From Candidatus Baldrarchaeum yapensis (GTDB lineage: Archaea; Asgardarchaeota; Baldrarchaeia; Baldrarchaeales; Baldrarchaeaceae): a DNA stretch of 64,000 bases. The stretch is taken from positions 14,771 to 78,770 of the forward strand of contig JAEOSH010000006.1 in NCBI GenBank assembly GCA_016840465.1, in the 5' to 3' direction. The notes beneath the pieces are model-generated. The model saw only the letters and a list, made by a program, of their open reading frames with translations. It did not search any database and was not told the origin of the DNA. Below are positions 1 through 64,000 of this stretch, in pieces. The translations under genes and the position numbers were made by a program. Position 1 is the stretch's first letter. Each line of letters starts with the position of its first letter.

Positions 1-1
1 T

Positions 2-505
2 GGAGTACCACCTATTGGAATTTTACGTCATCTGATGGATGGACAGTTCCATACCACAGAGGATCTCGCAAGAAAGGCGGGCATGGATGCGGAGGTGATT
101 TCTAAAATTTTATCGCAGAAAACCGATAGTGGATGGATAGAACGCATTAATAAAAATGGGAGAACGCTCTGGAGGATTAAGGACTATAGAGTACCAGCAA
201 AGGAAGTCATTTTCGTATGTTGTGATTATAGAAACCTGAATAAAATGGTACAAAAATTACAGCAGTGCACGACGTGCTGTAATAAACTTTACGCGGCGTT
301 TCCATATGACATCGATAAGGAAACGACCGAAGCGCTAGGAAGAATGGGTATAGGCGTCTTAGTAATAAACCATAAGACGGGCGCCGTGAGGGAGGTGCAA
401 CCGCTGTTTCCTAGAAACTCCAAAGATATTAACATCGTAATGACGGTGTGCGAGATAGTAATCGCGGAGAATATTAGGCAAATGGCCCCAGCGCTTCTAG
501 TTTAA
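2..505 (+). CDS. Partial winged-helix regulator-like protein (5' end outside window)
   Basis: The reading frame is open to the left edge, so the true start lies outside; the first in-window ATG is at 35, but codons from base 2 continue the same protein. The first ~65 residues look like a winged helix (a PPIGILRHL start, a helix with TEDLARKAG, then a wing ending in GRTLWRIKDY). The rest has several cysteines (VCCDY, CTTCC) and a mixed alpha/beta pattern of unknown fold. The cysteines could bind metal or a redox partner, but that is inference. It ends 17 bases before the SfsA gene on the same strand, so the two are probably co-transcribed. I do not recognise a named family. Confidence 0.6.
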   Translation, partial: GVPPIGILRHLMDGQFHTTEDLARKAGMDAEVISKILSQKTDSGWIERINKNGRTLWRIKDYRVPAKEVIFVCCDYRNLNKMVQKLQQCTTCCNKLYAAFPYDIDKETTEALGRMGIGVLVINHKTGAVREVQPLFPRNSKDINIVMTVCEIVIAENIRQMAPALLV

Positions 506-522
506 GATAACGTGGTGGTAAC

Positions 523-1236
523 GTGATACTGTTCGAGGTAAAACAACCGTTGGTCGATGCTGTGTTTAGACGTAGAATAAGCAGGTTCATGGCAGAAGTA
601 CAAGTTGGAGACGAGATTGTAACCGCTCATATCGGGAATTCCGGAAGGTTATCTGATGTTTTGATACCCGGTGCACCTGCACTCCTAAAAACTGTCACTC
701 GCCCTGGAAGAAAATCGCGTTTTGATATGATAGCGGTGAAACCCAGAGGATCTTGGATACTGGTAGACACTCATATGCACGGGGATATCGCAGAGAAAAT
801 TGTAGATTACGAGTTGGTACCCGAACTTTCGGGATATGAGATTCTGAAACGTGAAGTGAAGGTCGGGTCGCTGAAAATAGATTTTTTGCTCAAAAAGGAG
901 GATACTTTGTGTTACATGGAGGTGAAGGGATGTACGCACCTCAAAAGCGGAAACGTGGGTGTCTTTCCCGATGCACCCACCATACGCGGTAGGCGTCATG
1001 TTAAATATCTCCTTAAGGCAGTAAAGGAAGGGATCGCCGCCACTATTACTTTCTTGGTATTCAGAGAAGAAGCCGAGAGTTTTTCGCCAAATTGGGATGT
1101 GGATCCGGAGTTCTCACATCTGCTAAAAACTGCTTACGAAAACGGAGTTTTAATAGTAGCGTGTAAAATATTATTTGATGGGAGGAGAGTATGTTTCGAG
1201 AAAACACTTCCCATAAACCTAGATGAACAGAAATGA
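523..1236 (+). CDS. sfsA: SfsA-family DNA-binding/nuclease-like protein
   Basis: SfsA was named for sugar fermentation stimulation in E. coli and binds DNA; the family has an OB-like N-terminal part and a PD-(D/E)XK-like core. Visible hallmarks are H36-I-G-N-S-G-R (family HxxNTGRM-like motif), the nuclease-type residues D120 (KIDFLL) and E133-V-K135 (MEVKG), and FPDAPTIRGRRH just after. Length, 237 residues, is normal. The start is GTG, preceded by GGTGGT at 513-518. The gene follows a partial winged-helix gene by 17 bases and converges on fdhD. The archaeal role is not established; nuclease activity is inferred from the fold. Confidence 0.9.
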   Translation: MILFEVKQPLVDAVFRRRISRFMAEVQVGDEIVTAHIGNSGRLSDVLIPGAPALLKTVTRPGRKSRFDMIAVKPRGSWILVDTHMHGDIAEKIVDYELVPELSGYEILKREVKVGSLKIDFLLKKEDTLCYMEVKGCTHLKSGNVGVFPDAPTIRGRRHVKYLLKAVKEGIAATITFLVFREEAESFSPNWDVDPEFSHLLKTAYENGVLIVACKILFDGRRVCFEKTLPINLDEQK

Positions 1237-1240
1237 GCGT

Positions 1241-2032
1241 TTAAGACAAATGGACTCGCTCCGGATATGTGTATAGGTTCATTCTATTTTCTCTCGCAAA
1301 GCATATTAGCGTCACTCCTGTTCTTTCGGCAGTAATTACACCGGAAAGCAAAGGCGCGGAAACGGACACGAGTATTGGGATTCCGGCCATGGCCACCTTC
1401 ATAACCATATCGGCATTCTGCCTTCCCGAGCTTATCAACACACTTTTAGAGAAATCTGTCTTCAGGAAGACACCGGCACCAATAACCTTATCAACAGCAT
1501 TATATCGTCCTGCATCTTCCGAAAAGGCAACTAACTTGTTATCTGAGAATAGGGCGGCACAATGGGTGCCACCCGTTTCTTTAAAGATCTTGGCGTCCAT
1601 ACTGAGCACCTCCACCATTTTCATAATCATATTCGCGCTAATCATGTAATTAGATTTCACAAACGGATTCCCTAATTCTTTTAAAATCTCTGAAACATAC
1701 TCCTCGGTGGTATGTACATGATTTGAAAGATCAACCGCAGAAGCCGAAAGATCAATTTTTAGTGAGGTTTTTATGTCAACAAAAGACCCATTCAGCGAAA
1801 TCTCGAGAATATCATTGGGTGATTTCAGAATCCCTCTCGTTAACAGCCATCCTATCGCTAACTCCTTTACCTGAAGTGGAGTTGCAATGAGCATCCCTAA
1901 AACCTTCCCATTGACTCTTATGAAGACAGGCTGGTCCACTACCACAATCTCCTCAACGTCGTATACCGCATTTTTCGAAAGGTCTATCCTCTTAGCCCGA
2001 ACTCTCCGTAAATATGAAGTAAACGCTCTCAT
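1241..2032 (-). CDS. fdhD: FdhD-like sulfurtransferase for formate dehydrogenase maturation
   Basis: FdhD passes sulfur from a cysteine desulfurase (IscS in E. coli) to the molybdenum/tungsten-bis-MGD cofactor of formate dehydrogenase. Family signatures are clear: VFIRVNGK and KELAIGWLLTRG near the N-terminus, TGGTHCAALF, FSEDAGRYNAVDKVIG, SSGRQNADMVMKVAMAGIPILVSVSAPLL and a C-terminal TGVTLICFARENRMNLYTYPERV. Length is 263. The cysteine pair (CxxC) that carries the persulfide in E. coli FdhD is absent: the only cysteines are in GGTHC and LICF. No formate dehydrogenase gene is in the window. It starts at an ATG and stops four bases from the convergent sfsA gene. Confidence 0.9.
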   Translation of the reverse strand: MRAFTSYLRRVRAKRIDLSKNAVYDVEEIVVVDQPVFIRVNGKVLGMLIATPLQVKELAIGWLLTRGILKSPNDILEISLNGSFVDIKTSLKIDLSASAVDLSNHVHTTEEYVSEILKELGNPFVKSNYMISANMIMKMVEVLSMDAKIFKETGGTHCAALFSDNKLVAFSEDAGRYNAVDKVIGAGVFLKTDFSKSVLISSGRQNADMVMKVAMAGIPILVSVSAPLLSGVITAERTGVTLICFARENRMNLYTYPERVHLS

Positions 2033-2058
2033 AAATGCTCACCCGCTAACTCACCGGG

Positions 2059-2646
2059 TTATTTAAGTTTCTCCTCTAAAAATTGTTTAATTGCAACCAA
2101 AGTATCAAGGATTCGCTCCTCTACAGATTTTCTGCGCTCCTTCGTCAGAACGCCGATTCTCTCCAAAATCATGTCTCTTATTTGATCAGCATTGCACACC
2201 TGGAATAACGTCACCTCGGCCTTTGGAACGCCCATGGCCGCGGTGTGTACACATACGTTATAAAGCCCAAACCTTCTCTGTAGAGGTCCCTGCGTTATTT
2301 GTACGAGATGTATCTTCGCAAAACTCACCTTACTGATCTTCCTCCAGAAAACACCATACTCGGCAACTACGCCCTCCTCATCGATCGCGAACCGGACCGA
2401 CTCGTAGAACTTCGGAATCCACCATAAGGAATATCCCACTGCTGCAACTATCACGGCGTTGATTATCATCATAGCAATAAATGCACCGATATCAGCTAAC
2501 GAAACTATAATTAGGGGTATATCCCATGGCAGAACAAACGTGATCATGAACAAGAGAACATACGTCCTATAAAGGCTCTTCATCCTCGAGTCGGGTTTGA
2601 ACTCGATAACTTTACTCCCGGAACTCACGCTCATTCTCTTCACCAA
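2059..2646 (-). CDS. Membrane protein with bacterial-type PH domain (DUF304-like)
   Basis: Two hydrophobic segments lie at about residues 28-50 and 52-75. They are followed by a beta-rich stretch with the pattern of bPH2/DUF304 domains: FAIDEEGVVAEYGVFWRKISKVSFAKIHLVQITQGPLQRRFGLYNVCVHTA. This is the usual YdbS-like arrangement of a membrane hairpin plus a PH domain; function is unknown in archaea. The C-terminus is a charged helix (KERRKSVEERILDTLVAIKQFLEEKLK). TTG at 2646, GTG at 2643 or ATG at 2634 are possible starts; I cannot choose firmly. It lies 26 bases upstream of fdhD on the same strand, so co-transcription is plausible. Confidence 0.75.
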   Translation of the reverse strand: MVKRMSVSSGSKVIEFKPDSRMKSLYRTYVLLFMITFVLPWDIPLIIVSLADIGAFIAMMIINAVIVAAVGYSLWWIPKFYESVRFAIDEEGVVAEYGVFWRKISKVSFAKIHLVQITQGPLQRRFGLYNVCVHTAAMGVPKAEVTLFQVCNADQIRDMILERIGVLTKERRKSVEERILDTLVAIKQFLEEKLK

Positions 2647-2737
2647 TCTTTAGTAAAAATAAGAAGCTTTAAACATTGGTTAACGTATGAAGGAACGGAA
2701 GCAAGCTATGTAACTAATTCGAGTATCATTAAGTTGT

Positions 2738-3172
2738 ATGGGAAACTTTGTGAAAAATAAGGTGTTAACCTTGGGATTTGCCAAAGCGAAGTTCAAGATT
2801 TCGGGTAGCAAGGGGAGTGTTGAAGGTAATGCATTAGTTGATAGTGGTGCTTGGTATACGGTAATTGATGAGGAAATTGCGGAAAGAATAGGTGTGAGGT
2901 ACACGGGGTTGACAATTACGTTAACCTCGTTTTCTGGGCATAAAGTTCCATGCCGAGAAGCCATTGTTGAGTTTATAACAATTGAGGAGAAAACTGCACC
3001 ATCGGAGTTAATAGCAGTGTGTAAAATACCTCAACAGGTCAAAAAACTACTCGTAAGACAAAATGTTGAAGATTGGATAGTTATCGGAGTGCATACACTC
3101 GAAAGGCTGGGGTATGCCGTTGATGTAGTCTCTCACAGATTGGTGGAGTCTCCTGGAACTCTAATGATATAA
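2738..3172 (+). CDS. Clan AA retropepsin-like aspartic protease
   Basis: A single-domain retropepsin-like protein of 144 residues. The catalytic motif is A-L-V-D35-S-G-A at residues 32-38, followed by YTVIDEEIAERIG, as in archaeal clan AA proteins. The second hydrophobic-hydrophobic-glycine element is seen as VIGVHTLERLGYAVDVVSHRLV near the C-terminus, which fits the usual I-G-x-x-x-L-E pattern. Such proteins act as homodimers because each chain supplies one Asp. It is divergent from the PH-domain gene (91 bases apart) and convergent with the glycosyltransferase. Substrates are unknown. Confidence 0.8.
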   Translation: MGNFVKNKVLTLGFAKAKFKISGSKGSVEGNALVDSGAWYTVIDEEIAERIGVRYTGLTITLTSFSGHKVPCREAIVEFITIEEKTAPSELIAVCKIPQQVKKLLVRQNVEDWIVIGVHTLERLGYAVDVVSHRLVESPGTLMI

Positions 3173-3186
3173 TTTCTCCGAGAATT

Positions 3187-4263
3187 TCACGCAATATTCT
3201 TCTCACTTATAAGCTTTTCAAACAGGTCTATAAACATCCTTGCGATTTTCTTCGGATCTCTCTCCTTTACGAAATTTCTCGCTTTTTCAAGGGCCTCCCT
3301 TGTTCTCTCGCCCATATTTAAGGCGTCTACAAGCAACTCCTTCAACTCGGCTCTATTGGTATACTTTAAAACCTCGCCGTTGAATGGCTCAAAGGACTCC
3401 GAAATTTTAGGAACCAGTAAAGGCCTCAATGTGCCTATAAACTGATAAACGGCGGTGGAGGTCACCGCAGTCGGGAAGGGTGGCGCCATTATTTTGTGTA
3501 ATATTATCGCGTCGGATGCAAAAGCATATTCGTCTAACTCCTGGTTCGTAAGCGGTCCTGTTTTCCGGATCTCCGTCTGAGGATACTTCCACTTGAAGTC
3601 CTTGTTTGTAATTACTAGGAAGTAGGTATCTTCCAGATCTTTATCCGGTAGGGCTGGAAGATATGGCATATACCCTCCTCTGGCATATACAAGGACGAGC
3701 TTCTTGTCTAATGGGAGCCCAAGCTTCTTACGGCATTCCTCTTTGTCACCCCTCCTCTCGGGATAGCATGGAAACGGTATGTAGTGCGCCTTATCGCCAT
3801 AGATTTTCTTAATGAACCATTCCTGTGTCTTCTCTATGTAAACAACGGCATCCCAGTCAAACGCATAAAACTCCGGAGGCTGTGGCGGTGGGTCGCCATA
3901 AATCGTGCTCTCATGCATTATGTGCACAACAACCTTTGCCTTCCTCTTTATTATCGGGAAGATCAACGCAAGATTCTTCATCGGCAACATCTTAAGATCC
4001 TCTACGACAAATATATCATAATCCTCTAAGAGGAACGGCCTAGGATCCAGAAAGTTCGTCTTCACCGAAGTTCCGAAACACCTTGTAACATAAGGCTCAT
4101 CCTCACCTATTATCACAGTCCCATGGAAGTCCTCCTTTATGAAGGTAAACACCCTGACCTCATAACCCATGTCGATCCATGTTTTAACGATGGGCTCCGC
4201 GTGCATGAACACTCCAGAATCCACATTCCACGCCGTCATTATTGCAATACGCCGGAGTTCCAT
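3187..4263 (-). CDS. GT-B-type glycosyltransferase-like protein
   Basis: About 358 residues with a two-lobed GT-B look. The N-terminal lobe opens with IAIMTAWNVDSGVFMHAEPIVKTWIDMGYEVRVFTF, the usual GT4 opening with a glycine-containing acceptor-side loop. The C-terminal lobe contains TGPLTNQELDEYAFASDAIILHK and SESFEPFNGEVLKYTN, resembling the sugar-nucleotide-binding part, although the classic E-x7-E motif is not sharp. I choose ATG 4263 over GTG 4269 because GGAGGAG lies just upstream. It stands alone between convergent and divergent neighbours, so the sugar and acceptor cannot be inferred. Confidence 0.65.
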   Translation of the reverse strand: MELRRIAIMTAWNVDSGVFMHAEPIVKTWIDMGYEVRVFTFIKEDFHGTVIIGEDEPYVTRCFGTSVKTNFLDPRPFLLEDYDIFVVEDLKMLPMKNLALIFPIIKRKAKVVVHIMHESTIYGDPPPQPPEFYAFDWDAVVYIEKTQEWFIKKIYGDKAHYIPFPCYPERRGDKEECRKKLGLPLDKKLVLVYARGGYMPYLPALPDKDLEDTYFLVITNKDFKWKYPQTEIRKTGPLTNQELDEYAFASDAIILHKIMAPPFPTAVTSTAVYQFIGTLRPLLVPKISESFEPFNGEVLKYTNRAELKELLVDALNMGERTREALEKARNFVKERDPKKIARMFIDLFEKLISEKNIA

Positions 4264-4650
4264 GCTCACTCCTCCTGCGGCACTTCGATATTAAGCAACA
4301 CTTCCAATATTAAATTAGTTGATCGGTACGCCGTACACGCATATCCACGAAAAACCACTTTAAAAGTAGAAGAATTACTACTGATGGTCAAGGAGTAGAA
4401 TAAAAATAATGATGTCCTCGTCGAAAATCCATAAAGCACCGCATAGGGGAGAAATCGTAAAAATAGTTCCTAAGCGAAAGTCTTGGATGTACGTACTGGC
4501 ATCTCGTAATTTTTGAAATAAGCGAACTTTGAGTCGGAAATTTGCTCGCACCCGAATACTTTCTGTTATCTCTCTCCACGTACAGATAATATTCCCAAGC
4601 GTACTCCTAATTAGGAAATATTTATTTTTCGCAATAAATCAGACTAAAAG
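4264..4650. other. Intergenic region with the repair-operon promoter
   Basis: About 390 bases separate the divergent glycosyltransferase and nurA. I see no convincing gene, tRNA or repeat array here; the short open frames lack ribosome sites and codon character. The right end is AT-rich and carries the nurA promoter. A short dyad GTACG-C-CGTAC lies around 4326-4336 and may be chance. Confidence 0.5.
4614..4626 (+). promoter_or_regulatory. TATA box of the nurA-herA-mre11-rad50 operon
   Basis: A-rich AAATATTTAT at 4616-4625, preceded by TTAGG, is centred about 30 bases before the nurA ATG at 4651. Archaeal TATA boxes sit about 26 bases before the transcript start, so the mRNA would be leaderless or nearly so; no Shine-Dalgarno-like purine run precedes the ATG, which agrees with that. 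Confidence 0.5.
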
Positions 4651-5919
4651 ATGAAGATTTCTCTGCTCGAAAGAGGGAGGCAAGTGGTACTTGATCCAAT
4701 AAAGACGTGTCAGGTCGTGGAGCAGAAGCTTAATAACCTGAAGATGAGGGTTAGGACACGTAGGGAAGCGGACCTTTTAGAGGCTATTCGGTTCACTCGC
4801 TCAATGAACGACGTGAGGAGGGTTATAGAGAGCGATACAAGCATAAGTAAGAGGTTCCAAGAGTACGTTCTGCCAGTCGAGCAGGTACTCTTTAAAAGGA
4901 TAACGGCGGACCCTGTAAACCCGCTACCTCGAAACGTTCCGCACGTTCGATTGATTGAGAATGTGGAGGAAATACCAGTTATAGGATGCGATACCAGCGA
5001 GATAAGACCTTCTGCACATTATCTTCCTTTATTTATGCTAATAAACGTTGGAGTATTTGCAATGGGAGCAGAAGAGGGAGAATATTTCTCAGAGAGTGAT
5101 CCTCACTTTTATACGTGGGAAGAGCTGACGGCACTGCATCCTCGCAGACTGAGGACTACCCTTAGAATAGACAGTCGGCGCATAGAAGCCCAATGTGAAA
5201 CTATACTATCGGTGGTGGACAGAATAAGGGAGTCTGGGAACAGCAAGAGCATCATAGTGTTACTCGATGAAACACTATCCTTAGGCTATCTCGTTGGAAG
5301 ATCGGCAGAAACTAGGGAGGAAACGGTAACAGCATTACTTGAAATGATGGGAGAGTTGAAGAAAAAGAATTGCATTCCCGTGGGCGTCTTTTATACAATG
5401 AGTGCTGCGCTGACGGTATCCCTCATCCGGGGAGTTATGTGTAGGAACAAGCCCTCGTGTAGCGTATGCATAGAAGGCGCCCGTTCAGGAGGTAATATTA
5501 AAGACCTACCGTGTGAAAAGTACATGATGCGCGACGTGAAACTCGTGGACTTGCTACTCGATCCGGGATGTAGAACCTTCTGCTTTGAAGTAAAAAATGT
5601 GATAACAAGAGCCTTCTCTTATACCGTGCTTGCCTTCTACCTAAAAGTGTGGAAAAATGACGTACTGAGAGTGGAAATTCCGCAATGGGCATCTGATAAA
5701 GTTAATGAGATAGCGTCCGTAGTTTACTTGCAGTCGATAATGGGCGCAGGATATCCGTACGTGCTCGAGAGGGCTCATGAATACGCTGTTATAAGGTCAG
5801 GGGAGAGAGACTGGTTCATTTCTATGATCTCGCGCGTCCTTCGTGACATCCTCCACATCGACCTTCGGATGAGCCGCAAGGAGATAATGAAAAAGATGCT
5901 CGGTGGAGGAGTTGTATGA
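4651..5919 (+). CDS. nurA: NurA 5'-3' nuclease of DNA end resection
   Basis: NurA is a 5'-3' nuclease that works with the HerA translocase and Mre11-Rad50 to resect double-strand breaks for homologous recombination. The active-site strand is seen as V-I-G-C-D114-T-S-E-I-R-P, an Mn-binding Asp in an RNase H-like fold; a second acidic cluster is VLLDETLSLGYL near residue 205. Length, 422, is in the upper range for the family. It is the first gene of a five-gene operon, and its stop overlaps the next start (ATGA at 5916-5919). Four cysteines near residue 270-290 (CRNKPSCSVCIEG...LPCEKY) are unusual and could hold a metal. Confidence 0.88.
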   Translation: MKISLLERGRQVVLDPIKTCQVVEQKLNNLKMRVRTRREADLLEAIRFTRSMNDVRRVIESDTSISKRFQEYVLPVEQVLFKRITADPVNPLPRNVPHVRLIENVEEIPVIGCDTSEIRPSAHYLPLFMLINVGVFAMGAEEGEYFSESDPHFYTWEELTALHPRRLRTTLRIDSRRIEAQCETILSVVDRIRESGNSKSIIVLLDETLSLGYLVGRSAETREETVTALLEMMGELKKKNCIPVGVFYTMSAALTVSLIRGVMCRNKPSCSVCIEGARSGGNIKDLPCEKYMMRDVKLVDLLLDPGCRTFCFEVKNVITRAFSYTVLAFYLKVWKNDVLRVEIPQWASDKVNEIASVVYLQSIMGAGYPYVLERAHEYAVIRSGERDWFISMISRVLRDILHIDLRMSRKEIMKKMLGGGVV

Positions 5920-6572
5920 GCATTTTTGACATGTTAAGAGCCAAGTACTCCAAGCCGGAAATGGCATTCGGGGAGGTAATAGAATCTTCAACAGTGAAAT
6001 TCGATGTCTGCGCATATGATCATGAGCATACGCCGCAACACGGCGCATTTGTTCTTGTAAATTGTGACCACATACTGGTCATGGGTGTCGTGATACACTC
6101 CGAGATGCGTGCGGCTCCCGGCCTTCCCCGAATCCCTCAGAGACTCAGAATGACCCGTGATGAACTGAGAAGACGGTATCCTGATCTCAGGGACAATATT
6201 CTTGACATTTATACGGCGGTTGTCGTGGGATATTGTTCACGATCCGGCGTCGTACAAAGTCTTCCTCCCGAGAAGCCCCGCATCCACGACCTCGCCTTCA
6301 TTTTAGATAAGGATCACATAATAGAATTTCTAAACCCACACGGCGAGTGCATTGAAATGAACTATCTCCCCCTCCTAACCGTGCCCGTTGCTGCACCCGA
6401 AGTTCCCTTCGTCATAGAACGTCACCTCAGATTTCTTGCCGAAATCTTAGATCAAAGCTTCCGATCGGAACTATTTAGGGCGCTCTGTACATCGGTTAAT
6501 GAACATTTTAAAGGTGATGCGGCAGCTATGTTGCTAAAAATAGGAAGGAAAACCCTATTGGAGGGGGTATAA
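5916..6572 (+). CDS. HAS-barrel-like accessory protein in the repair operon
   Basis: A 218-residue protein inserted between nurA and herA, overlapping both by one to four bases, so translation of all three is coupled. The first ~60 residues (AFGEVIESSTVKFDVCAYDHEHTPQHGAFVLV...VMGVVIHSE) follow the pattern of the HAS barrel found at the N-terminus of HerA and of the F1 ATPase subunits. The remainder is mainly helical and contains a basic PRIPQRLRMTRDELRRRYPDL stretch. There is no P-loop. The tight placement suggests a partner of NurA or HerA; that role is inferred. I do not know a named family for it. Confidence 0.75.
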   Translation: MSIFDMLRAKYSKPEMAFGEVIESSTVKFDVCAYDHEHTPQHGAFVLVNCDHILVMGVVIHSEMRAAPGLPRIPQRLRMTRDELRRRYPDLRDNILDIYTAVVVGYCSRSGVVQSLPPEKPRIHDLAFILDKDHIIEFLNPHGECIEMNYLPLLTVPVAAPEVPFVIERHLRFLAEILDQSFRSELFRALCTSVNEHFKGDAAAMLLKIGRKTLLEGV

Positions 6573-8338
6573 TGAAATTAGAGGAAGAAAAGGACCCCAC
6601 ATTCGCATTCGTCGTACAAGGCTCCTTAGATAAGGGAGTTATCGCGCAGCTAAGACGCGGATATCTAAGTGAGGATGTCCAATGTTCTTCTCTTACCACG
6701 ATCAAGGGACGCAACTTTCTCTTCCTAGGGCTCATCTCAAATATCGAGGTTTCTCGAAAGAGCGTCGTAGATGAAACTGTTAGGCATGAAGGTATCGATA
6801 AAAGCGCCGATGAGGTGGAAAGAGAAGCCGTATTGCACGGGTTGATAAACACAGGTGAGGGTCGCCCAGAAATCAGAATAATACCAATAGCTGTGGCGAG
6901 GGAAATCGATGGACGAGTATGTGTGGAGGGCGCGGATACGATACCATACTACATGGCAGAGGTTAAGGTTCCCGATGAGAGCGAAATAAAGGCGTTCTAC
7001 ACCCCGCAAAGGGGTGAAGGATTCGTAATAGGATATCCCAAGAGCCCAATAGCAAGCCAACAGATATCATCCGGTGTGCTCATGGATCTTGAGGTGCTGG
7101 TTCGTGGGACCTTCGGAATATTCGGAAAAAGTGGGACAGGTAAAACTTTCTTGGGAAACTATCTCGCGTCTGGAATTGTACTATGGAACAAAAAGAATCT
7201 CTTCTCCAAGAAGGTAAAACTCCTAATATTTGACATGCACTCGGAATATGGAACCCAACTTTTCAGCTCCAGGGGAGATACTTACGGTCCAGGAGTTGCA
7301 AAAGCATTTCCCGAGGAGTTCCTAGTATTTTCCCCGGATCACCAATTTGCAAAGGAGCATTCTCTCGAACCCTTGCAGATAAATGCCGGGAATATAACAA
7401 TAGAAGATCTGGCAGCAACAGCTGAAGCCTTAGGATTATCAGAAGCATATCTGAGCCACTTGGAAACGTTCAGGCGGATAGCAGAGGATATATTGGATAA
7501 ATACCGGAGAGAAGCAAGTAACAGGGGGATTACCAACTGGTTCCAGTTCATAACATCACTCGACGACGAACTTGGTCCTTCATTAACGAATCCACTAGAA
7601 GAGAGACTGAGAAGCATATCACCAGGTGCAAAATTCGCCTATACCAGCGGAAGGAGCAGGCTTCGGAGATTGAAGAGATACGAGTTCATAAACTGGTTCG
7701 GAACGGGAGCAGACTCAGTAGACACAATAATATCCGAGTTGCTTGATGGAAAACGCAGCGTTGTAATATCGTTTGGAAGATACGGGGATGATAGAACTGC
7801 ATACATGTTCATAGCAAACATAGTTGCGCGCAGATTATGGAGAGAATGCGTCGATAGAATAATGAGCGGAAGAGAGCTCCACTACAGGGTTGTAATTTTT
7901 ATAGAGGAGGCGCACAAGTTCCTAGGACCGGATGTCTACTACATGAGCCCGTTCGGCGATATTGCTAGGGAATTGAGAAAACGCGGCGTTATTCTCTGCG
8001 TTATCGATCAAACTCCATCGCAGATATGTGATGACGTTCGTGGAATGTTATGGAACAAATTTGTGATGTGTCTCGAGAACGAAAAGGACATAGAGGCCGC
8101 ATCTATAGGATTACCCTTCCCACATCTCTTTAAACCGGTAATCCAGCGCCTACAGCGGCAGGAAGTGCTCGTATTTGGCGAGGCAATAAACGTCCCGGCT
8201 GTTGTTAAGGTTCCCGAATATAAGGAGAGAATTAAGGAAATGAGAGCCCAGTATCTTGAAATAAAGGCAAAGGAAGCGGAAGAAGAAAAGGTGCGGGAAA
8301 AAGCATTCGAAGAACTCACGGGGCTACCGGTGGGATGA
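6572..8338 (+). CDS. herA: HerA hexameric DNA translocase/helicase
   Basis: HerA is an FtsK-like hexameric ATPase that pumps DNA to NurA during end resection. After an N-terminal HAS-barrel region (about 1-140) comes the Walker A G185-K-S-G-T-G-K191-T192, Walker B VVIFIEE (E445/E446) followed by AHKFLG, and the C-terminal SQICDDVRGMLWNKFVMCLENEKD block seen in HerA. Length 588 is typical for archaeal HerA (about 500-600). The start overlaps the stop of the preceding gene (TAATG at 6570-6574). The C-terminus ends in a highly charged helix. Confidence 0.93.
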   Translation: MKLEEEKDPTFAFVVQGSLDKGVIAQLRRGYLSEDVQCSSLTTIKGRNFLFLGLISNIEVSRKSVVDETVRHEGIDKSADEVEREAVLHGLINTGEGRPEIRIIPIAVAREIDGRVCVEGADTIPYYMAEVKVPDESEIKAFYTPQRGEGFVIGYPKSPIASQQISSGVLMDLEVLVRGTFGIFGKSGTGKTFLGNYLASGIVLWNKKNLFSKKVKLLIFDMHSEYGTQLFSSRGDTYGPGVAKAFPEEFLVFSPDHQFAKEHSLEPLQINAGNITIEDLAATAEALGLSEAYLSHLETFRRIAEDILDKYRREASNRGITNWFQFITSLDDELGPSLTNPLEERLRSISPGAKFAYTSGRSRLRRLKRYEFINWFGTGADSVDTIISELLDGKRSVVISFGRYGDDRTAYMFIANIVARRLWRECVDRIMSGRELHYRVVIFIEEAHKFLGPDVYYMSPFGDIARELRKRGVILCVIDQTPSQICDDVRGMLWNKFVMCLENEKDIEAASIGLPFPHLFKPVIQRLQRQEVLVFGEAINVPAVVKVPEYKERIKEMRAQYLEIKAKEAEEEKVREKAFEELTGLPVG

Positions 8339-8342
8339 GTTC

Positions 8343-9572
8343 ATGGGGTTAAAGATGGTACATACCGGAGATATACATCTGGGAGCCGTAATACGTGGAA
8401 TGACGTCCGGAACTGAGGTTTATAAGCGTCGAATAATGGATTTTCTCGAAAACCTGAAAAGAATCGCGGAGTTTTCCGTAAAAAATGAATGCGACTTTTT
8501 GTTGATCTCCGGGGATATATTCCACTCTCTGCACCCCAGCGCATTCATCCTCGACGAATTCGCGAAAATTCTGAGATTTGTTTCGAATAAAGGCGTAAAG
8601 GTCGTTGCAATTCCTGGAAATCACGACATGCCAAAGACCGCAGGCGTACCGTCCTATCTTGATGCAATATTTGACGCAGGCGTACCCAACTTCTACTACT
8701 TCTCACGCGCCGGAACGATAACTTTGAGCGGAAGAGATCCCACACGCACGGTAAAATTCATTTGCATACCATATCTTCCGCCGCAAATTGAAAGACAAAA
8801 GATGGAGGAAGCATTAGAAAGATTTGTCAAAAGAGAGGCATCTGACAGAGAAAACTCCGATTACATAGTTGTGTTATCGCACATTTTGGTACATGGTGCA
8901 ATTCTAGACGCCTACGGCAGAAGAATGAAGGAAATGGGAGATGTAGAGTTTTCCACCTCCGCCCTTCTCACGAGTGAAGTAAGCTACGTGGCCCTTGGAC
9001 ATGTGCATCAACACCAGGAAGTCGCAAAGAAGGTTGTATACTGCGGATCGATAGAAAGAGTCGATTTCGGTGAGGAAGAGGGAGATAAGGGTTTCTATCT
9101 AGTAGAGGAAAGGTGCGGGGATCTTGAGTACGAGTTCATAAAGCTACAAACACGGCCACTAATCACGATTCCTGGGAGAAGATCCGGAATAGGTGGTGAG
9201 TATTTGAATCTTGCGGTCAGCGATCAACCATCCCGCGCGTTGCTTGAGTTTCTGAAAAATGCAAGAATAGAATCCGAATCGATAGTCAGAATAAGGTACC
9301 TGATACGGAGTGATCAAGTGCTTAACCTCAAACCCATAGAGGAGTTCCTAGAAGAGGTAAAGAGAGTCATGCATTATATACTTGACCCGACATATATCAC
9401 AATTATTAGCCATAATGAAGTATATGAAGACATTGCGGCGAAATCCCTGAGAGAATATTTCATAGAATATATTGACGCCCAAAATTTGCCACCAGAGATA
9501 AATAAAGAGAAATTGAAGGAGTTAGGTCTTGAATACATACAAAGGAAGATAGAAGAGGAGGAATACGGATGA
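8343..9572 (+). CDS. mre11: Mre11 DNA double-strand-break repair nuclease
   Basis: Mre11 is the Mn-dependent phosphodiesterase of the Mre11-Rad50 complex. All phosphoesterase motifs are visible: H7-T-G-D10-I-H12, LLISGDIFHS, IPGNHDMP, VVLSHILVHG and ALGHVHQHQ, giving the full set of Asp/His/Asn metal ligands. The C-terminal ~130 residues would hold the capping and Rad50-binding parts. It begins four bases after herA stops and its last four bases overlap the rad50 start (ATGA), so the complex partners are translationally coupled. Length 409 is normal. Confidence 0.95.
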   Translation: MGLKMVHTGDIHLGAVIRGMTSGTEVYKRRIMDFLENLKRIAEFSVKNECDFLLISGDIFHSLHPSAFILDEFAKILRFVSNKGVKVVAIPGNHDMPKTAGVPSYLDAIFDAGVPNFYYFSRAGTITLSGRDPTRTVKFICIPYLPPQIERQKMEEALERFVKREASDRENSDYIVVLSHILVHGAILDAYGRRMKEMGDVEFSTSALLTSEVSYVALGHVHQHQEVAKKVVYCGSIERVDFGEEEGDKGFYLVEERCGDLEYEFIKLQTRPLITIPGRRSGIGGEYLNLAVSDQPSRALLEFLKNARIESESIVRIRYLIRSDQVLNLKPIEEFLEEVKRVMHYILDPTYITIISHNEVYEDIAAKSLREYFIEYIDAQNLPPEINKEKLKELGLEYIQRKIEEEEYG

Positions 9573-12061
9573 ATAGTTGGGGATTTGTGCCAGAGAAACT
9601 CATTGCCGAGAACTTCATAACTTACGATAGATTAGAACTGGATTTCACAAAACTGGGAAGAAGAGTCGCCGTACACGGTCCCACAGGTGCGGGTAAAACA
9701 ACAGCATTCGTGGATGCCCTTACTTTCGCCTTATTTGGTGCAGCATACGAGAAATCTGGAGCCCAGTTCAGGGAAAAACTTGCAAAGGAGGCCGGAAGAC
9801 CGGTAAAGGTAGAGTTGACATTCAGAGTTGGGGGTGAACGGTATAAAGTTATGAGAATGATAGATAGCAACGGTAAGTACATAAGGGTTGAATTAAGGAG
9901 ATTGGAAGAGGGCGCAAAGCCAATAACGTCGCTGAGAGAGGTCAATCAGAGGATAGAGAAACTACTGGGCATGAATTATAAAATATTTCTCAACACGGTC
10001 GCAGTAAGGCAGGGCAATGTTGCTGAACTCCTACATGGCCTTACACCCTCGGAGTTCAGGCAAATGCTCCTCTTAGCTTTTGGAATCGATTTCAGAAAGA
10101 TACAGGATGCAGTTAAGGATGACTACAGACAGGCAGAAGTCGAATACTCGAAAATAACTTCTAGGATAGAAGACTTGCGGAAAAAAATAAAGGAGAAAGA
10201 CAAGGTTTTGAGAGACCTGAACAACCTGAGAAAGGAACTCACGAAACTAAATGAAGATATCTCAAAAGTAAGAAGCAAACTCCAAGAAGTAGAACAAAAG
10301 CTTCAGGCGGTACATGAGAAATTATCCTCCGCACGTCAGGAGTATAAACTTATGGAAAAGGAGTATCAGAACCTCCAGGATAAAAGGAGGCACCTCGAAG
10401 AAAAAATGTCGGATAGAGAGAGGTTTATGAGGGAATTAAGCAAGTTATCCGAAATTGAGGAAGAATTGAAATTGCTAAGAGAGTCGATATCAAAACTGCG
10501 AAAAGCGACCGGAATCCTTGCTACCATTAAGGAGAAGAGAAGAGCTCTGAGCCGATATGAAAGAGAGTTGAGGGAGTTGGAAAGAAAGGAGAAGGAACTA
10601 AATGGGCTGAGAAAACGAATTGAAGATTTGTCATGTGAAATATCAGCTTTAGAAAGCACGGTTAAAAAGATTGAGGATATCGAAAGGAAAATAGACGAGA
10701 AAAAAGAACTAAAGAACAAACTTAGTGGAAAGAGGGAATATCTGGAGAGAAATTTAGCTGAAATAAAGGAAATGAAACAAAGATCATCAAACGGGGCAAT
10801 AAAATGTCCGCTTTGTCTCTCCGAATTGTCCCCACAGAAAGTTGAGGAGGTCATGAGAAGCATAACTCATACACTCACGGAACTAAGAAACCAATTGGAA
10901 TCGATAAGCAGAGAATTAGAAGAGCTATCTAGAGAGCGCGAAACTGTTAAGAAAGCTGAGGAAAAGCTAAATACGCTGTACAAAATGCTTATGAGATACG
11001 AGGGGCAAGCAAAGTCTCTTAGCGAATTTGTAAAAAAGAAGGTTGATTTGCAGGGCGAAAGGGAAAAATGTGGACAGGAATTAAAGAAAATGGAGGAAGA
11101 ACTCTCGAAACTTATAGAGGGGATATGCTCTTACGATGAGGTCGAACAAAAGCTTGCAGAATTAGAAGCAAAGGAGCGGGCTCTCGAAGAGAAAGTCAGA
11201 AAGATAGCGGAAAGCAGAGGAAGAATATCAGAGTTGGAAAAGGAGATAGAGAGGTTAAAAAACGAGATTAGAGAATTGGAGCCTCTAATTTCAGAAGAAA
11301 TGCTGAGAAGAAAGAAGATCGAGTTAGATGAATTAATGAAAATGGAAGATGAGTTAAAAAGGCGCAAAAAGGAAATAGAGTCAGAACTCGAGGGCCTGCA
11401 GGACAGAATGATAAAGGTCAGCGCGGACGTTAAAGCACTCGAAAGTAAGTTGAAAGAAATAAAAGATGCCGAAAATGAAATAAAAAGTCTCGAAATAGAG
11501 GAAAGAAAAGCACGAGAAAAACTCATTATGCTCAAAGTATTAAAGGAGAAGGTATTTCATGATCAAGGATTCCCGATGTTCCTACTAAGTCGCTTCATTA
11601 CTAGACTTCAGGATTACGCGAACTATTACCTCAGTAGCATTCTTCCAAATTATCAGATCCGCCTCAAGAGGGTAAAAGAGGGAAGACAAGAGAAAATAAG
11701 AGCAACGGTCATGGATATTTCAAGGGGATATGATCGCCCGTTATATACATACTCCGGCGGTGAAACCGCGATCCTGGGATTTGTACTGAGATTAGCACTA
11801 GCAAAAACATTACTAGAGGTAAAAGGTGCTAAATCGCCGAGAATTCTGATTTTAGATGAGGGATTTAGCTCTGCTAGCGAGGAATATCGTGCCCAATTGA
11901 TGAAGTTATTAGCAACGCTATCCCAAGAGTTCGAAAATATTATTGTCATTTCACACGTTCCTGACATAAAGTTCAGCGAAATATTCGATAGAATTCTCGA
12001 AGTTCAGAGAGACAGAAGTGGAAGTCGCATAAGGGACGTCACCACATCGGTGAAATCGTAG
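9569..12061 (+). CDS. rad50: Rad50 SMC-like ATPase with zinc hook
   Basis: Rad50 is the ATP-driven clamp of the Mre11 complex. The N-terminal Walker A is [10 protein letters not shown] near residue 36. A long coiled coil rich in E, K, L and R runs from about 180 to 690, broken by the zinc hook C413-P-L-C416. The C-terminal lobe has the ABC signature [11 protein letters not shown] and Walker [11 protein letters not shown]. Length 830 is typical of archaea. It ends the operon; a sirtuin frame begins about 60 bases later. The coiled-coil region is A/G-rich on this strand, which creates long antisense open frames that are not genes. Confidence 0.95.
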
Positions 12062-12120
12062 AATGGCAAATATATGGTAATAATTGCGATAAGAACTGGA
12101 AGGCAAAAGAGAAGGTCGTT

Positions 12121-12983
12121 TTGGAGCAACTAGGAAAAGTCATTAAGGGAAAGCAATATAAGGAATATGCAAAGCATCTGGTGGCAGGCATGAACGAGGA
12201 TGAACTGTCAGAAAAGATATTTTCTGCGGCAAAGATAATAGTTAAATCAAAGAGAGTTGTTGCGCTCACTGGCGCGGGGATATCCGTTGAGAGCGGGATT
12301 CCTGATTTTAGGGGTCCTGTTGGACTCTGGAGAGTTTGCAACCCGATATAGCATCCATACACTATTTTCTCCCAAACCCCGAAGGATTTTGGAAAATGGC
12401 CAAAAGCTTGGCAAAAACCCTCTTTAACGCAAAGCCCAATCCCGCGCACATAGCTCTCGCCGAACTAGAGAAAATGGGAAAGCTTCGATGCATAATAACT
12501 CAGAACATAGATTCTCTTCACCAAAAAGCCGGAAGTAAAAATGTCATAGAAATTCATGGAACTGCTCGAACGGCCACTTGCCTCAGTTGCGGGAAAAAGT
12601 TTCGGGATGCGGACATACTGAAAATGCTGGATGAAGGGCTCTTGGTTCCGGTTTGCGACAGATGCGGAGGGTTGATAAAAGTAGATGCAGTCTTCTTTGG
12701 TGAAAATCTCCCTCGGGACGCCCTTTCAAGGGCCATGGATGAAAGCATACATTGTGACGCAATGTTAGTCGTGGGTTCTTCTTTAGTCGTTTATCCGGCG
12801 GCATATATATCTTCCTCAATTGGCAAAGGAGCACGGGCAAACATAATTGTGGTGAACTTAGAGCCTACATGGTTCGATAGAATTGCGGATGTTGTAATAC
12901 ATGGTAAGGCCGGAGAAATCCTGCCCGAGCTCGTTGCAAAAGTCAAAGAGTTGTTGCTATCGGATAATAGCAACACAAGATGA
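12121..12983 (+). pseudogene. Sir2-family NAD-dependent deacylase, split by a frameshift
   Basis: Two overlapping frames together make one sirtuin. The first (TTG 12121 to stop 12351) has an N-terminal helix and [25 protein letters not shown], the NAD-binding core. The second, readable from about 12336, continues with [31 protein letters not shown] (catalytic His in the last HG), two zinc cysteine pairs CLSC and CDRC, and VVGSSLVVYPAA. The break is near 12331-12341; one missing base there would explain it, and it is not in a homopolymer. It may be a real pseudogene or a sequencing error. It lies just after rad50. An intact second sirtuin is at 42758. Confidence 0.8.
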
Positions 12984-13059
12984 CGGTAAAAGGTCGTCTC
13001 TTCGTCCTACTCGATAATTTTTATCGACGTGAGATTTTCATCACCACTAGGATTAAAAA

Positions 13060-13887
13060 ATGAAGAATCCACATCATCAGCGGGAGGTGAAATTGGAACC
13101 GATAAGTTTGTTGATCTGTTTCTTGCTCGGTATTGTTACAGGAACGGTGGCCGCCTTTTTCGGCATAGGCGGCGGGATCCTCTTCGTACCCATATTGGTG
13201 CTCATCTTTCATTTAAAGCAACAAGAAGCATCCGGTACGTCCTTATTAGCAATTTTTTTCACTTCAACATCCGCATCCATCGCTTACTTCAGGCAAAGGA
13301 GAGTACTTGTGAAAGTCGGCATATTCTTAGAGTCACTGACAATCCCAGGTGCCATAATTGGTGCGCTCTTCTCAAGTCAAGTTCCTGAGAAGACTCTGAG
13401 AATTCTCTTCGTAATCGGCGCGTTCCTAGTAGGAATAAACATGATAGTGAGAGGGAGACCAGCCCTTCTTCGAGAATTGCAAAGTGATATGGACGACCCT
13501 TCTCGGGCAATAAGCGTATACGAAATTAAGAAGACGCGAGTCCTCGCGGCCGGAGTTTTTTCCTTTCTTGCTGGCATGGTTGCCGGGGCAATCGGTATAG
13601 GAGGTGGCGTCATAAAAGTTCCAATAATGTATTACCTGCTAGGCATCCCAATACATTTCGCCGTCGCAACATCCAGTTTCATGATAATGTTAACCTCGGC
13701 GGTTGCTGTACTTACACATTTCGAGTTACAACAAGTCGTACCCGAGCTGGGGATAACTCTTGGAATTGGTGCAATACTTGGCGCTCAACTGGGTGCGCGG
13801 ATAGGCAGGCGGGTTAAAGCCGCGGTACTAAGGAGACTCTTCGGCGTAATTTTGCTTATAGTCGGAGCAAGAATGTTGCTCCTGTGA
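13060..13887 (+). CDS. TauE/SafE (TSUP) family permease
   Basis: A 275-residue membrane protein with about eight hydrophobic segments in two halves. Each half has the TSUP signature glycine-rich turn: GTVAAFFGIGGGILFVPILV near residue 28 and GMVAGAIGIGGGVIKVPIMYYLL near 170. The family exports or imports sulfite, sulfonates or other small organic anions; the substrate here cannot be told. Alternative starts include TTG 13093 with GGGAGGTGA just upstream. The gene is alone between the sirtuin remnant and the ABC cassette, with a short hairpin after the stop. Confidence 0.88.
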   Translation: MKNPHHQREVKLEPISLLICFLLGIVTGTVAAFFGIGGGILFVPILVLIFHLKQQEASGTSLLAIFFTSTSASIAYFRQRRVLVKVGIFLESLTIPGAIIGALFSSQVPEKTLRILFVIGAFLVGINMIVRGRPALLRELQSDMDDPSRAISVYEIKKTRVLAAGVFSFLAGMVAGAIGIGGGVIKVPIMYYLLGIPIHFAVATSSFMIMLTSAVAVLTHFELQQVVPELGITLGIGAILGAQLGARIGRRVKAAVLRRLFGVILLIVGARMLLL

Positions 13888-13913
13888 GGTAAACTCAGTA
13901 TCGGGTTGCTAAA

Positions 13914-13930
13914 AACCGCGCAGAGCGGTT
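13914..13930 (+). terminator. Short hairpin after the TauE/SafE gene
   Basis: AACCGC and GCGGTT form a perfect 6-base stem with a 5-base loop, 27 bases after the permease stop. No T-run follows, so this is not a classical intrinsic terminator; it could stabilise an mRNA end or separate the permease from the ABC cassette. Confidence 0.3.
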
Positions 13931-14058
13931 CGATGAATGGCATCATGTTATAAAAAATCGATTTGAGGAGCTTGAATCGAAATACGATGAATGCTACCGG
14001 TTCGATCAACGGGAGAAAATGCCAGCAGAAAAAAACTAAAATTTTGAGATTGACTGTA

Positions 14059-14832
14059 ATGACACCAAAATATGTGAGGTATGAGGGATTGAGGGTCTGG
14101 GTCTCAGCATTCGTCCTACTTATATTGCTATTCCCGGCACTTATGACATTAATTGCCAGTACCGCTTATGCGCAACCAATTTACCAAACGATAAGTGCAA
14201 CTTCCGGAGGTGTTTACATAGAAGTCCTAGTATTTTCTCGGACACCAGCTTACGAGGGTCAGCATTTCTCCGTCAACCTATATCTTCAAAATTTAATCGT
14301 GTTTTCGCCCGAATGTACAAATATCACGTTACTGCCATCCCCACAAGAAAAATCGATGGAAATCGTAATGATGTCATACGGCAGTTCGGCAACGGCTTCT
14401 CAGGTAATGGAAGGGTCTCCTGAGGAGAAATACAGTGACGTGTATGTTGAGAACGAGGACGAGATCTTTACTACTACGGGTGTAAGCATCAGAAGAAGAG
14501 TGTTTAATGCGAGTCAGCCCATTATCGAAAAGGAACTAGGAGAGTTCTGGGGAATGGTAAGACATGGAACCGTAGGCAAGCAGATAAAACTGCATATCGA
14601 CCTCTTATTTGAAGTGAGATATAAGAACGGCTCATCCACCATCCTAGAGGTAAAGAACGGGGATCCTATAACGATAATCGTGATGCCGGGATCGGTAACG
14701 ATCCCAATGGAACTCATAATCTTCTTTGCAACGGTTTCCATTCTCATGATACTATTCCCGATCGTAGTTTTAGTCATTAACAGGTGGAGAATGAAAAGGA
14801 TAAAGGAGAGGAGGTTATTGTATGCACAGTAA
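14059..14832 (+). CDS. Secreted, membrane-anchored protein of an ABC cassette
   Basis: I do not recognise the family. The N-terminus is a signal-type helix (WVSAFVLLILLFPALMTLIASTAYA) followed by a polar extracytoplasmic domain of about 170 residues rich in beta-type alternation and N-x-S/T sites, then a C-terminal membrane helix (PMELIIFFATVSILMILFPIVVLVI) and a basic tail (NRWRMKRIKERR). The frame is open back to TTG 13963, but that 32-residue extension is unlike a signal region, so I favour ATG 14059; no strong ribosome site marks it. It overlaps the next gene, which has the same topology. Confidence 0.7.
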   Translation: MTPKYVRYEGLRVWVSAFVLLILLFPALMTLIASTAYAQPIYQTISATSGGVYIEVLVFSRTPAYEGQHFSVNLYLQNLIVFSPECTNITLLPSPQEKSMEIVMMSYGSSATASQVMEGSPEEKYSDVYVENEDEIFTTTGVSIRRRVFNASQPIIEKELGEFWGMVRHGTVGKQIKLHIDLLFEVRYKNGSSTILEVKNGDPITIIVMPGSVTIPMELIIFFATVSILMILFPIVVLVINRWRMKRIKERRLLYAQ

Positions 14833-15559
14833 TGAGCTAAGATGTGGAGGGATGCTTGTATTAGTAGTAATAATGATGGTTATAGCCTTCATTCCGCTCA
14901 CCATCGTGGACGCTTACGGTGCAAGCAATAATGTGGTACTGGCATATAAGGGCGAGGTCGGGAGGCCCGTTGAAGGTAAAAACATAACAACGTACCCCGC
15001 TCACGCATACATTACGATAAAGATGCAAGCAAATGGCACAATATTAGTCGAGGAGGTATCGGAAGGAATTCCTCCGGCAATATTGATGATCACCAAGAAG
15101 ATATATTTGGTAGAGAGCAATAGCAGAAAGATAGTTGGTACGGAAGAGTATGTACTTTGGTGGATCGATCCTCACGGCCTGAAAAATGGGGATAAGGTCA
15201 AGATACTGAATTTCACGTTCGAGGTTGTGGGAACATCAAGTTATTTCGTCATGAACATGCTAAGGAGAGTAGTTGAACTTCGGCATATTGACGAAAATGG
15301 TACAAAGTATGCGGCTAAATATGATGAGAAAAGCGGGGTTCTAATAGAATATAGGATCAAGAATTACGCGGAAAATTATTCTCTAGTCATTATACTGGAG
15401 TCGGCGTACGGGGTTGAATTGAGCGTTGATATTCTGTACTATGTGATGCTTGCCCTTCCGTTCATTATTGTTCCGGCGATAATAACTTATTTCATCACAA
15501 GGCCGCGCCTTCCGAAAGTGGGAGGGATAAGAAGTGAAGGAGGCGGTGATAAAGGTTGA
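14822..15559 (+). CDS. Second secreted, membrane-anchored protein of the ABC cassette
   Basis: Unrecognised family, 245 residues. It has the same plan as its upstream neighbour: an N-terminal hydrophobic helix (MLVLVVIMMVIAFIPLTIVDAYG), an extracytoplasmic beta-rich domain with N-x-S/T sites, a single C-terminal helix (YYVMLALPFIIVPAIITYFITRP) and a short basic or glycine-rich cytoplasmic tail. The start ATG lies inside the end of the upstream gene, behind a GGAGAGGAGG-type ribosome site, and its end overlaps the ATPase start by about 26 bases. Coupling implies that the two anchored proteins work with the ABC transporter, perhaps as outer-face partners; this is inference. Confidence 0.7.
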   Translation: MHSNELRCGGMLVLVVIMMVIAFIPLTIVDAYGASNNVVLAYKGEVGRPVEGKNITTYPAHAYITIKMQANGTILVEEVSEGIPPAILMITKKIYLVESNSRKIVGTEEYVLWWIDPHGLKNGDKVKILNFTFEVVGTSSYFVMNMLRRVVELRHIDENGTKYAAKYDEKSGVLIEYRIKNYAENYSLVIILESAYGVELSVDILYYVMLALPFIIVPAIITYFITRPRLPKVGGIRSEGGGDKG

Positions 15560-16475
15560 AGGTTTGGTGAAATTCTACGGGAAGATAAGGGCACTTGCTG
15601 GAGTGACATTTGAGGTAGAGCATGGGACGTGTTTCGGCTATCTTGGACCCAATGGGGCTGGGAAGACTACGACTATAAGAATTCTCCTAGGGTTAATAAA
15701 ACAGGACGCAGGCAGGGCATTTATTCTTGGAGAGAAAGCAGGATCGAGGAAGGCTCTAAGAAGGGTGGGTTACCTCCCAGAAAGACCCGGATTTTACGAT
15801 CATTGGACTCTCCTTGACTATATGAGGTATATAGGAACTCTTTATGGAATGGCCCTACGAGAGGCTAAGAGAAGGGCTGAAGAACTCTTAGAGTGGATAA
15901 AATTGGGCGATTGGGCATACGAAAAAATAGGTAATCTTAGTGCGGGCATGCGCCAAAGACTCGCTTTCGCGCAGGCCTTCATTAACGACCCAGACTTGCT
16001 GATACTTGACGAACCCACATCAAATTTGGACCCAATGGCGCGCATCGAAATTCTTGATAAGATAAAGTCCGCGGTCAGGGAGGGGAGAACAGTCCTGTTC
16101 TCGAGCCATGTTCTTCCCGAGGTGGAAAGAGTTTCCGACCATATAGTGATTATCCACCGCGGGCTAATACTCGCCCAAGGGAGAATCGAAGACCTGCGGA
16201 GACTTCCTAACACCTACAGCATAAAAACCGATAATCCTCAAATCTTAGTAAATGAATTAAAGAACCTGTCCTACGTGAAAAATGTAAGTATAAAAGATAG
16301 AGAGACGTTGTTTGTGGAAGTTGAGGATGTCAGCAGATTCGAAGGAGAGATTGCGAGAATTATCGCCAAATGCGGAGTTAAATTGAAGCGTTTTGAACCC
16401 GTAGGTGAATCCCTCGAAAACATTTATGTTAGAATTGTACGCGAGGGAGGGATTCCGGTTGGTGGACAGAGATGA
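15534..16475 (+). CDS. ABC-2-type transporter ATP-binding protein
   Basis: A 313-residue nucleotide-binding subunit. Walker A is GPNGAGKTTT near residue 40, the Q-loop region is followed by LPERPGFYDHWTLLDYMRYIG, the signature is LSAGMRQRLAFAQAF, and Walker B is LLILDEPTSNLDP, with the switch His in VLFSSH. The ~90-residue C-terminal extension is typical of ABC-2 (NatA/CcmA-like) exporters. The start is GTG 15534, six bases after GGGAGGGA. It is sandwiched between the two anchored proteins and the permease, so it powers this cassette. Confidence 0.92.
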   Translation: MKEAVIKVEGLVKFYGKIRALAGVTFEVEHGTCFGYLGPNGAGKTTTIRILLGLIKQDAGRAFILGEKAGSRKALRRVGYLPERPGFYDHWTLLDYMRYIGTLYGMALREAKRRAEELLEWIKLGDWAYEKIGNLSAGMRQRLAFAQAFINDPDLLILDEPTSNLDPMARIEILDKIKSAVREGRTVLFSSHVLPEVERVSDHIVIIHRGLILAQGRIEDLRRLPNTYSIKTDNPQILVNELKNLSYVKNVSIKDRETLFVEVEDVSRFEGEIARIIAKCGVKLKRFEPVGESLENIYVRIVREGGIPVGGQR

Positions 16476-17376
16476 ACTTAAAAACAAAATTGAAGTGTTT
16501 GGCAGGTTACTTTTGGAGGAAATGAGGATCTCGTATAGAAGCAAGAGGTTTTACATATACCTCATCCTATTCTTGCTTCCGCCGCTTTTCATGAGCCTGT
16601 GGTACTTCATCTTCCAGTATCACATCGACATTCAGACAATCGACCTGAAAATATTCATGCAGGGAGAAGGAGCCAAGGAGGACATACTGACCGAAAGAGT
16701 GAATATCGTAAAGGGAATGAGGGGAATAAGTTCCGGGCTTTACATGAGTGGCCTGATGGGGCTCCTTATAGCGGTGATTTCATCCGAATGGGTTGCAGGT
16801 GAGCGGCATAGTGGAATGCACAACATAACTTTTTCGAAATTCATGAGCAGGAGCGGGATACTTCTTGCAAGGTACATCGCGTTCCTCATACACAGCGCCA
16901 TTTTCGTAACCATAGCGATACTATGGGTGGGGGTGCTAGTATTGACGCCGTTAATAAATGTAGGCCTGTTCTTTGAAGCATTTAGCAAGACGGCCAACAT
17001 ACTGCTGATAATGATAGGTGTAACCATTCTATGCATACTGGCATACACGTCCCTAGCAACTCTCTTCTCAGTGCTGTCTCCGCGGCCAATGATAGCGATC
17101 ATCATGATGCTAATCTACACAATGGTGATTGTCAGCATTGTCAGCGTAATCGCCTTAATATTTGGACAACAAAACCCAGCTCTTTATAATCTCATGTACC
17201 TCTCATTAAGCAACGACGGAAGCGTCGTAATGGAACACTTCATCCTCGGCGAGGAATTCTGGAAATCATACATAATTCCGCAGGACCCGTACGTTGCGCT
17301 ATCGGTGCTGATCGCTGTATCGGTAGGTGGGCTTGTACTGGCATGCCTGTTGTTGGAGACTAGGGAATTTTCATAA
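16459..17376 (+). CDS. ABC-2-type transporter permease
   Basis: About 305 residues with six hydrophobic segments: one at the start (FYIYLILFLLPPLFMSLWYFIF), an extracytoplasmic loop, then a block of five ending LSVLIAVSVGGLVLACLLL. The pattern VISSEWVAGERHSGMHNITFSKFMSRSGILLARYIAF is characteristic of ABC-2 permeases (ERxxGT...LL.P.SR..ll.gK). The open frame extends back to ATG 16405 inside the ATPase gene, but TTG 16459, about eight bases after GAGGGAGG, gives a better start and a 17-base overlap. The exported substrate is unknown. Confidence 0.85.
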   Translation: MVDRDELKNKIEVFGRLLLEEMRISYRSKRFYIYLILFLLPPLFMSLWYFIFQYHIDIQTIDLKIFMQGEGAKEDILTERVNIVKGMRGISSGLYMSGLMGLLIAVISSEWVAGERHSGMHNITFSKFMSRSGILLARYIAFLIHSAIFVTIAILWVGVLVLTPLINVGLFFEAFSKTANILLIMIGVTILCILAYTSLATLFSVLSPRPMIAIIMMLIYTMVIVSIVSVIALIFGQQNPALYNLMYLSLSNDGSVVMEHFILGEEFWKSYIIPQDPYVALSVLIAVSVGGLVLACLLLETREFS

Positions 17377-17441
17377 GTCACTGAAAGCTAAGTACATTTC
17401 AAGGGCAGTGTGCACAATGACATTTTATCCGGTGATACGAG

Positions 17442-19469
17442 GTGCCAATACTTTTCTTTATTGCTACTCACATGATGCTACTGCTCTTCGTAGTCCCAGT
17501 ACTCATTCCGAAAACCTTCGGAATTCCCCCCTTAACTATAAAATTTTGGCGTAGAATCTTTCTATCTACTGCTATCCTCCTTGAGGTTCTTGTGAACATA
17601 CAACTTTTACCACTTTACATATGGCATGATGCCCCCTACGGTTCGCCAGAGTTGATCCTCAGATCTTCATTTTTGTTGCTTCTTTCACTCTCTCTCATGA
17701 AGTTTTCCTTCTCTAAGTATTACTCCGAAAAATTAGAAATCGCGGAAATGGCAAGACGTGAGGTTTTATTCCGAAAAATAAGTCCGTTCATTGTGTGGGG
17801 GGCCGTGGGATCGATAGTATTCATAATTCTGGCATTTGTCGTGGTATCGTTATTGCTTATTCCGGCGTACATGTGTTACTACTTCCTCGTATTCATAAGA
17901 ACACTATTTGCTCCCGACATAATATCAAAATTTGCTCCATTGCGTAAAAAGACAATAATGCAAGTGGTGTCGATGTTCTTCCTCATATATTTCGCCATAA
18001 TTTCGACATTAGTTATATTTCCGCCTTACTGGCAAGCACAACACTTTAATAATACGGTTAAAATTGAAAGATCGTCACCTTTTACTTCAGAAGTATCTCC
18101 CGCAATGGTTCGCCTGATCGACAAGAATCTTGCCACGTCTATCATGAGCAGGTACATTTCGGAGTTCGGTTCAAACGCAAATCTTGGAACGCCTCATATA
18201 GCCAAAAATGGCAACTCTATTGTGTGGATAGCACCTGTTTACCCGGCTAATGTCTTTGCTCAGAACTACATAATTGGATTCATAATCATAAAAGCGAATG
18301 ATCCTATGAGCCCTCCCGTGATTTTAAAGGAAAAATTCTACGTTGGTGATCTGCTTTACGGCGGTCACAATGTGCACATTAAGAACTTCTTAGAAGATAC
18401 TACGGTGAGCCGTTCAAGCGCGTACTTCGCGTTTGATAAGGATGGCAAAATAGTTCTGGTGGTATTAAGAGTCCGTATGACACCGTTGACCTATGAGATC
18501 CCAGGAGAGGTCTTAATATACGACCGTAACGGAAAAGTTATCGGAAGATATGATATTACAAACGCGCCCGACTGGGTACCGCAGGTTTATGACCAGAAAC
18601 TCGTCGAAGCAACAGTCCACAATATTGGCCAGTATTATAGAGGGAATAAAGTGGATCCATTTGCCGGGGGGCTTCTTACAATACCCGCGTCAGAAGACCG
18701 ATTCGAAATTACGGAATCCCCTCAGAACATCATAAATCCCGACACAAATTGCGTTGAAACGATAATTTATGTTCATCCTCTCGGTAATGATAGAACTCTG
18801 GCAGGGATTTTCCGTATATTCAAGGGCGGCATATACTTTTACGACTTCAGAATGCTCAGTTTAATTAGCGCTAGGGTTGCACATGATTATGCCGAATCCC
18901 TTTTTCCCAAACCAGCGGTAGGAGAATATTTCGCAACTGCGGGGATGCTTTATCCCGTTAAACATCCCCTCACCGGAGAAGCTGTGTGGACATGGTTTGT
19001 CCCAATTTATTGGAGGAAAAACGCGACTATATTACTAAGAGGCCTCGTTCTAATAAACGCTCACAACATGAGTTACTTTTATTACGGCATCATCAGGGAG
19101 AACGAACATGGTTGCGAGTTCGTTGCGCGAGTTCTTGAAGGTTACAAAAGAGTGTTGAAGCAGGCCATTAAATACGAATATATCATTAATTATGCGAACG
19201 AAACCCACATTTCTGGATACTTTAGAGTTTTGAACGTATCGAGGTATGTAAGTGGAGGGGAAACCCACATAGTCCTCTGGATAAACTACGAAAACGTATC
19301 CTTCGTTGAGGCAACTGCAAGTGACCTTAAGAACAAAACCGCGTGGTATGAACTTTTGTTTACGCGCCCCGGTGATGTTGTCCTCATAACCGCGGAGAAA
19401 GCAGATGGATACTGGGTCCTTAGAGAATTCGATAACCTTGAGATAACACCGGAAGGACGCGTGCATTAG
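17442..19469 (+). CDS. Large membrane protein with extracytoplasmic domain, unknown family
   Basis: A 675-residue protein that I cannot assign. The first ~190 residues hold about five membrane helices (at roughly 1-22, 32-55, 67-85, 112-150 and 165-188). The remaining ~480 residues are polar and beta-rich with many N-x-S/T sites, ending with no second membrane block. The start is GTG 17442 behind a GGTGATACGAG stretch. It follows the permease by 65 bases on the same strand and completes the cassette. Its last four bases overlap the convergent RCK gene. The topology suggests a large surface sensor or enzyme served by the transporter, but nothing visible names it. Confidence 0.7.
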   Translation: MPILFFIATHMMLLLFVVPVLIPKTFGIPPLTIKFWRRIFLSTAILLEVLVNIQLLPLYIWHDAPYGSPELILRSSFLLLLSLSLMKFSFSKYYSEKLEIAEMARREVLFRKISPFIVWGAVGSIVFIILAFVVVSLLLIPAYMCYYFLVFIRTLFAPDIISKFAPLRKKTIMQVVSMFFLIYFAIISTLVIFPPYWQAQHFNNTVKIERSSPFTSEVSPAMVRLIDKNLATSIMSRYISEFGSNANLGTPHIAKNGNSIVWIAPVYPANVFAQNYIIGFIIIKANDPMSPPVILKEKFYVGDLLYGGHNVHIKNFLEDTTVSRSSAYFAFDKDGKIVLVVLRVRMTPLTYEIPGEVLIYDRNGKVIGRYDITNAPDWVPQVYDQKLVEATVHNIGQYYRGNKVDPFAGGLLTIPASEDRFEITESPQNIINPDTNCVETIIYVHPLGNDRTLAGIFRIFKGGIYFYDFRMLSLISARVAHDYAESLFPKPAVGEYFATAGMLYPVKHPLTGEAVWTWFVPIYWRKNATILLRGLVLINAHNMSYFYYGIIRENEHGCEFVARVLEGYKRVLKQAIKYEYIINYANETHISGYFRVLNVSRYVSGGETHIVLWINYENVSFVEATASDLKNKTAWYELLFTRPGDVVLITAEKADGYWVLREFDNLEITPEGRVH

Positions 19470-20425
19470 ATCAAAAGTTTAAGGAAGTTCCTCAGCGCGC
19501 TTATATCCCCATATATAAACAGCACGTCACCCTCTTTTACACATATGTTTCGATCCCACAACCATTCGCTTCCTCTTCGCACAGATAACACTTTTACACC
19601 TGTCTGATTTTCAATGTCAGCAATCTTCAATCCGTTAATTTTGGCATGCCTGTGAATCTTGATCACGAAAGGTTTCGGAAATTCCGATATTATGTCAGTA
19701 AAACACCCGAGTATGTATTCTATTACGGCGATTTTGCTCGTGCTGAGAATCTCGTCGGCAAATCCCCCTTTCTTCAAAATTTCCGCAATGTCATCGTTAT
19801 AGATTCTAACGATGATCTTCGCGTTTGGATTCAATTTTCTGATGCGCTCTGCAATCACCGGATTTACGTAATCATCATTAATCGATATAATGACCGCTCG
19901 TGCGTGTTCCACATTCGCTTCTCTTAAGACAGATGTGAGAGAGGCGTCGCCGAATATCACCGGTACACCCTTACTGATCAAATTGCTCACAAATTCGTTA
20001 TGTTCCCTATCTCTCGGAAGTACTATTAGCACAAACGGTATTCCTAACTCGAGAAGTGCACTGACAACTCTACGCCCCAAGTGACCACATCCTATCACAA
20101 CTATATGATCACGCATGTGCTGTGCCCTTATTCTGGCTTTTTCATCGTAGTGCAATGTTCGAATTTCAACAAATGCCATTATAGGAGACATTTCTATCAG
20201 AAATATTATTAGGAGGCAAACACACTCCCCGATCGTGTGAGGCTCGTAGTTTAAAGAGAGAAACAGAACCAGGTTCTCGAATGTAAGCTCGACTCCAGAA
20301 GATAATGCTACCACCACGAACAGCACTGCCAATGTTGAGAAATATATCAATGCGGTTCTTATTAGTCTGAGAAAGTAGAGAATCTCAAGGATTAAAATGT
20401 AAATATTCCTTAGGAGGCTCTTCAT
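19466..20425 (-). CDS. RCK/TrkA-N membrane protein with degenerate pore
   Basis: The 319 residues have the plan of a two-helix potassium channel with an RCK regulator: helix 1 (LIYFSTLAVLFVVVALSSG), a pore-like loop, helix 2 (VCLLIIFLIEMSPIMAFVEI), then a TrkA-N Rossmann domain (IVVIGCGHLGRRVVSALLELG, VIFGDASLTSVLREANVEHARAVI) and a C-terminal RCK_C-like domain. The selectivity filter TVGYG is not present; the matching place reads HTIGECVC. It may be a non-selective or non-conducting regulator. The ATG start is preceded by GGGGGT. It follows an unknown gene by 33 bases on the same strand. Confidence 0.8.
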   Translation of the reverse strand: MKSLLRNIYILILEILYFLRLIRTALIYFSTLAVLFVVVALSSGVELTFENLVLFLSLNYEPHTIGECVCLLIIFLIEMSPIMAFVEIRTLHYDEKARIRAQHMRDHIVVIGCGHLGRRVVSALLELGIPFVLIVLPRDREHNEFVSNLISKGVPVIFGDASLTSVLREANVEHARAVIISINDDYVNPVIAERIRKLNPNAKIIVRIYNDDIAEILKKGGFADEILSTSKIAVIEYILGCFTDIISEFPKPFVIKIHRHAKINGLKIADIENQTGVKVLSVRRGSEWLWDRNICVKEGDVLFIYGDISALRNFLKLLI

Positions 20426-20458
20426 GTGTACCCCCTGTTGGACATGGAAACGTTTCGA

Positions 20459-21181
20459 TCATCCTATTATCTTCTTTGGGTGGTAGCAATTCCCCCATAT
20501 AAGAAGCGCCCTATTAACCTTATAAAATGGTCCGCTTGCAAGATTCTCATCGTACATTTTCAAAAACAGCCTTCTGACAATATTCGTCCCACTAACATAA
20601 GGGCTGATCGCGCCTGCGCCCTTAAGTTCAAGAATTAATGTACCTGCATAGGATCGCGGCAGACCCGAGAGTTCACATCCTTTCACTATCGCGTTTGCCG
20701 ATATTAAACCAAATACCGAATTTTTGATAGCGTACTCAAATATTCGTGGCACATAACTGGCAAATTTATCTCCAATATCATCAAAATACCATACCAGTGC
20801 ATCCCGGCAATCTAAGTACCCCTCGGTAATAAGTAACCTCAGAAGGTATCTGATAATCTTAGGCATTGAAAATCGTTCGTTTACAGAACACCTAAATGCC
20901 ACATTTTCCCACTCAAGGCAGTCTCCTGAAATTCTCTCTTCGCTGAAGAAAGCGTTCCATTCCCATCCCAGGAAGATGATGGTATTAAATGCCTGAAGGA
21001 CATTAAATTGTGAAACATTTTTGCGCACTTCCGTTAAGATTTGACCTGCGGTTAATGTTCCATTTTTCACAAAAAGATTGAGAACCTTGGCGAAAGTCAC
21101 CTTAATGGGTTCTTCCTCCTCGCTCAAATACTTCCTGCAGATTTCATTGTATATGATCTGGTGATTGTTTGAGGTCACCAC
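20459..21181 (-). CDS. Unrecognised protein upstream of the RCK gene
   Basis: 240 residues, mostly helical, with no motif that I can name. The order is an acidic N-terminal part, a segment resembling a winged helix (AKVLNLFVKNGTLTAGQILTEVRKN), a middle segment with several aromatic residues, and a C-terminal part (LPRSYAGTLILELKGAGAISPYVSGT) that again resembles a winged helix. The start is GTG 21181, with GGTGA about ten bases before it. It is divergent from the helicase gene and probably co-transcribed with the RCK gene. A regulatory role is only a guess from the helical segments. Confidence 0.5.
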   Translation of the reverse strand: MVTSNNHQIIYNEICRKYLSEEEEPIKVTFAKVLNLFVKNGTLTAGQILTEVRKNVSQFNVLQAFNTIIFLGWEWNAFFSEERISGDCLEWENVAFRCSVNERFSMPKIIRYLLRLLITEGYLDCRDALVWYFDDIGDKFASYVPRIFEYAIKNSVFGLISANAIVKGCELSGLPRSYAGTLILELKGAGAISPYVSGTNIVRRLFLKMYDENLASGPFYKVNRALLIWGNCYHPKKIIG

Positions 21182-21415
21182 TATTCACCAAGCTGGGTTA
21201 ATCATCGGCAAATTCTCATCTAATAACCAATTGAACAAAAATAAATCTCTTGTTTAAAGACTAATCTTCATGGAAATCGCAAATCTGCCATATGAGTTCT
21301 CTCGAACTACCTCCTAACACCGTGCAACATTCTTAGATGGAATTATATGTCAAAAGACGGGAAAAATTATTATGACCGGCGCTAACAGGTGGTTAAAGGA
21401 GGCCAATGGCGGTAA

Positions 21416-23755
21416 ATGTACATAACCGATAATATTGCCAAATTGGAAGGACTGTTGAGAAAGTGGGGTATTTCCGAGTTAAGGGAGGTACAACGCAAGG
21501 CCATAGACATGGGGCTACTCAGAGGAGAAAGTTTGATTGTATGTGCGCCAAGTGGCAGTGGTAAGACGTTAATCGGAGAGATAGCACTTGCTCTTAATGC
21601 AAATGATGGGATGGGCGTATATTTAGTGCCCTTTAAGGCTCTTGCTGACGAAAAATTTGAGGATTTCAGGAAGAAGTTTGATTGGAAGAAAGTGGGAATA
21701 ACGACTGGTGATTATGACGTAGTTCCTGAAAGTCTTAGAAACTATGACATTTTAGTCACAACATATGAAAGATTCGACAGTATACTCAGAGCGGATCCTC
21801 CCTGGTTGCGAGAAATAAAGGTCGTAGTTGTCGATGAAATACACATGATCGGGGACAAAAATAGGGGTCCTCGACTTGAAAGTCTCCTTTTCCGCCTCTC
21901 CTCGAAATTAAAAGAATTTCAGTTAATAGGTTTAAGCGCTACTATTGCGAATCCGGAAGAAATTGCCGAGTGGCTGGGTTGTAAACTTGTAATGAGCAAC
22001 AAACGCCCAGTTCCTCTCAAGTATCAGGTAGTTCTCTGTAAAAACAAAAGAAAGGAGATACTTGAATTATCGAGGAGATGTTTGGAGGAGGGAGGGCAGG
22101 CGCTTATCTTTGTTCTAACTAGGAGAGAGGCGGAAGACGTGGCGGTGATGCTGTCCGAAGTCAGTGAGGAATTTCTGAGTACAGATGATAGAAAAACTCT
22201 CGAAAATATTGCTAAAGACTTAGAAAAGGAGGATATGCCATCGATCTCAAAGAGGCTTGCGATGATTTTGCGGCTCGGCGCGGCGTTTCATCATGCCGGT
22301 CTTCCTCATAGGGATAGATCCTTAGTTGAGAAATTATTTAGGGATAAGGTGCTTAAGCTGTTGTCTTGTACAACAACGTTGAGTGCAGGGGTGAATTTAC
22401 CCGCTCGGTACGTGATACTAAAAGATGTCACTAGAAAGAGAGGAAAGAAGATATCAACAGCGTTAGGGGCCAACGAGTTTCACCAAATATTAGGCAGGGC
22501 CGGCCGTCCCGGCTTTGATGACATAGGGATAGGTGTGGTATTAAGTTCGTCTCATAGGGAATTGCAATACATAAAGAGAAGGTACTTTTCCGGTGATGGG
22601 TTGGATCCAGTATACGACAATGTTTTAAGTGCCATGATGCACTTTGATGCGCTTACAGAGCAGGTGCTTCTGCGAATTTTCGAGGAAGAACCCACGAGTA
22701 TAGACTCTCTAGTGCAGTACTTCTCTGGGACATTCTGGGGTTGGAAAGTCGGCGGTCGCGAGGCGATTTCAAGAATTTTTTACTCAGAAGCAAAGGACGT
22801 TCTCAGAGGACTTAAGGAGATTTGTATGGATGCCCGCACATTGGAAGTTGACATTTTAGAATTCAACGGCATTTCTGTAAAGGCTCGGGTGCAAAGCGAG
22901 TCCTCATCGAAATGGTATAGGGTTCAAATAGATGCAAGCGGTAATGCGCAGTGTTCATGTCCCGATTTCAAGTTTAGGAGGAGAAAAGAAGGAGAACTCT
23001 GTAAGCATCTTGCAACTCTAGTAAGATACATTGTTGAAGAGGGGATCGGCGACGCAATACCAGTGGTGCTCGATTATATTCGTATTACAAGAAATGTTGA
23101 GGTATCTCCGATATCTTACTTAAGGATCGGGGGCTTCATCTCATCTTCCCGTGATGGAACCCTTCATTGCACGAAGTTCGGAAAAACCACAATACTCCTC
23201 TATATAAAGCCAAAAACTGCGCTGTTCCTTAGAGGTGGAATTATTCGCGTCGGAGATCCTTTAGAGAAATATCTTATTGAACTAGCCATACATGCTGCTC
23301 ACTTAGAGGATAACGAGAAAATCGGGCCGCGCAGAATGAAAAGGTACGTGGATGCACTGCTTATGTGGATAGATGAATATCGAGAATCGGAGATTTGCGA
23401 TAGTTGTAAAATAGATCCGGGAGATTTCCAAATGCTCAGGGATAGAGCAACATGGATGATGCATTCGATCTCCATACTGGCATCACTCTTTAATAGGGGG
23501 AACGTTGCAGAGACCGCAAGAAAACTGGAGGAGAGGTTGAAACACGGCGTCAGGGAGGAGTTATTGCCAATATTAAGAATGAGAGTCGAGGGCCTCGGTA
23601 GGGTGAGGGCAAGGATACTTTTCAATGCAGGGTTCAAAACCCCGGAGGATCTCAAGAATGCAACCTTAGAGACTCTTACAAGGTTGCCGAGCATAGGCAA
23701 GAATCTCGCGAGCAGAATACTCAGCCGATTGAAGCATAATACCATGGAACATTGA
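21416..23755 (+). CDS. Superfamily 2 (Ski2/Hel308-like) helicase with SWIM finger
   Basis: A 779-residue helicase. RecA domain 1 has Walker A APSGSGKT (44-51), DEIH at 140-143 and the SAT motif LIGLSATIAN; domain 2 has FHHAGLPHRDRSLVE, TTTLSAGVNLPAR and the QxxGRxGR motif HQILGRAGRPG, all Ski2-like. Unlike Hel308, it then carries a SWIM zinc finger, C513-x-C515...C529-x-H531, and ends with helix-hairpin-helix motifs (VEGLGRVRARILFNAGF, LPSIGKNLASRIL). It probably remodels DNA or RNA in repair or fork processing. The start is ATG 21416, 12 bases after AAAGGAGG; an ATG at 21406 is out of frame. Confidence 0.9.
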   Translation: MYITDNIAKLEGLLRKWGISELREVQRKAIDMGLLRGESLIVCAPSGSGKTLIGEIALALNANDGMGVYLVPFKALADEKFEDFRKKFDWKKVGITTGDYDVVPESLRNYDILVTTYERFDSILRADPPWLREIKVVVVDEIHMIGDKNRGPRLESLLFRLSSKLKEFQLIGLSATIANPEEIAEWLGCKLVMSNKRPVPLKYQVVLCKNKRKEILELSRRCLEEGGQALIFVLTRREAEDVAVMLSEVSEEFLSTDDRKTLENIAKDLEKEDMPSISKRLAMILRLGAAFHHAGLPHRDRSLVEKLFRDKVLKLLSCTTTLSAGVNLPARYVILKDVTRKRGKKISTALGANEFHQILGRAGRPGFDDIGIGVVLSSSHRELQYIKRRYFSGDGLDPVYDNVLSAMMHFDALTEQVLLRIFEEEPTSIDSLVQYFSGTFWGWKVGGREAISRIFYSEAKDVLRGLKEICMDARTLEVDILEFNGISVKARVQSESSSKWYRVQIDASGNAQCSCPDFKFRRRKEGELCKHLATLVRYIVEEGIGDAIPVVLDYIRITRNVEVSPISYLRIGGFISSSRDGTLHCTKFGKTTILLYIKPKTALFLRGGIIRVGDPLEKYLIELAIHAAHLEDNEKIGPRRMKRYVDALLMWIDEYRESEICDSCKIDPGDFQMLRDRATWMMHSISILASLFNRGNVAETARKLEERLKHGVREELLPILRMRVEGLGRVRARILFNAGFKTPEDLKNATLETLTRLPSIGKNLASRILSRLKHNTMEH

Positions 23756-23915
23756 AATTAAGTGAAAATGCCATTTGTAGTTGATATTTTCGTAATTTAT
23801 GGCCCAAGAAAGAGAAATAATGGAAACTCACCTGAATTCTCAGCACCTTTATTTCACGGGATCGGATAGTATTGATGATGTTACGAAGCGATCAATCCGT
23901 GCGGTGAGAGTAACA

Positions 23916-25310
23916 ATGGACAAGTTAAGAGAGGTTCTTGACAAAATGTTTCATGCAAAATCCATAGCGATAATAGGGGCCTCTCCTCGCCCTGGAAGCG
24001 TTGGGAACCTTTTCCTAAAAAGATTAATGGATTTCGGATATTCAGGAAAACTATTCCCGGTGAATCCCCGATATCAGGAGATATACGGGTTGAAGTGCTA
24101 TCCCAGCGTAAGGGAAATACCAGAGGAAGTGGATCTAGCAATAATAACAATACCTGCAAATCTTGTTCTCAGAGCCGTCAAAGAGTGTGCGGAAAAGGGA
24201 GTGCCTGGAGTGGTTATAGTCAGTGGAGGATTTAAGGAATTGGGAGAAGAGGGAAGAAGACTGGAGGAAGAATTGACGAGGATAGCGAAAGAAACGGGGA
24301 TCAGAATAATCGGCCCCAATTGCATGGGGATATACTGCCCGTCGTCTCAGATAACATTTCACGATAAGTTTCCAAAAGAAAGCGGGGATATAGGTTTCAT
24401 TTCGCATAGCGGAGGCCTGTGTGAGCTATTTGTTCTGATGATGGGGGAAAGAGGCCTCGCGATGAGTAAGGTCATAAGTTGCGGAAACGAGTGTGATTTG
24501 AAGTTTGTAGATTTTCTAGAATATCTCGAGGACGACGAAGAGACACGTGTAATAACCGGATATGTGGAGCAAATACGAGAGGGAAGACGGTTTCTCGAGG
24601 TTGCGAAGAGAGTGACTAAAAAGAAGCCAGTGATAATATGGAAGGCCGGAAGGGGATCCGCGGGTCAGCGGGCCATCTTCTCTCACACTGGTGCACTCGG
24701 CGGATCCGATAAAATCTATAATGCCGTATTCAAACAGGTTGGTGTTCTGAGAGTCAATTGTCTAGAGGAGATTATCGACTTAGCTATGACATTCCATTGC
24801 TTATCCCCCAGAAAAGTGAGAAATGTTGCAGTGATTACTGGACCTGGAGGTTTGGGAGTTGCAATGGTCGATGCCTTCGAGTCCGCAGGCCTTCAGGTGC
24901 CTGAATTTTCAAAGGAAACGCAAGATCGCCTTAAGAAAATAATGCCACCCGTAGCGGGAGTAAAGAACCCTGCGGATCTGACTCTTGCGATTTTCGAGGA
25001 TATAGATTTGACACGAAAGGCCATTGAAATAATCAAAGAAGATGACAGGATTGACGCAATTGCGGTCGGAATAGCGGGCGCGATAGCATACCTATCTCCT
25101 GACGCGGTCAACAGAATACTAGGTGGAGTCTTAGAGGCATCAAAGGAGTCCGAAAAACCCGTTGTTGCCGTATGGCCTCATGTTGGCCGGCTATGGAGTT
25201 ACGTTAGAGAATTCGTCAGATCAGGGGTTCCTGTATACACTTTCCCTGAAGACGCAGCAAGAGGGCTTAGAGCGCTTGACTGGTACTATACCCGTACATC
25301 TGCAAAATAG
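23916..25310 (+). CDS. ADP-forming acyl-CoA synthetase, alpha-subunit type
   Basis: Archaeal ADP-forming acetyl-CoA synthetases make ATP from acyl-CoA, ADP and phosphate. Seen are the CoA-binding Rossmann domain (SIAIIGASPRPGSVGNLFLKRL), the IGPNCMGIYCP segment, and GRGSAGQRAIFSHTGALGGSD. Counting from ATG 23916, the His in FSHTG is residue 257, the same number as the phosphorylated His of the Pyrococcus alpha subunit. The frame is open back to 23799, but that 39-residue leader is poorly structured, so I choose 23916. No ATP-grasp beta subunit is adjacent; it must be elsewhere. It could use acetate, branched or aryl acids. Confidence 0.88.
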   Translation: MDKLREVLDKMFHAKSIAIIGASPRPGSVGNLFLKRLMDFGYSGKLFPVNPRYQEIYGLKCYPSVREIPEEVDLAIITIPANLVLRAVKECAEKGVPGVVIVSGGFKELGEEGRRLEEELTRIAKETGIRIIGPNCMGIYCPSSQITFHDKFPKESGDIGFISHSGGLCELFVLMMGERGLAMSKVISCGNECDLKFVDFLEYLEDDEETRVITGYVEQIREGRRFLEVAKRVTKKKPVIIWKAGRGSAGQRAIFSHTGALGGSDKIYNAVFKQVGVLRVNCLEEIIDLAMTFHCLSPRKVRNVAVITGPGGLGVAMVDAFESAGLQVPEFSKETQDRLKKIMPPVAGVKNPADLTLAIFEDIDLTRKAIEIIKEDDRIDAIAVGIAGAIAYLSPDAVNRILGGVLEASKESEKPVVAVWPHVGRLWSYVREFVRSGVPVYTFPEDAARGLRALDWYYTRTSAK

Positions 25311-25355
25311 TCGAAAGTTCCTCTTACACCCCTGTTTCTCAATTACGAAGAACGA

Positions 25356-25399
25356 ATTTCATAAACTCATAAGTTTATAAACTTATGAGTTTATGAAAT
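25356..25399. promoter_or_regulatory. 44-base perfect palindrome with central TATA box
   Basis: Every base from 25356 to 25377 pairs with its mirror in 25378-25399. The centre reads AGTTTATAAACT, a TATA box, 36 bases before the TTG start of the ATPase-DUF234 gene, which is the distance expected for a nearly leaderless archaeal promoter. Each arm carries ACTCATAAGT or its complement ACTTATGAGT. A related palindrome precedes the paralogous gene at 48590. A dimeric regulator bound here would block TBP, so autoregulation is a natural reading. Confidence 0.85.
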
Positions 25400-25413
25400 C
25401 TTGGTGTTAAACG

Positions 25414-27000
25414 TTGTCCTACCTGTTACCAGTGACGGGCGAGGACTTCTTCGATCGGGAGCGAGAACTGGAGATCTTGGAAAGTGGGAAGAATATAGCA
25501 CTTATAGGACCTAGAAAGTCGGGAAAGACATCTATAATATTTGAATTTGTACGAAGACATCCCGAGAAGAGAATTGCTTACGTGTATGTTCTTTTCCAGG
25601 AAGACATCAATAGCTTAATTTCAAGAATGGCAAGATCGGTGCTAATGGTAATACTAAGAGTAAGGGATGAAGTGCCGGCGCTTGATGATCTGATATCCGC
25701 AGCTATGGACAAGGTGCCGGAAATATCGGCTCTCCTATATAATCTTATGCGACATATCAGGAAGCAAAGACATGAGGAGGCTCTCGAGGCATTAGCTAAT
25801 GTTTGCGAGAAAACCGGAACCGTAATCGCCATAGATGAGTTTCAGAACGTTTTTCAATTAGAGAAGTTCGTAGATATTCTGCGCATGATCTTACTCAAGT
25901 ATAGAAAGGTACAATGGATAATAACTGGATCCAGCATAGGAATCATGAAGGAACTGCTCATGGAACCATCATCTCCCCTTTTTGGGCACTTTGAGGTCGT
26001 ATGGGTCGGCGCATTTGATATGCCCACGGCTTCAGAGTTTCTGGAGTTCTTACTAAGGCGTACCCAATTTTCGATGCCACCCGATGTGAAACAATACATT
26101 CTTGCAATTTCAGGAGGCTTCCCATTCTACATCTCAATCATTGTCTCAAAGTCCGTAGAGAAAGCCAAAACCAAACGAAAAGGGAAAATAGTCCCTTGGA
26201 GCGATGTCATGGAAACCTTAGAGGAAGAATTGTGCCATCCGGAGGGCACTCTGTACAGGCATTTTATAGAAACTCTAGAGAAGGGTATGAAACGAAGAAA
26301 TGTGGGGAAATATATAGACGTACTTTACTGGATCGCAAAAGGAGCGTCAGATTTAACGACCATATCCAAAAACACAGGATTCAGCCCGCAGCACTGTCTG
26401 AAAATACTCAGATTTCTCGAAAAAAGCATGTTAATAGAGAGAGTGGGGGATAGTTACTTTCTGAAGGACCCTCTCATGGACATATGGCTCAAGAGAATAT
26501 ATGAGTTGATGAGCCGAGAATACTCCCCGGTAAGGGACTTTACACAAATAAAACTGATGTTAAAAGAGTATTTGGACGAATTGAGAAAGCAGATTTCGAT
26601 AGGTGCGGAGGCAAGGATCAGAGAATTGCTTAGAGCATTCGATGGAAGAAGGAAGATACCAATAGCTGGAGAAATTGTAAGGACCCCAACATTTCAAATG
26701 GTGTCGAGGATTACATGGAATGGTAATGAAATAGATGTTCTCGCAATCGGGTCCGAGGTGTGGGTTTTAGAAGTAAAAACCGGGTCTGTGAAATATGAAG
26801 ATCTGAAAACCTTCGCTAGGAAAATAGATGACGCGATAAAATCCGGAGTTATTAAGCGTGTTGACAGAAGAATACTCGCATGCCTCGGTGATATTAAAGA
26901 GAATCTGGTAACAGAAGCAGATAAGCTCGGTATCAAGATTTGGAGAAAAGAGGAGATTAACAAAGCCATGCGGATTTTCGGTTATTATCCATTCCTGTAA
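25414..27000 (+). CDS. Archaeal P-loop ATPase fused to a DUF234 nuclease-like domain
   Basis: A 528-residue member of the archaeal STAND/MNS-clade ATPases. After DFFDREREL comes Walker A G32-P-R-K-S-G-K38-T, Walker B AIDEFQ (D141/E142), and the sensor strand WIITGSSIG. A winged-helix segment follows (AKGASDLTTISKNTGFSPQHCLKILRFLEK). The C-terminal domain has E-I-D441-V and E453-V-K455, the PD-(D/E)XK pattern seen in DUF234. The start is TTG 25414 behind GGTG; GTG 25432 is an alternative. Directly upstream is a 44-base TATA-centred palindrome. The family is expanded in archaea, and its role is unknown; a defence or mobile-element function is inference. Confidence 0.88.
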   Translation: MSYLLPVTGEDFFDRERELEILESGKNIALIGPRKSGKTSIIFEFVRRHPEKRIAYVYVLFQEDINSLISRMARSVLMVILRVRDEVPALDDLISAAMDKVPEISALLYNLMRHIRKQRHEEALEALANVCEKTGTVIAIDEFQNVFQLEKFVDILRMILLKYRKVQWIITGSSIGIMKELLMEPSSPLFGHFEVVWVGAFDMPTASEFLEFLLRRTQFSMPPDVKQYILAISGGFPFYISIIVSKSVEKAKTKRKGKIVPWSDVMETLEEELCHPEGTLYRHFIETLEKGMKRRNVGKYIDVLYWIAKGASDLTTISKNTGFSPQHCLKILRFLEKSMLIERVGDSYFLKDPLMDIWLKRIYELMSREYSPVRDFTQIKLMLKEYLDELRKQISIGAEARIRELLRAFDGRRKIPIAGEIVRTPTFQMVSRITWNGNEIDVLAIGSEVWVLEVKTGSVKYEDLKTFARKIDDAIKSGVIKRVDRRILACLGDIKENLVTEADKLGIKIWRKEEINKAMRIFGYYPFL

Positions 27001-27003
27001 TGA

Positions 27004-28176
27004 TTACTTGCGGGCGACGATAATTACGCTTGCCACGGAAAATGGCCCGCCCAGATTGTGCGCAAACCCTATTTCAGCATCTTTGACCTGTAACCCTTCT
27101 GCTCTGCCTAAAACCTGTCGTGTGAGTTCTACAACCATTCTACAGCCTGTCGCTCCAATTGGATGCCCGAAACACTTGAGTCCCCCATCAGGGTTTATAG
27201 GAAAGTCCCCGTGAATGGTCGTAACTTCCTCTCTTATGAGATCAGCACCCTCTCCAGGTTTACACAACCTCATATCTTGATAGTCCAACAGCTCCGTTAT
27301 TGTAAAACAGTCATGCACAATACCAAAATCTAGTTCTTTACGCGGATCTTCAATCCCTGCCATCTTGTAAGCCATATCAGCAGCCTTTCTCGTCGATGGG
27401 AAGCCTAGGAAATCAAAATTCGGATCAAGCCACGGTGTTGCTGTTTCGACGGCAAGTCCTAGCCCCTTTATAACAGCATACTCATCACCTACCAACTTCC
27501 TAGCAATTTCGGGCCTTGTTAGAACGACGGCGGCAGCACCATCCGAAACCGCGCAACAATCGTACAACCCCAATGGATATGCAATTATGGGAGCCTTAAG
27601 CGCGGTTTCTATATCTATCTTCCTGCGAAAGTGCGCCTTGGGATGATAATAACCATTATAGTGGTTTTTAACCGCAACCTTTGCTAGGTCTTCTTTTGTC
27701 CAACCCCATACCTTAAACGCTCTGACCGCGCAAAGTGCAAACATTGCAGGAGCAGATAGACGCGGTAATACCGGTTGCGGATTCATTTCACCGACGCCAG
27801 GTAATCCTCTTGCTCCTTGATCGAGAATTTTCTCCACACCGCAAGCAATAACTATGTCATACAGCCCTGATGCAACTGCAATAGCAGCATTCCGAATAGC
27901 GTCCATTCCCGAAGCACAATAGTTCTCTACTCTCGTAACTGGCTTGCCGAAGATCTTAAGGGGCTCGGAAAACGCAGTACCGCCAACTCCACTGAAAGTG
28001 TAGAACGTTGCAACCCATATCCCGTCAACGTCCTTAACAGGGTCTATATTAGCCTCGTTACACGCCTCATGTACCGCCTCTACTAACAAATCCTCAGCAT
28101 CCTTATCCCATATCTCTCCAAACTTCGTGACACCTGTACCTATAATCGCAACTTTATCCTTCAAACTGCCAATCAC
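27004..28176 (-). CDS. Thiolase (acetyl-CoA C-acyltransferase, SCP-x-like)
   Basis: A 390-residue thiolase. The nucleophile Cys is in ENYCASGMDAIRNAA near residue 90, and the C-terminal active-site block NPDGGLKCFGHPIGATGCRMVVEL supplies the second Cys and the His. This is the SCP-x/archaeal type that pairs with a DUF35 (OB-fold/Zn-ribbon) partner. Here that partner is the C-terminal domain of the HMG-CoA-synthase-like protein, whose gene ends four bases upstream on the same strand. In archaea such complexes channel acetoacetyl-CoA into the mevalonate pathway, but related pairs also act in beta-oxidation. The start is GTG behind GGGGTGAT. Confidence 0.9.
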   Translation of the reverse strand: MIGSLKDKVAIIGTGVTKFGEIWDKDAEDLLVEAVHEACNEANIDPVKDVDGIWVATFYTFSGVGGTAFSEPLKIFGKPVTRVENYCASGMDAIRNAAIAVASGLYDIVIACGVEKILDQGARGLPGVGEMNPQPVLPRLSAPAMFALCAVRAFKVWGWTKEDLAKVAVKNHYNGYYHPKAHFRRKIDIETALKAPIIAYPLGLYDCCAVSDGAAAVVLTRPEIARKLVGDEYAVIKGLGLAVETATPWLDPNFDFLGFPSTRKAADMAYKMAGIEDPRKELDFGIVHDCFTITELLDYQDMRLCKPGEGADLIREEVTTIHGDFPINPDGGLKCFGHPIGATGCRMVVELTRQVLGRAEGLQVKDAEIGFAHNLGGPFSVASVIIVARK

Positions 28177-28180
28177 CCTA

Positions 28181-29608
28181 TCACCCCCTCACCGGACGCG
28201 CTTTCCAGTAATAAAATCTATAATCCGATTTCTGGTGAATAAGCCTAAATGTAACTTCCACCGGCATATCAACATCCAACTCTCCCATAAGAACATCAGT
28301 TACCTCCAGTAGTACACGTGTTCCATCTTCAAGATCTATCACAGCCTTTATTCCGGGATATACGCCGTCTCCGGGATAGCCCCCAGGTCCTAAGAGAAAA
28401 TCATACGTATACGTGAATATTTTCCCCCTTCTTGCAAGTTTAACAATCTCATACTTGTCCTTTGCGCCGCAAATCCTGCAAACACGGGCAACAGGGTATG
28501 TAATTCTTCCGCACTCCTTGCATTTCATCCCGTAAAACGGCAATTCGAAGATCTCATCTCTCCAATAAGTTACCACCGACGCCTTGGCAGGCTCGGGCCA
28601 CCTGCGATCTCTAAGCCTCTTAAAGTCCATATACAGCTCATACGTCGGTAATAACTTTTTAGATCTTATGTGCCCCTTAACCCCACGTCTTTTCTCATTG
28701 ATGCTCTCTATTTCATCTGTAACTTCTACATAAAAAGCCTCACATCCGTCCCCATACCCGGCACACAATATTCTATCACCGGGTTTTGCATCCTCCAGCG
28801 CCGCGGCAAGTAATAGCAATGCATGAGCGGCACCGGTGACTCCTACATCAGCAAATAGAAAGTCCTGAAGTTGGCTTTTCACATCAATGCCAATCGCAGA
28901 TGCAGCTCTCACGTACTGCCTGGGATCGTTTGCGTAAAATGCAATCTTGGAGAAATCTTTCAAACAGAGTCCGGCTTTCTCTAACAGCGCCTTAATCGTT
29001 TCACTGAGAACTCTAACATAAACAACATTATCCGCTCTTGGGTCGAATTGCATAACGTACCTATCCTCAGACCTCCTCCATGTTCCAAGAATGGGCTCAT
29101 TCAGCACATGAAACTCTTTAACTTCTGCAATTCCACGCTCTTTCCCCAATAAAAACGCCACTCCTGCATCACCATATATCTGCTCCTGTGCAGAGCCCGG
29201 AACCGGCAACCGACAATCCGCAACAGTTACTAATACCCTTTTGCATCTCCCGGACTTTATAGCGTCCACCGCAGCCCTTATAGCCGTGATCCCGCACCTC
29301 AACGAAGATGTAAAATCCGCAACCGACACATCTCTCCTCAAATCGAGCGCAGATGCTATTATTGTCGCGTTTTGCTTCTCTATGTAGGGAGGTGTAGTCG
29401 TCGCAAAATGCAACGCGTCTACGCCCCTTACGTCCAAATCAGAAATGCAATCTAGCCCCGCCTCGACCGCCATGGTGATGCTGTCTTCGTCCCAGCCCGC
29501 TACCGCTCTTTCGCCGCCCATTGATGGAATGCCGGTGGCTCTGGAAAGTTCGGTTCTACTTATCCTCCATATCGGAATATATGCGCCATAGGAAAGAATA
29601 CCTACCAT
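28181..29608 (-). CDS. HMG-CoA-synthase-like protein fused to DUF35 OB/Zn-ribbon domain
   Basis: The N-terminal ~330 residues are an HMG-CoA synthase/ketoacyl-synthase-type domain: VGILSYGAYIPIWRI at the start, catalytic Cys in SSLRCGITAI, and YGDAGVAFLLG. The last ~130 residues are a DUF35 domain with zinc-ribbon pairs CKEC and CRIC, then an OB barrel (GKIFTYTYDFLLGPGG...GTRVLLEVTDVL). Archaeal mevalonate enzymes keep thiolase, HMG-CoA synthase and DUF35 as separate chains, so this fusion is notable. The frame is open to 29686, but the synthase opening MVGILSYG fits ATG 29608. Whether it makes HMG-CoA or handles another acyl chain cannot be decided. Confidence 0.8.
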   Translation of the reverse strand: MVGILSYGAYIPIWRISRTELSRATGIPSMGGERAVAGWDEDSITMAVEAGLDCISDLDVRGVDALHFATTTPPYIEKQNATIIASALDLRRDVSVADFTSSLRCGITAIRAAVDAIKSGRCKRVLVTVADCRLPVPGSAQEQIYGDAGVAFLLGKERGIAEVKEFHVLNEPILGTWRRSEDRYVMQFDPRADNVVYVRVLSETIKALLEKAGLCLKDFSKIAFYANDPRQYVRAASAIGIDVKSQLQDFLFADVGVTGAAHALLLLAAALEDAKPGDRILCAGYGDGCEAFYVEVTDEIESINEKRRGVKGHIRSKKLLPTYELYMDFKRLRDRRWPEPAKASVVTYWRDEIFELPFYGMKCKECGRITYPVARVCRICGAKDKYEIVKLARRGKIFTYTYDFLLGPGGYPGDGVYPGIKAVIDLEDGTRVLLEVTDVLMGELDVDMPVEVTFRLIHQKSDYRFYYWKARPVRG

Positions 29609-29857
29609 GACAACCCCTCTCATCCATACATCGCCAGAAGACGAATATTTAAACATTTTCAGTTGACATGTGGTCTTAAATGGCAATAATGAAAAAATTT
29701 CCGGACAATATTTACAATTCTTGCGGGCAAATCTCCGATGCTGTGAAATATCGAGGTAAAAATGGGGACATCTGAGATAAAAATTAAGTAATCGTAGAAC
29801 AATAACTCCCTACTCACAAAATTTCCGTCACGAGAAAAGATCTACGGAGCGATCACT

Positions 29858-31021
29858 GTGAAAGACAACGAAGGTATATTCCCATTGTATATCGGGCTCG
29901 CACTCGACTCCCTGGCTTGGAGCATCCTATGGATATTTACCCCGTTACACGTATTTCTACTTGGGGGTTCGTTGTTCATCATTGGAGTGATCTGTGCGCT
30001 TCCGCCTTTCGCATCCGTGGTAACGACACCAATCTGGGGGCATCTATCCGATAAAACGGGAGTAAGAAAGCCCTTCATAATACTGGGAACCGCGACATCG
30101 GGGCTCCTAGCACTATTATACGCAATACTGACAGAACCCTTCCACTTCCTAGTACTCACACTTGCCATAATACCGTTTAATGTTGCATACTTCCCCGCAA
30201 CATACGCTCTTCTCACCGAAAGAGTGGAAATGAGGGGTGAGAGCCTCGGAAAGTGTGAGGCCTACACATCAGCGGGGTGGCTCATAGGAAGTCTCGTGGG
30301 GGGACTATGCGCCGAATCCATGAACCTACAAGCAATCTTCATTATAGCGTCCGCCTCCGCAACCCTAGGTACACTGATAATACTATTCGGCCTCGAAGAA
30401 CATCCAAAAAAGAGAAAACACAAAAACACCGAAAACATGACTTTCAAAGAAATACTAACCAGACCCCAGATGAAAACCCTATTCGCATTGCTGCTGATCA
30501 TCTACACAGGAACAGCATCTTTTTCAACATTCTTCTCAATTTACTTCACCGAGACGATTGGGGGCAATTACGCACTTTTAGGAATTTCAAACGCACTTGC
30601 CACACTCTTCGGCAGTATCGTGTCTGTACCCTTAGGAAAAGCCGCAGACAAGATAGGAAGAAAGCCTATCATCCTATACAGCACTTTAGGATACGTGATA
30701 CTATTCATACTTCTCATAATCGTTCGTGATCCATACGCCGTTGCACTATTATGGGCAATACCTTTCTATGTTGGGATATATGTGGGCTTTGGAGCAATGG
30801 TCTCGGATATCACCTCAGAAGAGGAAAGAGCCCGAGGGATGTCAATATTAAGTATCTCGGTTAGCATAGGAAGTGGCTTAGGCGCAATAATAGGCGGCGC
30901 CTTGGGCCAGAATTTTGGCATCGACAAAAACCTGTACTTTGCAACACTCCTATCCTTATCTGCATTCCTGCTATGTACTACAATCTTAGAGGAAACATTA
31001 AAAACCCGTGCCGCCAGTTGA
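29858..31021 (+). CDS. Major facilitator superfamily transporter
   Basis: 387 residues, about twelve hydrophobic segments. The loop between helices 2 and 3 reads PIWGHLSDKTGVRKPFI, the classic MFS G-x-x-x-D-x-x-G-R-K/R motif, and its internal repeat is PLGKAADKIGRKPIILY in the second half. A basic central loop (HPKKRKHKNTENM) separates the halves. The start is GTG 29858. It is divergent from the HMGCS-like/thiolase pair and precedes the broken MaoC-like genes, so it could carry an organic acid used by that pathway; this is inference from place only. Confidence 0.88.
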   Translation: MKDNEGIFPLYIGLALDSLAWSILWIFTPLHVFLLGGSLFIIGVICALPPFASVVTTPIWGHLSDKTGVRKPFIILGTATSGLLALLYAILTEPFHFLVLTLAIIPFNVAYFPATYALLTERVEMRGESLGKCEAYTSAGWLIGSLVGGLCAESMNLQAIFIIASASATLGTLIILFGLEEHPKKRKHKNTENMTFKEILTRPQMKTLFALLLIIYTGTASFSTFFSIYFTETIGGNYALLGISNALATLFGSIVSVPLGKAADKIGRKPIILYSTLGYVILFILLIIVRDPYAVALLWAIPFYVGIYVGFGAMVSDITSEEERARGMSILSISVSIGSGLGAIIGGALGQNFGIDKNLYFATLLSLSAFLLCTTILEETLKTRAAS

Positions 31022-31228
31022 TGATCCTTCAAATTCAAAATTATCGCGAAGCCCCCTGCACAACTTAAAGCAAAATGTTCATCTGCTAATAAAATGTAAA
31101 TGTATTAGAATCTGTATTGCTAACCCTCAACTTCTAACAAGAATCGACTTGGTGAGGTTGTTGATTTCCGATAATGTAAAAAGCAGAATCGAAACATCAA
31201 GAACGAAACAAAAAGAGAATTTTCCGGT

Positions 31229-31653
31229 ATGGAATTTCCCATTAAAACTCAAAGGGAGATCATATGTCAACTTTCTGAACTCATGGAAGAAGACGATTCC
31301 ATCTACACTTCGGATGAATATGCAAGGAGAAGGGGCTTCGAAGCAGCAGTTGTCCCACCATCAATAATATTGTCCCTGCTGTCGTTGAAATTAAGGGACG
31401 CATTTTTAAAATACATGCAAAAACTGATGGGATGGGGGCGAAGGGATTAATACATGTAGGATCAAACGTTGAGTTCCACAAACCACTCATCGCGGACAAG
31501 GAGTATAAGGTACTTATGAAACTCAAGAACTTAAACGAAAAATTTTGAAAGAAGGGAACTTACCTGCTAATGTCTCTCGAAATATCAATTTTCGATGAAA
31601 AAGAAGAGATCATGTTGCGTGATGACCATAAGTTCTTCATTAAAATAGAGTGA
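31229..31653 (+). pseudogene. MaoC/FAS1-like hot-dog dehydratase, broken by frameshifts
   Basis: Three frames in succession build one hot-dog protein. The first (from ATG 31229) gives DDSIYTSDEYARRRGFEAAVVPPSIILSL, the N-terminal MaoC pattern; it stops at 31450. After a shift near the G5 run at 31434-31438, the next frame gives GAKGLIHVGSNVEFHKPLIADKEYKV and stops near 31548; a third frame from about 31570 gives MSLEISIFDEKEEIML to the stop at 31653. The core motifs are intact, so decay is recent or the sequence has indels. It precedes a second damaged MaoC-like gene, and together they resemble a two-subunit enoyl-CoA hydratase. Confidence 0.7.
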
Positions 31654-31665
31654 TGGGGAAAGCCT

Positions 31666-32094
31666 ATGGAAAGGGGATCTTATAAGGAAATAAGGGTCGG
31701 AACATCAATTCCCCCGCTTAAAGTTACAATCGACAGGGATAAGTTGCTCAGGTACTGTGAAGTGACAAGAGAGGTAAACCCTATACATTTTGACGAAAAT
31801 GCAGCAAAAATGCTCGGATTTGATGATATAGTTGTACAGGGAATTTTCACAATCGGCTTTTCCCGAAGATGCTTACTAGGTGGCTAGGAAGTCCGACATG
31901 TCTGAGAAGGATTGAAGTTCGCTTCACAGCACCGGTATATGCGGGAGATACCATCATCTTTCATGGTATTGTCAAAAATATTCTGCAAGAGAAAGGAAAG
32001 ACCCTGTTAGAATGTGAAATATGGGCGGAAAAGGAGAGCGGCAAGAGGGTCATTTGAGGGCGACGCGGAAGTGCTACTGGAAAAGCCTTGATGT
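31666..32094 (+). pseudogene. MaoC-like (R)-enoyl-CoA hydratase, broken by frameshifts
   Basis: The first frame (ATG 31666 to stop 31887) has the hydratase signature NPIHFDENAAKMLGFDDIVVQGIF; the usual GD before NPIH is replaced by REV. The second frame (from about 31869) continues MLTRWLGSPTCLRRIEVRFTAPVYAGDTIIFHG to a stop at 32057. Dropping one T near 32054 would extend it to VIEGDAEVLLEKP and a stop at about 32092. So two single-base shifts separate it from an intact gene of about 140 residues. It forms a pair with the damaged hot-dog gene just upstream. Confidence 0.7.
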
Positions 32095-32238
32095 AAGACC
32101 TATTGTATGCGTGAAAGTAATCCTCCAATGTACAAATAGTGCGAGAAATCTTGCATCACTTAGGGAATCCCTTAAAACTAAAAGTTCATGAGAATTACTC
32201 GACAGCGAAGGTGTTCCATACTCAAAGGTAGTGGTACC

Positions 32239-33474
32239 ATGGGGGCCGGAGATTTTAGAAGTGTGGAAGAACTCCTAAAGGCACATGGCAAACCTCCTAG
32301 AGAAGTATATCTCGATTGTGAGAATTCTCCTTGGGTCCCTCCCGAAGTCATTGACGCGATGCTTCCGTACTTTAATACCATCGGATATGGAAACCCCTTG
32401 ATAACACATAAGGCCGGTTGGGAAGCTTATGAGGCGTATAGAAGGGCCCTCATACAAATAGCTCGCCCGATAAATGCCGATCCCCAGCAATTCATCATCA
32501 CCCACAGCGGGACTGAAGCAAACAATCTCGCAATCAAGGGGTATGTTCTCGCAAACAAAGATAAGGGAAGGAAAATAGTTGTATCGGAAATAGAGCATTT
32601 AAGCGTAATTTTCACAGCGGAGTACCTTAAAAACTGCGGATTTGAGGTCGTTAAGGTTCCGGTCGACGCAGAGGGTTTCATAGATCTCGAAAAACTGGCG
32701 GATATTGTCGATAGAGAAACCATTCTCGTGAGTATTATGTTGGTCAATCACGAAATAGGGACAATAGAACCCCTCAGGGAGGCCGTGGAAGTAGTAAAGG
32801 ACAAAAACCCTGATGTGGTCTTCCACACGGATGCTGCGGATGCGTACGGCAAAATAAAATTTGACGTGGAGAAACTTGGAGTTGATATGGTTTCACTAAG
32901 CGCCCGCAAAATTTATGGGCCAAGAGGAGTAGGTGCGCTTTATGTAAGAGAGGGAATAAGGTTGGAAAAACTGATACATGGCCAAATAAGTATAGAGGAA
33001 TTATGGCCGGGGGTCGAGAACGTACCGCTGGTTATGGGTTTCGCAAAAGCAAGTGAACTTATATTCAAAGATTTTGACAGGAACGTCAGCCACATGAGAA
33101 AACTAAGGGACATGCTCATAGACGGCATATTATCATCAATCCCGTACACTTTCCTTAATGGGCCAAAGGGGGATAGAAGAGCGCCGGATAACGTTAACAT
33201 AAGCTTTCTCTACTGCGAAGGCGAGGCCATGGTGATAGAGTTAAGCACGCACGGAGTTTATGTATCCAGTGGAAGCGCGTGTGCAAGCCGAATGTTGGAA
33301 CCAAGTCACGTTCTCCTCGCCATAGGGCGAAAATTTGAAGAAGTGCACGGAAGTCTGCTGATGAAGGTGACGCCATATCACACAGTTGAAGATATAAAGT
33401 ACGTATTAGAAGTATTGCCGAAGGCGGTAGAAAGAATAAGGAGTATAAGTGCACTTAAGCCCGAAGGTGATTGA
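32239..33474 (+). CDS. NifS/IscS-family cysteine desulfurase
   Basis: This PLP enzyme takes sulfur from cysteine for Fe-S cluster building. Visible are THSGTEANNLAIKG, SEIEHLSV, MLVNHEIGTIEP, HTDAADAYGKI, the PLP-lysine motif SLSARKIYGPRGVGALYV, and the catalytic Cys in SSGSACAS. Length is about 411. The frame opens at ATG 32188, but ATG 32239, just after a purine-rich GGTAGTGG stretch, better matches the fold start. It heads an operon with an IscU-like scaffold and two ferredoxin-type genes, with a gap of zero bases to the scaffold gene. It could also supply sulfur to FdhD. Confidence 0.9.
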   Translation: MGAGDFRSVEELLKAHGKPPREVYLDCENSPWVPPEVIDAMLPYFNTIGYGNPLITHKAGWEAYEAYRRALIQIARPINADPQQFIITHSGTEANNLAIKGYVLANKDKGRKIVVSEIEHLSVIFTAEYLKNCGFEVVKVPVDAEGFIDLEKLADIVDRETILVSIMLVNHEIGTIEPLREAVEVVKDKNPDVVFHTDAADAYGKIKFDVEKLGVDMVSLSARKIYGPRGVGALYVREGIRLEKLIHGQISIEELWPGVENVPLVMGFAKASELIFKDFDRNVSHMRKLRDMLIDGILSSIPYTFLNGPKGDRRAPDNVNISFLYCEGEAMVIELSTHGVYVSSGSACASRMLEPSHVLLAIGRKFEEVHGSLLMKVTPYHTVEDIKYVLEVLPKAVERIRSISALKPEGD

Positions 33475-33990
33475 ATGCCAACGAAAAGGATCCCACTTCC
33501 CTATAGCCCAAAGGTGTTAGAATACTTCAGAAACCCCAAAAATTTGGGCCCGCTCGAAGATGCAAGCGTTGTTGCGATGGCAGGTAGTCCCGCGTGCGGC
33601 GATATGATCGCAATATACCTCAAAGTCAACGACGAAAGCGAAATCATAGAAAAAGCAACATTCGAAAGCTACGGGTGTGCAGCCAACATAGCGGCAGCGA
33701 GTGTCATGACAGAAATGATAACGGGCAAGACGCTAAAGGAAGCTTGGAATCTTACATGGAAGGACTTGTCCGATGCATTGGGCGGCCTCCCCTCTATAAA
33801 GTTTCACTGTGGAATACTCGCGGTTGGGGCTTTACGCAGAGCAATAAGAGAGTACTATAGGAAAAAGGGTAAAAATCCCGACTGGTTGCCTGAGGATCTT
33901 ACAAAAGAAGAAAAAATGGCGCTCGAGGAGGAAGAACTGGTAAAACGGTTGCAAAAACGATACGAGAGAATGCTGAAACGGGGTGAATGA
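33475..33990 (+). CDS. IscU/NifU-like Fe-S cluster scaffold
   Basis: 171 residues. The three scaffold cysteines are in SPACGDMI (with the Asp that tunes cluster release), YGCAANIAAAS and KFHCGILA, matching IscU C35, C61 and C104 and its D37. The C-terminal ~45 residues (GKNPDWLPEDLTKEEKMALEEEELVKRLQKRYERML) are an extra charged helix. The start follows directly after the cysteine desulfurase stop, so the sulfur donor and scaffold are co-made. The LPPVK Hsp70-binding motif of bacterial IscU is not present; archaea usually lack that partner. Confidence 0.9.
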   Translation: MPTKRIPLPYSPKVLEYFRNPKNLGPLEDASVVAMAGSPACGDMIAIYLKVNDESEIIEKATFESYGCAANIAAASVMTEMITGKTLKEAWNLTWKDLSDALGGLPSIKFHCGILAVGALRRAIREYYRKKGKNPDWLPEDLTKEEKMALEEEELVKRLQKRYERMLKRGE

Positions 33991-33993
33991 CAA

Positions 33994-34266
33994 GTGGGCC
34001 TAGTGGACGAGTTTGTGAAGAATTACACGAAGAGTTGTACTGCGGAAACGACGTATACCGTTACGCTCAAGTGGGACAAGATTGATGACGCCTATCGGAG
34101 AATCTTAAGTAAGGGTAAGGTTATTTCAAAGATGCCCATGTTAACCCGCGTCGTCTACGAAGGTGTGGAGATAACGCTTTTCAGAACGGGAAAAATGGTT
34201 ATTAAAAAACTTGGTGATCGCGATATAAGGGAATTTTTGGAGAATCTTCTCTCGGATAGCGGCTGA
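33994..34266 (+). CDS. Small TBP-fold-like protein in the Fe-S operon
   Basis: A 90-residue protein starting at GTG 33994, three bases after the scaffold gene. The part YTVTLKWDKIDDAYRRILSKG...RVVYEGVEITLFRTGKMVIKKLGDRDIREFLENLL has the strand-strand-helix order of a half TBP fold, and LFRTGKMVIKKLGDRD recalls the TBP pattern of a gene-product-like strand ending in F-x-S/T-G-K-M-V. This is weak pattern matching, and it could instead be an unrelated alpha/beta protein. One cysteine (SCTAE) is present. Location implies a role with Fe-S assembly or its client. Confidence 0.6.
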   Translation: MGLVDEFVKNYTKSCTAETTYTVTLKWDKIDDAYRRILSKGKVISKMPMLTRVVYEGVEITLFRTGKMVIKKLGDRDIREFLENLLSDSG

Positions 34267-34321
34267 CTTTTCAAGAAATCATTAAATTATCCGTGGCGAC
34301 TATTTCTCAGTGGGGAGAAGT

Positions 34322-35140
34322 ATGTGTGACTGGTGCATTAAGCACGGAGAAGGTAAACTATGGTATTTAAACGCGAAAAACTACGCCAGAAAAATGTATC
34401 GAGAGAGAAAAAGAGCGGAACTTACCGGAAAGGTGGAATTTGATCCGCTCAAATTAATAATGGAGCAGCTTGAGAACGCACTTAAGTATTACGGCACCGA
34501 ACGCTGGCCAACCATAAAAAAGCAAATAGAAAACTTCTGCCACGCGGTGCACTTTGGCCAGGTGGTGCCACTTGAAGACCTAAAAGCGATCCTTGACATC
34601 GCATGGCCTATTGCGAGAATAACATGCGCATGTAGACGCATGGTTTATGGACTTGAAGATGAAGAGAACTTCTACTGTTTCGGGATAGGCGTCGGGATGT
34701 ATAAGTGGGAGCGCTGGCCCGAAAATTACAGAGGTGGTGTGGAGTTCATATCCCCCGATGAGGCCAAGAGGCTTGTGGAGGAGTTCAACAAAAAGGGACT
34801 TGTGCACACAATTTGGGTTTTCGGAACTCCCTACATAGGAGGAATATGCAACTGTGAATACCCCGTTTGTCTCGGAATAAGAAACCGTGTGGACTACGGG
34901 ATCAAAATATTACTAAAGGGACATTACGTAGCGGTTCTGGATCCGGAAAAGTGCAACGGTTGTAGAAGATGTGTAGCGAGATGCCAATTCGGGGCGATAA
35001 AATACTCCCCCAGCATGAATAAAGTTGTCATAGATATGAAGAAGTGCTTCGGATGCGGGTTGTGTGTCACCGCCTGTCCTCGTGGAGCAATCAGACTTGA
35101 AAGGAGAGAGAAGTTCCCAGCAATAGCGAATGACTGGTAG
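34322..35140 (+). CDS. Two-[4Fe-4S] ferredoxin-domain protein with cysteine-rich N-terminal part
   Basis: 272 residues. The C-terminus has two [4Fe-4S] motifs, CNGCRRCVARC and CFGCGLCVTACP, as in bacterial-type ferredoxins. The N-terminal ~200 residues hold more cysteines: CDWC at the start, ITCACRRM, and GGICNCEYPVCLGIR, which could bind further clusters. I prefer ATG 34322, after GGGGAG, to GTG 34310. The protein looks like an electron-transfer subunit with its own larger N-terminal domain, not a simple ferredoxin. It lies in the operon with the Fe-S assembly genes and a small ferredoxin. Confidence 0.82.
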   Translation: MCDWCIKHGEGKLWYLNAKNYARKMYRERKRAELTGKVEFDPLKLIMEQLENALKYYGTERWPTIKKQIENFCHAVHFGQVVPLEDLKAILDIAWPIARITCACRRMVYGLEDEENFYCFGIGVGMYKWERWPENYRGGVEFISPDEAKRLVEEFNKKGLVHTIWVFGTPYIGGICNCEYPVCLGIRNRVDYGIKILLKGHYVAVLDPEKCNGCRRCVARCQFGAIKYSPSMNKVVIDMKKCFGCGLCVTACPRGAIRLERREKFPAIANDW

Positions 35141-35149
35141 GTGAACCGG

Positions 35150-35380
35150 ATGCCGATAAGGATAGAAGTGGACACCGAGAAATGTGGAAACGCAATGGAG
35201 TGCAAGATTTGTCTCAGAGTTTGTCCTCAGAGAGTTTTTATGATGTTCCCAAGCACCTATGAGAAGTACAAGTTATCAGAGAGGTTTTATATACGCCCGG
35301 TCCATGCAGTTGCCTGCGTGCTTTGTAATTTATGTGTGGAAAAATGTCCTAAGGGCGCAATAAGGATAATAACGCAGTAG
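35150..35380 (+). CDS. Small [4Fe-4S] ferredoxin-type protein
   Basis: About 76 residues. One motif reads CGNAMECKICLRVCP and the second CVLCNLCVEKCPKGAI, enough for one to two [4Fe-4S] clusters; the first has an unusual five-residue gap (C-GNAME-C-KI-C). The start is taken as ATG 35150 behind AGGTGA; GTG 35141 is also possible. It overlaps no gene but sits between the large ferredoxin-domain protein and the downstream hydrolase-like gene, all spaced under ten bases, so these are one transcript. Confidence 0.85.
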   Translation: MPIRIEVDTEKCGNAMECKICLRVCPQRVFMMFPSTYEKYKLSERFYIRPVHAVACVLCNLCVEKCPKGAIRIITQ

Positions 35381-35389
35381 GTGAGACAT

Positions 35390-35962
35390 ATGACCACAGA
35401 GGGGGAATTATACGACTATTATCTGCCGGATGAGTTATTAGCCACAATAAGGGAAAAATTCGACGTGAAAACTCTGGTGAGGGAACTTGTGGAAAAATGC
35501 AGAGGAAAAGACCCAACGGAGATCGAAAAACTGGCATCTCAAATTTTAGGCGAAAGGTTGAAGGAATCCATTAAGGCGGCGATAGAGGTGGGGGAAAAGG
35601 TACTGGACAGGACCGCAGAGTGGATTTACAAGGTGGCCCAGAAGACCGGAATAAGGTTTCCGAGTGTACCTCAAAGATTCATAGAAGCCCATTTTATGGC
35701 AGCAAGAAAAAATGATAAATATGAAATACGCGCCAGTACACCATCTTTTATGGAATTTGAAGTCAAAAGATGTGAAATTTTTGATTTGCTGAGAAAATCT
35801 CTTGGCGATGATGCAATGAGGTCAATGCCTTGTCGCTATGGATGCATATTAGCATCAAAAACGTTATTCGAAGCGCTAAAATTTGATGTAGAGATACTAA
35901 GACATTCTGAGATGTCCAAGGACGGAAAATGCAGAATAGAAATTAAGTTGAAGAGTGGTTAA
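35390..35962 (+). CDS. ATC-hydrolase/V4R-like protein
   Basis: About 190 residues. The C-terminal half (FMEFEVKRCEIFDLLRKSLGDDAMRSMPCRYGCILASKTLFEALKFDVEIL..SKDGKCRIEIKLK) follows the pattern of the L-2-amino-thiazoline-4-carboxylic acid hydrolase/V4R-type small-molecule domain, with three conserved-looking cysteines. The N-terminal half is helical. ATG 35390 is preceded by AGGTGA; GTG 35381 is another option. It closes the Fe-S operon. It could be a ligand-sensing or cysteine-generating enzyme, since ATC hydrolysis yields carbamoyl-cysteine, which would feed the desulfurase; this link is speculative. Confidence 0.6.
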   Translation: MTTEGELYDYYLPDELLATIREKFDVKTLVRELVEKCRGKDPTEIEKLASQILGERLKESIKAAIEVGEKVLDRTAEWIYKVAQKTGIRFPSVPQRFIEAHFMAARKNDKYEIRASTPSFMEFEVKRCEIFDLLRKSLGDDAMRSMPCRYGCILASKTLFEALKFDVEILRHSEMSKDGKCRIEIKLKSG

Positions 35963-35984
35963 AAAGAAAGGAGCAAATAACAAT

Positions 35985-37625
35985 TTACTCCAACTTTAGT
36001 GTCTTGTACTGCTCTATAAGTTTCATTACATCTATTTTTCCGGTTCCGGTTTTTGGAAGTGACTCAACGAATATGAATCTATCAGGTATCCACCACTTCG
36101 CGACTTTGCCCTCTTCCGACAGTTTCAGCATGAAATTCCTCATCTCATCCTCAGTTATCTTATCTTTATATTCGGGCTTCGGAACTATTACTGCAATAGG
36201 CCTTTCTCCCCATTTCTCGTGAGGTACGGGAATCACCGCTACCTCAGAAACCGCAGGATGTGTGCTTAGCAGGTCTTCTAATATCAATGGAGATATCCAT
36301 TCTCCTCCACTCTTTATCACGAACTTCAATCTTCCAACTATCTGTATGTATCCATCCTCGTCCCAGACACCAACGTCACCCGTATGCAGCCATCCGTCCT
36401 TCCATAACTCTCTCGTCTTTTCAGGGTCCTTATAATACTCGCGTGTGCACCATGGTGCCCGTACTACAATCTCTCCGACAGTCTTTCCATCTTTAGGTAC
36501 TTCTTCTCCCTTCTCATTCACAACCCTTACCTTTACTAATGGGAATGGAATTCCCGTCTTAAGTGTGACTTCAAATTTCTTATCCTCCGGCCATTCAAGC
36601 ATGTGTTCCTTATATCCGGCAATTGTGAGTGCTGGGCACGTTTCAGAGAGTCCGTATGCGGAAATTACCTTCATTCCCAGTTCTCTAGCCCGCTTGGCTA
36701 ATCCTCTTGGAAGGGCTGCACCTCCAATTATCATTTTCAGTCTTGAGAACACGTCTCTATATTCTTCGGCTTTTGGATGATAAACTAGCGCATGTAGGAT
36801 TGTTGGTACGCCATATGTATAGGTGACGCCTTCCTTTCGCATAAGCTCGAGTATTAAGTCCCATTCGTATCTACCAGGTAAAACGAACTTTACTCCCATA
36901 AAGGCCGCGGTGTATGGCATACCCCAAGAGTGTACATGGAAGAACGGTACAAGTGGCATTACTACATCTTGAGAAGTCAGATTAAATTCTCCGGGGAAGA
37001 GCGACGCAAGTCCAAGAGCCAACGAATGTAACGTTATTTGTCTGTGCGTGAAGATGACTCCCTTTGGAAGTCCCGTGGTTCCTGATGTGTAGAAGAGTGT
37101 AGCATCGGTGTTTTCATCCAAATCAGGGAATTCATAGTCAGGCGATGCTTCCTTAACAAGTGATTCATAATCATAAGCGGGTTCTAGCTTAGTTTCCGGA
37201 AACGTTCCAGTATCCGATGTAATTATAAATGCTTTCAGGCTCTTGGGAAGCATATCCTTTACTCTTTCGACTATTGGCAGGAATTCGTCCCTTATTACAA
37301 GAACATCATCCTCGGCATGCTTCATGGTATACAGGAGGTGTTCTGGGGGCAAACGCAGGTTTATGGTGTGGAGTATAGCGCCCATCATAGGAACCGCAAA
37401 GTACAACTCAAGGTACCTATGTGTGTCCCAGTCGAGTACTGCTACTTTCGTCCCTCTTTTAACCCCGATCTCCTCGAGTGCGTTTGCAAGTCTCTTTATT
37501 CTCTCGTAAAACTGGGACCAAGTATACCTAACAAGGTCTCTATATACAACCTCTTTATTTGGTGCCCGATTAATACCCCACTCGAGGAGGTTTTTTATTA
37601 TCAACTGGTAGTTGTACGCACTCAA
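35985..37625 (-). CDS. AMP-forming acyl-CoA synthetase (fatty-acid type)
   Basis: This 546-residue ANL enzyme activates a carboxylic acid to acyl-AMP then acyl-CoA. Visible are the P-loop YTSGTTGLPKGV, SAYGLSETCP, GWLHTGDVGVWDEDGYI, and the C-terminal LPKTGTGKIDVMKL with the adenylation Lys. The profile resembles medium/long-chain synthetases. The start is TTG, six bases after GAGGGAG. It faces the Fe-S operon convergently (22 bases between). A second AMP-forming synthetase is at 56860, so this organism has at least two, suiting a fatty-acid or aromatic-acid user. Confidence 0.92.
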   Translation of the reverse strand: MSAYNYQLIIKNLLEWGINRAPNKEVVYRDLVRYTWSQFYERIKRLANALEEIGVKRGTKVAVLDWDTHRYLELYFAVPMMGAILHTINLRLPPEHLLYTMKHAEDDVLVIRDEFLPIVERVKDMLPKSLKAFIITSDTGTFPETKLEPAYDYESLVKEASPDYEFPDLDENTDATLFYTSGTTGLPKGVIFTHRQITLHSLALGLASLFPGEFNLTSQDVVMPLVPFFHVHSWGMPYTAAFMGVKFVLPGRYEWDLILELMRKEGVTYTYGVPTILHALVYHPKAEEYRDVFSRLKMIIGGAALPRGLAKRARELGMKVISAYGLSETCPALTIAGYKEHMLEWPEDKKFEVTLKTGIPFPLVKVRVVNEKGEEVPKDGKTVGEIVVRAPWCTREYYKDPEKTRELWKDGWLHTGDVGVWDEDGYIQIVGRLKFVIKSGGEWISPLILEDLLSTHPAVSEVAVIPVPHEKWGERPIAVIVPKPEYKDKITEDEMRNFMLKLSEEGKVAKWWIPDRFIFVESLPKTGTGKIDVMKLIEQYKTLKLE

Positions 37626-37760
37626 GCGAACTCCCTCACTCTGTGATTCATGACGATGTAAAGCTAATTATGAATTATAAATTTTCCGGGGAAAACATAA
37701 TATACGGATTTAGCTAACGCCATGCGATCTACAACATAATATTGTCGAAGAACTATCAAT

Positions 37761-38186
37761 CTACTGGAGGAAGTCTTTGAGCACCTCTCGTATTCTTTCT
37801 GCGTACTTCTCTCTTTCTTCAAGGCTTATCTTCTCCCTATTGACAATCTTGAGACTAACACCCCTATATCTGGGTATTACGTGGAAGTGGAAGTGAAATA
37901 CCTCCTGCCCACCACCCCTCTCATTCGTCTGGAAGAAACTCAATCCATCAGCGTTAAGAGCCTTACGCGCGGCCATTCCTATTCTTTTCGCCATTACAAT
38001 GACATATGCGAGAAGGTCATCAGGAACCTCATATATATTCTCATAATGTTGCTTTGTCACAACAAGCAGATGACCGGGTGATGCTGGTGCCATGTCCATA
38101 AATGCAACTATTTTATCGTCTTCGTAGACGAATGCAGCCTCCGCCTCTTTCCTTACTATTTTACAGAAGATGCAACCCTCCGACAA
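37761..38186 (-). CDS. HIT-family nucleotide hydrolase
   Basis: 141 residues with CIFCKIVRKEAEAAFVYEDDKIVAFMDMAPASPGHLLVVTKQHYENI and the histidine triad H-F-H-F-H-V near residue 95, the active site for hydrolysis of nucleoside phosphoramidates or AMP-linked compounds. Length and motif are standard. The start is TTG behind GGGTGAT. The gene lies 21 bases after the lipoate ligase on the same strand, as in several archaea, but that pairing does not fix a substrate. Confidence 0.92.
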   Translation of the reverse strand: MSEGCIFCKIVRKEAEAAFVYEDDKIVAFMDMAPASPGHLLVVTKQHYENIYEVPDDLLAYVIVMAKRIGMAARKALNADGLSFFQTNERGGGQEVFHFHFHVIPRYRGVSLKIVNREKISLEEREKYAERIREVLKDFLQ

Positions 38187-38207
38187 CTACATCACCCGCA
38201 CAAAATC

Positions 38208-39053
38208 CTAAACGTACTTAGAAAGATCCCTTAAAAACCCAACCTTTCTCACGCAACCGTGAAACGTCCATTCGTGATTCCCGTACTTCCTTTTCTCTAA
38301 TTCTGTAGCAAACTCTTCCTCTTCATCCTTTAATTCTGACTCTACAAATTCTACATTAAGCGCATCGGAAAATCCCCGTATTAATGCTTTAAGCACAGTA
38401 TCCGTGTCAACATCTACCCCTAAGTCCTTAAGCGATACTATGCTTTTCTTCAAATCGTCTAAAGTCGTCCCACTGGGGACTTTTATGACCTCATACCAAT
38501 CTTCGGGCCTGAAGCCGATAAGCAAAGTTCCGTGTTGCAACAAAGCTTTATGAAGTCTTCGCTGCGCACTTCCCGAAATTTTTCTCCCTTGCACCTTAAT
38601 ATCGCTTTGTGCTTCTCTGAAATAGCAAAGAGCATATTTCCTTGTACCACTAAAGCGTGTTCCATGAGATGCATTGATACCTAACCTTTTGAGTGCACTT
38701 ATTATTCCCCTCGTAATAAAAGTAGCAGAACCGACCACATCATTAGGCATACATGGAAAGTCTAACGGCAGAATCACACTATATGTGATTTCGAGATCCT
38801 CTGCATGTAAAAGCGCTCCTCCGCCGGTTGGTCTTCTAACGAGTTCAAAACCCTTCAATCTTATTTTTTCAATATTCACGGAATCCTCTAACTTTTGATG
38901 AAAACCTATGCTCACAGTACTCGGTCTCCACATGTAAAACCTAATGATCGGCATGTGCTTTTCTGGTTGATAGAGTAAGAGAAGGGCTTCATCGACCGCC
39001 ATGTTCCTTCGTCCCGGCATTTTGTCATGTACTATAAGCCGAGCTTTCAGCAT
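38208..39053 (-). CDS. Lipoate-protein ligase A-like protein (catalytic domain)
   Basis: 281 residues of the biotin/lipoate ligase fold: NMAVDEALLLLYQP, RFYMWRPSTVSIGFHQ, the RRPTGGGALLH motif that binds the lipoyl-AMP, and KISGSAQRR with the catalytic Lys. No separate C-terminal accessory subunit (LplB) is adjacent, although the extra ~90 C-terminal residues here may serve. The start ATG has GGTGA upstream. No lipoyl-domain substrate is in the window. It could be an octanoyl transferase rather than a ligase; the sequence alone does not say. Confidence 0.85.
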   Translation of the reverse strand: MLKARLIVHDKMPGRRNMAVDEALLLLYQPEKHMPIIRFYMWRPSTVSIGFHQKLEDSVNIEKIRLKGFELVRRPTGGGALLHAEDLEITYSVILPLDFPCMPNDVVGSATFITRGIISALKRLGINASHGTRFSGTRKYALCYFREAQSDIKVQGRKISGSAQRRLHKALLQHGTLLIGFRPEDWYEVIKVPSGTTLDDLKKSIVSLKDLGVDVDTDTVLKALIRGFSDALNVEFVESELKDEEEEFATELEKRKYGNHEWTFHGCVRKVGFLRDLSKYV

Positions 39054-39093
39054 CTTATCACCGTAAACTGATGCGAAAGCAATCGTCGGGAAA

Positions 39094-40485
39094 TTAAACG
39101 ATCTCGAGCAATTTTAAATCTAGATACTCATGCTGGGGATCAAAATAAGCATTGTATATCGGTGTCCTAGGTCTTGTTCCGTAAAGGAACACGTATCCGT
39201 GCCTATAAAAGACCCTTATTCCTCGATCCGCCATGTCTCTGAATATTTTCCTCGATTTAGAACTCTCATGTGCGAATGCAACTATTATATCATTCATTTT
39301 CCTGCCCTCGGATAGTATCCTCGTGCCCGCACGGACACCATCTTCCATGCCAAACGTGTGTTCGAGAGCGTCGATCGAGAACATGATGGCCACATGAGGA
39401 CTACGAACTTTCGCTCTCTCCGTAATGAACGCTCGCACAAACATCTCAACATCTTCAACATCCAAGGACATCATATTCACACGATCATAAATGCTCTTTC
39501 CGAAAATCAATTCAAGTTGACGCAATGGGAACTCCTTGTCGACATACTCGGGTGGTATGTATATTACGTCTATATTGCGTGATAGAAAACCTCTCATGTG
39601 AACCTCGGTGAGGGCGGTGAGAACACCAACCGGGACATAAGGTCCTATTTCGTAAAATAGAAAGTTCCCGTATCTGAATAGTCCTATTGCTCTATCCAAC
39701 GATAGTGATCCTGTTGTGCACCTCTCGTGCGGAATCTTCATCTTAGAAAGTACGTCTACGATCCTTTTCCCCTTTTCCTTTATTTCGCTCATACTTGGAT
39801 ATTTAAATCGTGTCAGCATCTCGAACCTTCCGCCACTAAGCGTAAACGCAACAACTGGATTGTTTATCTTAACGGATCTTAACTTTTCAATGACCATCTC
39901 GCGATACATGCGCCCATTTATTAACTCGTACGTAAGACTTACAACTCCATCAGCGAGGTAATCGAGTTTCGAACTTTTCATCCGTTCGGTTATTATAACG
40001 GTCTTGATGTTCGATTTCCTTGCAAAATCGGAAAACACGTGCATGAATTCTATCTCAGAAACCTTTATGGCATCACATATTGCATCCAGCGAGTCTATGA
40101 CTACTAAGGAGCGATCAACATGAGCAGTTCCACCGATTTTCGTATACAACCCTCTCAGAAAGTCAGGAAATGATGAAAACTCTAAAGCCTCATACATGCT
40201 ATGTGCTCGAGGGAACGGCGTGCGTACGGCATCTATGATGTTCTCGGGCGGAAGATATTCGCTTATATGAGGATATTGGCTCAATACAACGTCCGGGTCG
40301 ACTCTCGTTGAGAGATAATAACCATATCCTCTTTCAGCAAACTCTAATAGGCACTCCATCGAGAAAAGTGTCTTCCCAGATCCGGCCTTACCTTTAACAA
40401 GCAGAATATTGTTCCCCTTTACAGAAAAGAACCGTCTTATCTCCTCTGGCACCCTACTCATCTGATTCCCCATCCTTCCGACCAT
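39094..40485 (-). CDS. GvpD-like RecA-fold ATPase, copy 1
   Basis: 463 residues. Walker A is LLVKGKAGSGKTLFS near residue 30, with a short RecA/KaiC-type core that includes SLVVIDSLDAICDAI (Walker B) and IITERMKSSKLDYLADGVVSL. A second, partly RecA-like half begins near residue 240 (SMSEIKEKGKRIVDVL), as in GvpD-type regulators. No gas-vesicle genes are here, so the GvpD label gives fold, not function. Starts at ATG 40485, 40473 and 40461 are all in frame; the last opens directly on the conserved region. It is divergent from a longin-like gene. A paralogue lies at 52746. Confidence 0.75.
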   Translation of the reverse strand: MVGRMGNQMSRVPEEIRRFFSVKGNNILLVKGKAGSGKTLFSMECLLEFAERGYGYYLSTRVDPDVVLSQYPHISEYLPPENIIDAVRTPFPRAHSMYEALEFSSFPDFLRGLYTKIGGTAHVDRSLVVIDSLDAICDAIKVSEIEFMHVFSDFARKSNIKTVIITERMKSSKLDYLADGVVSLTYELINGRMYREMVIEKLRSVKINNPVVAFTLSGGRFEMLTRFKYPSMSEIKEKGKRIVDVLSKMKIPHERCTTGSLSLDRAIGLFRYGNFLFYEIGPYVPVGVLTALTEVHMRGFLSRNIDVIYIPPEYVDKEFPLRQLELIFGKSIYDRVNMMSLDVEDVEMFVRAFITERAKVRSPHVAIMFSIDALEHTFGMEDGVRAGTRILSEGRKMNDIIVAFAHESSKSRKIFRDMADRGIRVFYRHGYVFLYGTRPRTPIYNAYFDPQHEYLDLKLLEIV

Positions 40486-40787
40486 AACAGATGCGTATCG
40501 TCAAATTCTGAAACGACCCGTAAATAAATATTGTTCGTGGAAATTTAGATTTTACTGGGAGAATAATACTCTGTTGCAGAGAACGGCCAGCATTGATCCG
40601 TACCACCGAGATGTTTTAGAAAACGCCGGATCCTGACTTTTCGAAATATTAAGGCCGAGTACGGAGTTGTAATAGCAATTACGAGAGAATGTACACGAAT
40701 GAGGGAAATTTGTAAAACTGTTGTCAAGTGCATATAAATTGGGTAACAAGAAAGTGTGAATTCCCCTTGAGATAAATTAAAAAATTA
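40486..40787. other. 302-base divergent promoter region
   Basis: It separates the GvpD-like ATPase (minus) and the longin-like gene (plus). An A/T-rich ATAAATATT lies about 35 bases before the minus-strand start. On the plus strand, GCATATAAAT at 40730-40739 is a good TATA box, about 50 bases before the ATG at 40788. No gene or repeat is evident between them. One regulator could control both genes. Confidence 0.45.
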
Positions 40788-41591
40788 ATGTCTCAACTTA
40801 TAACGACATCTCTCTTTACTGAAGGAGAGGAGTCGGGATTGCCAATTGCGATCCTCATACTCCATTCAAACGGCATCCTTCTATTTGACCGCATATATGG
40901 CGAAATGCAAATTGGAAAGAGAAAGGAACTGTTCTCGGGACTCATCTCTGCAATCGTGTCCTTTATGAAAGAATTAACATCGTCCGAAATAAAATACCTC
41001 ATGACGGAGGATCATGAAATATTCATTGCCCGCGGAGACAGCATTGTTGTCGCTTTAGTCGCTTATGGAAAATATGATAAGAAAACTCTCGAAAAAGTGT
41101 TACGAGAACTTGTAGATAGTTTTGTTAAACGTTATAGCCATGCGGCATCGCTAGAGGGACTCGTAGAATTATCGGTATTCAGAAAGTTCTCAGAAGAAGT
41201 TGACGCTATTTTCCTAAGAAACGGTCTTATATCGGAGAAAGACATAGTTGCAATAAGGACGCGCGAGATTCTTGAAAGAGTGTCCAAAGGCGAACTATCG
41301 CCGGACCAAGCAATGGGCCTGATTTCCGATATAAAGGAGAACGTGAAATTTTATCGCGTATACGCACCGTCAACACCACACGTCCTCAAAAATGCAGTAA
41401 TAAGAATGTCAACGGATCCTGTGACGGTCACAATTTTAGAAAACATAGGGCGCGGAATGAGTGTCATCGAAATGACCGACGCTTTGAAAAAATCCGGATA
41501 TAATGTAACCCCTGATCGCATACTTGAGATACTTGAAAGCTTAAGGGCTAGGGGAATTGTGAAACTCGATAAGTACAGAATCCCGGCATAA
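40788..41591 (+). CDS. Longin-like domain protein with C-terminal winged helix
   Basis: 267 residues in three parts. The first ~120 (IAILILHSNGILLFDRIYGEM...FSGLISAIVSFMKEL...IFIARGDSIVVALVAYGKYDKKTLEKVLRELVDSFVKRYS) have the strand-strand-helix-strand-strand-strand-helix order and spacing of a longin/roadblock-type domain. The middle is helical (REILERVSKGELSPDQAMGLI). The last ~65 residues (DPVTVTILENIGRGMSVIEMTDALKKSGYNVTPDRILEILESLRARGIVKL) form a winged helix. Longin proteins partner small GTPases in eukaryotes and occur in some archaea. It may link a switch protein to transcription; that is inference. Confidence 0.65.
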   Translation: MSQLITTSLFTEGEESGLPIAILILHSNGILLFDRIYGEMQIGKRKELFSGLISAIVSFMKELTSSEIKYLMTEDHEIFIARGDSIVVALVAYGKYDKKTLEKVLRELVDSFVKRYSHAASLEGLVELSVFRKFSEEVDAIFLRNGLISEKDIVAIRTREILERVSKGELSPDQAMGLISDIKENVKFYRVYAPSTPHVLKNAVIRMSTDPVTVTILENIGRGMSVIEMTDALKKSGYNVTPDRILEILESLRARGIVKLDKYRIPA

Positions 41592-41743
41592 AAAGATAGG
41601 AGCGAGAATCTCTAAACAAAATTACTATGAGTATTAAGATCCGATGTCAGTAGTCGAGGTATTCATCATCAGGTCAGAGGGTAGTCCCTAGCCATCATCC
41701 GCATCTAATGGTATAATTGCAGAAAATAAACTTAATGGTGAAG

Positions 41744-42499
41744 TCATAGTAACAAATCACCCCGACGATATTCCTCAATATCACCAATGATTCCCTTTAC
41801 TCTTTCGAGTCTCTCCTTCATCTGGAGGATTCCACTGTCAACGTTAACCCTCAAACTTCTTCTTAAAACTGAAGATACTACCTCCACTCCTCCCAGAAAG
41901 CTTTTTATCTCATGATATGCTTTTTCGGCTGACCTCTTATCAAGAGATCCAGAAGCTATTCTGACCATCAACATATCTATGAGCTTGTCTATTTTCTTTA
42001 TCCGCGACTCCAGTTGTTCTTTGAACATGTTCCGAATTATTTTATGCATCCAGTCCTCTAGTGGTCTCAGCTTTGAAAGTTTGAAACACTTTCCCCCCTC
42101 ACTCTTTATGAGCATGACTATCTCTCCTGGAGTTACTATCTTGGGGTGCATTCTCTTCTTCACATATGCGAACAGGTATGTGGACTTTGCGATTCTTATT
42201 GCGGGTGCATACCACATCATTCTCTGGAGGCGTTTTCTCAGTTTAACATTAGATTGGGGCAGATCAGAATACGTCACAAGACTGAGACTTCCAACGTTAA
42301 CGTCATCGCCGCTGACATGGGGTTTTTCAACGCTCCTGAATTTCTTAAGAACAATATAGGAGTTTTCTGGGAGCACGATGTCACCCTTCGGGACGATCCA
42401 CACCCGCCGCCCTATTCTTCGCGCTCCTTTGATCTCAAGCAACTTCTGTATCCGTTGCCTTCGGGAGGAACTCCCATCGATCAGAATTACTATCTGCAC
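41744..42499 (-). CDS. Unrecognised protein with ferredoxin-like N-terminal domain
   Basis: 251 residues, family not recognised. The first ~55 residues (VILIDGSSSRRQRIQKLLEIKGARRIGRRVWIVPKGDIVLPENSYIVLKKF) resemble the beta-alpha-beta ferredoxin-like folds of the ChrB/PaaX/Cas2 group. The middle has a hydrophobic block (MMWYAPAIRIAKSTYLFAYV), and the last ~110 residues are a helical bundle with heptad-like spacing (LESRIKKIDKLIDMLMVRI). The start is GTG, with GGGTGAT just before it. There are no cas genes or repeats nearby, so a CRISPR role is not supported. Confidence 0.55.
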   Translation of the reverse strand: MQIVILIDGSSSRRQRIQKLLEIKGARRIGRRVWIVPKGDIVLPENSYIVLKKFRSVEKPHVSGDDVNVGSLSLVTYSDLPQSNVKLRKRLQRMMWYAPAIRIAKSTYLFAYVKKRMHPKIVTPGEIVMLIKSEGGKCFKLSKLRPLEDWMHKIIRNMFKEQLESRIKKIDKLIDMLMVRIASGSLDKRSAEKAYHEIKSFLGGVEVVSSVLRRSLRVNVDSGILQMKERLERVKGIIGDIEEYRRGDLLL

Positions 42500-42757
42500 A
42501 TCATCACCCGGCTCATACTCTCATCATGCACAAGCATCTGTCACTATTAGCACTTTGTACTTAATGCGTATTATTTCCTGCCATCTAAAAATATTATCTT
42601 GGGTATATAGTCTACAGATGGGCACTCATTACCACTTATGAATAAAGAAGGTAGGCGGTCATCGATATTGCTCCACTGACTATTGTTCTCAATAATAGTT
42701 ATTGTCGTTTCAGGGGATTGCTTTTTTAATCCTTCTATGGAAACTTATTTCTAGAGC

Positions 42758-43564
42758 GTGATGCAGATGAGCGGTGAAAGGGAACTCATGGAGGCTGTGA
42801 GATCCGCTGCGGAACTCATAGTATCATCGGAGTACGTAATTGCCCTCACAGGTGCTGGAATTTCTGTGGAAAGTGGAATACCTCCATTTAGGGGTCCCGG
42901 TGGAATATGGACAAAGTACGGTGAGCCACCGCCAGATCAGTATCAGGAGTTTCTTCGGGATCCAAAGGGTTGGTGGGAGAGGAGGTTAAAGAGAGAGCTA
43001 GAAGGGCCGACAGGTGAGATGGTGAGAAAAATTTACGAGGCGAAGCCGAATCTTGCGCATAAGGCTCTTGCCGAGTTAGAAGAAATGGGAATATTAAAAT
43101 CGATAATTACGCAAAACATAGACGGTCTGCATCAAAAGGCCGGGAGCAAAAACGTGATAGAGATCCATGGCAACATTTACAAACTCAGGTGCATTTCGTG
43201 TAATGCCAGATTTGATAGAGACAAGTTTGAGATAAAAGAACTTCCACCGCTGTGTCCCAATTGTGGTGGATTGGTAAAACCAGACGTAGTATACTTCGGG
43301 GAACCCATTCCACCGGATATGCTAAATGCGTCCCTCCTAGAGGTATATAAGTGCGACTGCATGCTCGTCGTTGGAACATCCGCAGTCGTCTACCCAGCCG
43401 CAGGTTTTCCGATAGCCGCAAAAAGACGCGGGGCCTTTCTTATAGAAGTGAATCCGTATGAAACCTCAATATCACATATATGCGATGTGGTCTTGAGAGA
43501 GGCCGCAGGAAAAGCTCTACCACTGGTCGTCCAGGAGGTTAGGCGTTTGCTTGCCAGAAGGTGA
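42758..43564 (+). CDS. Sir2-family NAD-dependent protein deacylase
   Basis: An intact 268-residue sirtuin. The NAD-binding motif is [45 protein letters not shown] ends with the catalytic His; two zinc pairs are CISC and CPNC; and VVGTSAVVYPAAGFP and the late VNPYETSIS contact NAD. The small/large domain order is standard. Start choices are GTG 42758, ATG 42761 and ATG 42767. It overlaps the RNase J-like gene by four bases or sits directly before it, so the two are co-transcribed. A frameshifted paralogue is at 12121. Confidence 0.92.
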   Translation: MMQMSGERELMEAVRSAAELIVSSEYVIALTGAGISVESGIPPFRGPGGIWTKYGEPPPDQYQEFLRDPKGWWERRLKRELEGPTGEMVRKIYEAKPNLAHKALAELEEMGILKSIITQNIDGLHQKAGSKNVIEIHGNIYKLRCISCNARFDRDKFEIKELPPLCPNCGGLVKPDVVYFGEPIPPDMLNASLLEVYKCDCMLVVGTSAVVYPAAGFPIAAKRRGAFLIEVNPYETSISHICDVVLREAAGKALPLVVQEVRRLLARR

Positions 43565-43569
43565 AATCT

Positions 43570-44946
43570 ATGGGTCAAGTGAAGATAACGTTCTACGGCG
43601 GTGTTGGTGAAATAGGCGGAAATAAAATACTGGTAGAAGATAAAGGATACGATGTACGGCTTCTCTTAGATTTTGGTAAATCCTTTAAAATAGCATCACA
43701 GTATTACCAATTTCCGATCGATTACCCTTCAAGCCTAGATGAGTTGCTCGATCTTGGTGCAATTCCACAGATAGAAAACCTTTATACGAGAGAGTTTTTG
43801 GCACGAAGGAATGGAGATGTCGGGGGAGAGGAGGAGCCTCCGGTTGACGCGTGTTTGATATCCCACGCACACATGGATCACGCACAATACATATCTCTCC
43901 TAAATAGAAAAATACCGGTATATGTGAGCGAGTGCTCATACAGCATTCTCACTGCGGCAGATCAGATATGGCGAACACGGCTAGAGACAAATTTTTCCGG
44001 AATAAAATTTGAAGTATTCAAAAATGGCCAGAAAATAAAAGTTGGAAATTTAGAGATAAAGGCTCTTTACGTCGATCATAGCATTCCTGGGGCGTCCGCG
44101 TTCATACTCTACACCAGTGAGGGGCCATTGGCGTACACGGGCGACTTCAGACTTCATGGAACTTTTGAAACTCTAACAAGCGCTTTTATTGACGCTTTGA
44201 GAATGGAGGAGAAGATAATTGCGCTAATATTTGAATCTACGTCGATATTTCGAAGCAGGATGCAAAGTGAAAGGAACGTCGAGGACTCCGCGGGGATACT
44301 TGCAAGTGCGTGTAGAGGGCTCGTAATAGCAGATTTCTCATCAACCGATTTCTTCAGATTCCAGACATTTTACAAGGTTGCACGTAAATGTGGAAGAGAG
44401 ATTGTAATTACTGAGAGGTTTGCAAAGATTGTAGAGGCAATAAACCAGTACCCCGAGTACAGGTGGCCGGGTTTAAGATCCTCCGGAGACATAAGGATAA
44501 TCCCAGATGCGCAACGGAGGGAAAGATGGAGAGAGGAGATGCGTAGAAGATTTCCCGACCTATATATAAATTGGGATGAAGTGCGCAAAAATCCACAAAA
44601 GTACATATTTTGTACATCTTATAACAGTGTTCGCGACCTGAGAACAATAAAACCGGAGCCAGGATCAATTTACATACTGAGTTCGAGCGAACCCTTCAAT
44701 GAGGAGCGCGAACTTGCGTTTGAAAAGTTGTTAAACTGGCTGGAAAAGTTAAATGTGCCGATGTACCGTATTCACGCCAGTGGCCATGCAACACCTCACG
44801 AAATCCAACAACTTGTGCACGAGACCCGTCCTAAAGTGATAATACCAATACATACCGAGTATCCTGCCGTCATTGCAGGATTTCTGCAAGGCCTTTCCGA
44901 GAAATCTCTTATACCCGAAAAGGGAATAACATACGAAATACAATAA
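43570..44946 (+). CDS. RNase J-like beta-lactamase-fold ribonuclease
   Basis: About 458 residues. The metallo-beta-lactamase signature HAHMDHAQY is near residue 100, GDFR (LAYTGDFRLHG) supplies a bridging Asp, and later there is ASGHATPHEI and PIHTEYP, the beta-CASP and MBL histidines. This fits RNase J, a 5'-3' exonuclease and endonuclease in archaea. The ATG start is preceded by AAGGTGA; the upstream GTG 43561 overlaps the sirtuin stop. Sirtuin-nuclease pairing could point to acetylation control, which is speculation. The next gene is on the opposite strand, one base from the stop. Confidence 0.82.
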   Translation: MGQVKITFYGGVGEIGGNKILVEDKGYDVRLLLDFGKSFKIASQYYQFPIDYPSSLDELLDLGAIPQIENLYTREFLARRNGDVGGEEEPPVDACLISHAHMDHAQYISLLNRKIPVYVSECSYSILTAADQIWRTRLETNFSGIKFEVFKNGQKIKVGNLEIKALYVDHSIPGASAFILYTSEGPLAYTGDFRLHGTFETLTSAFIDALRMEEKIIALIFESTSIFRSRMQSERNVEDSAGILASACRGLVIADFSSTDFFRFQTFYKVARKCGREIVITERFAKIVEAINQYPEYRWPGLRSSGDIRIIPDAQRRERWREEMRRRFPDLYINWDEVRKNPQKYIFCTSYNSVRDLRTIKPEPGSIYILSSSEPFNEERELAFEKLLNWLEKLNVPMYRIHASGHATPHEIQQLVHETRPKVIIPIHTEYPAVIAGFLQGLSEKSLIPEKGITYEIQ

Positions 44947-44947
44947 T

Positions 44948-45235
44948 TCATCGCTTCAAATTGCCATTTAATGCTCTACTCTTTATTACCCTTACCCCCA
45001 ATGGGGTTCTCTTTAGAAATATTTTCTCCCCATCGCGCTCCGCAACCACGTACATCTCATTACAGTCAAAGACCTCCTTCATCTTGTTGAACAGAGCCTC
45101 TATAAATATCGCAAGCATTCTTAGATCCTGGTCATCGGTGCTTTCTGTTATGAAGGGAAACTCTTCCACCCCATTCTTTTGTGGCTTGGATGATTTGTCC
45201 GACACCGCTGGTATCCCCAACAGATCGTTAATCAA
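44948..45235 (-). CDS. Small unrecognised protein
   Basis: 95 residues from a TTG start. The N-terminal third is polar and proline/serine-rich. The C-terminal part (LRMLAIFIEALFNKMKEVFDCNEMYVVAERDGEKIFLKRTPLGVRVIKSRAL) could be a small alpha/beta domain of roadblock type, but this is a weak impression. It is one base from the end of the RNase J-like gene, convergent. No clear ribosome site is seen, so it may not be a real gene. Confidence 0.4.
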   Translation of the reverse strand: MINDLLGIPAVSDKSSKPQKNGVEEFPFITESTDDQDLRMLAIFIEALFNKMKEVFDCNEMYVVAERDGEKIFLKRTPLGVRVIKSRALNGNLKR

Positions 45236-45331
45236 TAACCCGTTATATCCATATTCCTAATTTGCTAAGGTGGCATATCTGATGTTCCACCCGCTATTGC
45301 ATCATTCCATCGACAAAAAGTGTAAGGGTGA

Positions 45332-47302
45332 ATGCGGATGGTTACGGATGTTGATAGTATTTTCTCGACATTATATGGTGAAATTTCCGGGATAAGGGCG
45401 AAGGACTTCGTCTCCGAAATTTCTAGGTATCACAGAATACAGGCGTCGCCGGGATATCGAAAAGCCGCAGAATTCATCCTAGATACGCTTAAAAAGCACG
45501 GAATAGACACAAAAATTCTGAGTTTTGAATCCAACGGGCGAAAGAAATATTTAGAGTTTCTATCCCCCATGGGCTGGGAAGCCACTCATGCAATTCTGGA
45601 AATGGTTGAACCTAGGAGAGAGAAACTCGTTGATTACACCGAACATCCGATATCTCTGGTTGCGTTTTCGGGAGGAACGCCAAAAGGTGGGGTGACAGCC
45701 GAGGTCACTTACGTGGGACCTGGTATAGAAGATAGGAATTATGACGGGATTGATGTTAAAGGGAAGTTCGTCTTGGCATATGGCGAGCCCCGTAGAGTCT
45801 TTAAAAAGGCCGTTATTGAGCGAGGAGCCATCGGGCTTATATTTTTCAGGAGAGGGGTTGCTGAGCAGGACGCTATTCCATATAGATCCCTATGGCCGTC
45901 GGCCGACGAGATTTACAAATTAGTCCCCGCATTCTCCGTATCTAAAAGGACAGCTGAGAGGATAATATCACTAATAGAAAGAGGAGAAAGGGTGAAAGTG
46001 AGGGCGGAGGTGAATGTTAAGTTTTTCGAAAGTAGCCTAGACATCATTACTGCCGTCCTGCCAGGCGAGGTGGAAGAGGAAGTTGTTCTGATAGCACACT
46101 TATGTCATCCTAAACCTTCTGCAAATGACAACGCTTCCGGGTCAGGACTGCTACTTGAGATCGCGTGCACATTAAAGAGGCTCATGGACGCGGGATTATT
46201 GAAACTTAAACGGGCGGTAAGATTTTTCTGGGTACCAGAATATACAGGAACGGCAGCCCTTCTTTCGGAGGGCATAAAAAATATTGGAAAAATCAGAGCA
46301 GTGATAAATCTTGATATGGTCGGAGAAGATCAGTCGCAATGCGGATCGGTTCTCTCAATAGTCAGTTCGCCAATGTCTGTCCCGTCGTTTCTAACATTCC
46401 TTATAGAATCGCTGGTGGAACGTTCCGCAAAGGAGAAATTAAAACAATTTGGCGCTGTAGATTCGTTATATTCGTTCAGGTTCAAGAGGACGCCGTTTGT
46501 TTGGGGAAGCGACCACGAAGTTTTCTCGTGTTCGGACTTCAAAATACCATCTGTTGCGCTGATATGCTGGCCGGACAGATACTATCATTCGAGTTTCGAT
46601 ACTGCGGACAAGGTCGATCCGCAAATTTTGAAGCATATTGGCGCCGCAGTAGCAACAGCGACCATCATCTGCGCATCGTCATCACAAGAAATAGGCCTCT
46701 GGGTGCTACCACGTGTGATGAGAGGTATTATGAGCGTATTGGGATCCATCGAGGAGAAAGCGCTGGCAATAAAGGATCCGAAGACGTACCGCCTGATGTA
46801 TGAATCACTTGATGTTTACGAAAAGTGGGCACTTGGAACCTTACACTCGATCTTGACAATGTTCGATGGTGAAGTTTTAAAGAAATGCGTTATGGAGAGC
46901 GAAACTGAAATTAAGAATGCAATTTCGAAAATCAGGAGAAGGTTTCTAATAGTAGCCGAGGGGCGGGGATGGCCCATCACGGATGTGGAACTTACAGAGG
47001 AGGAACGTGAGGCATTAGAACGTGTCTACATCAAGAAATTCAGGGGACCTCTGCCTTTAAGATATTTGAGAGAGCACCCTAAGGATGGAAGAGCCCTATG
47101 GTATCTGAGAAAAATAGAATCTGATGACCCGATAATTTCCCAGATATCAGAAATGCTAAACCTCATGGACGGCACAAAGTCGCTCTACGACATCTATGTG
47201 ACGCTAATAGCAGAATACGGAAAATCAAACCTGAGAGAATTGATCGAAATATGTAACGATCTCGAAGAACTGGGACTCATAGAAAAAGTTGGGAAGAAGT
47301 AG
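45332..47302 (+). CDS. M28-type zinc aminopeptidase with PA domain and C-terminal winged helix
   Basis: 656 residues. A PA-type insert (VTYVGPGIEDRNYDGIDVKGKFVLAYGEPRRVFKKAVIERGAIGLIFF) precedes the M28 core: H256-x-x-H-P...N-D266-N (zinc ligands), VPEYTG (~300, general base/metal Glu), NLDMVGED (~325) and the final YHSSFDTADKVDP His (~417). The C-terminal ~80 residues (MDGTKSLYDIYVTLIAEYGKSNLRELIEICNDLEELGLIEKV) look like a winged helix, as in DUF4910-type aminopeptidases. There is no signal peptide, so it is likely a cytosolic peptidase. ATG 45332 follows AAGGGTGA. Confidence 0.83.
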   Translation: MRMVTDVDSIFSTLYGEISGIRAKDFVSEISRYHRIQASPGYRKAAEFILDTLKKHGIDTKILSFESNGRKKYLEFLSPMGWEATHAILEMVEPRREKLVDYTEHPISLVAFSGGTPKGGVTAEVTYVGPGIEDRNYDGIDVKGKFVLAYGEPRRVFKKAVIERGAIGLIFFRRGVAEQDAIPYRSLWPSADEIYKLVPAFSVSKRTAERIISLIERGERVKVRAEVNVKFFESSLDIITAVLPGEVEEEVVLIAHLCHPKPSANDNASGSGLLLEIACTLKRLMDAGLLKLKRAVRFFWVPEYTGTAALLSEGIKNIGKIRAVINLDMVGEDQSQCGSVLSIVSSPMSVPSFLTFLIESLVERSAKEKLKQFGAVDSLYSFRFKRTPFVWGSDHEVFSCSDFKIPSVALICWPDRYYHSSFDTADKVDPQILKHIGAAVATATIICASSSQEIGLWVLPRVMRGIMSVLGSIEEKALAIKDPKTYRLMYESLDVYEKWALGTLHSILTMFDGEVLKKCVMESETEIKNAISKIRRRFLIVAEGRGWPITDVELTEEEREALERVYIKKFRGPLPLRYLREHPKDGRALWYLRKIESDDPIISQISEMLNLMDGTKSLYDIYVTLIAEYGKSNLRELIEICNDLEELGLIEKVGKK

Positions 47303-48238
47303 TTAGGTGGGAGAAGGAAGAATAACTCGCATGCCAACGGTGCTCAGCACAAATTTTTCCCTAAGTTCCGTTGAAATTCTACTTATGGCCTTAAAGCCGG
47401 TGCAATGCATCGGTATTATGTAAGTTGGATCTATCTCCCTGAACATCTCGATGGTCTTATTAATCGTAGTATCTGGAGCCCCGCTCAGATGGAATCCTCC
47501 TATCACCGCATACACCTTTTTAGTTCCCGTAATTTTTTGCGCGTGCAATATCGTATTTATTATGCCAGCGTGCGCGCATCCCGATATTACAACCAATCCC
47601 TCCTTCCTTAGGCGTATCACTAAAGATTGGTCGTCAAGTATTTCATCCCTTACAAGTTTATCGTCCTTTATCGTATACATCACTGGAAATCCTTTCTCAA
47701 AATCGGTGGTCCGTTCAACTTCCCCTGTTGTTGTTGTTCCGGGTGCAAGTTGTACGGGGGACTTTGTTATCATCAATTTTGCCCCCAAGGACTTCAACTT
47801 CTCGGGGTCGAGTATCATGGGTCCTCGGGTATTCCCGTTCGGAAGTATTACGTACTTTGGCAAGAAAACATCCGGATGCGCAACAAAGGTGACGGGCTTA
47901 CCTATTTTCTTAAGCACATCCTCTAACGCGCCATAGTGATCTAAATGTCCATGACTGAGAAAGAAGAAGTCGACCTCTCTGAAGTTAACGCCTAACTTCT
48001 CAGCATTATATGGGACCCCTACTCTCGTGAGCCCTGCGTCCATGAGTATAGTTCGACATCTATCCCCCCTGAACACCTTAATTAGTAGTGAAAGTCCGTG
48101 CTCTGCAATCAACTGTTCTGAGAGCTCAGCCACGTATCTTTTCACTGGCGGAACGCTTGGAACCAGAACATCCGCGTAGTTATCCATTAAAACAAGTATT
48201 TCTACCCTATCGGCATCTCCCAGCAACAACACCTTCAC
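47303..48238 (-). CDS. MBL-fold dihydropterin-type synthase (MJ0301-like)
   Basis: 311 residues of the metallo-beta-lactamase family near MJ0301, which forms 7,8-dihydropterin 6-methyl phosphate for methanopterin biosynthesis. Motifs are FFLSHGHLDHYGALEDVL (HxHxDH), VISGCAHAGIINTI, IGGFHLSGA and PMHCTGFKA. The start is GTG 48238, close behind GAGAGGAG. A 16-base palindrome lies about 32 bases upstream, between an A/T-rich box and the start. If the organism uses folate-like C1 carriers, other uses are possible. It converges on the peptidase end with no gap. Confidence 0.82.
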   Translation of the reverse strand: MKVLLLGDADRVEILVLMDNYADVLVPSVPPVKRYVAELSEQLIAEHGLSLLIKVFRGDRCRTILMDAGLTRVGVPYNAEKLGVNFREVDFFFLSHGHLDHYGALEDVLKKIGKPVTFVAHPDVFLPKYVILPNGNTRGPMILDPEKLKSLGAKLMITKSPVQLAPGTTTTGEVERTTDFEKGFPVMYTIKDDKLVRDEILDDQSLVIRLRKEGLVVISGCAHAGIINTILHAQKITGTKKVYAVIGGFHLSGAPDTTINKTIEMFREIDPTYIIPMHCTGFKAISRISTELREKFVLSTVGMRVILPSPT

Positions 48239-48262
48239 CTCCTCTCAAGAAGTCAATTATTT

Positions 48263-48278
48263 TTGAGCATATGCTCAA
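48263..48278 (-). promoter_or_regulatory. 16-base palindrome before the MBL gene, operator candidate
   Basis: TTGAGCATATGCTCAA is a perfect palindrome centred about 32 bases before the GTG start at 48238. A TTTTAAAT-like box (48279-48286) lies just upstream. In archaea a site between the TATA box and the start often blocks transcription, so this is a plausible operator. Confidence 0.4.
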
Positions 48279-48528
48279 TTTAAAATCTCCACCCAGATGT
48301 CGCTGGTATTCAAACTCCTGAGTCGCACATTACAAAGAATGTGTAATGCTCGGACAATCATGCACCAACAGATGTGACTCGCAATAATGAGAGCAACATG
48401 CTTAAGAATAGAATTAAAAATCGTTTTTTAAGCAATTTGACGTAAAAATTGTACGCTAAGACCGATTAAAAGGTCTGATGATTTTTGACGCAATCCGCCG
48501 CAAACAACGCATCATTAAGAAAATGCAT

Positions 48529-48580
48529 TTATCTACTTATGAGTAGTCTACTATAAAGTAGACTACTCATAAGTAGATAA
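48529..48580. promoter_or_regulatory. 52-base inverted repeat with central TATA box
   Basis: Two 24-base arms (48529-48552 and 48557-48580) are perfect reverse complements around the four-base centre ATAA. The centre reads CTACTATAAAGTAG, giving a TATA box 35-36 bases before the ATPase ATG at 48590. The arms carry ACTTATGAGT and its complement ACTCATAAGT, the same motif as in the palindrome at 25356, though in the opposite order. A GGGG ribosome site follows at 48581-48584. Confidence 0.85.
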
Positions 48581-48589
48581 GGGGATGAC

Positions 48590-50011
48590 ATGCAGAATCA
48601 CGCTTTTATCAATAGAGAGAAGGAACTCTCCGTTCTGCATGAGCGGTTTAAAACATCCCGTGCTGAGCTCATAGTGGTGTACGGAAGAAGACGCGTGGGG
48701 AAGACCACAATACTAAAGGAGTTCCTGAAAAGAGTAGGTGGAGTGTATTTCCTCGGCAGACAAGAATCGGAATTAGATCAGTTGCGCAGGTTTTCCTCGA
48801 TACTTGCAAGATACTTCGGAGACAAGTTCTTAGAAAAGAGTCCATTTACGAACTGGGATGGACTTTTTGAGTACCTTGCCAGCAAGGCTGAGAATCAACG
48901 AGTAGTGGTGATATTCGATGAGTTTCCGTATATGGTTTCTAGTTGCCCTAAACTGCCATCAATATTGCAGGACTTCTGGGATAACAGATTATCATATACG
49001 AAGATCTTCATAGTACTTTGCGGCTCCAGCATCGGAATGATGGAGGAGATAATCGGTGGTAAAAGCCCACTTTACGGTAGAAGAACCGGACAACTACGTA
49101 TAGGTCCCCTTAAATTCTCTGATGTCCGGAAGTTTTTTCCTAAGTACACATTTAGAGACCAAATAACTGTATATGCCGTTTTGGGCGGGACTCCCGCATA
49201 TCTCGTCCAATTTGATACTCAAAAGAATATCATGTCAAACATCGAGGAGAACGTACTAAGGACAGATGCATTCCTTTATCAGGACCCTCTCTTCGTGCTC
49301 AGGGAAGAAATAGAAGAACCGCGGTTCTATTTCTCAATACTTAAAGCAATAGCCTATGGCGCAACGCGTCTGTCAGACATAATTAATCTCACAGGCCTAG
49401 GGAAGGGATTGGTTTCAAAATATATTGCAACACTAATAGACCTAGATCTAATTAAGCGTGAAGTTCCTGTCACAGAGAAACACCCCGAAAAGTCCAGAAA
49501 GGGAATTTACAAAATAAAAGACCACTTTTTCAGATTCTGGTTCCGTTTCATATATCCTCACATGGAAGAAATTGAACTTGGCGACACAAAGTTCATAATC
49601 GACACTATAGAGCGCAACCTCCAAGAGTTCGTAGCTCCTGTGTTTGAAGAAATCTGCATGGAGGCCCTTAAGATTCTTAACTTAAAAAATAAACTGCCAA
49701 CTCGTTTTTTACAGTTCGGAAAATGGTGGAATAGAGGAGAAGAGATAGACATAGTTGCATTAGATCCTCGCACAAAATGCATGCTGGTCGCAGAATGTAA
49801 ATGGAGCACAAAACCAGTTTCTGCATCAGAACTCGGTAGGCTTGTTGAAAAAGCAGAACTTGTGGAGTGGATGAACGACACTAGGAAAACCTTCTATGCA
49901 TACTTTTCCTCGGGCGGCTTTACAAAATCAGCATATAGTGTTGCACAAGAATACAACATCTTTACATTTGATCTAGAAAAACTGGAGAAAATTTTCAGTA
50001 ATAAAGTTTAG
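48590..50011 (+). CDS. Archaeal P-loop ATPase fused to a DUF234 nuclease-like domain, copy 2
   Basis: 473 residues, paralogue of the gene at 25414. Walker A is G32-R-R-R-V-G-K38-T, Walker B is VVIFDEFP (D110/E111), and the sensor strand is IVLCGSSIGMM. A winged helix follows (YGATRLSDIINLTGLGKGLVSKYIATLIDLD), then the DUF234 domain (HFFRFWFRFIYPHMEEIE) with E-I-D387 and A-E402-C-K404, a PD-(D/E)XK pattern. The start is ATG 48590, after GGGG. Its promoter is a 52-base TATA-centred inverted repeat, as in copy 1. Function of this family is unknown. Confidence 0.88.
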   Translation: MQNHAFINREKELSVLHERFKTSRAELIVVYGRRRVGKTTILKEFLKRVGGVYFLGRQESELDQLRRFSSILARYFGDKFLEKSPFTNWDGLFEYLASKAENQRVVVIFDEFPYMVSSCPKLPSILQDFWDNRLSYTKIFIVLCGSSIGMMEEIIGGKSPLYGRRTGQLRIGPLKFSDVRKFFPKYTFRDQITVYAVLGGTPAYLVQFDTQKNIMSNIEENVLRTDAFLYQDPLFVLREEIEEPRFYFSILKAIAYGATRLSDIINLTGLGKGLVSKYIATLIDLDLIKREVPVTEKHPEKSRKGIYKIKDHFFRFWFRFIYPHMEEIELGDTKFIIDTIERNLQEFVAPVFEEICMEALKILNLKNKLPTRFLQFGKWWNRGEEIDIVALDPRTKCMLVAECKWSTKPVSASELGRLVEKAELVEWMNDTRKTFYAYFSSGGFTKSAYSVAQEYNIFTFDLEKLEKIFSNKV

Positions 50012-50191
50012 AAATCCAATGGGGAAGAAATTGCCGTAGGCGGGCCCTTCCGATGTCGTAGTATGCTTAGTCGCAATGCTACTTTAAAGGAATAGGATAA
50101 AAATCATAAGTGTGATATTTCCCTAAAGTTCCATAAATCTGCACCGCATCCTACGCACCGATTCACGGAAAGAATCCCCGAAGTGATTCCC

Positions 50192-51640
50192 ATGAGCGAT
50201 GAAAAGAAGAAAGAGGAGGCAAAATATCTGTTTAATGTCCCCAAATCGGACTTCTCGCGATGGTACGAGGAGATTTTAGAGAAGGCGGATATCATTGATA
50301 AGCGATACCCCGTAAAGGGAATGCTTGTATGGAAACCTTACGGGTTTAAGGCGTTGAAGCTTATGCGTAGAATAATGGAAGAGTTGCTGGATAAGTACGG
50401 TCATCAGGAAGCATACTTCCCAGCGCTAATACCCGAAGAGGTATTTGAGAAGGAGAGAGACTTCCTAGAGGGTTTCAGCGGAGAAACATTTGTCGTGGAG
50501 GGGACATTAACGAAGAAGTTAGGTCGGCGTCTGCTCCTTAGACCCACGAGTGAGACCGTGATGTATTACATGTTCAGTCAGTGGATAACCTCCCATAGGG
50601 ATCTACCCCTGAAAATCTACCAAACAGTAAACGTCTTCAGATATGAAACTGAACATACGCGTCCCATAATTAGGGTTCGCGAAATAATGAACTTCATAGA
50701 GGCGCATACCGCTCACGCAACACCAGAGGAGGCAGAGGCGCAAATAAAGGAAGGAATACAGATATATAAGAAATTCTTCGACCGCCTCTGCTTAGCATAC
50801 GTGATCTTACGAACTCCCAAGTGGGATACCTTTGCTGGCGCCGAGTACAACTACGACTTCTTCACGTTAATGCCCGACGGCCGTGCGATCGAAATGGGAT
50901 CCGTAATAAATCTTGGACAGAAGTTCGCAAAAGCCTTTGACATAAAATACATGAAGCCAGACGGAACGTACGAATACGTCTATCAGACGTGCTACGGAGT
51001 ATCCGAGAGAGCACTTGCAATAACGATCTCGATTCACGGAGATGATAGAGGAATAATATTCCCGAGCGAGATAGCACCCATACAGGTGATAATAGTCCCC
51101 GTTATATTCAAGGGAGAGCAAGAGGACGTTATGAAAAAGTGCTTAAGGTTGCGCGATGAACTAAGTAAGCACTTCCGAGTTGAGGTGGATTTGTCCGAAA
51201 AGACTCCGGGCTATAAGTATTACTACTGGGAAATGAAGGGAGTACCTGTCAGACTGGAAATAGGCCCTAGAGAAGTCAAAAACTATGAAGTGACGGTCGT
51301 CAGAAGAGATACAGGAGAGAAAAGAAGAGTACCCGATAGCGCGCTGGTAGAGGAAATAAAAAGGACCTTGGAGGACATAGACAGAAATCTGCGTAAAAAA
51401 GCGGAAGAATTTCTAATGAGTAGTATACGTGAAGTTTCATCACTCGAAGAGGTGCTGGCGCATATGAACGGAACACTAATAAAGGTACCATGGTGTGGTG
51501 ACGATGACTGCGGGATGAAAATAGAGGAGCGCACGGGACTTAAGGCGTTGGGTTACGATCCCGAGGAGGAATGCAAAAGAGACTGCGTGATTTGTCGAAG
51601 ACCGGGAAAGTACTACCTGTGGATTGGAAACAAATATTAA
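50192..51640 (+). CDS. proS: Prolyl-tRNA synthetase, archaeal/eukaryal type
   Basis: 482 residues. Class II core motifs: the motif 2 region RPTSETVMYYMFSQWITSHRDLPLKIYQTVNVFRYE, TAHATPEEAEAQ, and SIHGDDRGIIFPSEIAPIQVIIVPV at motif 3. The C-terminal zinc domain has CGDDDCGMKIEERT and CKRDCVICRRPGKYYLWIGNKY, with the typical Tyr end of archaeal enzymes. No bacterial INS domain is present. Starts are GTG 50183 or ATG 50192. It stands alone on its strand with 170 bases upstream. Confidence 0.95.
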   Translation: MSDEKKKEEAKYLFNVPKSDFSRWYEEILEKADIIDKRYPVKGMLVWKPYGFKALKLMRRIMEELLDKYGHQEAYFPALIPEEVFEKERDFLEGFSGETFVVEGTLTKKLGRRLLLRPTSETVMYYMFSQWITSHRDLPLKIYQTVNVFRYETEHTRPIIRVREIMNFIEAHTAHATPEEAEAQIKEGIQIYKKFFDRLCLAYVILRTPKWDTFAGAEYNYDFFTLMPDGRAIEMGSVINLGQKFAKAFDIKYMKPDGTYEYVYQTCYGVSERALAITISIHGDDRGIIFPSEIAPIQVIIVPVIFKGEQEDVMKKCLRLRDELSKHFRVEVDLSEKTPGYKYYYWEMKGVPVRLEIGPREVKNYEVTVVRRDTGEKRRVPDSALVEEIKRTLEDIDRNLRKKAEEFLMSSIREVSSLEEVLAHMNGTLIKVPWCGDDDCGMKIEERTGLKALGYDPEEECKRDCVICRRPGKYYLWIGNKY

Positions 51641-51866
51641 CGCTAGTCCGTTGCTACCTGCATTAAGCATTACTTTTATGGGGCCACGATCACTGCCAGA
51701 ATTATTGGATCCAGCAATTCATAAAATACATCAACTGGCACATTTCCACGCAAGACATACCGTTACGTAAGGTCTCCACCTTATCGCCCTAGTATTTCCT
51801 ACCATATGTCAATTGGAGCACCTCGGAATCGCTACCAGTTCGTAAATAGTTTCAAAACCTCATAAA

Positions 51867-51876
51867 AGTATATAAA
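51867..51876 (+). promoter_or_regulatory. TATA box of the KaiC-like gene
   Basis: AGTATATAAA at 51867-51876 is a strong archaeal TATA box. A transcript would start near 51898 and have a leader of about 98 bases before ATG 51996, containing much of the dyad that follows. Confidence 0.5.
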
Positions 51877-51882
51877 CCCATT

Positions 51883-51945
51883 AGGGAAGTGGGATCTATC
51901 GGTAAACCCGTAAATCACAGGTTGTTCCGACAGATACACTTCCCT
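51883..51945 (+). promoter_or_regulatory. Imperfect dyad downstream of the TATA box (operator or leader hairpin)
   Basis: AGGGAAGTG (51883-51891) pairs with CACTTCCCT (51937-51945), and the inner ATCTATCGG pairs with CCGACAGAT except for one mismatch. Together they make a stem of about 17 pairs with a bulge. The loop holds a shorter AACC/GGTT stem. Because it covers the expected transcript start, it could be a dimer operator or a structured leader. Confidence 0.45.
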
Positions 51946-51995
51946 GACATATTCGAGTATTAGTCCACACTTAAGCGTTCAGGGTTGATGCACCT

Positions 51996-52745
51996 ATGGA
52001 AAGGGTTTCCTGCGGGATTAAAGAAATAGACGAAATATTGGGTGGCGGTTTCCCCCGTGGCTCCCTAATCTTATTATTAGGCGACCCAGGCGCGGGCAAA
52101 TTTGCCTTTTGCAACGCTTTTATTGCTGATGGTATAAAGAGGAGGGAACCCTGCCTATACGTGACCACTGAGCCTCCTGAGGTCATAAGGTCGGCACTCG
52201 AAGAACTTGGCATAAATACCTACCAATCAGAAAGTGACGGAATTTTTCGCATAGTCGATTGCCATTCTTGGCTCATGAAGGAGTGGATCCCCGGGGTACT
52301 AGAAAGAGAAAAATACGCAATAGACGAGTTCACGTTGCCAAAAATAGATTACCAAGTATGGAAAGCAAGAAAGGAAATAGGATCCGGCGGTAGAACGGCC
52401 TTTTACTCCCTTACCGACCTTTTCATACATATAGGTGACCGCAGGGCAATAGTTGAATTGATAAAGAGCCTGAGAGCTAGAACCAGAGAATTGAAGACAA
52501 CCATGCTTGCAGACCTAGACCTAAAAACTCAGGAAAGTTCATGGACGCGTGCATTGATGCACGTATGTGATGGTATTATACTTTTTAGGACACTGGAGTT
52601 CGAAGACAAGTTCCTACGGACATTCAGAGTAATAAAAATGCCGCATGAACATGATTCGCACCTTTATTGCTTCGATCTCAGGGGGCAAAAGATACTGAAC
52701 ATTAGGAGGTATAGCGGAGCTCTCCCTCAAATCGAACTGCCATGA
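51996..52745 (+). CDS. KaiC-like RecA-fold protein with altered Walker A
   Basis: 249 residues. The KaiC/RadA-like opening is VSCGIKEIDEILGGGFPRGSLILLLGDPGAGK, but Walker A reads G29-D-P-G-A-G-K35-F36, so the Thr/Ser that binds Mg-ATP is replaced by Phe. Later there are AFIADGIKRREPCLYVTTEPP (KaiC-type), and DLDLKTQESSWTRALMHVCDGIILFR near the end. It may bind but not hydrolyse ATP, or be a regulator. It is convergent with the GvpD-like gene with no gap. A dyad and a good TATA box lie upstream. Confidence 0.78.
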   Translation: MERVSCGIKEIDEILGGGFPRGSLILLLGDPGAGKFAFCNAFIADGIKRREPCLYVTTEPPEVIRSALEELGINTYQSESDGIFRIVDCHSWLMKEWIPGVLEREKYAIDEFTLPKIDYQVWKARKEIGSGGRTAFYSLTDLFIHIGDRRAIVELIKSLRARTRELKTTMLADLDLKTQESSWTRALMHVCDGIILFRTLEFEDKFLRTFRVIKMPHEHDSHLYCFDLRGQKILNIRRYSGALPQIELP

Positions 52746-54122
52746 TTAACTGATCCTCTTCAACTCTATGACCACATGATCCTCCTTTTCAGATAAGTTT
52801 ACACCGTAAAGTGGTGTGTATGGTTTTTCACCCATTACGAACATTCGACCGTATTTTACCATGACCTTCACTATTACATCTGCCAACCTCTTAATCTCCT
52901 CGGAATGCTCGGTGCCTGTTGCAAGTGTTGTCAATAATACATTGTTAGTATCCCTAATCATGTTCACAACCTCTAAGAAGACTCTTCGCGCCCCCTCATC
53001 GCCTAAGATCTCGGCGAGGCAGTTAAAACTCATAACAACTACTGTGAGTCCTCCTGTGATCGATTTGAGTTCGTCAACGTTCTTTAATACGGTCTCAAAG
53101 AACGTCCATGAAATCCTAGTCTCCACGCTCTCTCGTTTCGGCTTAATAACGCGCACTCGATCGTAATATTCATCAGGAACGCCATACGGCTTAAAAAGAT
53201 TCCTTATATCCTCTAACACGAGTCTATGTGATGAGAAAAGTACAGCAGTCCTCTTCTTAAGAGCCTCCACTATCAGCGGAATTATCAGTATTTCACAAAC
53301 TTCTTCCTCATATTCCGAGTCAATCTCCAATAGAATTACTCTTCTCTCCTCAAAGTTTCTCAAAAATCTCACGGGTGAAGGCTCCTCTCCATCCCTCAAA
53401 ATGATTTTGCGATTCCGCCATAGTACTATCTTCTTATCGCCAAATGTTGAATCAAAGCAGAAGAATCTCCCCTTATGTAGTGTGAATGGATACACGGGGC
53501 TGCTGACTTCCACACCGCGCAACTTCTTAATAACCAACTCCCGAAAAATTCTACCATTTACGTTAACATTCCTTAACTCCACCACCCCGTCTGCAACAAA
53601 GTCAAGAACATTAATGTCTCCTCGTTCCGAAACCATAAGGGTCTTCACCTTAAGTCTGCGCGCAAAGTCTGCAATCGTATTAGCGAGATCGCCATAATCT
53701 GCCTTAAGAGCATTATGTAATGCGTCAAAACTGTCTATGACCAACATAACATTGCCTTGGCTCTTCAACTCTTCAACTCTAGAATACGTGTACTTTAGGA
53801 ATTCCGGAACACTCGCGTACCTTAAAGCTTCTCCAATTCCCGTCGGCATCGCAAGCATAGACTTTGTCGTATCGACAAGGTTCTCCGGGGGTATGAACTC
53901 TCGTATCCATGGGTGTTGTCCGTAAATAGACTCAGGATCAACCCTTGCGGCGAAGTAAATTCCGCAACCGGGCTTCGCAATCTCGCGTATACATTCGAAG
54001 CTGAAAATGGTCTTTCCGGTACCAGCATCACCCTTTACGGCAAGCACGTAGTTACCGTCTTTTGAGAAAAATTCCTCTATCTCTGGCGGTATCCTGTACA
54101 ACACGCTTAATCCTTGCTCCAT
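52746..54122 (-). CDS. GvpD-like RecA-fold ATPase, copy 2
   Basis: About 458 residues, paralogue of the gene at 39094. Walker A is LAVKGDAGTGKTIFS, here with an intact Thr; Walker B is MLVIDSFDALHNAL, then MVSERGDINVLDFVADGVVEL. The opening RIPPEIEEFFSKDGNYVLAVKG mirrors copy 1 (VPEEIRRFFSVKGNNILLVKG). I choose ATG 54122 over TTG 54170; the first 16 residues of the longer form look unlike the family. It converges on the KaiC-like gene. Both GvpD copies keep the P-loop while the KaiC-like protein has lost its Thr, which suggests a division of labour. Confidence 0.75.
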   Translation of the reverse strand: MEQGLSVLYRIPPEIEEFFSKDGNYVLAVKGDAGTGKTIFSFECIREIAKPGCGIYFAARVDPESIYGQHPWIREFIPPENLVDTTKSMLAMPTGIGEALRYASVPEFLKYTYSRVEELKSQGNVMLVIDSFDALHNALKADYGDLANTIADFARRLKVKTLMVSERGDINVLDFVADGVVELRNVNVNGRIFRELVIKKLRGVEVSSPVYPFTLHKGRFFCFDSTFGDKKIVLWRNRKIILRDGEEPSPVRFLRNFEERRVILLEIDSEYEEEVCEILIIPLIVEALKKRTAVLFSSHRLVLEDIRNLFKPYGVPDEYYDRVRVIKPKRESVETRISWTFFETVLKNVDELKSITGGLTVVVMSFNCLAEILGDEGARRVFLEVVNMIRDTNNVLLTTLATGTEHSEEIKRLADVIVKVMVKYGRMFVMGEKPYTPLYGVNLSEKEDHVVIELKRIS

Positions 54123-54463
54123 TCCAATGCACCCTCTCGATAACTTCCGAAAGCTACTTGTATAAGTCAATGCTTGATCCTTTTTAAAGTTCTTTTTGTG
54201 TCAATTATCGGTATCGAAACATACAACTATTAATTCCATTTCGAAGCATAATTGTGCTAATTACTGCCTAACGATGACATTTTATGTACAGAAATATTAT
54301 CAATAATCCAGTAATCCAAAGTCCAATAATCGAAATCATTGCTATTACTATAACTATAGCACACGTATCTGTTCACATTTTCGTCGCATAATATTCGTCA
54401 TAAATTTGAAACCTTCTTACCCTCTCACTGTTGGGTTTTTATTTTCTGCTGAGGATATATTTT

Positions 54464-54787
54464 ATGGTGAAAACTTTGGAAAGTGTGTTTGTGAAAGCGC
54501 TATCAATCATCAGAAAAAACAAGGTAAGAATATTATCAAAGACGGAGTTTAGAGTGCTGGCGGAAGTGGAAGGAGAACATGACACGTATAGCGTGATAAT
54601 ATATAGAGACGGAAGATGGAGTTGTACGTGTAATTTCGGCGTATTTTCAAAGGAGGATGAGTGTTCACACGCGCTTGCAACAAAACTCATTGTGGGTTTC
54701 CCAATTATCAGAAAGTTGCCCATAATTCCAGAGTTGGGAATATTCGGTACGTGCGCTCTTGTTCAAATAAAGGAAAACTCCACATGA
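54464..54787 (+). CDS. Stand-alone SWIM zinc-finger protein
   Basis: About 107 residues. The finger is W-S-C-T-C...E-C-S-H-A, the SWIM CxCx(n)CxH pattern, preceded by a short beta-rich segment (FRVLAEVEGEHDTYSVIIYRDG) that in other SWIM proteins contacts DNA or protein. The frame opens at 54431, but ATG 54464 starts at the conserved part; the upstream 11 residues are hydrophobic and unlike the family. The helicase at 21416 also carries a SWIM finger, but nothing links the two genes directly. The role is unknown. Confidence 0.75.
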   Translation: MVKTLESVFVKALSIIRKNKVRILSKTEFRVLAEVEGEHDTYSVIIYRDGRWSCTCNFGVFSKEDECSHALATKLIVGFPIIRKLPIIPELGIFGTCALVQIKENST

Positions 54788-55321
54788 CTACCAACATCCC
54801 TCGGGTTCTCCCGTTAGTGGAACACAAATGTATATTGTGTGCATGTTGATCTTCTTAGTAATGGCGCCAAACTTCTTTGCAATCCTGAGTGCGGAGAAAT
54901 TATGAGCAAATATCGTCGCATAACCCCACTTCACGCCCCTAGAAACTCCTAACTCTCTCAGCACAAACATTAACGCGGTTCCTATCTTCCTACGACGCCA
55001 CTCCGGTTTCACAATCACCGCAACTTCGGCCTTCTGCTTCTTTCCATCTATATAAACAGCCTCGCCCAGTCCCACGATTTGACCTTTGATCTCTGCAATG
55101 ATACACACTCCTGTTTCCGGATTTGTTGTCTTTGAAACGATAGGCTCAAAGTTGCGAGTTATATGCAGAAATCTGCTATAAATCGTATCTCGATCCAGAC
55201 TTTTGTAAAAATCAAGTACGCGATCCTTATCCTCAGAACCCCTTGCCTCCCTTAGCACAACCTCCGTATTATCCGCAAGTCTCAAAACCCAATAATTATC
55301 CCGTTTCTCTATAGCCAGCAT
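54788..55321 (-). CDS. GNAT-family N-acetyltransferase
   Basis: 177 residues of the GNAT fold. The acetyl-CoA loop is VKPEWRRRKIGTALMFVLRELG (R-x-x-G-x-G/A variant R-R-K-I-G), with AEVAVIVKPEW before it and ATIFAHNFSALRIAKKFGA after, the usual motif B with Asn. Substrate could be a small molecule or a protein. The last base abuts the SWIM gene, convergently. The start is ATG 55321. Confidence 0.85.
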   Translation of the reverse strand: MLAIEKRDNYWVLRLADNTEVVLREARGSEDKDRVLDFYKSLDRDTIYSRFLHITRNFEPIVSKTTNPETGVCIIAEIKGQIVGLGEAVYIDGKKQKAEVAVIVKPEWRRRKIGTALMFVLRELGVSRGVKWGYATIFAHNFSALRIAKKFGAITKKINMHTIYICVPLTGEPEGCW

Positions 55322-55356
55322 AGGAAAAGAAATTACCTTAGACCTTATAAGAGTTG

Positions 55357-55818
55357 CTACTCACCTCTATTACTCAAATCCTCTAACTCTCTTCTCCTCT
55401 TTGGCCTCCAGATTCTATCATTGTCAATGATATGCAGAACCTCCCATCCTCTCTCCTCAAGCGCCATGCTTATAAACCTTCTATGACACCTCCAAGGAAA
55501 CCTCTCCGCACACATTATCGCTGCTACCTCTTTTTTGGCAATCCTCTCAAGTTCCTCCAGCCCCGAGAGAAACTCCTCGGTTTTCATAAAGCTTCGATAA
55601 CCTCCCGATCTAAATCCGCCAAGCTTGTCACCGAGATAAAAGTATTTAATTCCATGCTCGCAAAGAATTTCCTGCAGTCTTTCCCTCTTAAAATGCTCAT
55701 GTTTGCTTGTCGGAAATCTACGAACATCTATCACGGCCCTTATACCAAACTCTTTAAGTAGCTTTACAAATTCATCTGCACTCCTATTACTATGCCCTAT
55801 CGTGAAAATCCTCCTCAA
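55357..55818 (-). CDS. DUF488-family protein
   Basis: 153 residues with the DUF488 layout: FTIGHSNRSADEFVKLLKEFGIRAVIDVRRFPTSKH at the start, KYFYLGDKLGGFR, and the cysteine motif AAIMCAERFPWRCHRRFISMALEERGWEVLHI. Such proteins have conserved Cys/His near the C-terminus; function is unknown, and some are found near DNA repair genes. The start is TTG 55818 without a strong ribosome site; there is no in-frame ATG nearby. Divergent from malate dehydrogenase. Confidence 0.85.
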   Translation of the reverse strand: MRRIFTIGHSNRSADEFVKLLKEFGIRAVIDVRRFPTSKHEHFKRERLQEILCEHGIKYFYLGDKLGGFRSGGYRSFMKTEEFLSGLEELERIAKKEVAAIMCAERFPWRCHRRFISMALEERGWEVLHIIDNDRIWRPKRRRELEDLSNRGE

Positions 55819-55901
55819 TACTCAGCACCAGAAAAACTTCTTCAGCAAATTTATATTCGCGTTGACTTTTATACGTGCCTGAGCAATGGAGGCGCGCGAA
55901 A

Positions 55902-56849
55902 ATGGCGCATGTTGCAATCATAGGAGCAGGCCGTGTCGGTCAAGCACTCGCGTACACCCTGATGTTCGAACCTTATGTCTCAGAGTTATCTCTTGTCGAC
56001 ATAGCTCCCCGAGTTGCTAAAATGGCTATGGAAGAACTATATCACGGCTTGTCTGCACACAACTTGGATGTTGAAATACGGGCCTACGAGAGTTCAAAGT
56101 TTGTGGAAGACGCTGATCTGATAATAATCTCCGCCGGATATCCGAGAAAACCCGGAATGAGCAGAAGGGATCTGGCCGATGAAAATGCGAAAATAATAAA
56201 AGAGATCATGGAAAACACGCTCGACAACAACCCACGGGCATGGTACTTCGTAATAACAAACCCCGTCGACGCCCTGACAACTCTCGCATACAAAATATCC
56301 GAGGGAAAGAGGAAAATTATAGGGACGGGAACAAACCTTGAAACAGCTAGGTTTAGAACAATACTCTCGAGGCACCTGGAAGTTCCGCTTAAAAGTATCG
56401 AAGGATACGTTGGCGGAGAACATGGAGAAGCCGCCGTCCTCTTATGGAGCACCGTAAAGGTAAATGGCGCACCACTAGACGAGTACCTAAAGGAAACAGG
56501 GATCAGCATTGATAAGGTCGCCATCGAAAAGTATGTGAAAGGTATAAGCATGGAGGTCATAAAGGTGCTCGGCGGAACAAGATGGGGACCCGCCGGATCC
56601 TTTCTCGAAATAATACGCGGAATAATGCTAAATACCGGAAGAATAATCAGTTTTGCACTACCTAGAAAGTTTAATGAGATCCCAGAACCCGTTTACGTTA
56701 CAGTACCTGGAAAAATAGGAAGATCTCTAGGACCCGACCTGTGGAACATTCTGACGGAGGAGGAGAGGGATGGAATAAAAAAGGCGGCAGTTGAAATCTA
56801 TAAGACTTATCTGAGGGCTCTTAAAGTCACGGGGCTCTGCGAAAAATAA
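55902..56849 (+). CDS. mdh: Malate dehydrogenase (LDH/MDH family)
   Basis: About 315 residues. The NAD-binding fingerprint is VAIIGAGRVGQALAYTL; the substrate loop is SAGYPRKPGMSRRDL, where Arg before KPG favours malate over lactate; the catalytic His is in EGYVGGEHGEA; and TNPVDALT is the NAD pocket. ATG 55902 is chosen because GGAGGC precedes it; the open frame extends to 55875 without family support. It serves the citric acid cycle or redox balance. It converges on the acyl-CoA synthetase with 10 bases between. Confidence 0.9.
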   Translation: MAHVAIIGAGRVGQALAYTLMFEPYVSELSLVDIAPRVAKMAMEELYHGLSAHNLDVEIRAYESSKFVEDADLIIISAGYPRKPGMSRRDLADENAKIIKEIMENTLDNNPRAWYFVITNPVDALTTLAYKISEGKRKIIGTGTNLETARFRTILSRHLEVPLKSIEGYVGGEHGEAAVLLWSTVKVNGAPLDEYLKETGISIDKVAIEKYVKGISMEVIKVLGGTRWGPAGSFLEIIRGIMLNTGRIISFALPRKFNEIPEPVYVTVPGKIGRSLGPDLWNILTEEERDGIKKAAVEIYKTYLRALKVTGLCEK

Positions 56850-56859
56850 TAGTTGTTTG

Positions 56860-58602
56860 TTAAGCAGCGATTCCTCTCTTCTTTATTTCCTCCTCTCTCA
56901 GAACTCTTCTCAGAAGCTTTCCAACTATGGTTCTCGGAAGTTCGTCCCTTATCTCTATCTCCTTTGGAACCTTATATGGCGCTAAGTTCTTCTTGCAATG
57001 TTCCAATAGTTCTTCTGTCGTAACCTTGCCCTTGTACTCCTCCTTGAGGACCACAAACGCCTTTATCCACTCACCAACCGCGGGATCCGGCACTCCTATA
57101 ACTGCTGCGTCCTTAACCGCCGGATGCTTGAATAGCACCTCCTCTATCTCCCTCGGATACACGGACCATCCCTTGTACTTTATCAACTCCTTCTTCCTAT
57201 CAAGTACGTAGAAGTACCCATCCTTGTCCATGTAACCTATGTCTCCAGTTCTCAACCAAATCTTCCCATCAACCTCTATTAATGTCTCTTTTGTCTCCTC
57301 CGGTCTATTCCAGTATCCTTTCATAACCTGAGGTCCACTTACAACCAGTTCGCCTATGTTTTCATCCTTGGGATTGTTCGGATCCTCTGCAGGTGGAAGG
57401 AATTCCGGCTTCTCAAGATGCATGATCCCTGCATCGGTATTAGGAAACGGAACACCTATACTTCCGACCTTACGTAGTTTGGGATCTAAGGGGTTGCAGT
57501 GGGTCACCGGAGAGGCCTCAGTAAGTCCATACCCCTCACAGATAATAGCGCCAGTGAGTTTCTCAAATGTCTCTTGGATCGCCTTTGGCAAAGGTCCTGC
57601 TCCACTAATACCAGCCTTCAGAGACTTTAGGTTATACTTCGTAACCTTAGGGTGATTGTTAATTGCATTATAGATCGTGGCAACTGCAGGGAATAGGGTT
57701 ACTTGGTGCTTCTCGATCTCTTTCATCACCTCCTCAGCATCAAACCTCGGAAGAACCACAATCTTCGCACTCATTGCAACTCCGCCATTAAGCGTGACCG
57801 TCTGGCCATATGAGTGATACCACGGCAGAACCGCAAGTACCGTTTCAACACCCTTCTTTCCGCCAATCCATGCGTTACATTGAAGAGCATTCGCAACCAT
57901 GTTGTAATGCGTCAGCATTGCGCCCTTAGGAAGCCCGGTGGTTCCACCAGTGTACAGGAGAACAGCAGCGTCTTCCTTCGGATTTATCTGACCGGATACA
58001 TCAGGAGGATTTGGCGCATACTTCTTAAGAAGATCCAGCATGAAGTAGATGCCTTCTTTTGGTTCGATCTTTGCGGTCGGTATCTTCTTGAAAAACTTAC
58101 CGAGTACTCTCTTCGCGGTTGGCAGGAAATCACCAAGATTTGTGACAATTATCCGCTTGACCTTCGTTTTCTCTATTGTGTCCTTCACTCTGCTGTAGAG
58201 GACATCCAATATGACTAGGGTTTCCGCACCGCTGTCATTTAACTGGAACTCCACCTCTCTTGGGCTGTACAGAGGGTTAAGAGTCGTTACAGTGGCTCCG
58301 GCTCTCAGAGCACCATAATACGCGATTGCGAACTGCGGACAGTTGGGCAACATGATAGCCACGCGGTCCTTAGGCTTCACCCCAAGATCTGCAAGCGCAG
58401 TCGCAAACCTATCCACCAACTCGTCTAGCTCCCTGTAGGTGATGTCCTTACCTAGGAAGTGTATCGCGACCTTATCCGGAAACTCCTTCGCAGCCTCCTT
58501 AAGCAACTCATCTATCCTTATTTGGGGTATCTCTATTTCCTTTGGAACATCGGGAAGGTAAAACTTGAACCATGGACGATCCGGGGGGACACCCACATGC
58601 AT
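56860..58602 (-). CDS. AMP-forming long-chain acyl-CoA synthetase
   Basis: 580 residues, ANL family. P-loop YTGGTTGLPKGAMLTH, EGYGLTEASPVTHCNP, IWLRTGDIGYMDKDGYFYVLDRKKELIKYKGW, and the C-terminal LPRTIVGKLLRRVLR with the adenylation Lys. The opening RPWFKFYLPDVPKEIEIPQIRIDELL is typical of long-chain fatty acid synthetases. ATG 58602 follows AGGAGTGG. With the enzyme at 35985, the organism has two such ligases, fitting import or turnover of fatty acids. Confidence 0.93.
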   Translation of the reverse strand: MHVGVPPDRPWFKFYLPDVPKEIEIPQIRIDELLKEAAKEFPDKVAIHFLGKDITYRELDELVDRFATALADLGVKPKDRVAIMLPNCPQFAIAYYGALRAGATVTTLNPLYSPREVEFQLNDSGAETLVILDVLYSRVKDTIEKTKVKRIIVTNLGDFLPTAKRVLGKFFKKIPTAKIEPKEGIYFMLDLLKKYAPNPPDVSGQINPKEDAAVLLYTGGTTGLPKGAMLTHYNMVANALQCNAWIGGKKGVETVLAVLPWYHSYGQTVTLNGGVAMSAKIVVLPRFDAEEVMKEIEKHQVTLFPAVATIYNAINNHPKVTKYNLKSLKAGISGAGPLPKAIQETFEKLTGAIICEGYGLTEASPVTHCNPLDPKLRKVGSIGVPFPNTDAGIMHLEKPEFLPPAEDPNNPKDENIGELVVSGPQVMKGYWNRPEETKETLIEVDGKIWLRTGDIGYMDKDGYFYVLDRKKELIKYKGWSVYPREIEEVLFKHPAVKDAAVIGVPDPAVGEWIKAFVVLKEEYKGKVTTEELLEHCKKNLAPYKVPKEIEIRDELPRTIVGKLLRRVLREEEIKKRGIAA

Positions 58603-58776
58603 CCACTCCTTCTCTCCACGTTTGAGAAAAATATCTGAGAACTACCATGTATATACCTTACTGTCATCATTTTATTCTATCATTCATCGATATTGCTGAG
58701 AGAGTCTAAGTTTATAGTTTAATTCACCATCTTCATTTTCTCCAGAAATGCCCTAATGCTCCAATTCGACAATCAA

Positions 58777-59502
58777 CTAATCCTCCTCACCGCCACTTAG
58801 CAGTTTTATAAGGAACAATACTGCTGCAATCAGCAAAACTTTGATTCGTTTAAGAAACACGATAGTTTTCTTTACTAATCCGTAATCACTTCGCTTCTTG
58901 GAAACTATATAACTGATTACAAAGAATCCTATCGTTGCTACTATTATCGAAACCATGGTGAGTGTATCTCCCATAAACACAAAAACAGGCTCCAATGTGA
59001 CCACCGTAACCACGTACATAAGAGCCAGCCCTACTTTCCCGAGCCAACATGCAAGAAATGCTCTGTAAAAGGAATATCGTCTAGCACCCATGTAAATTAG
59101 AAGTAAATCGTCAGGTAATGGAGTGAGCGCAAATAAGAATACGGCCTCATCACCATACTCCGTTAAAACTTTATCAAACCAGTTTATAAACTCCCGAAAT
59201 CTCTCTGGGAACTCTATAACCTTCTCGCGTCTGCTGATAACGTAATCCATGGTCATCTTACCAAAGTACCCTATGACGTAACTGAACATCTCTCCTAACG
59301 CCGCGCCTGCACCGAAAAGTACAGCAAATTCAAATTGATGTGCCCATGATCTCAGTAGGACCACCATTAATACAGTTGCCGGAAAGAACGAGAAAAAGAC
59401 CCCAAATGACATGAAGAAACCTATTAAGAACGACGCCAAATACGGATTCACAGTCACTATCTCCTTTAACACCTGGTACAACGAATCCGCCGAGGTCATC
59501 AC
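58777..59502 (-). CDS. VTT (SNARE-associated/DedA-like) membrane protein
   Basis: 241 residues with five to six hydrophobic segments. The VTT-type core is GAGAALGEMFSYVIGYFGKMTMDY and LFALTPLPDDLLLIYMGARRYSFYRAFLACWLGKV, where the L-P-D/N turn and the GxxR loop match the DedA/VTT family of possible lipid scramblases or transporters. The C-terminus has two further hydrophobic runs. Start GTG 59502 or ATG 59499. Confidence 0.78.
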   Translation of the reverse strand: MMTSADSLYQVLKEIVTVNPYLASFLIGFFMSFGVFFSFFPATVLMVVLLRSWAHQFEFAVLFGAGAALGEMFSYVIGYFGKMTMDYVISRREKVIEFPERFREFINWFDKVLTEYGDEAVFLFALTPLPDDLLLIYMGARRYSFYRAFLACWLGKVGLALMYVVTVVTLEPVFVFMGDTLTMVSIIVATIGFFVISYIVSKKRSDYGLVKKTIVFLKRIKVLLIAAVLFLIKLLSGGEED

Positions 59503-59715
59503 ATCACCAGATTATGTAAAATTCCATAAGGACTCCTAGTGGATTTCCGAGTTTTCCAAAAAGACCTCCATCAGGTACTTATATTTTTCCCATGCGGATC
59601 ATTAGGGCCTCTAAACGGTACGATTTGGCGATAAAAATCCATAATAGCTTTTTTTCTTCTACAACTAGTACCTTATATCATATTCTCGCGAATTCTATAT
59701 TGGGAGTGAGTCTAT

Positions 59716-60637
59716 GTGCCATTGACCACATACATGAGAACAAGGTACAAAGTGCTAAGAAAGTTAGAGGAGAAGTCGCTGGAGGAATTCCATGACTTGA
59801 GAAAAATTCTGCTATCTGACGCAATAGCCTATAAAAAGGTACTGTACGAAGAAACAAATGGCAAAAAAGTGCTTGAATACCTTTATGACTTCGGCAACTT
59901 TCTCTTAAAGGACGCCTACTGGTCGATATACGTAATAGGAGAATCGGAGGCGGCTCTTAATAGTTTTTACGAATTATTTAATCGAAAGATGGAAGAGTTG
60001 CGAAAACTGTATAAACATCGCGCAAGCATACCAATAAGAGCAAAGAAACTGCCAAGAAAAACTAGGAGGATTTGCGCAGCAATAATAATGCTAAAGATGG
60101 GGTTCTCTAGGAACTTTCACAAGGAAATAAAAACTATAGACGGAAAATTGAAGCCCCATTTTGTAAAGCATGACGTGGCGGCCATCATAAGCAACGATAG
60201 AGTCGACTTTTATTCTCAATCTAAATTCGATAAAAAAAATTCTCGAGCAATTTAAAAACACATGTGTAAGGGTCTTCGGAAAATACATTTTCGATGAAAA
60301 TCAGCAAATTCCATCTAAAGGCTCTCACAGTACCATACGTAGGATAGCAAGCAGACTGCTGAGGGGCGCTGGTAAAGTCTTAATAAGAAGCATCACATCT
60401 CAAAATTGGTTGGTTCTCTTCGTATCACCTAAAACAAACATCCTAACACTGCTTCGGAAAGTTGATCCTCCCATAGAGATATGCTTTAACATCAAGAAAT
60501 TTGGATACATCCTCAGCGGTCATATTACTCTCAGCACTCAATGTACTGAGATGAAAGATGATGCAACGAGAAGGAAGATAGCAACATTAGTAAGGTATTA
60601 TAGTGACATGTACCGCGAAGAATTACGCGACTTTTAA
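59716..60637 (+). pseudogene. Unrecognised gene split by a +1 shift at an A8 run
   Basis: Two frames join into one protein of about 306 residues. The first (GTG 59716, after GGGAGTGAG) runs to a stop at 60255; the second continues from the A8 run at 60232-60239 to 60637. With seven A bases instead of eight the reading would be continuous (DKKILEQFKNTCVRVFGKY...). The protein is helical and basic in the first half (RAKKLPRKTRRICAA) and mixed in the second. No family is recognised. It may be a sequencing error, a real disruption, or slippage; an A-run is a known slippage site. Confidence 0.6.
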
Positions 60638-60901
60638 CAAACATATTTGAGGTCTTAAATAATACAGAGAGCGTATGACCGACTGACAACGAACTTTCCA
60701 TAAAAGTGAAGAACTCCAGAAGACACTCGGTATAATGCCTTCTATAAGCGTGTATGAACTCCATCCAAAACTATAACTCAAAATAACAATACAATGAATC
60801 CTTAAGATCCTGTGCAAATGCCTACGCACATGAGTACAAGTACAGCAATGAATACAAACTCCCTCTTGAAATTTGTGCTATAAGAAGAAAGAGGATCTTG
60901 G

Positions 60902-61660
60902 CTATAGGGACACGCTGGCCAAACGGCCCTCATATATTACCTCTGATTTTCTCGTGCGGACATCCACTCTCGTTATACGAACCCTTCTATCCGAAAACAC
61001 CTCTATGAGGTTAAACGAAGGAGCAGTCCGGGCCTTAACCCTCATAGTCATAGCGGTTCCTGCGTTCAAAATGAGCATGTCATTTAACCTCCAAATCCAT
61101 GGAACATGCTTATGACCGCAAAGGGCAATGTTCACTCCCACCTCGCAGATCACCCTGAGAAAGTCTCCACAATCCACGGGTATATTCCTCTCTCTTCCAG
61201 TACCTGGCACCGGGATCAAGTGATGATGAAGAGCTATTACCTTAATGGTGTTCTCCTCGTGTTTGAACTCTCTCCGGACAAGATCATAGGCGAGTCTTCC
61301 TATGTGGCCATCATCGACATCCGGCTCGCTAGAATCGATCCCTAGGATTTTAATGTTTCCCACCTTGAGAACTGGATGCCTAGTACCGAAAATTTCCTCA
61401 AAAATTAAGTATCCTGCATTCCTCGCATCATGATTTCCGGGAACCACAAGCTTGTGACGTGCTGGCATTTGATCTATGACCTCTTTCGCCCACTCATACT
61501 CAAAATAGTATCCGTTATCAGTGATATCCCCCGTTATTACTAAAACGTCGGGCATAACCTCGTTCAGAAACTCTATAACGCTTCTTTTTAACTCCTCAGA
61601 ATAACCTTCTCCTCTAACATGTAAATCGGAAACATGCGCAATTGTAATTTTCTCGTCCAT
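60902..61660 (-). CDS. Calcineurin-like metallophosphoesterase (CpdA-like)
   Basis: 252 residues. Motifs: IAHVSDLHVRG (D-x-H), VITGDITDNG (GD), VVPGNHDARN (GNHD), ALHHHLIP (H), and ALCGHKHVPW (GHxH), the full dimetal set. It resembles CpdA-type phosphodiesterases rather than Mre11. Substrates could be cyclic nucleotides or other phosphoesters. Its ATG start is 10 bases from the end of the cyclophilin-like gene upstream on the same strand, so they are probably co-transcribed. Confidence 0.9.
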   Translation of the reverse strand: MDEKITIAHVSDLHVRGEGYSEELKRSVIEFLNEVMPDVLVITGDITDNGYYFEYEWAKEVIDQMPARHKLVVPGNHDARNAGYLIFEEIFGTRHPVLKVGNIKILGIDSSEPDVDDGHIGRLAYDLVRREFKHEENTIKVIALHHHLIPVPGTGRERNIPVDCGDFLRVICEVGVNIALCGHKHVPWIWRLNDMLILNAGTAMTMRVKARTAPSFNLIEVFSDRRVRITRVDVRTRKSEVIYEGRLASVSL

Positions 61661-61669
61661 CCTGCCACC

Positions 61670-62071
61670 TCACACTCTCTCCATCCTGATTTTCTCTCCA
61701 TCCTTAACCCTGCGAAAAATCTTCGGATCTCCCTCTATTTTTGCAAAAACATTCACAGGACTGTATGCTCTTATCTCGTCCCCTTTACTTGCAGGTGTTT
61801 GTCCAAAGAATATGCATATCGACCTGCCAGGCGGCCAATACGCAACATCTCCCTCCTCCACGACCTCCTGAGCGTTTTCCTCCTCCAACTCAACCGGTAC
61901 CTCAAAGTAAACCTCATCACCCCACCGCTCCGCAGTCCCCTCGAGTGGCAATGCACTCCATATCGCATCTGCGGTCCTCGGATTTCGTCCCTCTAATATC
62001 TTGGCAATAACCTCACCTGCACTCTCGGAAATTATCTTTATTCGTCGCTTCCCGGCACCCACTTCAACCAC
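61670..62071 (-). CDS. Cyclophilin-like fold protein (TM1367-like)
   Basis: 133 residues. The order of strands and the motif ADAIWSALPLEGTAERWGDEVYFEVP, DVAYWPPGRSICIFFGQTP and SPVNVFAKIEGD fit the Cyclophil_like family, which has a cyclophilin barrel without a known prolyl isomerase active site. Function is unknown. GTG 62071 is the start. It leads a two-gene unit with the phosphoesterase and is divergent from an unknown gene. Confidence 0.82.
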   Translation of the reverse strand: MVEVGAGKRRIKIISESAGEVIAKILEGRNPRTADAIWSALPLEGTAERWGDEVYFEVPVELEEENAQEVVEEGDVAYWPPGRSICIFFGQTPASKGDEIRAYSPVNVFAKIEGDPKIFRRVKDGEKIRMERV

Positions 62072-62143
62072 CGAATCAATACTATATCCCTGACGTTTAA
62101 GACTTTTGAGAGAAGTCCCGTCTCACGATCCGGTACAGAGAGG

Positions 62144-62728
62144 ATGTGCGCCAACATTAATTCTTTAATAATACGCAAACTTAACGAGGATATTGAAGAA
62201 GTAAAAGTGGAGGTAATGACATTGGCGGTCGGGAGATTCCAGGTAATGGCGATCCTGCAAGCCGCCCGCGCGTATGTGCTCGGTCTCCCGCTACCAATGG
62301 CAAAAAGCTGGGGTCTTAATAGAGCAATATTCTACGCGGCCGCAAAGAGGGGATTCAAGCGCATGAGAATGCCCCCGGCAAGACCGAGATCTACCGATGA
62401 AATCTCGCAAAAACCCGTGGAGAGAAAAGACAACGTCTTTTACCTCGGGGATGAATACGCGTACATCACACAAGAGGGAGACAAAGTTTACTTCATGATA
62501 GGAAATAAGCCCCAAACGGAAGAGGACTTCTACAGGCAGGTGGAATCTCGTTTCGGAAAGGCATTCCAAAAAGTATGGGAGGAGGCCGTAAGGCTCGTTG
62601 AACAATTCAGTCCTAAAACTCTCCTCTCGCAAAGAGAATTCTACAACAGAGTTTACCTCCCACGGAGAGATATACTCGCAAAAAAGTGGAGCGAGCTTGT
62701 TAAAGAAATGTCAGAAAGCGGAGAATGA
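62144..62728 (+). CDS. Unrecognised archaeal protein
   Basis: 194 residues with no named family. The first half has a helical repeat (TLAVGRFQVMAILQAARAYVLGLPLPMAKSWGLNRAIFYAAAKRGF), the middle is proline/arginine-rich (RMRMPPARPRSTDEI), and the second half is mixed (NVFYLGDEYAYITQEGDKVYFMIGNKPQ) and ends with helices. Start may be ATG 62144 or ATG 62216; the latter lies right after GTGGAGGTA. It converges on the next gene with no gap. Confidence 0.6.
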   Translation: MCANINSLIIRKLNEDIEEVKVEVMTLAVGRFQVMAILQAARAYVLGLPLPMAKSWGLNRAIFYAAAKRGFKRMRMPPARPRSTDEISQKPVERKDNVFYLGDEYAYITQEGDKVYFMIGNKPQTEEDFYRQVESRFGKAFQKVWEEAVRLVEQFSPKTLLSQREFYNRVYLPRRDILAKKWSELVKEMSESGE

Positions 62729-63256
62729 TCACTTCCTCTTTAAAACAAACTCCCACTCACACCATAGATCCGGTGGGTGCTTGTCTGGCGGGCAAACGCG
62801 GCATATCACCTCAATGTCTGGGTTTATCTCCTTGGCAAATTCCTGTAAATACGTCCATCGAACCCTCTTACAAGGAAATTCCTCAAGCCCCGCCTTGAGT
62901 CTTGCCTTTTGTGTCCTGCAACTCCTGATTCTCAGAACTGCACGATCCTCGTGAATTTCGATCTCTTTACCCTCCTGGTATATTGCCCAGCTGGTTGCCC
63001 TTAGTGCCTCTATCACCTCCTTAACTCCACTACCCTTGATTTCCAACAATTTGACGAGATCCCGGGCCTCCCTTCTTGCCATGTTTTTCCAACACTCGAC
63101 ATCTATCTCGGTCGCCGCCTCGGTGCCAAAACGTCTCTCTATACCCAGAAAGTAGAACCCATCCACTCTCCATATGTTCCTTATCTGAAGGAGAAGGAGA
63201 TCAACAAGCTTCTCCTTCGGTAGCGAGAGCAACCACTCTCTATCTTCCAGTGACAT
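62729..63256 (-). CDS. DUF6125-like protein
   Basis: About 175 residues. LLLLQIRNIWRVDGFYFLGIERRFGTEAATEIDVECWKNMARREARDLVKLL matches my recollection of the DUF6125-type helical opening, and the C-terminal half (VLRIRSCRTQKARLKAG...FPCKRV...VICRVCPPDKHPPDLWCEWEFVLK) holds five cysteines in the V4R/ATC-hydrolase-like style, so it may be related to the protein at 35390. ATG 63256 follows GGTGGTGGT. Function unknown; I rate the family call as tentative. Confidence 0.55.
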   Translation of the reverse strand: MSLEDREWLLSLPKEKLVDLLLLQIRNIWRVDGFYFLGIERRFGTEAATEIDVECWKNMARREARDLVKLLEIKGSGVKEVIEALRATSWAIYQEGKEIEIHEDRAVLRIRSCRTQKARLKAGLEEFPCKRVRWTYLQEFAKEINPDIEVICRVCPPDKHPPDLWCEWEFVLKRK

Positions 63257-63292
63257 AACCACCACCTTAGGAGCCGCTGATAGTATATCGAG

Positions 63293-63463
63293 ATGAAAGT
63301 AAAGATCAGCCTATCGCTCAGAAAGCCGCACCCTCCGTACGATTTTGAAACAGATGATAAATTTCATACATGTATATTGAAGAAACTTCTCAGTTGCTGG
63401 AGGCTGTTTCATAATTTTACAAAAGTAAAGGGGAGGGTCTATAGGGGCGGGCCGCCCCCATAG
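63293..63463 (+). pseudogene. Possible 5' remnant of a gene cut by the insertion sequence
   Basis: From ATG 63293 a frame gives MKVKISLSLRKPHPPYDFET and about 35 more residues before a stop at 63461-63463, inside the insertion sequence. The first ~35 codons look coding and the rest do not. This is what a host gene interrupted near 63400 would look like. No family can be named from so little, and chance is possible. Confidence 0.35.
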
Positions 63464-63467
63464 ACCC
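63435..63467 (+). promoter_or_regulatory. Hairpin abutting the transposase start codon
   Basis: GGGTCTAT...GGGGCGG and CCGCCCCCATAGACCC form 16-base arms with one mismatch and a one-base centre, ending on the base before ATG 63468. In RNA read through from outside, this stem would hide the GGGGAGGG ribosome site at 63430-63437 and limit transposase synthesis, a common IS safeguard. Confidence 0.55.
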
Positions 63468-64000
63468 ATGCAACCCCTCACAAACCAGCCCACAAGTATA
63501 CCACGTGAGTGCAACGTTATTAAAGCTATCATCGATGCGGCAACCCGGCTAGCGCCGAGGGAACGGGAGAGACGATGCCGAAGGGGACGACCGCCGAAGT
63601 ACGAGCTCTGGCAGCTGGCCGCACTCTGCGCGTTAAAGGCACTCCCCAACCTGACGTTCAAGAGAACCGCGGAGCTCGCACCCCTCATCGTGGGAGCATC
63701 CCCCAGCCCCGCAACAATCCACAGGGCGTGGGCAAAGCTCAAGGACTGGGCAATGAAAACGGCCGCGAAAATGGCCGGAAGCCCCAACCTCCTAGTCGCA
63801 GACTCCACCGGAATCCCACACCGCCGAAAGGGCCTCAAATTCAAAGTGCACTTCCTCTACGACATACGATCCGACATCGTGGTGGCGGCAACCGCAACTC
63901 ACGGCTCCACAGCCGACATTCAGGGCTACAGGGCGCTCCTGAAATTCGTCCCTGAAAAGGCCATCGTCCTCGCGGACTCCGCGTACTCCGGCAGGGGCGT
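63468..64000 (+). CDS. DDE-type transposase (3' end outside window)
   Basis: An open frame from ATG 63468 to the edge, with no stop inside. It begins with a basic helical part (RRCRRGRPPKYELWQLAALCALKALPNLTFKRTAELAPL) of helix-turn-helix type, then D112 in LVADSTGIPHRRKG and D170 in VLADSAYSGRG, the first two acidic residues of a DDE catalytic triad; the E lies beyond the window. The pattern suggests the IS4/IS5-like group, but the family cannot be fixed. Codon use is GC-rich, unlike all neighbours. Antisense and shifted frames here are not genes. Confidence 0.78.
   Translation, partial: MQPLTNQPTSIPRECNVIKAIIDAATRLAPRERERRCRRGRPPKYELWQLAALCALKALPNLTFKRTAELAPLIVGASPSPATIHRAWAKLKDWAMKTAAKMAGSPNLLVADSTGIPHRRKGLKFKVHFLYDIRSDIVVAATATHGSTADIQGYRALLKFVPEKAIVLADSAYSGRG

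Follow-up and report, generated by a model that had tools for sequence, protein, structure and literature searches.

Single-gene defence candidates in which an ATPase is fused to a PD-(D/E)XK domain have been described under the names PDC-S27 and PDC-S01; PDC-S27 is a common, still unvalidated candidate in archaea, and most such single-gene candidates await experimental validation (PMC12988326). Self-regulation through several inverted repeats is already known from two other systems. In AbiE, which is defence-related, the promoter of the regulator AbiEi contains several inverted repeats to which AbiEi itself binds (PMC7319586), and the controller (C) proteins of type II restriction-modification systems regulate themselves cooperatively via several operator sites, an arrangement suited to the horizontal transfer of a nuclease (PMC3115060, PMC3758141). 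In this study, a window of 64,000 nucleotides from Candidatus Baldrarchaeum yapensis was analysed, and one of its genes, P0001, was found to resemble PDC-S27 and PDC-S01 in the ATPase/PD-(D/E)XK fusion and to carry several dyads over its own promoter, as in autoregulated operators of the AbiEi or C-protein type. The differences are as follows: no operator is mentioned for the PDC candidates in PMC12988326; AbiE is a two-gene toxin-antitoxin system, whereas here the regulator, the ATPase and the nuclease would be one protein; and the C proteins are separate regulators beside methyltransferase and endonuclease genes, none of which lies beside P0001. No description of operators for DUF234-ATPase or PDC-S27 genes was found in the open-access literature searched, the coverage of which was incomplete.

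P0001 (48590..50011, + strand) encodes a protein of 473 aa that matched both ATPase_2 (PF01637; 117.9 bits, gathering score 33.2) and DUF234 (PF03008; 107.4 bits, gathering score 22.5), and the PDC-S27 model of PADLOC covered residues 5-451, nearly the full length, at E 2.2e-58. An AlphaFold2 model built from 39 sequences (mean pLDDT 94.6) predicted an AAA+ part followed by a winged helix and, at the C-terminus, a part in which D387, E402 and K404 take up a PD-(D/E)XK arrangement. The AAA+/STAND-like ATPase part (residues 1-230; 49279 is its last position, from 48590, + strand) contains Walker A at G32-T39, Walker B at D110-E111 and an invariant P202 within a GxP-like GGTP. The winged-helix region (residues 244-309; 49319..49516, + strand), composed of H244-255, H261-268, H272-284, E288-291 and E306-309, showed weak HMM similarity to MsvR and Sso10a. 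In the DUF234 part (49712..49969, + strand), the D...ExK catalytic residues of the PD-(D/E)XK superfamily are conserved among the 39 sequences, D387 and E402 being invariant and K404 present in at least 90%; the order of strands and helices fits the PD-(D/E)XK core, but no PDB match covering this part was found among the matches listed, which span mainly residues 1-327. The best structural matches to residues 1-320 were PABY2304 (2qen, Z 23.1) and SSO1545 (2fna, Z 20.8), which share the AAA+ part plus winged helix typical of STAND and archaeal AAA+ ATPases; their chains of about 350 residues, however, lack the DUF234 part. Plant NLRs (Z about 16) and Orc1/Cdc6 (2qby, Z 15.1) followed. The Orc1/Cdc6 initiators and the plant NLR resistosomes have the same combination of ATPase and winged-helix fold, but evidence of an origin or of an NLR-type sensor domain was absent at P0001, and fold likeness alone shows no function. 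P0001 is a candidate gene for a defence nuclease. Its neighbours encode a metallo-beta-lactamase-like protein and ProRS; just downstream of ProRS (51996-54170 of the window), a KaiC-like ATPase gene and a GvpD-type P-loop gene are convergent.

The inverted repeat before P0001 (48529..48580, unstranded like its dyads) had been presented in the preliminary description as a palindrome with 24-base arms and a central TATA box, and it was present as described, with two perfect 24-nt arms, a centre of 4 nt and a distance of 35.5 bases from the centre to the start codon at 48590. The feature is better described as an array than as a plain palindrome: it consists of three dyads, CTACT-TATG-AGTAG at 48533..48546, CTACT-ATAA-AGTAG at 48548..48561 and CTACT-CATA-AGTAG at 48563..48576, whose starts are spaced by exactly 15 bp and which are enclosed by symmetric flanks (TTAT/ATAA). 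The middle dyad contains TATAAA (48552-48557), a candidate TATA box from its sequence and from archaeal promoter geometry; by the same standard geometry, transcription would start near 48580 and leave a leader of about 10 nt. Within the window, CTACTN4AGTAG occurs only in these three dyads, and the rest of the genome adds two single copies, a number close to that of the backwards control. The window was also scanned for Rfam families and tRNAs, with no matches.

The other palindrome of the preliminary description (25356..25399, unstranded), before P0002 (25414..27000, + strand), was likewise present. It is a perfect 44-bp palindrome in which AAACT-N4-AGTTT occurs as two dyads (25363 and 25379) with a spacing of 16 bp, and its centre lies 36.5 bases before the start if TTG at 25414 is taken as the start codon, so that the two centre-to-start distances are indeed nearly equal. 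The 10-mer ACTTATGAGT/ACTCATAAGT was also present in both arms of both palindromes. The idea that two DUF234 paralogues share one promoter design did not survive comparison, however: the spacing is 15 bp at P0001 versus 16 bp at P0002, the dyads number three versus two, the half-sites differ, and only P0001 matches DUF234. P0002 is an ATPase_2 protein (PF01637; 59.8 bits, gathering score 33.2) with no Pfam match to DUF234 (PF03008) at E 0.001; near its C-terminus it has an EID...EVK motif similar to that of P0001, and it shares 24% identity with P0001. A search of 227 genomes of the phylum at E 1e-15 gave no homologue of P0002, and plasmids yielded weak partial matches and nothing better. The common 10-mer, rather than being a signature of the family, is merely one instance of ACT-N4-AGT. 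Counted in the 2.27-Mb genome, ACTTATGAGT/ACTCATAAGT occurs 10 times against 6.0 expected from base composition, four of these copies being in the two palindromes, and a role as a general operator was rejected.

Both palindromes of the window are far beyond chance, with scores of 23.2 (48529) and 22.0 (25356), while 15 first-order Markov shuffles of the window contained none scoring 12 or more. In 464 kb of the genome, made up of the window and a 400-kb sample, six palindromes reached a score of at least 12, and four of them lie at ATPase_2 genes. Three belong to the sample, two at other ATPase_2 genes, and three to the window, where the third (63435) is almost a repeat of the sample's other palindrome; these last two are copies of a GGGTCTATAGGGG hairpin. 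The near-identical GGGTCTATAGGGG...CCCC(T)ATAGACCC hairpins (63435-63467 of the window and L171:6395-6434) stand beside degraded ORFs resembling a transposase remnant and are possibly the ends of an insertion sequence. At L187:8317-10280 (G000:C89), an ATPase_2 gene has a 31-bp palindrome at its start; this gene seems split into two frames of 128 and 447 aa, separated by about 230 bases.

As the preliminary description had proposed, upstream regions of DUF234 ATPases were compared, and a common 15-bp layout with gene-specific letters was found. The main set comprised 118 distinct DUF234-ATPase genes from genome G000 and its phylum, a DPANN phylum reached via a Woesearchaeota genome, haloarchaeal plasmids and bacteria, and each promoter was compared with itself at lags 6-40. 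A single peak appeared at lag 15 (0.383 versus 0.304 shuffled, with neighbouring lags at about 0.30). Lag 15 was the best of the 33 lags in 48/118 genes, and in 34/89 once similar proteins had been removed, versus 5/492 ORFs of the own genome and 3/227 neighbouring ORFs as controls. The pattern was first spotted by eye in this main set, a bias answered in part by a held-out set, in which lag 15 was the best in 12/12 plasmid genes fetched later (Halobacteria, Rhizobium, Vibrio, Bacteroides and Fusobacterium). When three dyads in register were scored, only period 15 exceeded the shuffles; 15 genes scored at least 11/12 and no shuffled promoter did. The letters vary by gene, as in L110, where ATAAA-N4-TTTAT is repeated three times. 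The array is thus frequent and widespread in the family and not universal: lag 15 was not the best in 70/118 genes, some of which carry a start-codon dyad instead, and the clade of L002, L088, L098, L100, L102 and L117 is without a clear array. Its position relative to the core promoter is variable among the members. Of 31 bacterial genes, 22 have TATAAT inside the array or at it, and overlap of array and promoter is thus seen in both domains; certain haloarchaeal arrays are placed at about -75 to -30, and those of one haloarchaeal group seem to be situated upstream of the TATA region. Because leader lengths differ, the averaged single dyad-symmetry profile was blurred, except for a peak at -7.

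The dyad symmetry looks to be under selection, and here the earlier suggestion of diverging arms with a preserved dyad was borne out. P0001 and L079 have the same centre, ATAA, and 15/20 left-arm bases in common; by direct count, 5/5 left-arm differences have a complementary change on the right, where two further changes lack a counterpart. Moreover, a second class of promoters has a single dyad, the centre of which lies 7 bases ahead of the start codon and the right arm of which is in the first codons. When 19 candidates of this class were picked with the inner arms as the sole criterion, 96/114 cells of the outer arms were paired; permuted arms gave 61.6 +- 5.1 (maximum 83 of 5000), and four slid versions of the arms gave 20-41 paired cells. 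The arms covary even where one of them is coding sequence. On one DPANN contig (G471:C53), the tandem DUF234 paralogues L205/L193 have differing outer dyad arms (GTTGTA/TACAAC, TTCGAA/TTCGAA, AGTAA/TTACT).

The spelling of the half-sites follows the clade of the gene and not the host genome. The clade of P0001 is fully supported and comprises, besides P0001 itself, five genes from DPANN and two from another family of the same phylum as P0001; of these clade-mates, L073, L074, L191 and L192 have TACT-N4-AGTA dyads at 15 bp, some of them imperfect, and L190 fits this pattern by eye, whereas L037 does not. The paralogues of P0001 in its own genome are without TACT-N4-AGTA sites. This genome has 22 ATPase_2 matches, of which 15 are marked as above the cut-off. 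Its DUF234 genes, four in number, fall in four separate places in the tree. Among its other ATPase_2 genes, tandem dyads of differing spelling were found at 20 bp (L006), 16 bp (L007, L010 and L011) and 15 bp (L004 and L019), with L012 and L013 as weaker cases. In this respect the operators are private to their genes. Furthermore, they are inherited with them: in six haloarchaeal plasmid genes, five of which were used for pairwise identity because two are near-identical, upstream identity was 0.96 at -30..-21, fell to background beyond about -50 and was about 0.24 beyond -70.

These computations established the array, its period, its presence at many archaeal and bacterial members of the family and its gene-specific spelling; they also established that its symmetry is kept under change and that it is co-inherited with the gene. 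We consider it probable that P0001 carries a private operator array over its own promoter which is bound by the P0001 product itself for autoregulation, with repression the likeliest outcome. Since the array is private to the gene and moves with it, its simplest reader is the gene's own product. Three palindromic sites with an exact 15-bp period, in a spelling private to the gene, would cover the core promoter of this DUF234 ATPase-nuclease gene; the winged helix of the product would contact them, with the product acting as dimers that cooperate or as a higher oligomer, and the bound product would control its own synthesis, most likely at P0001 by blocking the TATA region. A gene carrying its own operator would be properly controlled wherever it lands, and its paralogues would not be cross-regulated. 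The apparent placement of the array upstream of the TATA region in one haloarchaeal group implies that repression is not universal, and control may have a different sign in different members. In STAND ATPases, the winged helix can have a structural role instead of binding DNA. Among pairs more than 45% identical, the partial correlation of operator similarity was r 0.39 with winged-helix identity, 0.29 with the nuclease part and -0.12 with the ATPase part; across all pairs, which are not independent, the correlations were weak and the nuclease part was slightly above the winged helix. The confidently modelled winged helix and the correlation among close pairs agree with self-binding, without proving it.

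An operator read by a separate regulator of the host or a plasmid, and not by the ATPase itself, is an unlikely alternative. At least one haloarchaeal gene does have another helix-turn-helix gene nearby, but no conserved neighbouring regulator was seen, the two neighbours of P0001 being of other kinds. Moreover, with a spelling unique to each gene and arrays that stay with the gene across phyla, one trans regulator per gene would be required. An extension of self-binding, which we regard as quite unlikely, is that the array serves as a guarded self-site: the STAND-like ATPase-nuclease would sit as an ordered oligomer on its own 15-bp array, and a disturbance of this protein-DNA complex by an invader would release or activate the nuclease, so that promoter, sensor and effector would form one unit with a recognition code diversifying in each paralogue.

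The preliminary description had further held that palindrome and gene travel as one module, and an alternative reading is that the palindrome is a recombination or insertion site by which the ATPase gene inserts and moves. DUF234 is indeed patchy (23/99 related genomes), the DUF234 genes of this genome belong to four clades, such genes are frequent on plasmids, and operator and gene form a conserved block with unrelated DNA upstream. The relatives obtained are too distant for an empty-site comparison: the closest ProRS is 65% identical to that of the window, and its locus, like all of the 29 relatives' loci fetched, is without this ATPase. That palindrome and gene stay together was upheld by the haloarchaeal upstream identity and the clade-shared TACT-N4-AGTA, but no sign of a transposing unit was found: the P0001 flanks share no direct 9-mer and one inverted 9-mer only, which is of low complexity, so neither a terminal repeat nor a target-site duplication was seen. 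As no matching ends flank P0001, the module therefore amounts to the gene plus its promoter. The palindrome is also on one side only, its spelling differs between paralogues of one genome, and an insertion site leaves the 15-bp period and the overlap with promoter elements unexplained; we hold a mobile-element end to be very unlikely. As to the carriers of such genes, no relative of P0001 was found in the viral contigs scanned; eight records of a phage collection (H41-H48) contain relatives, most from human faecal samples and one from the Wolbachia phage WO. The plasmid DUF234 ATPase genes L152, L153, L154 and L159 have ParA or ParM/StbA partition genes as direct or close neighbours, and the haloarchaeal L255, carried by a 53-kb plasmid, has a TnpB-family gene on either side.

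A hairpin in the mRNA leader that controls translation would suit the second promoter class, where the right arm is in the first codons. With TATAAA central in the P0001 array and TATAAT in or at the bacterial ones, however, much of the array should not be transcribed, and the more distant haloarchaeal arrays speak against a leader element as well; given the promoter overlap in both domains, a DNA operator is the better reading than either an RNA hairpin or the end of a transposon, and we judge translational control highly improbable. Symmetry made by mutation rather than selection is barely credible: quasi-palindrome templated correction can turn imperfect arms into perfect ones, but palindromes of this kind cluster at ATPase_2 genes in the 464 kb, and the process leaves unexplained the imperfect dyads with a strict 15-bp period in many arrays of the family.

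In conclusion, self-binding and autoregulation remain our preferred reading of the array before P0001, and the private spelling suggests that each gene carries its own on/off switch. An operator layout common to several archaeal groups and bacteria hints at how these genes may be controlled, and the arrays provide exact DNA sites for binding assays. Private arrays would explain how many paralogues are kept in one genome without cross-talk, and the arrays together with their proteins form a natural paired set from which a recognition code may be learned.
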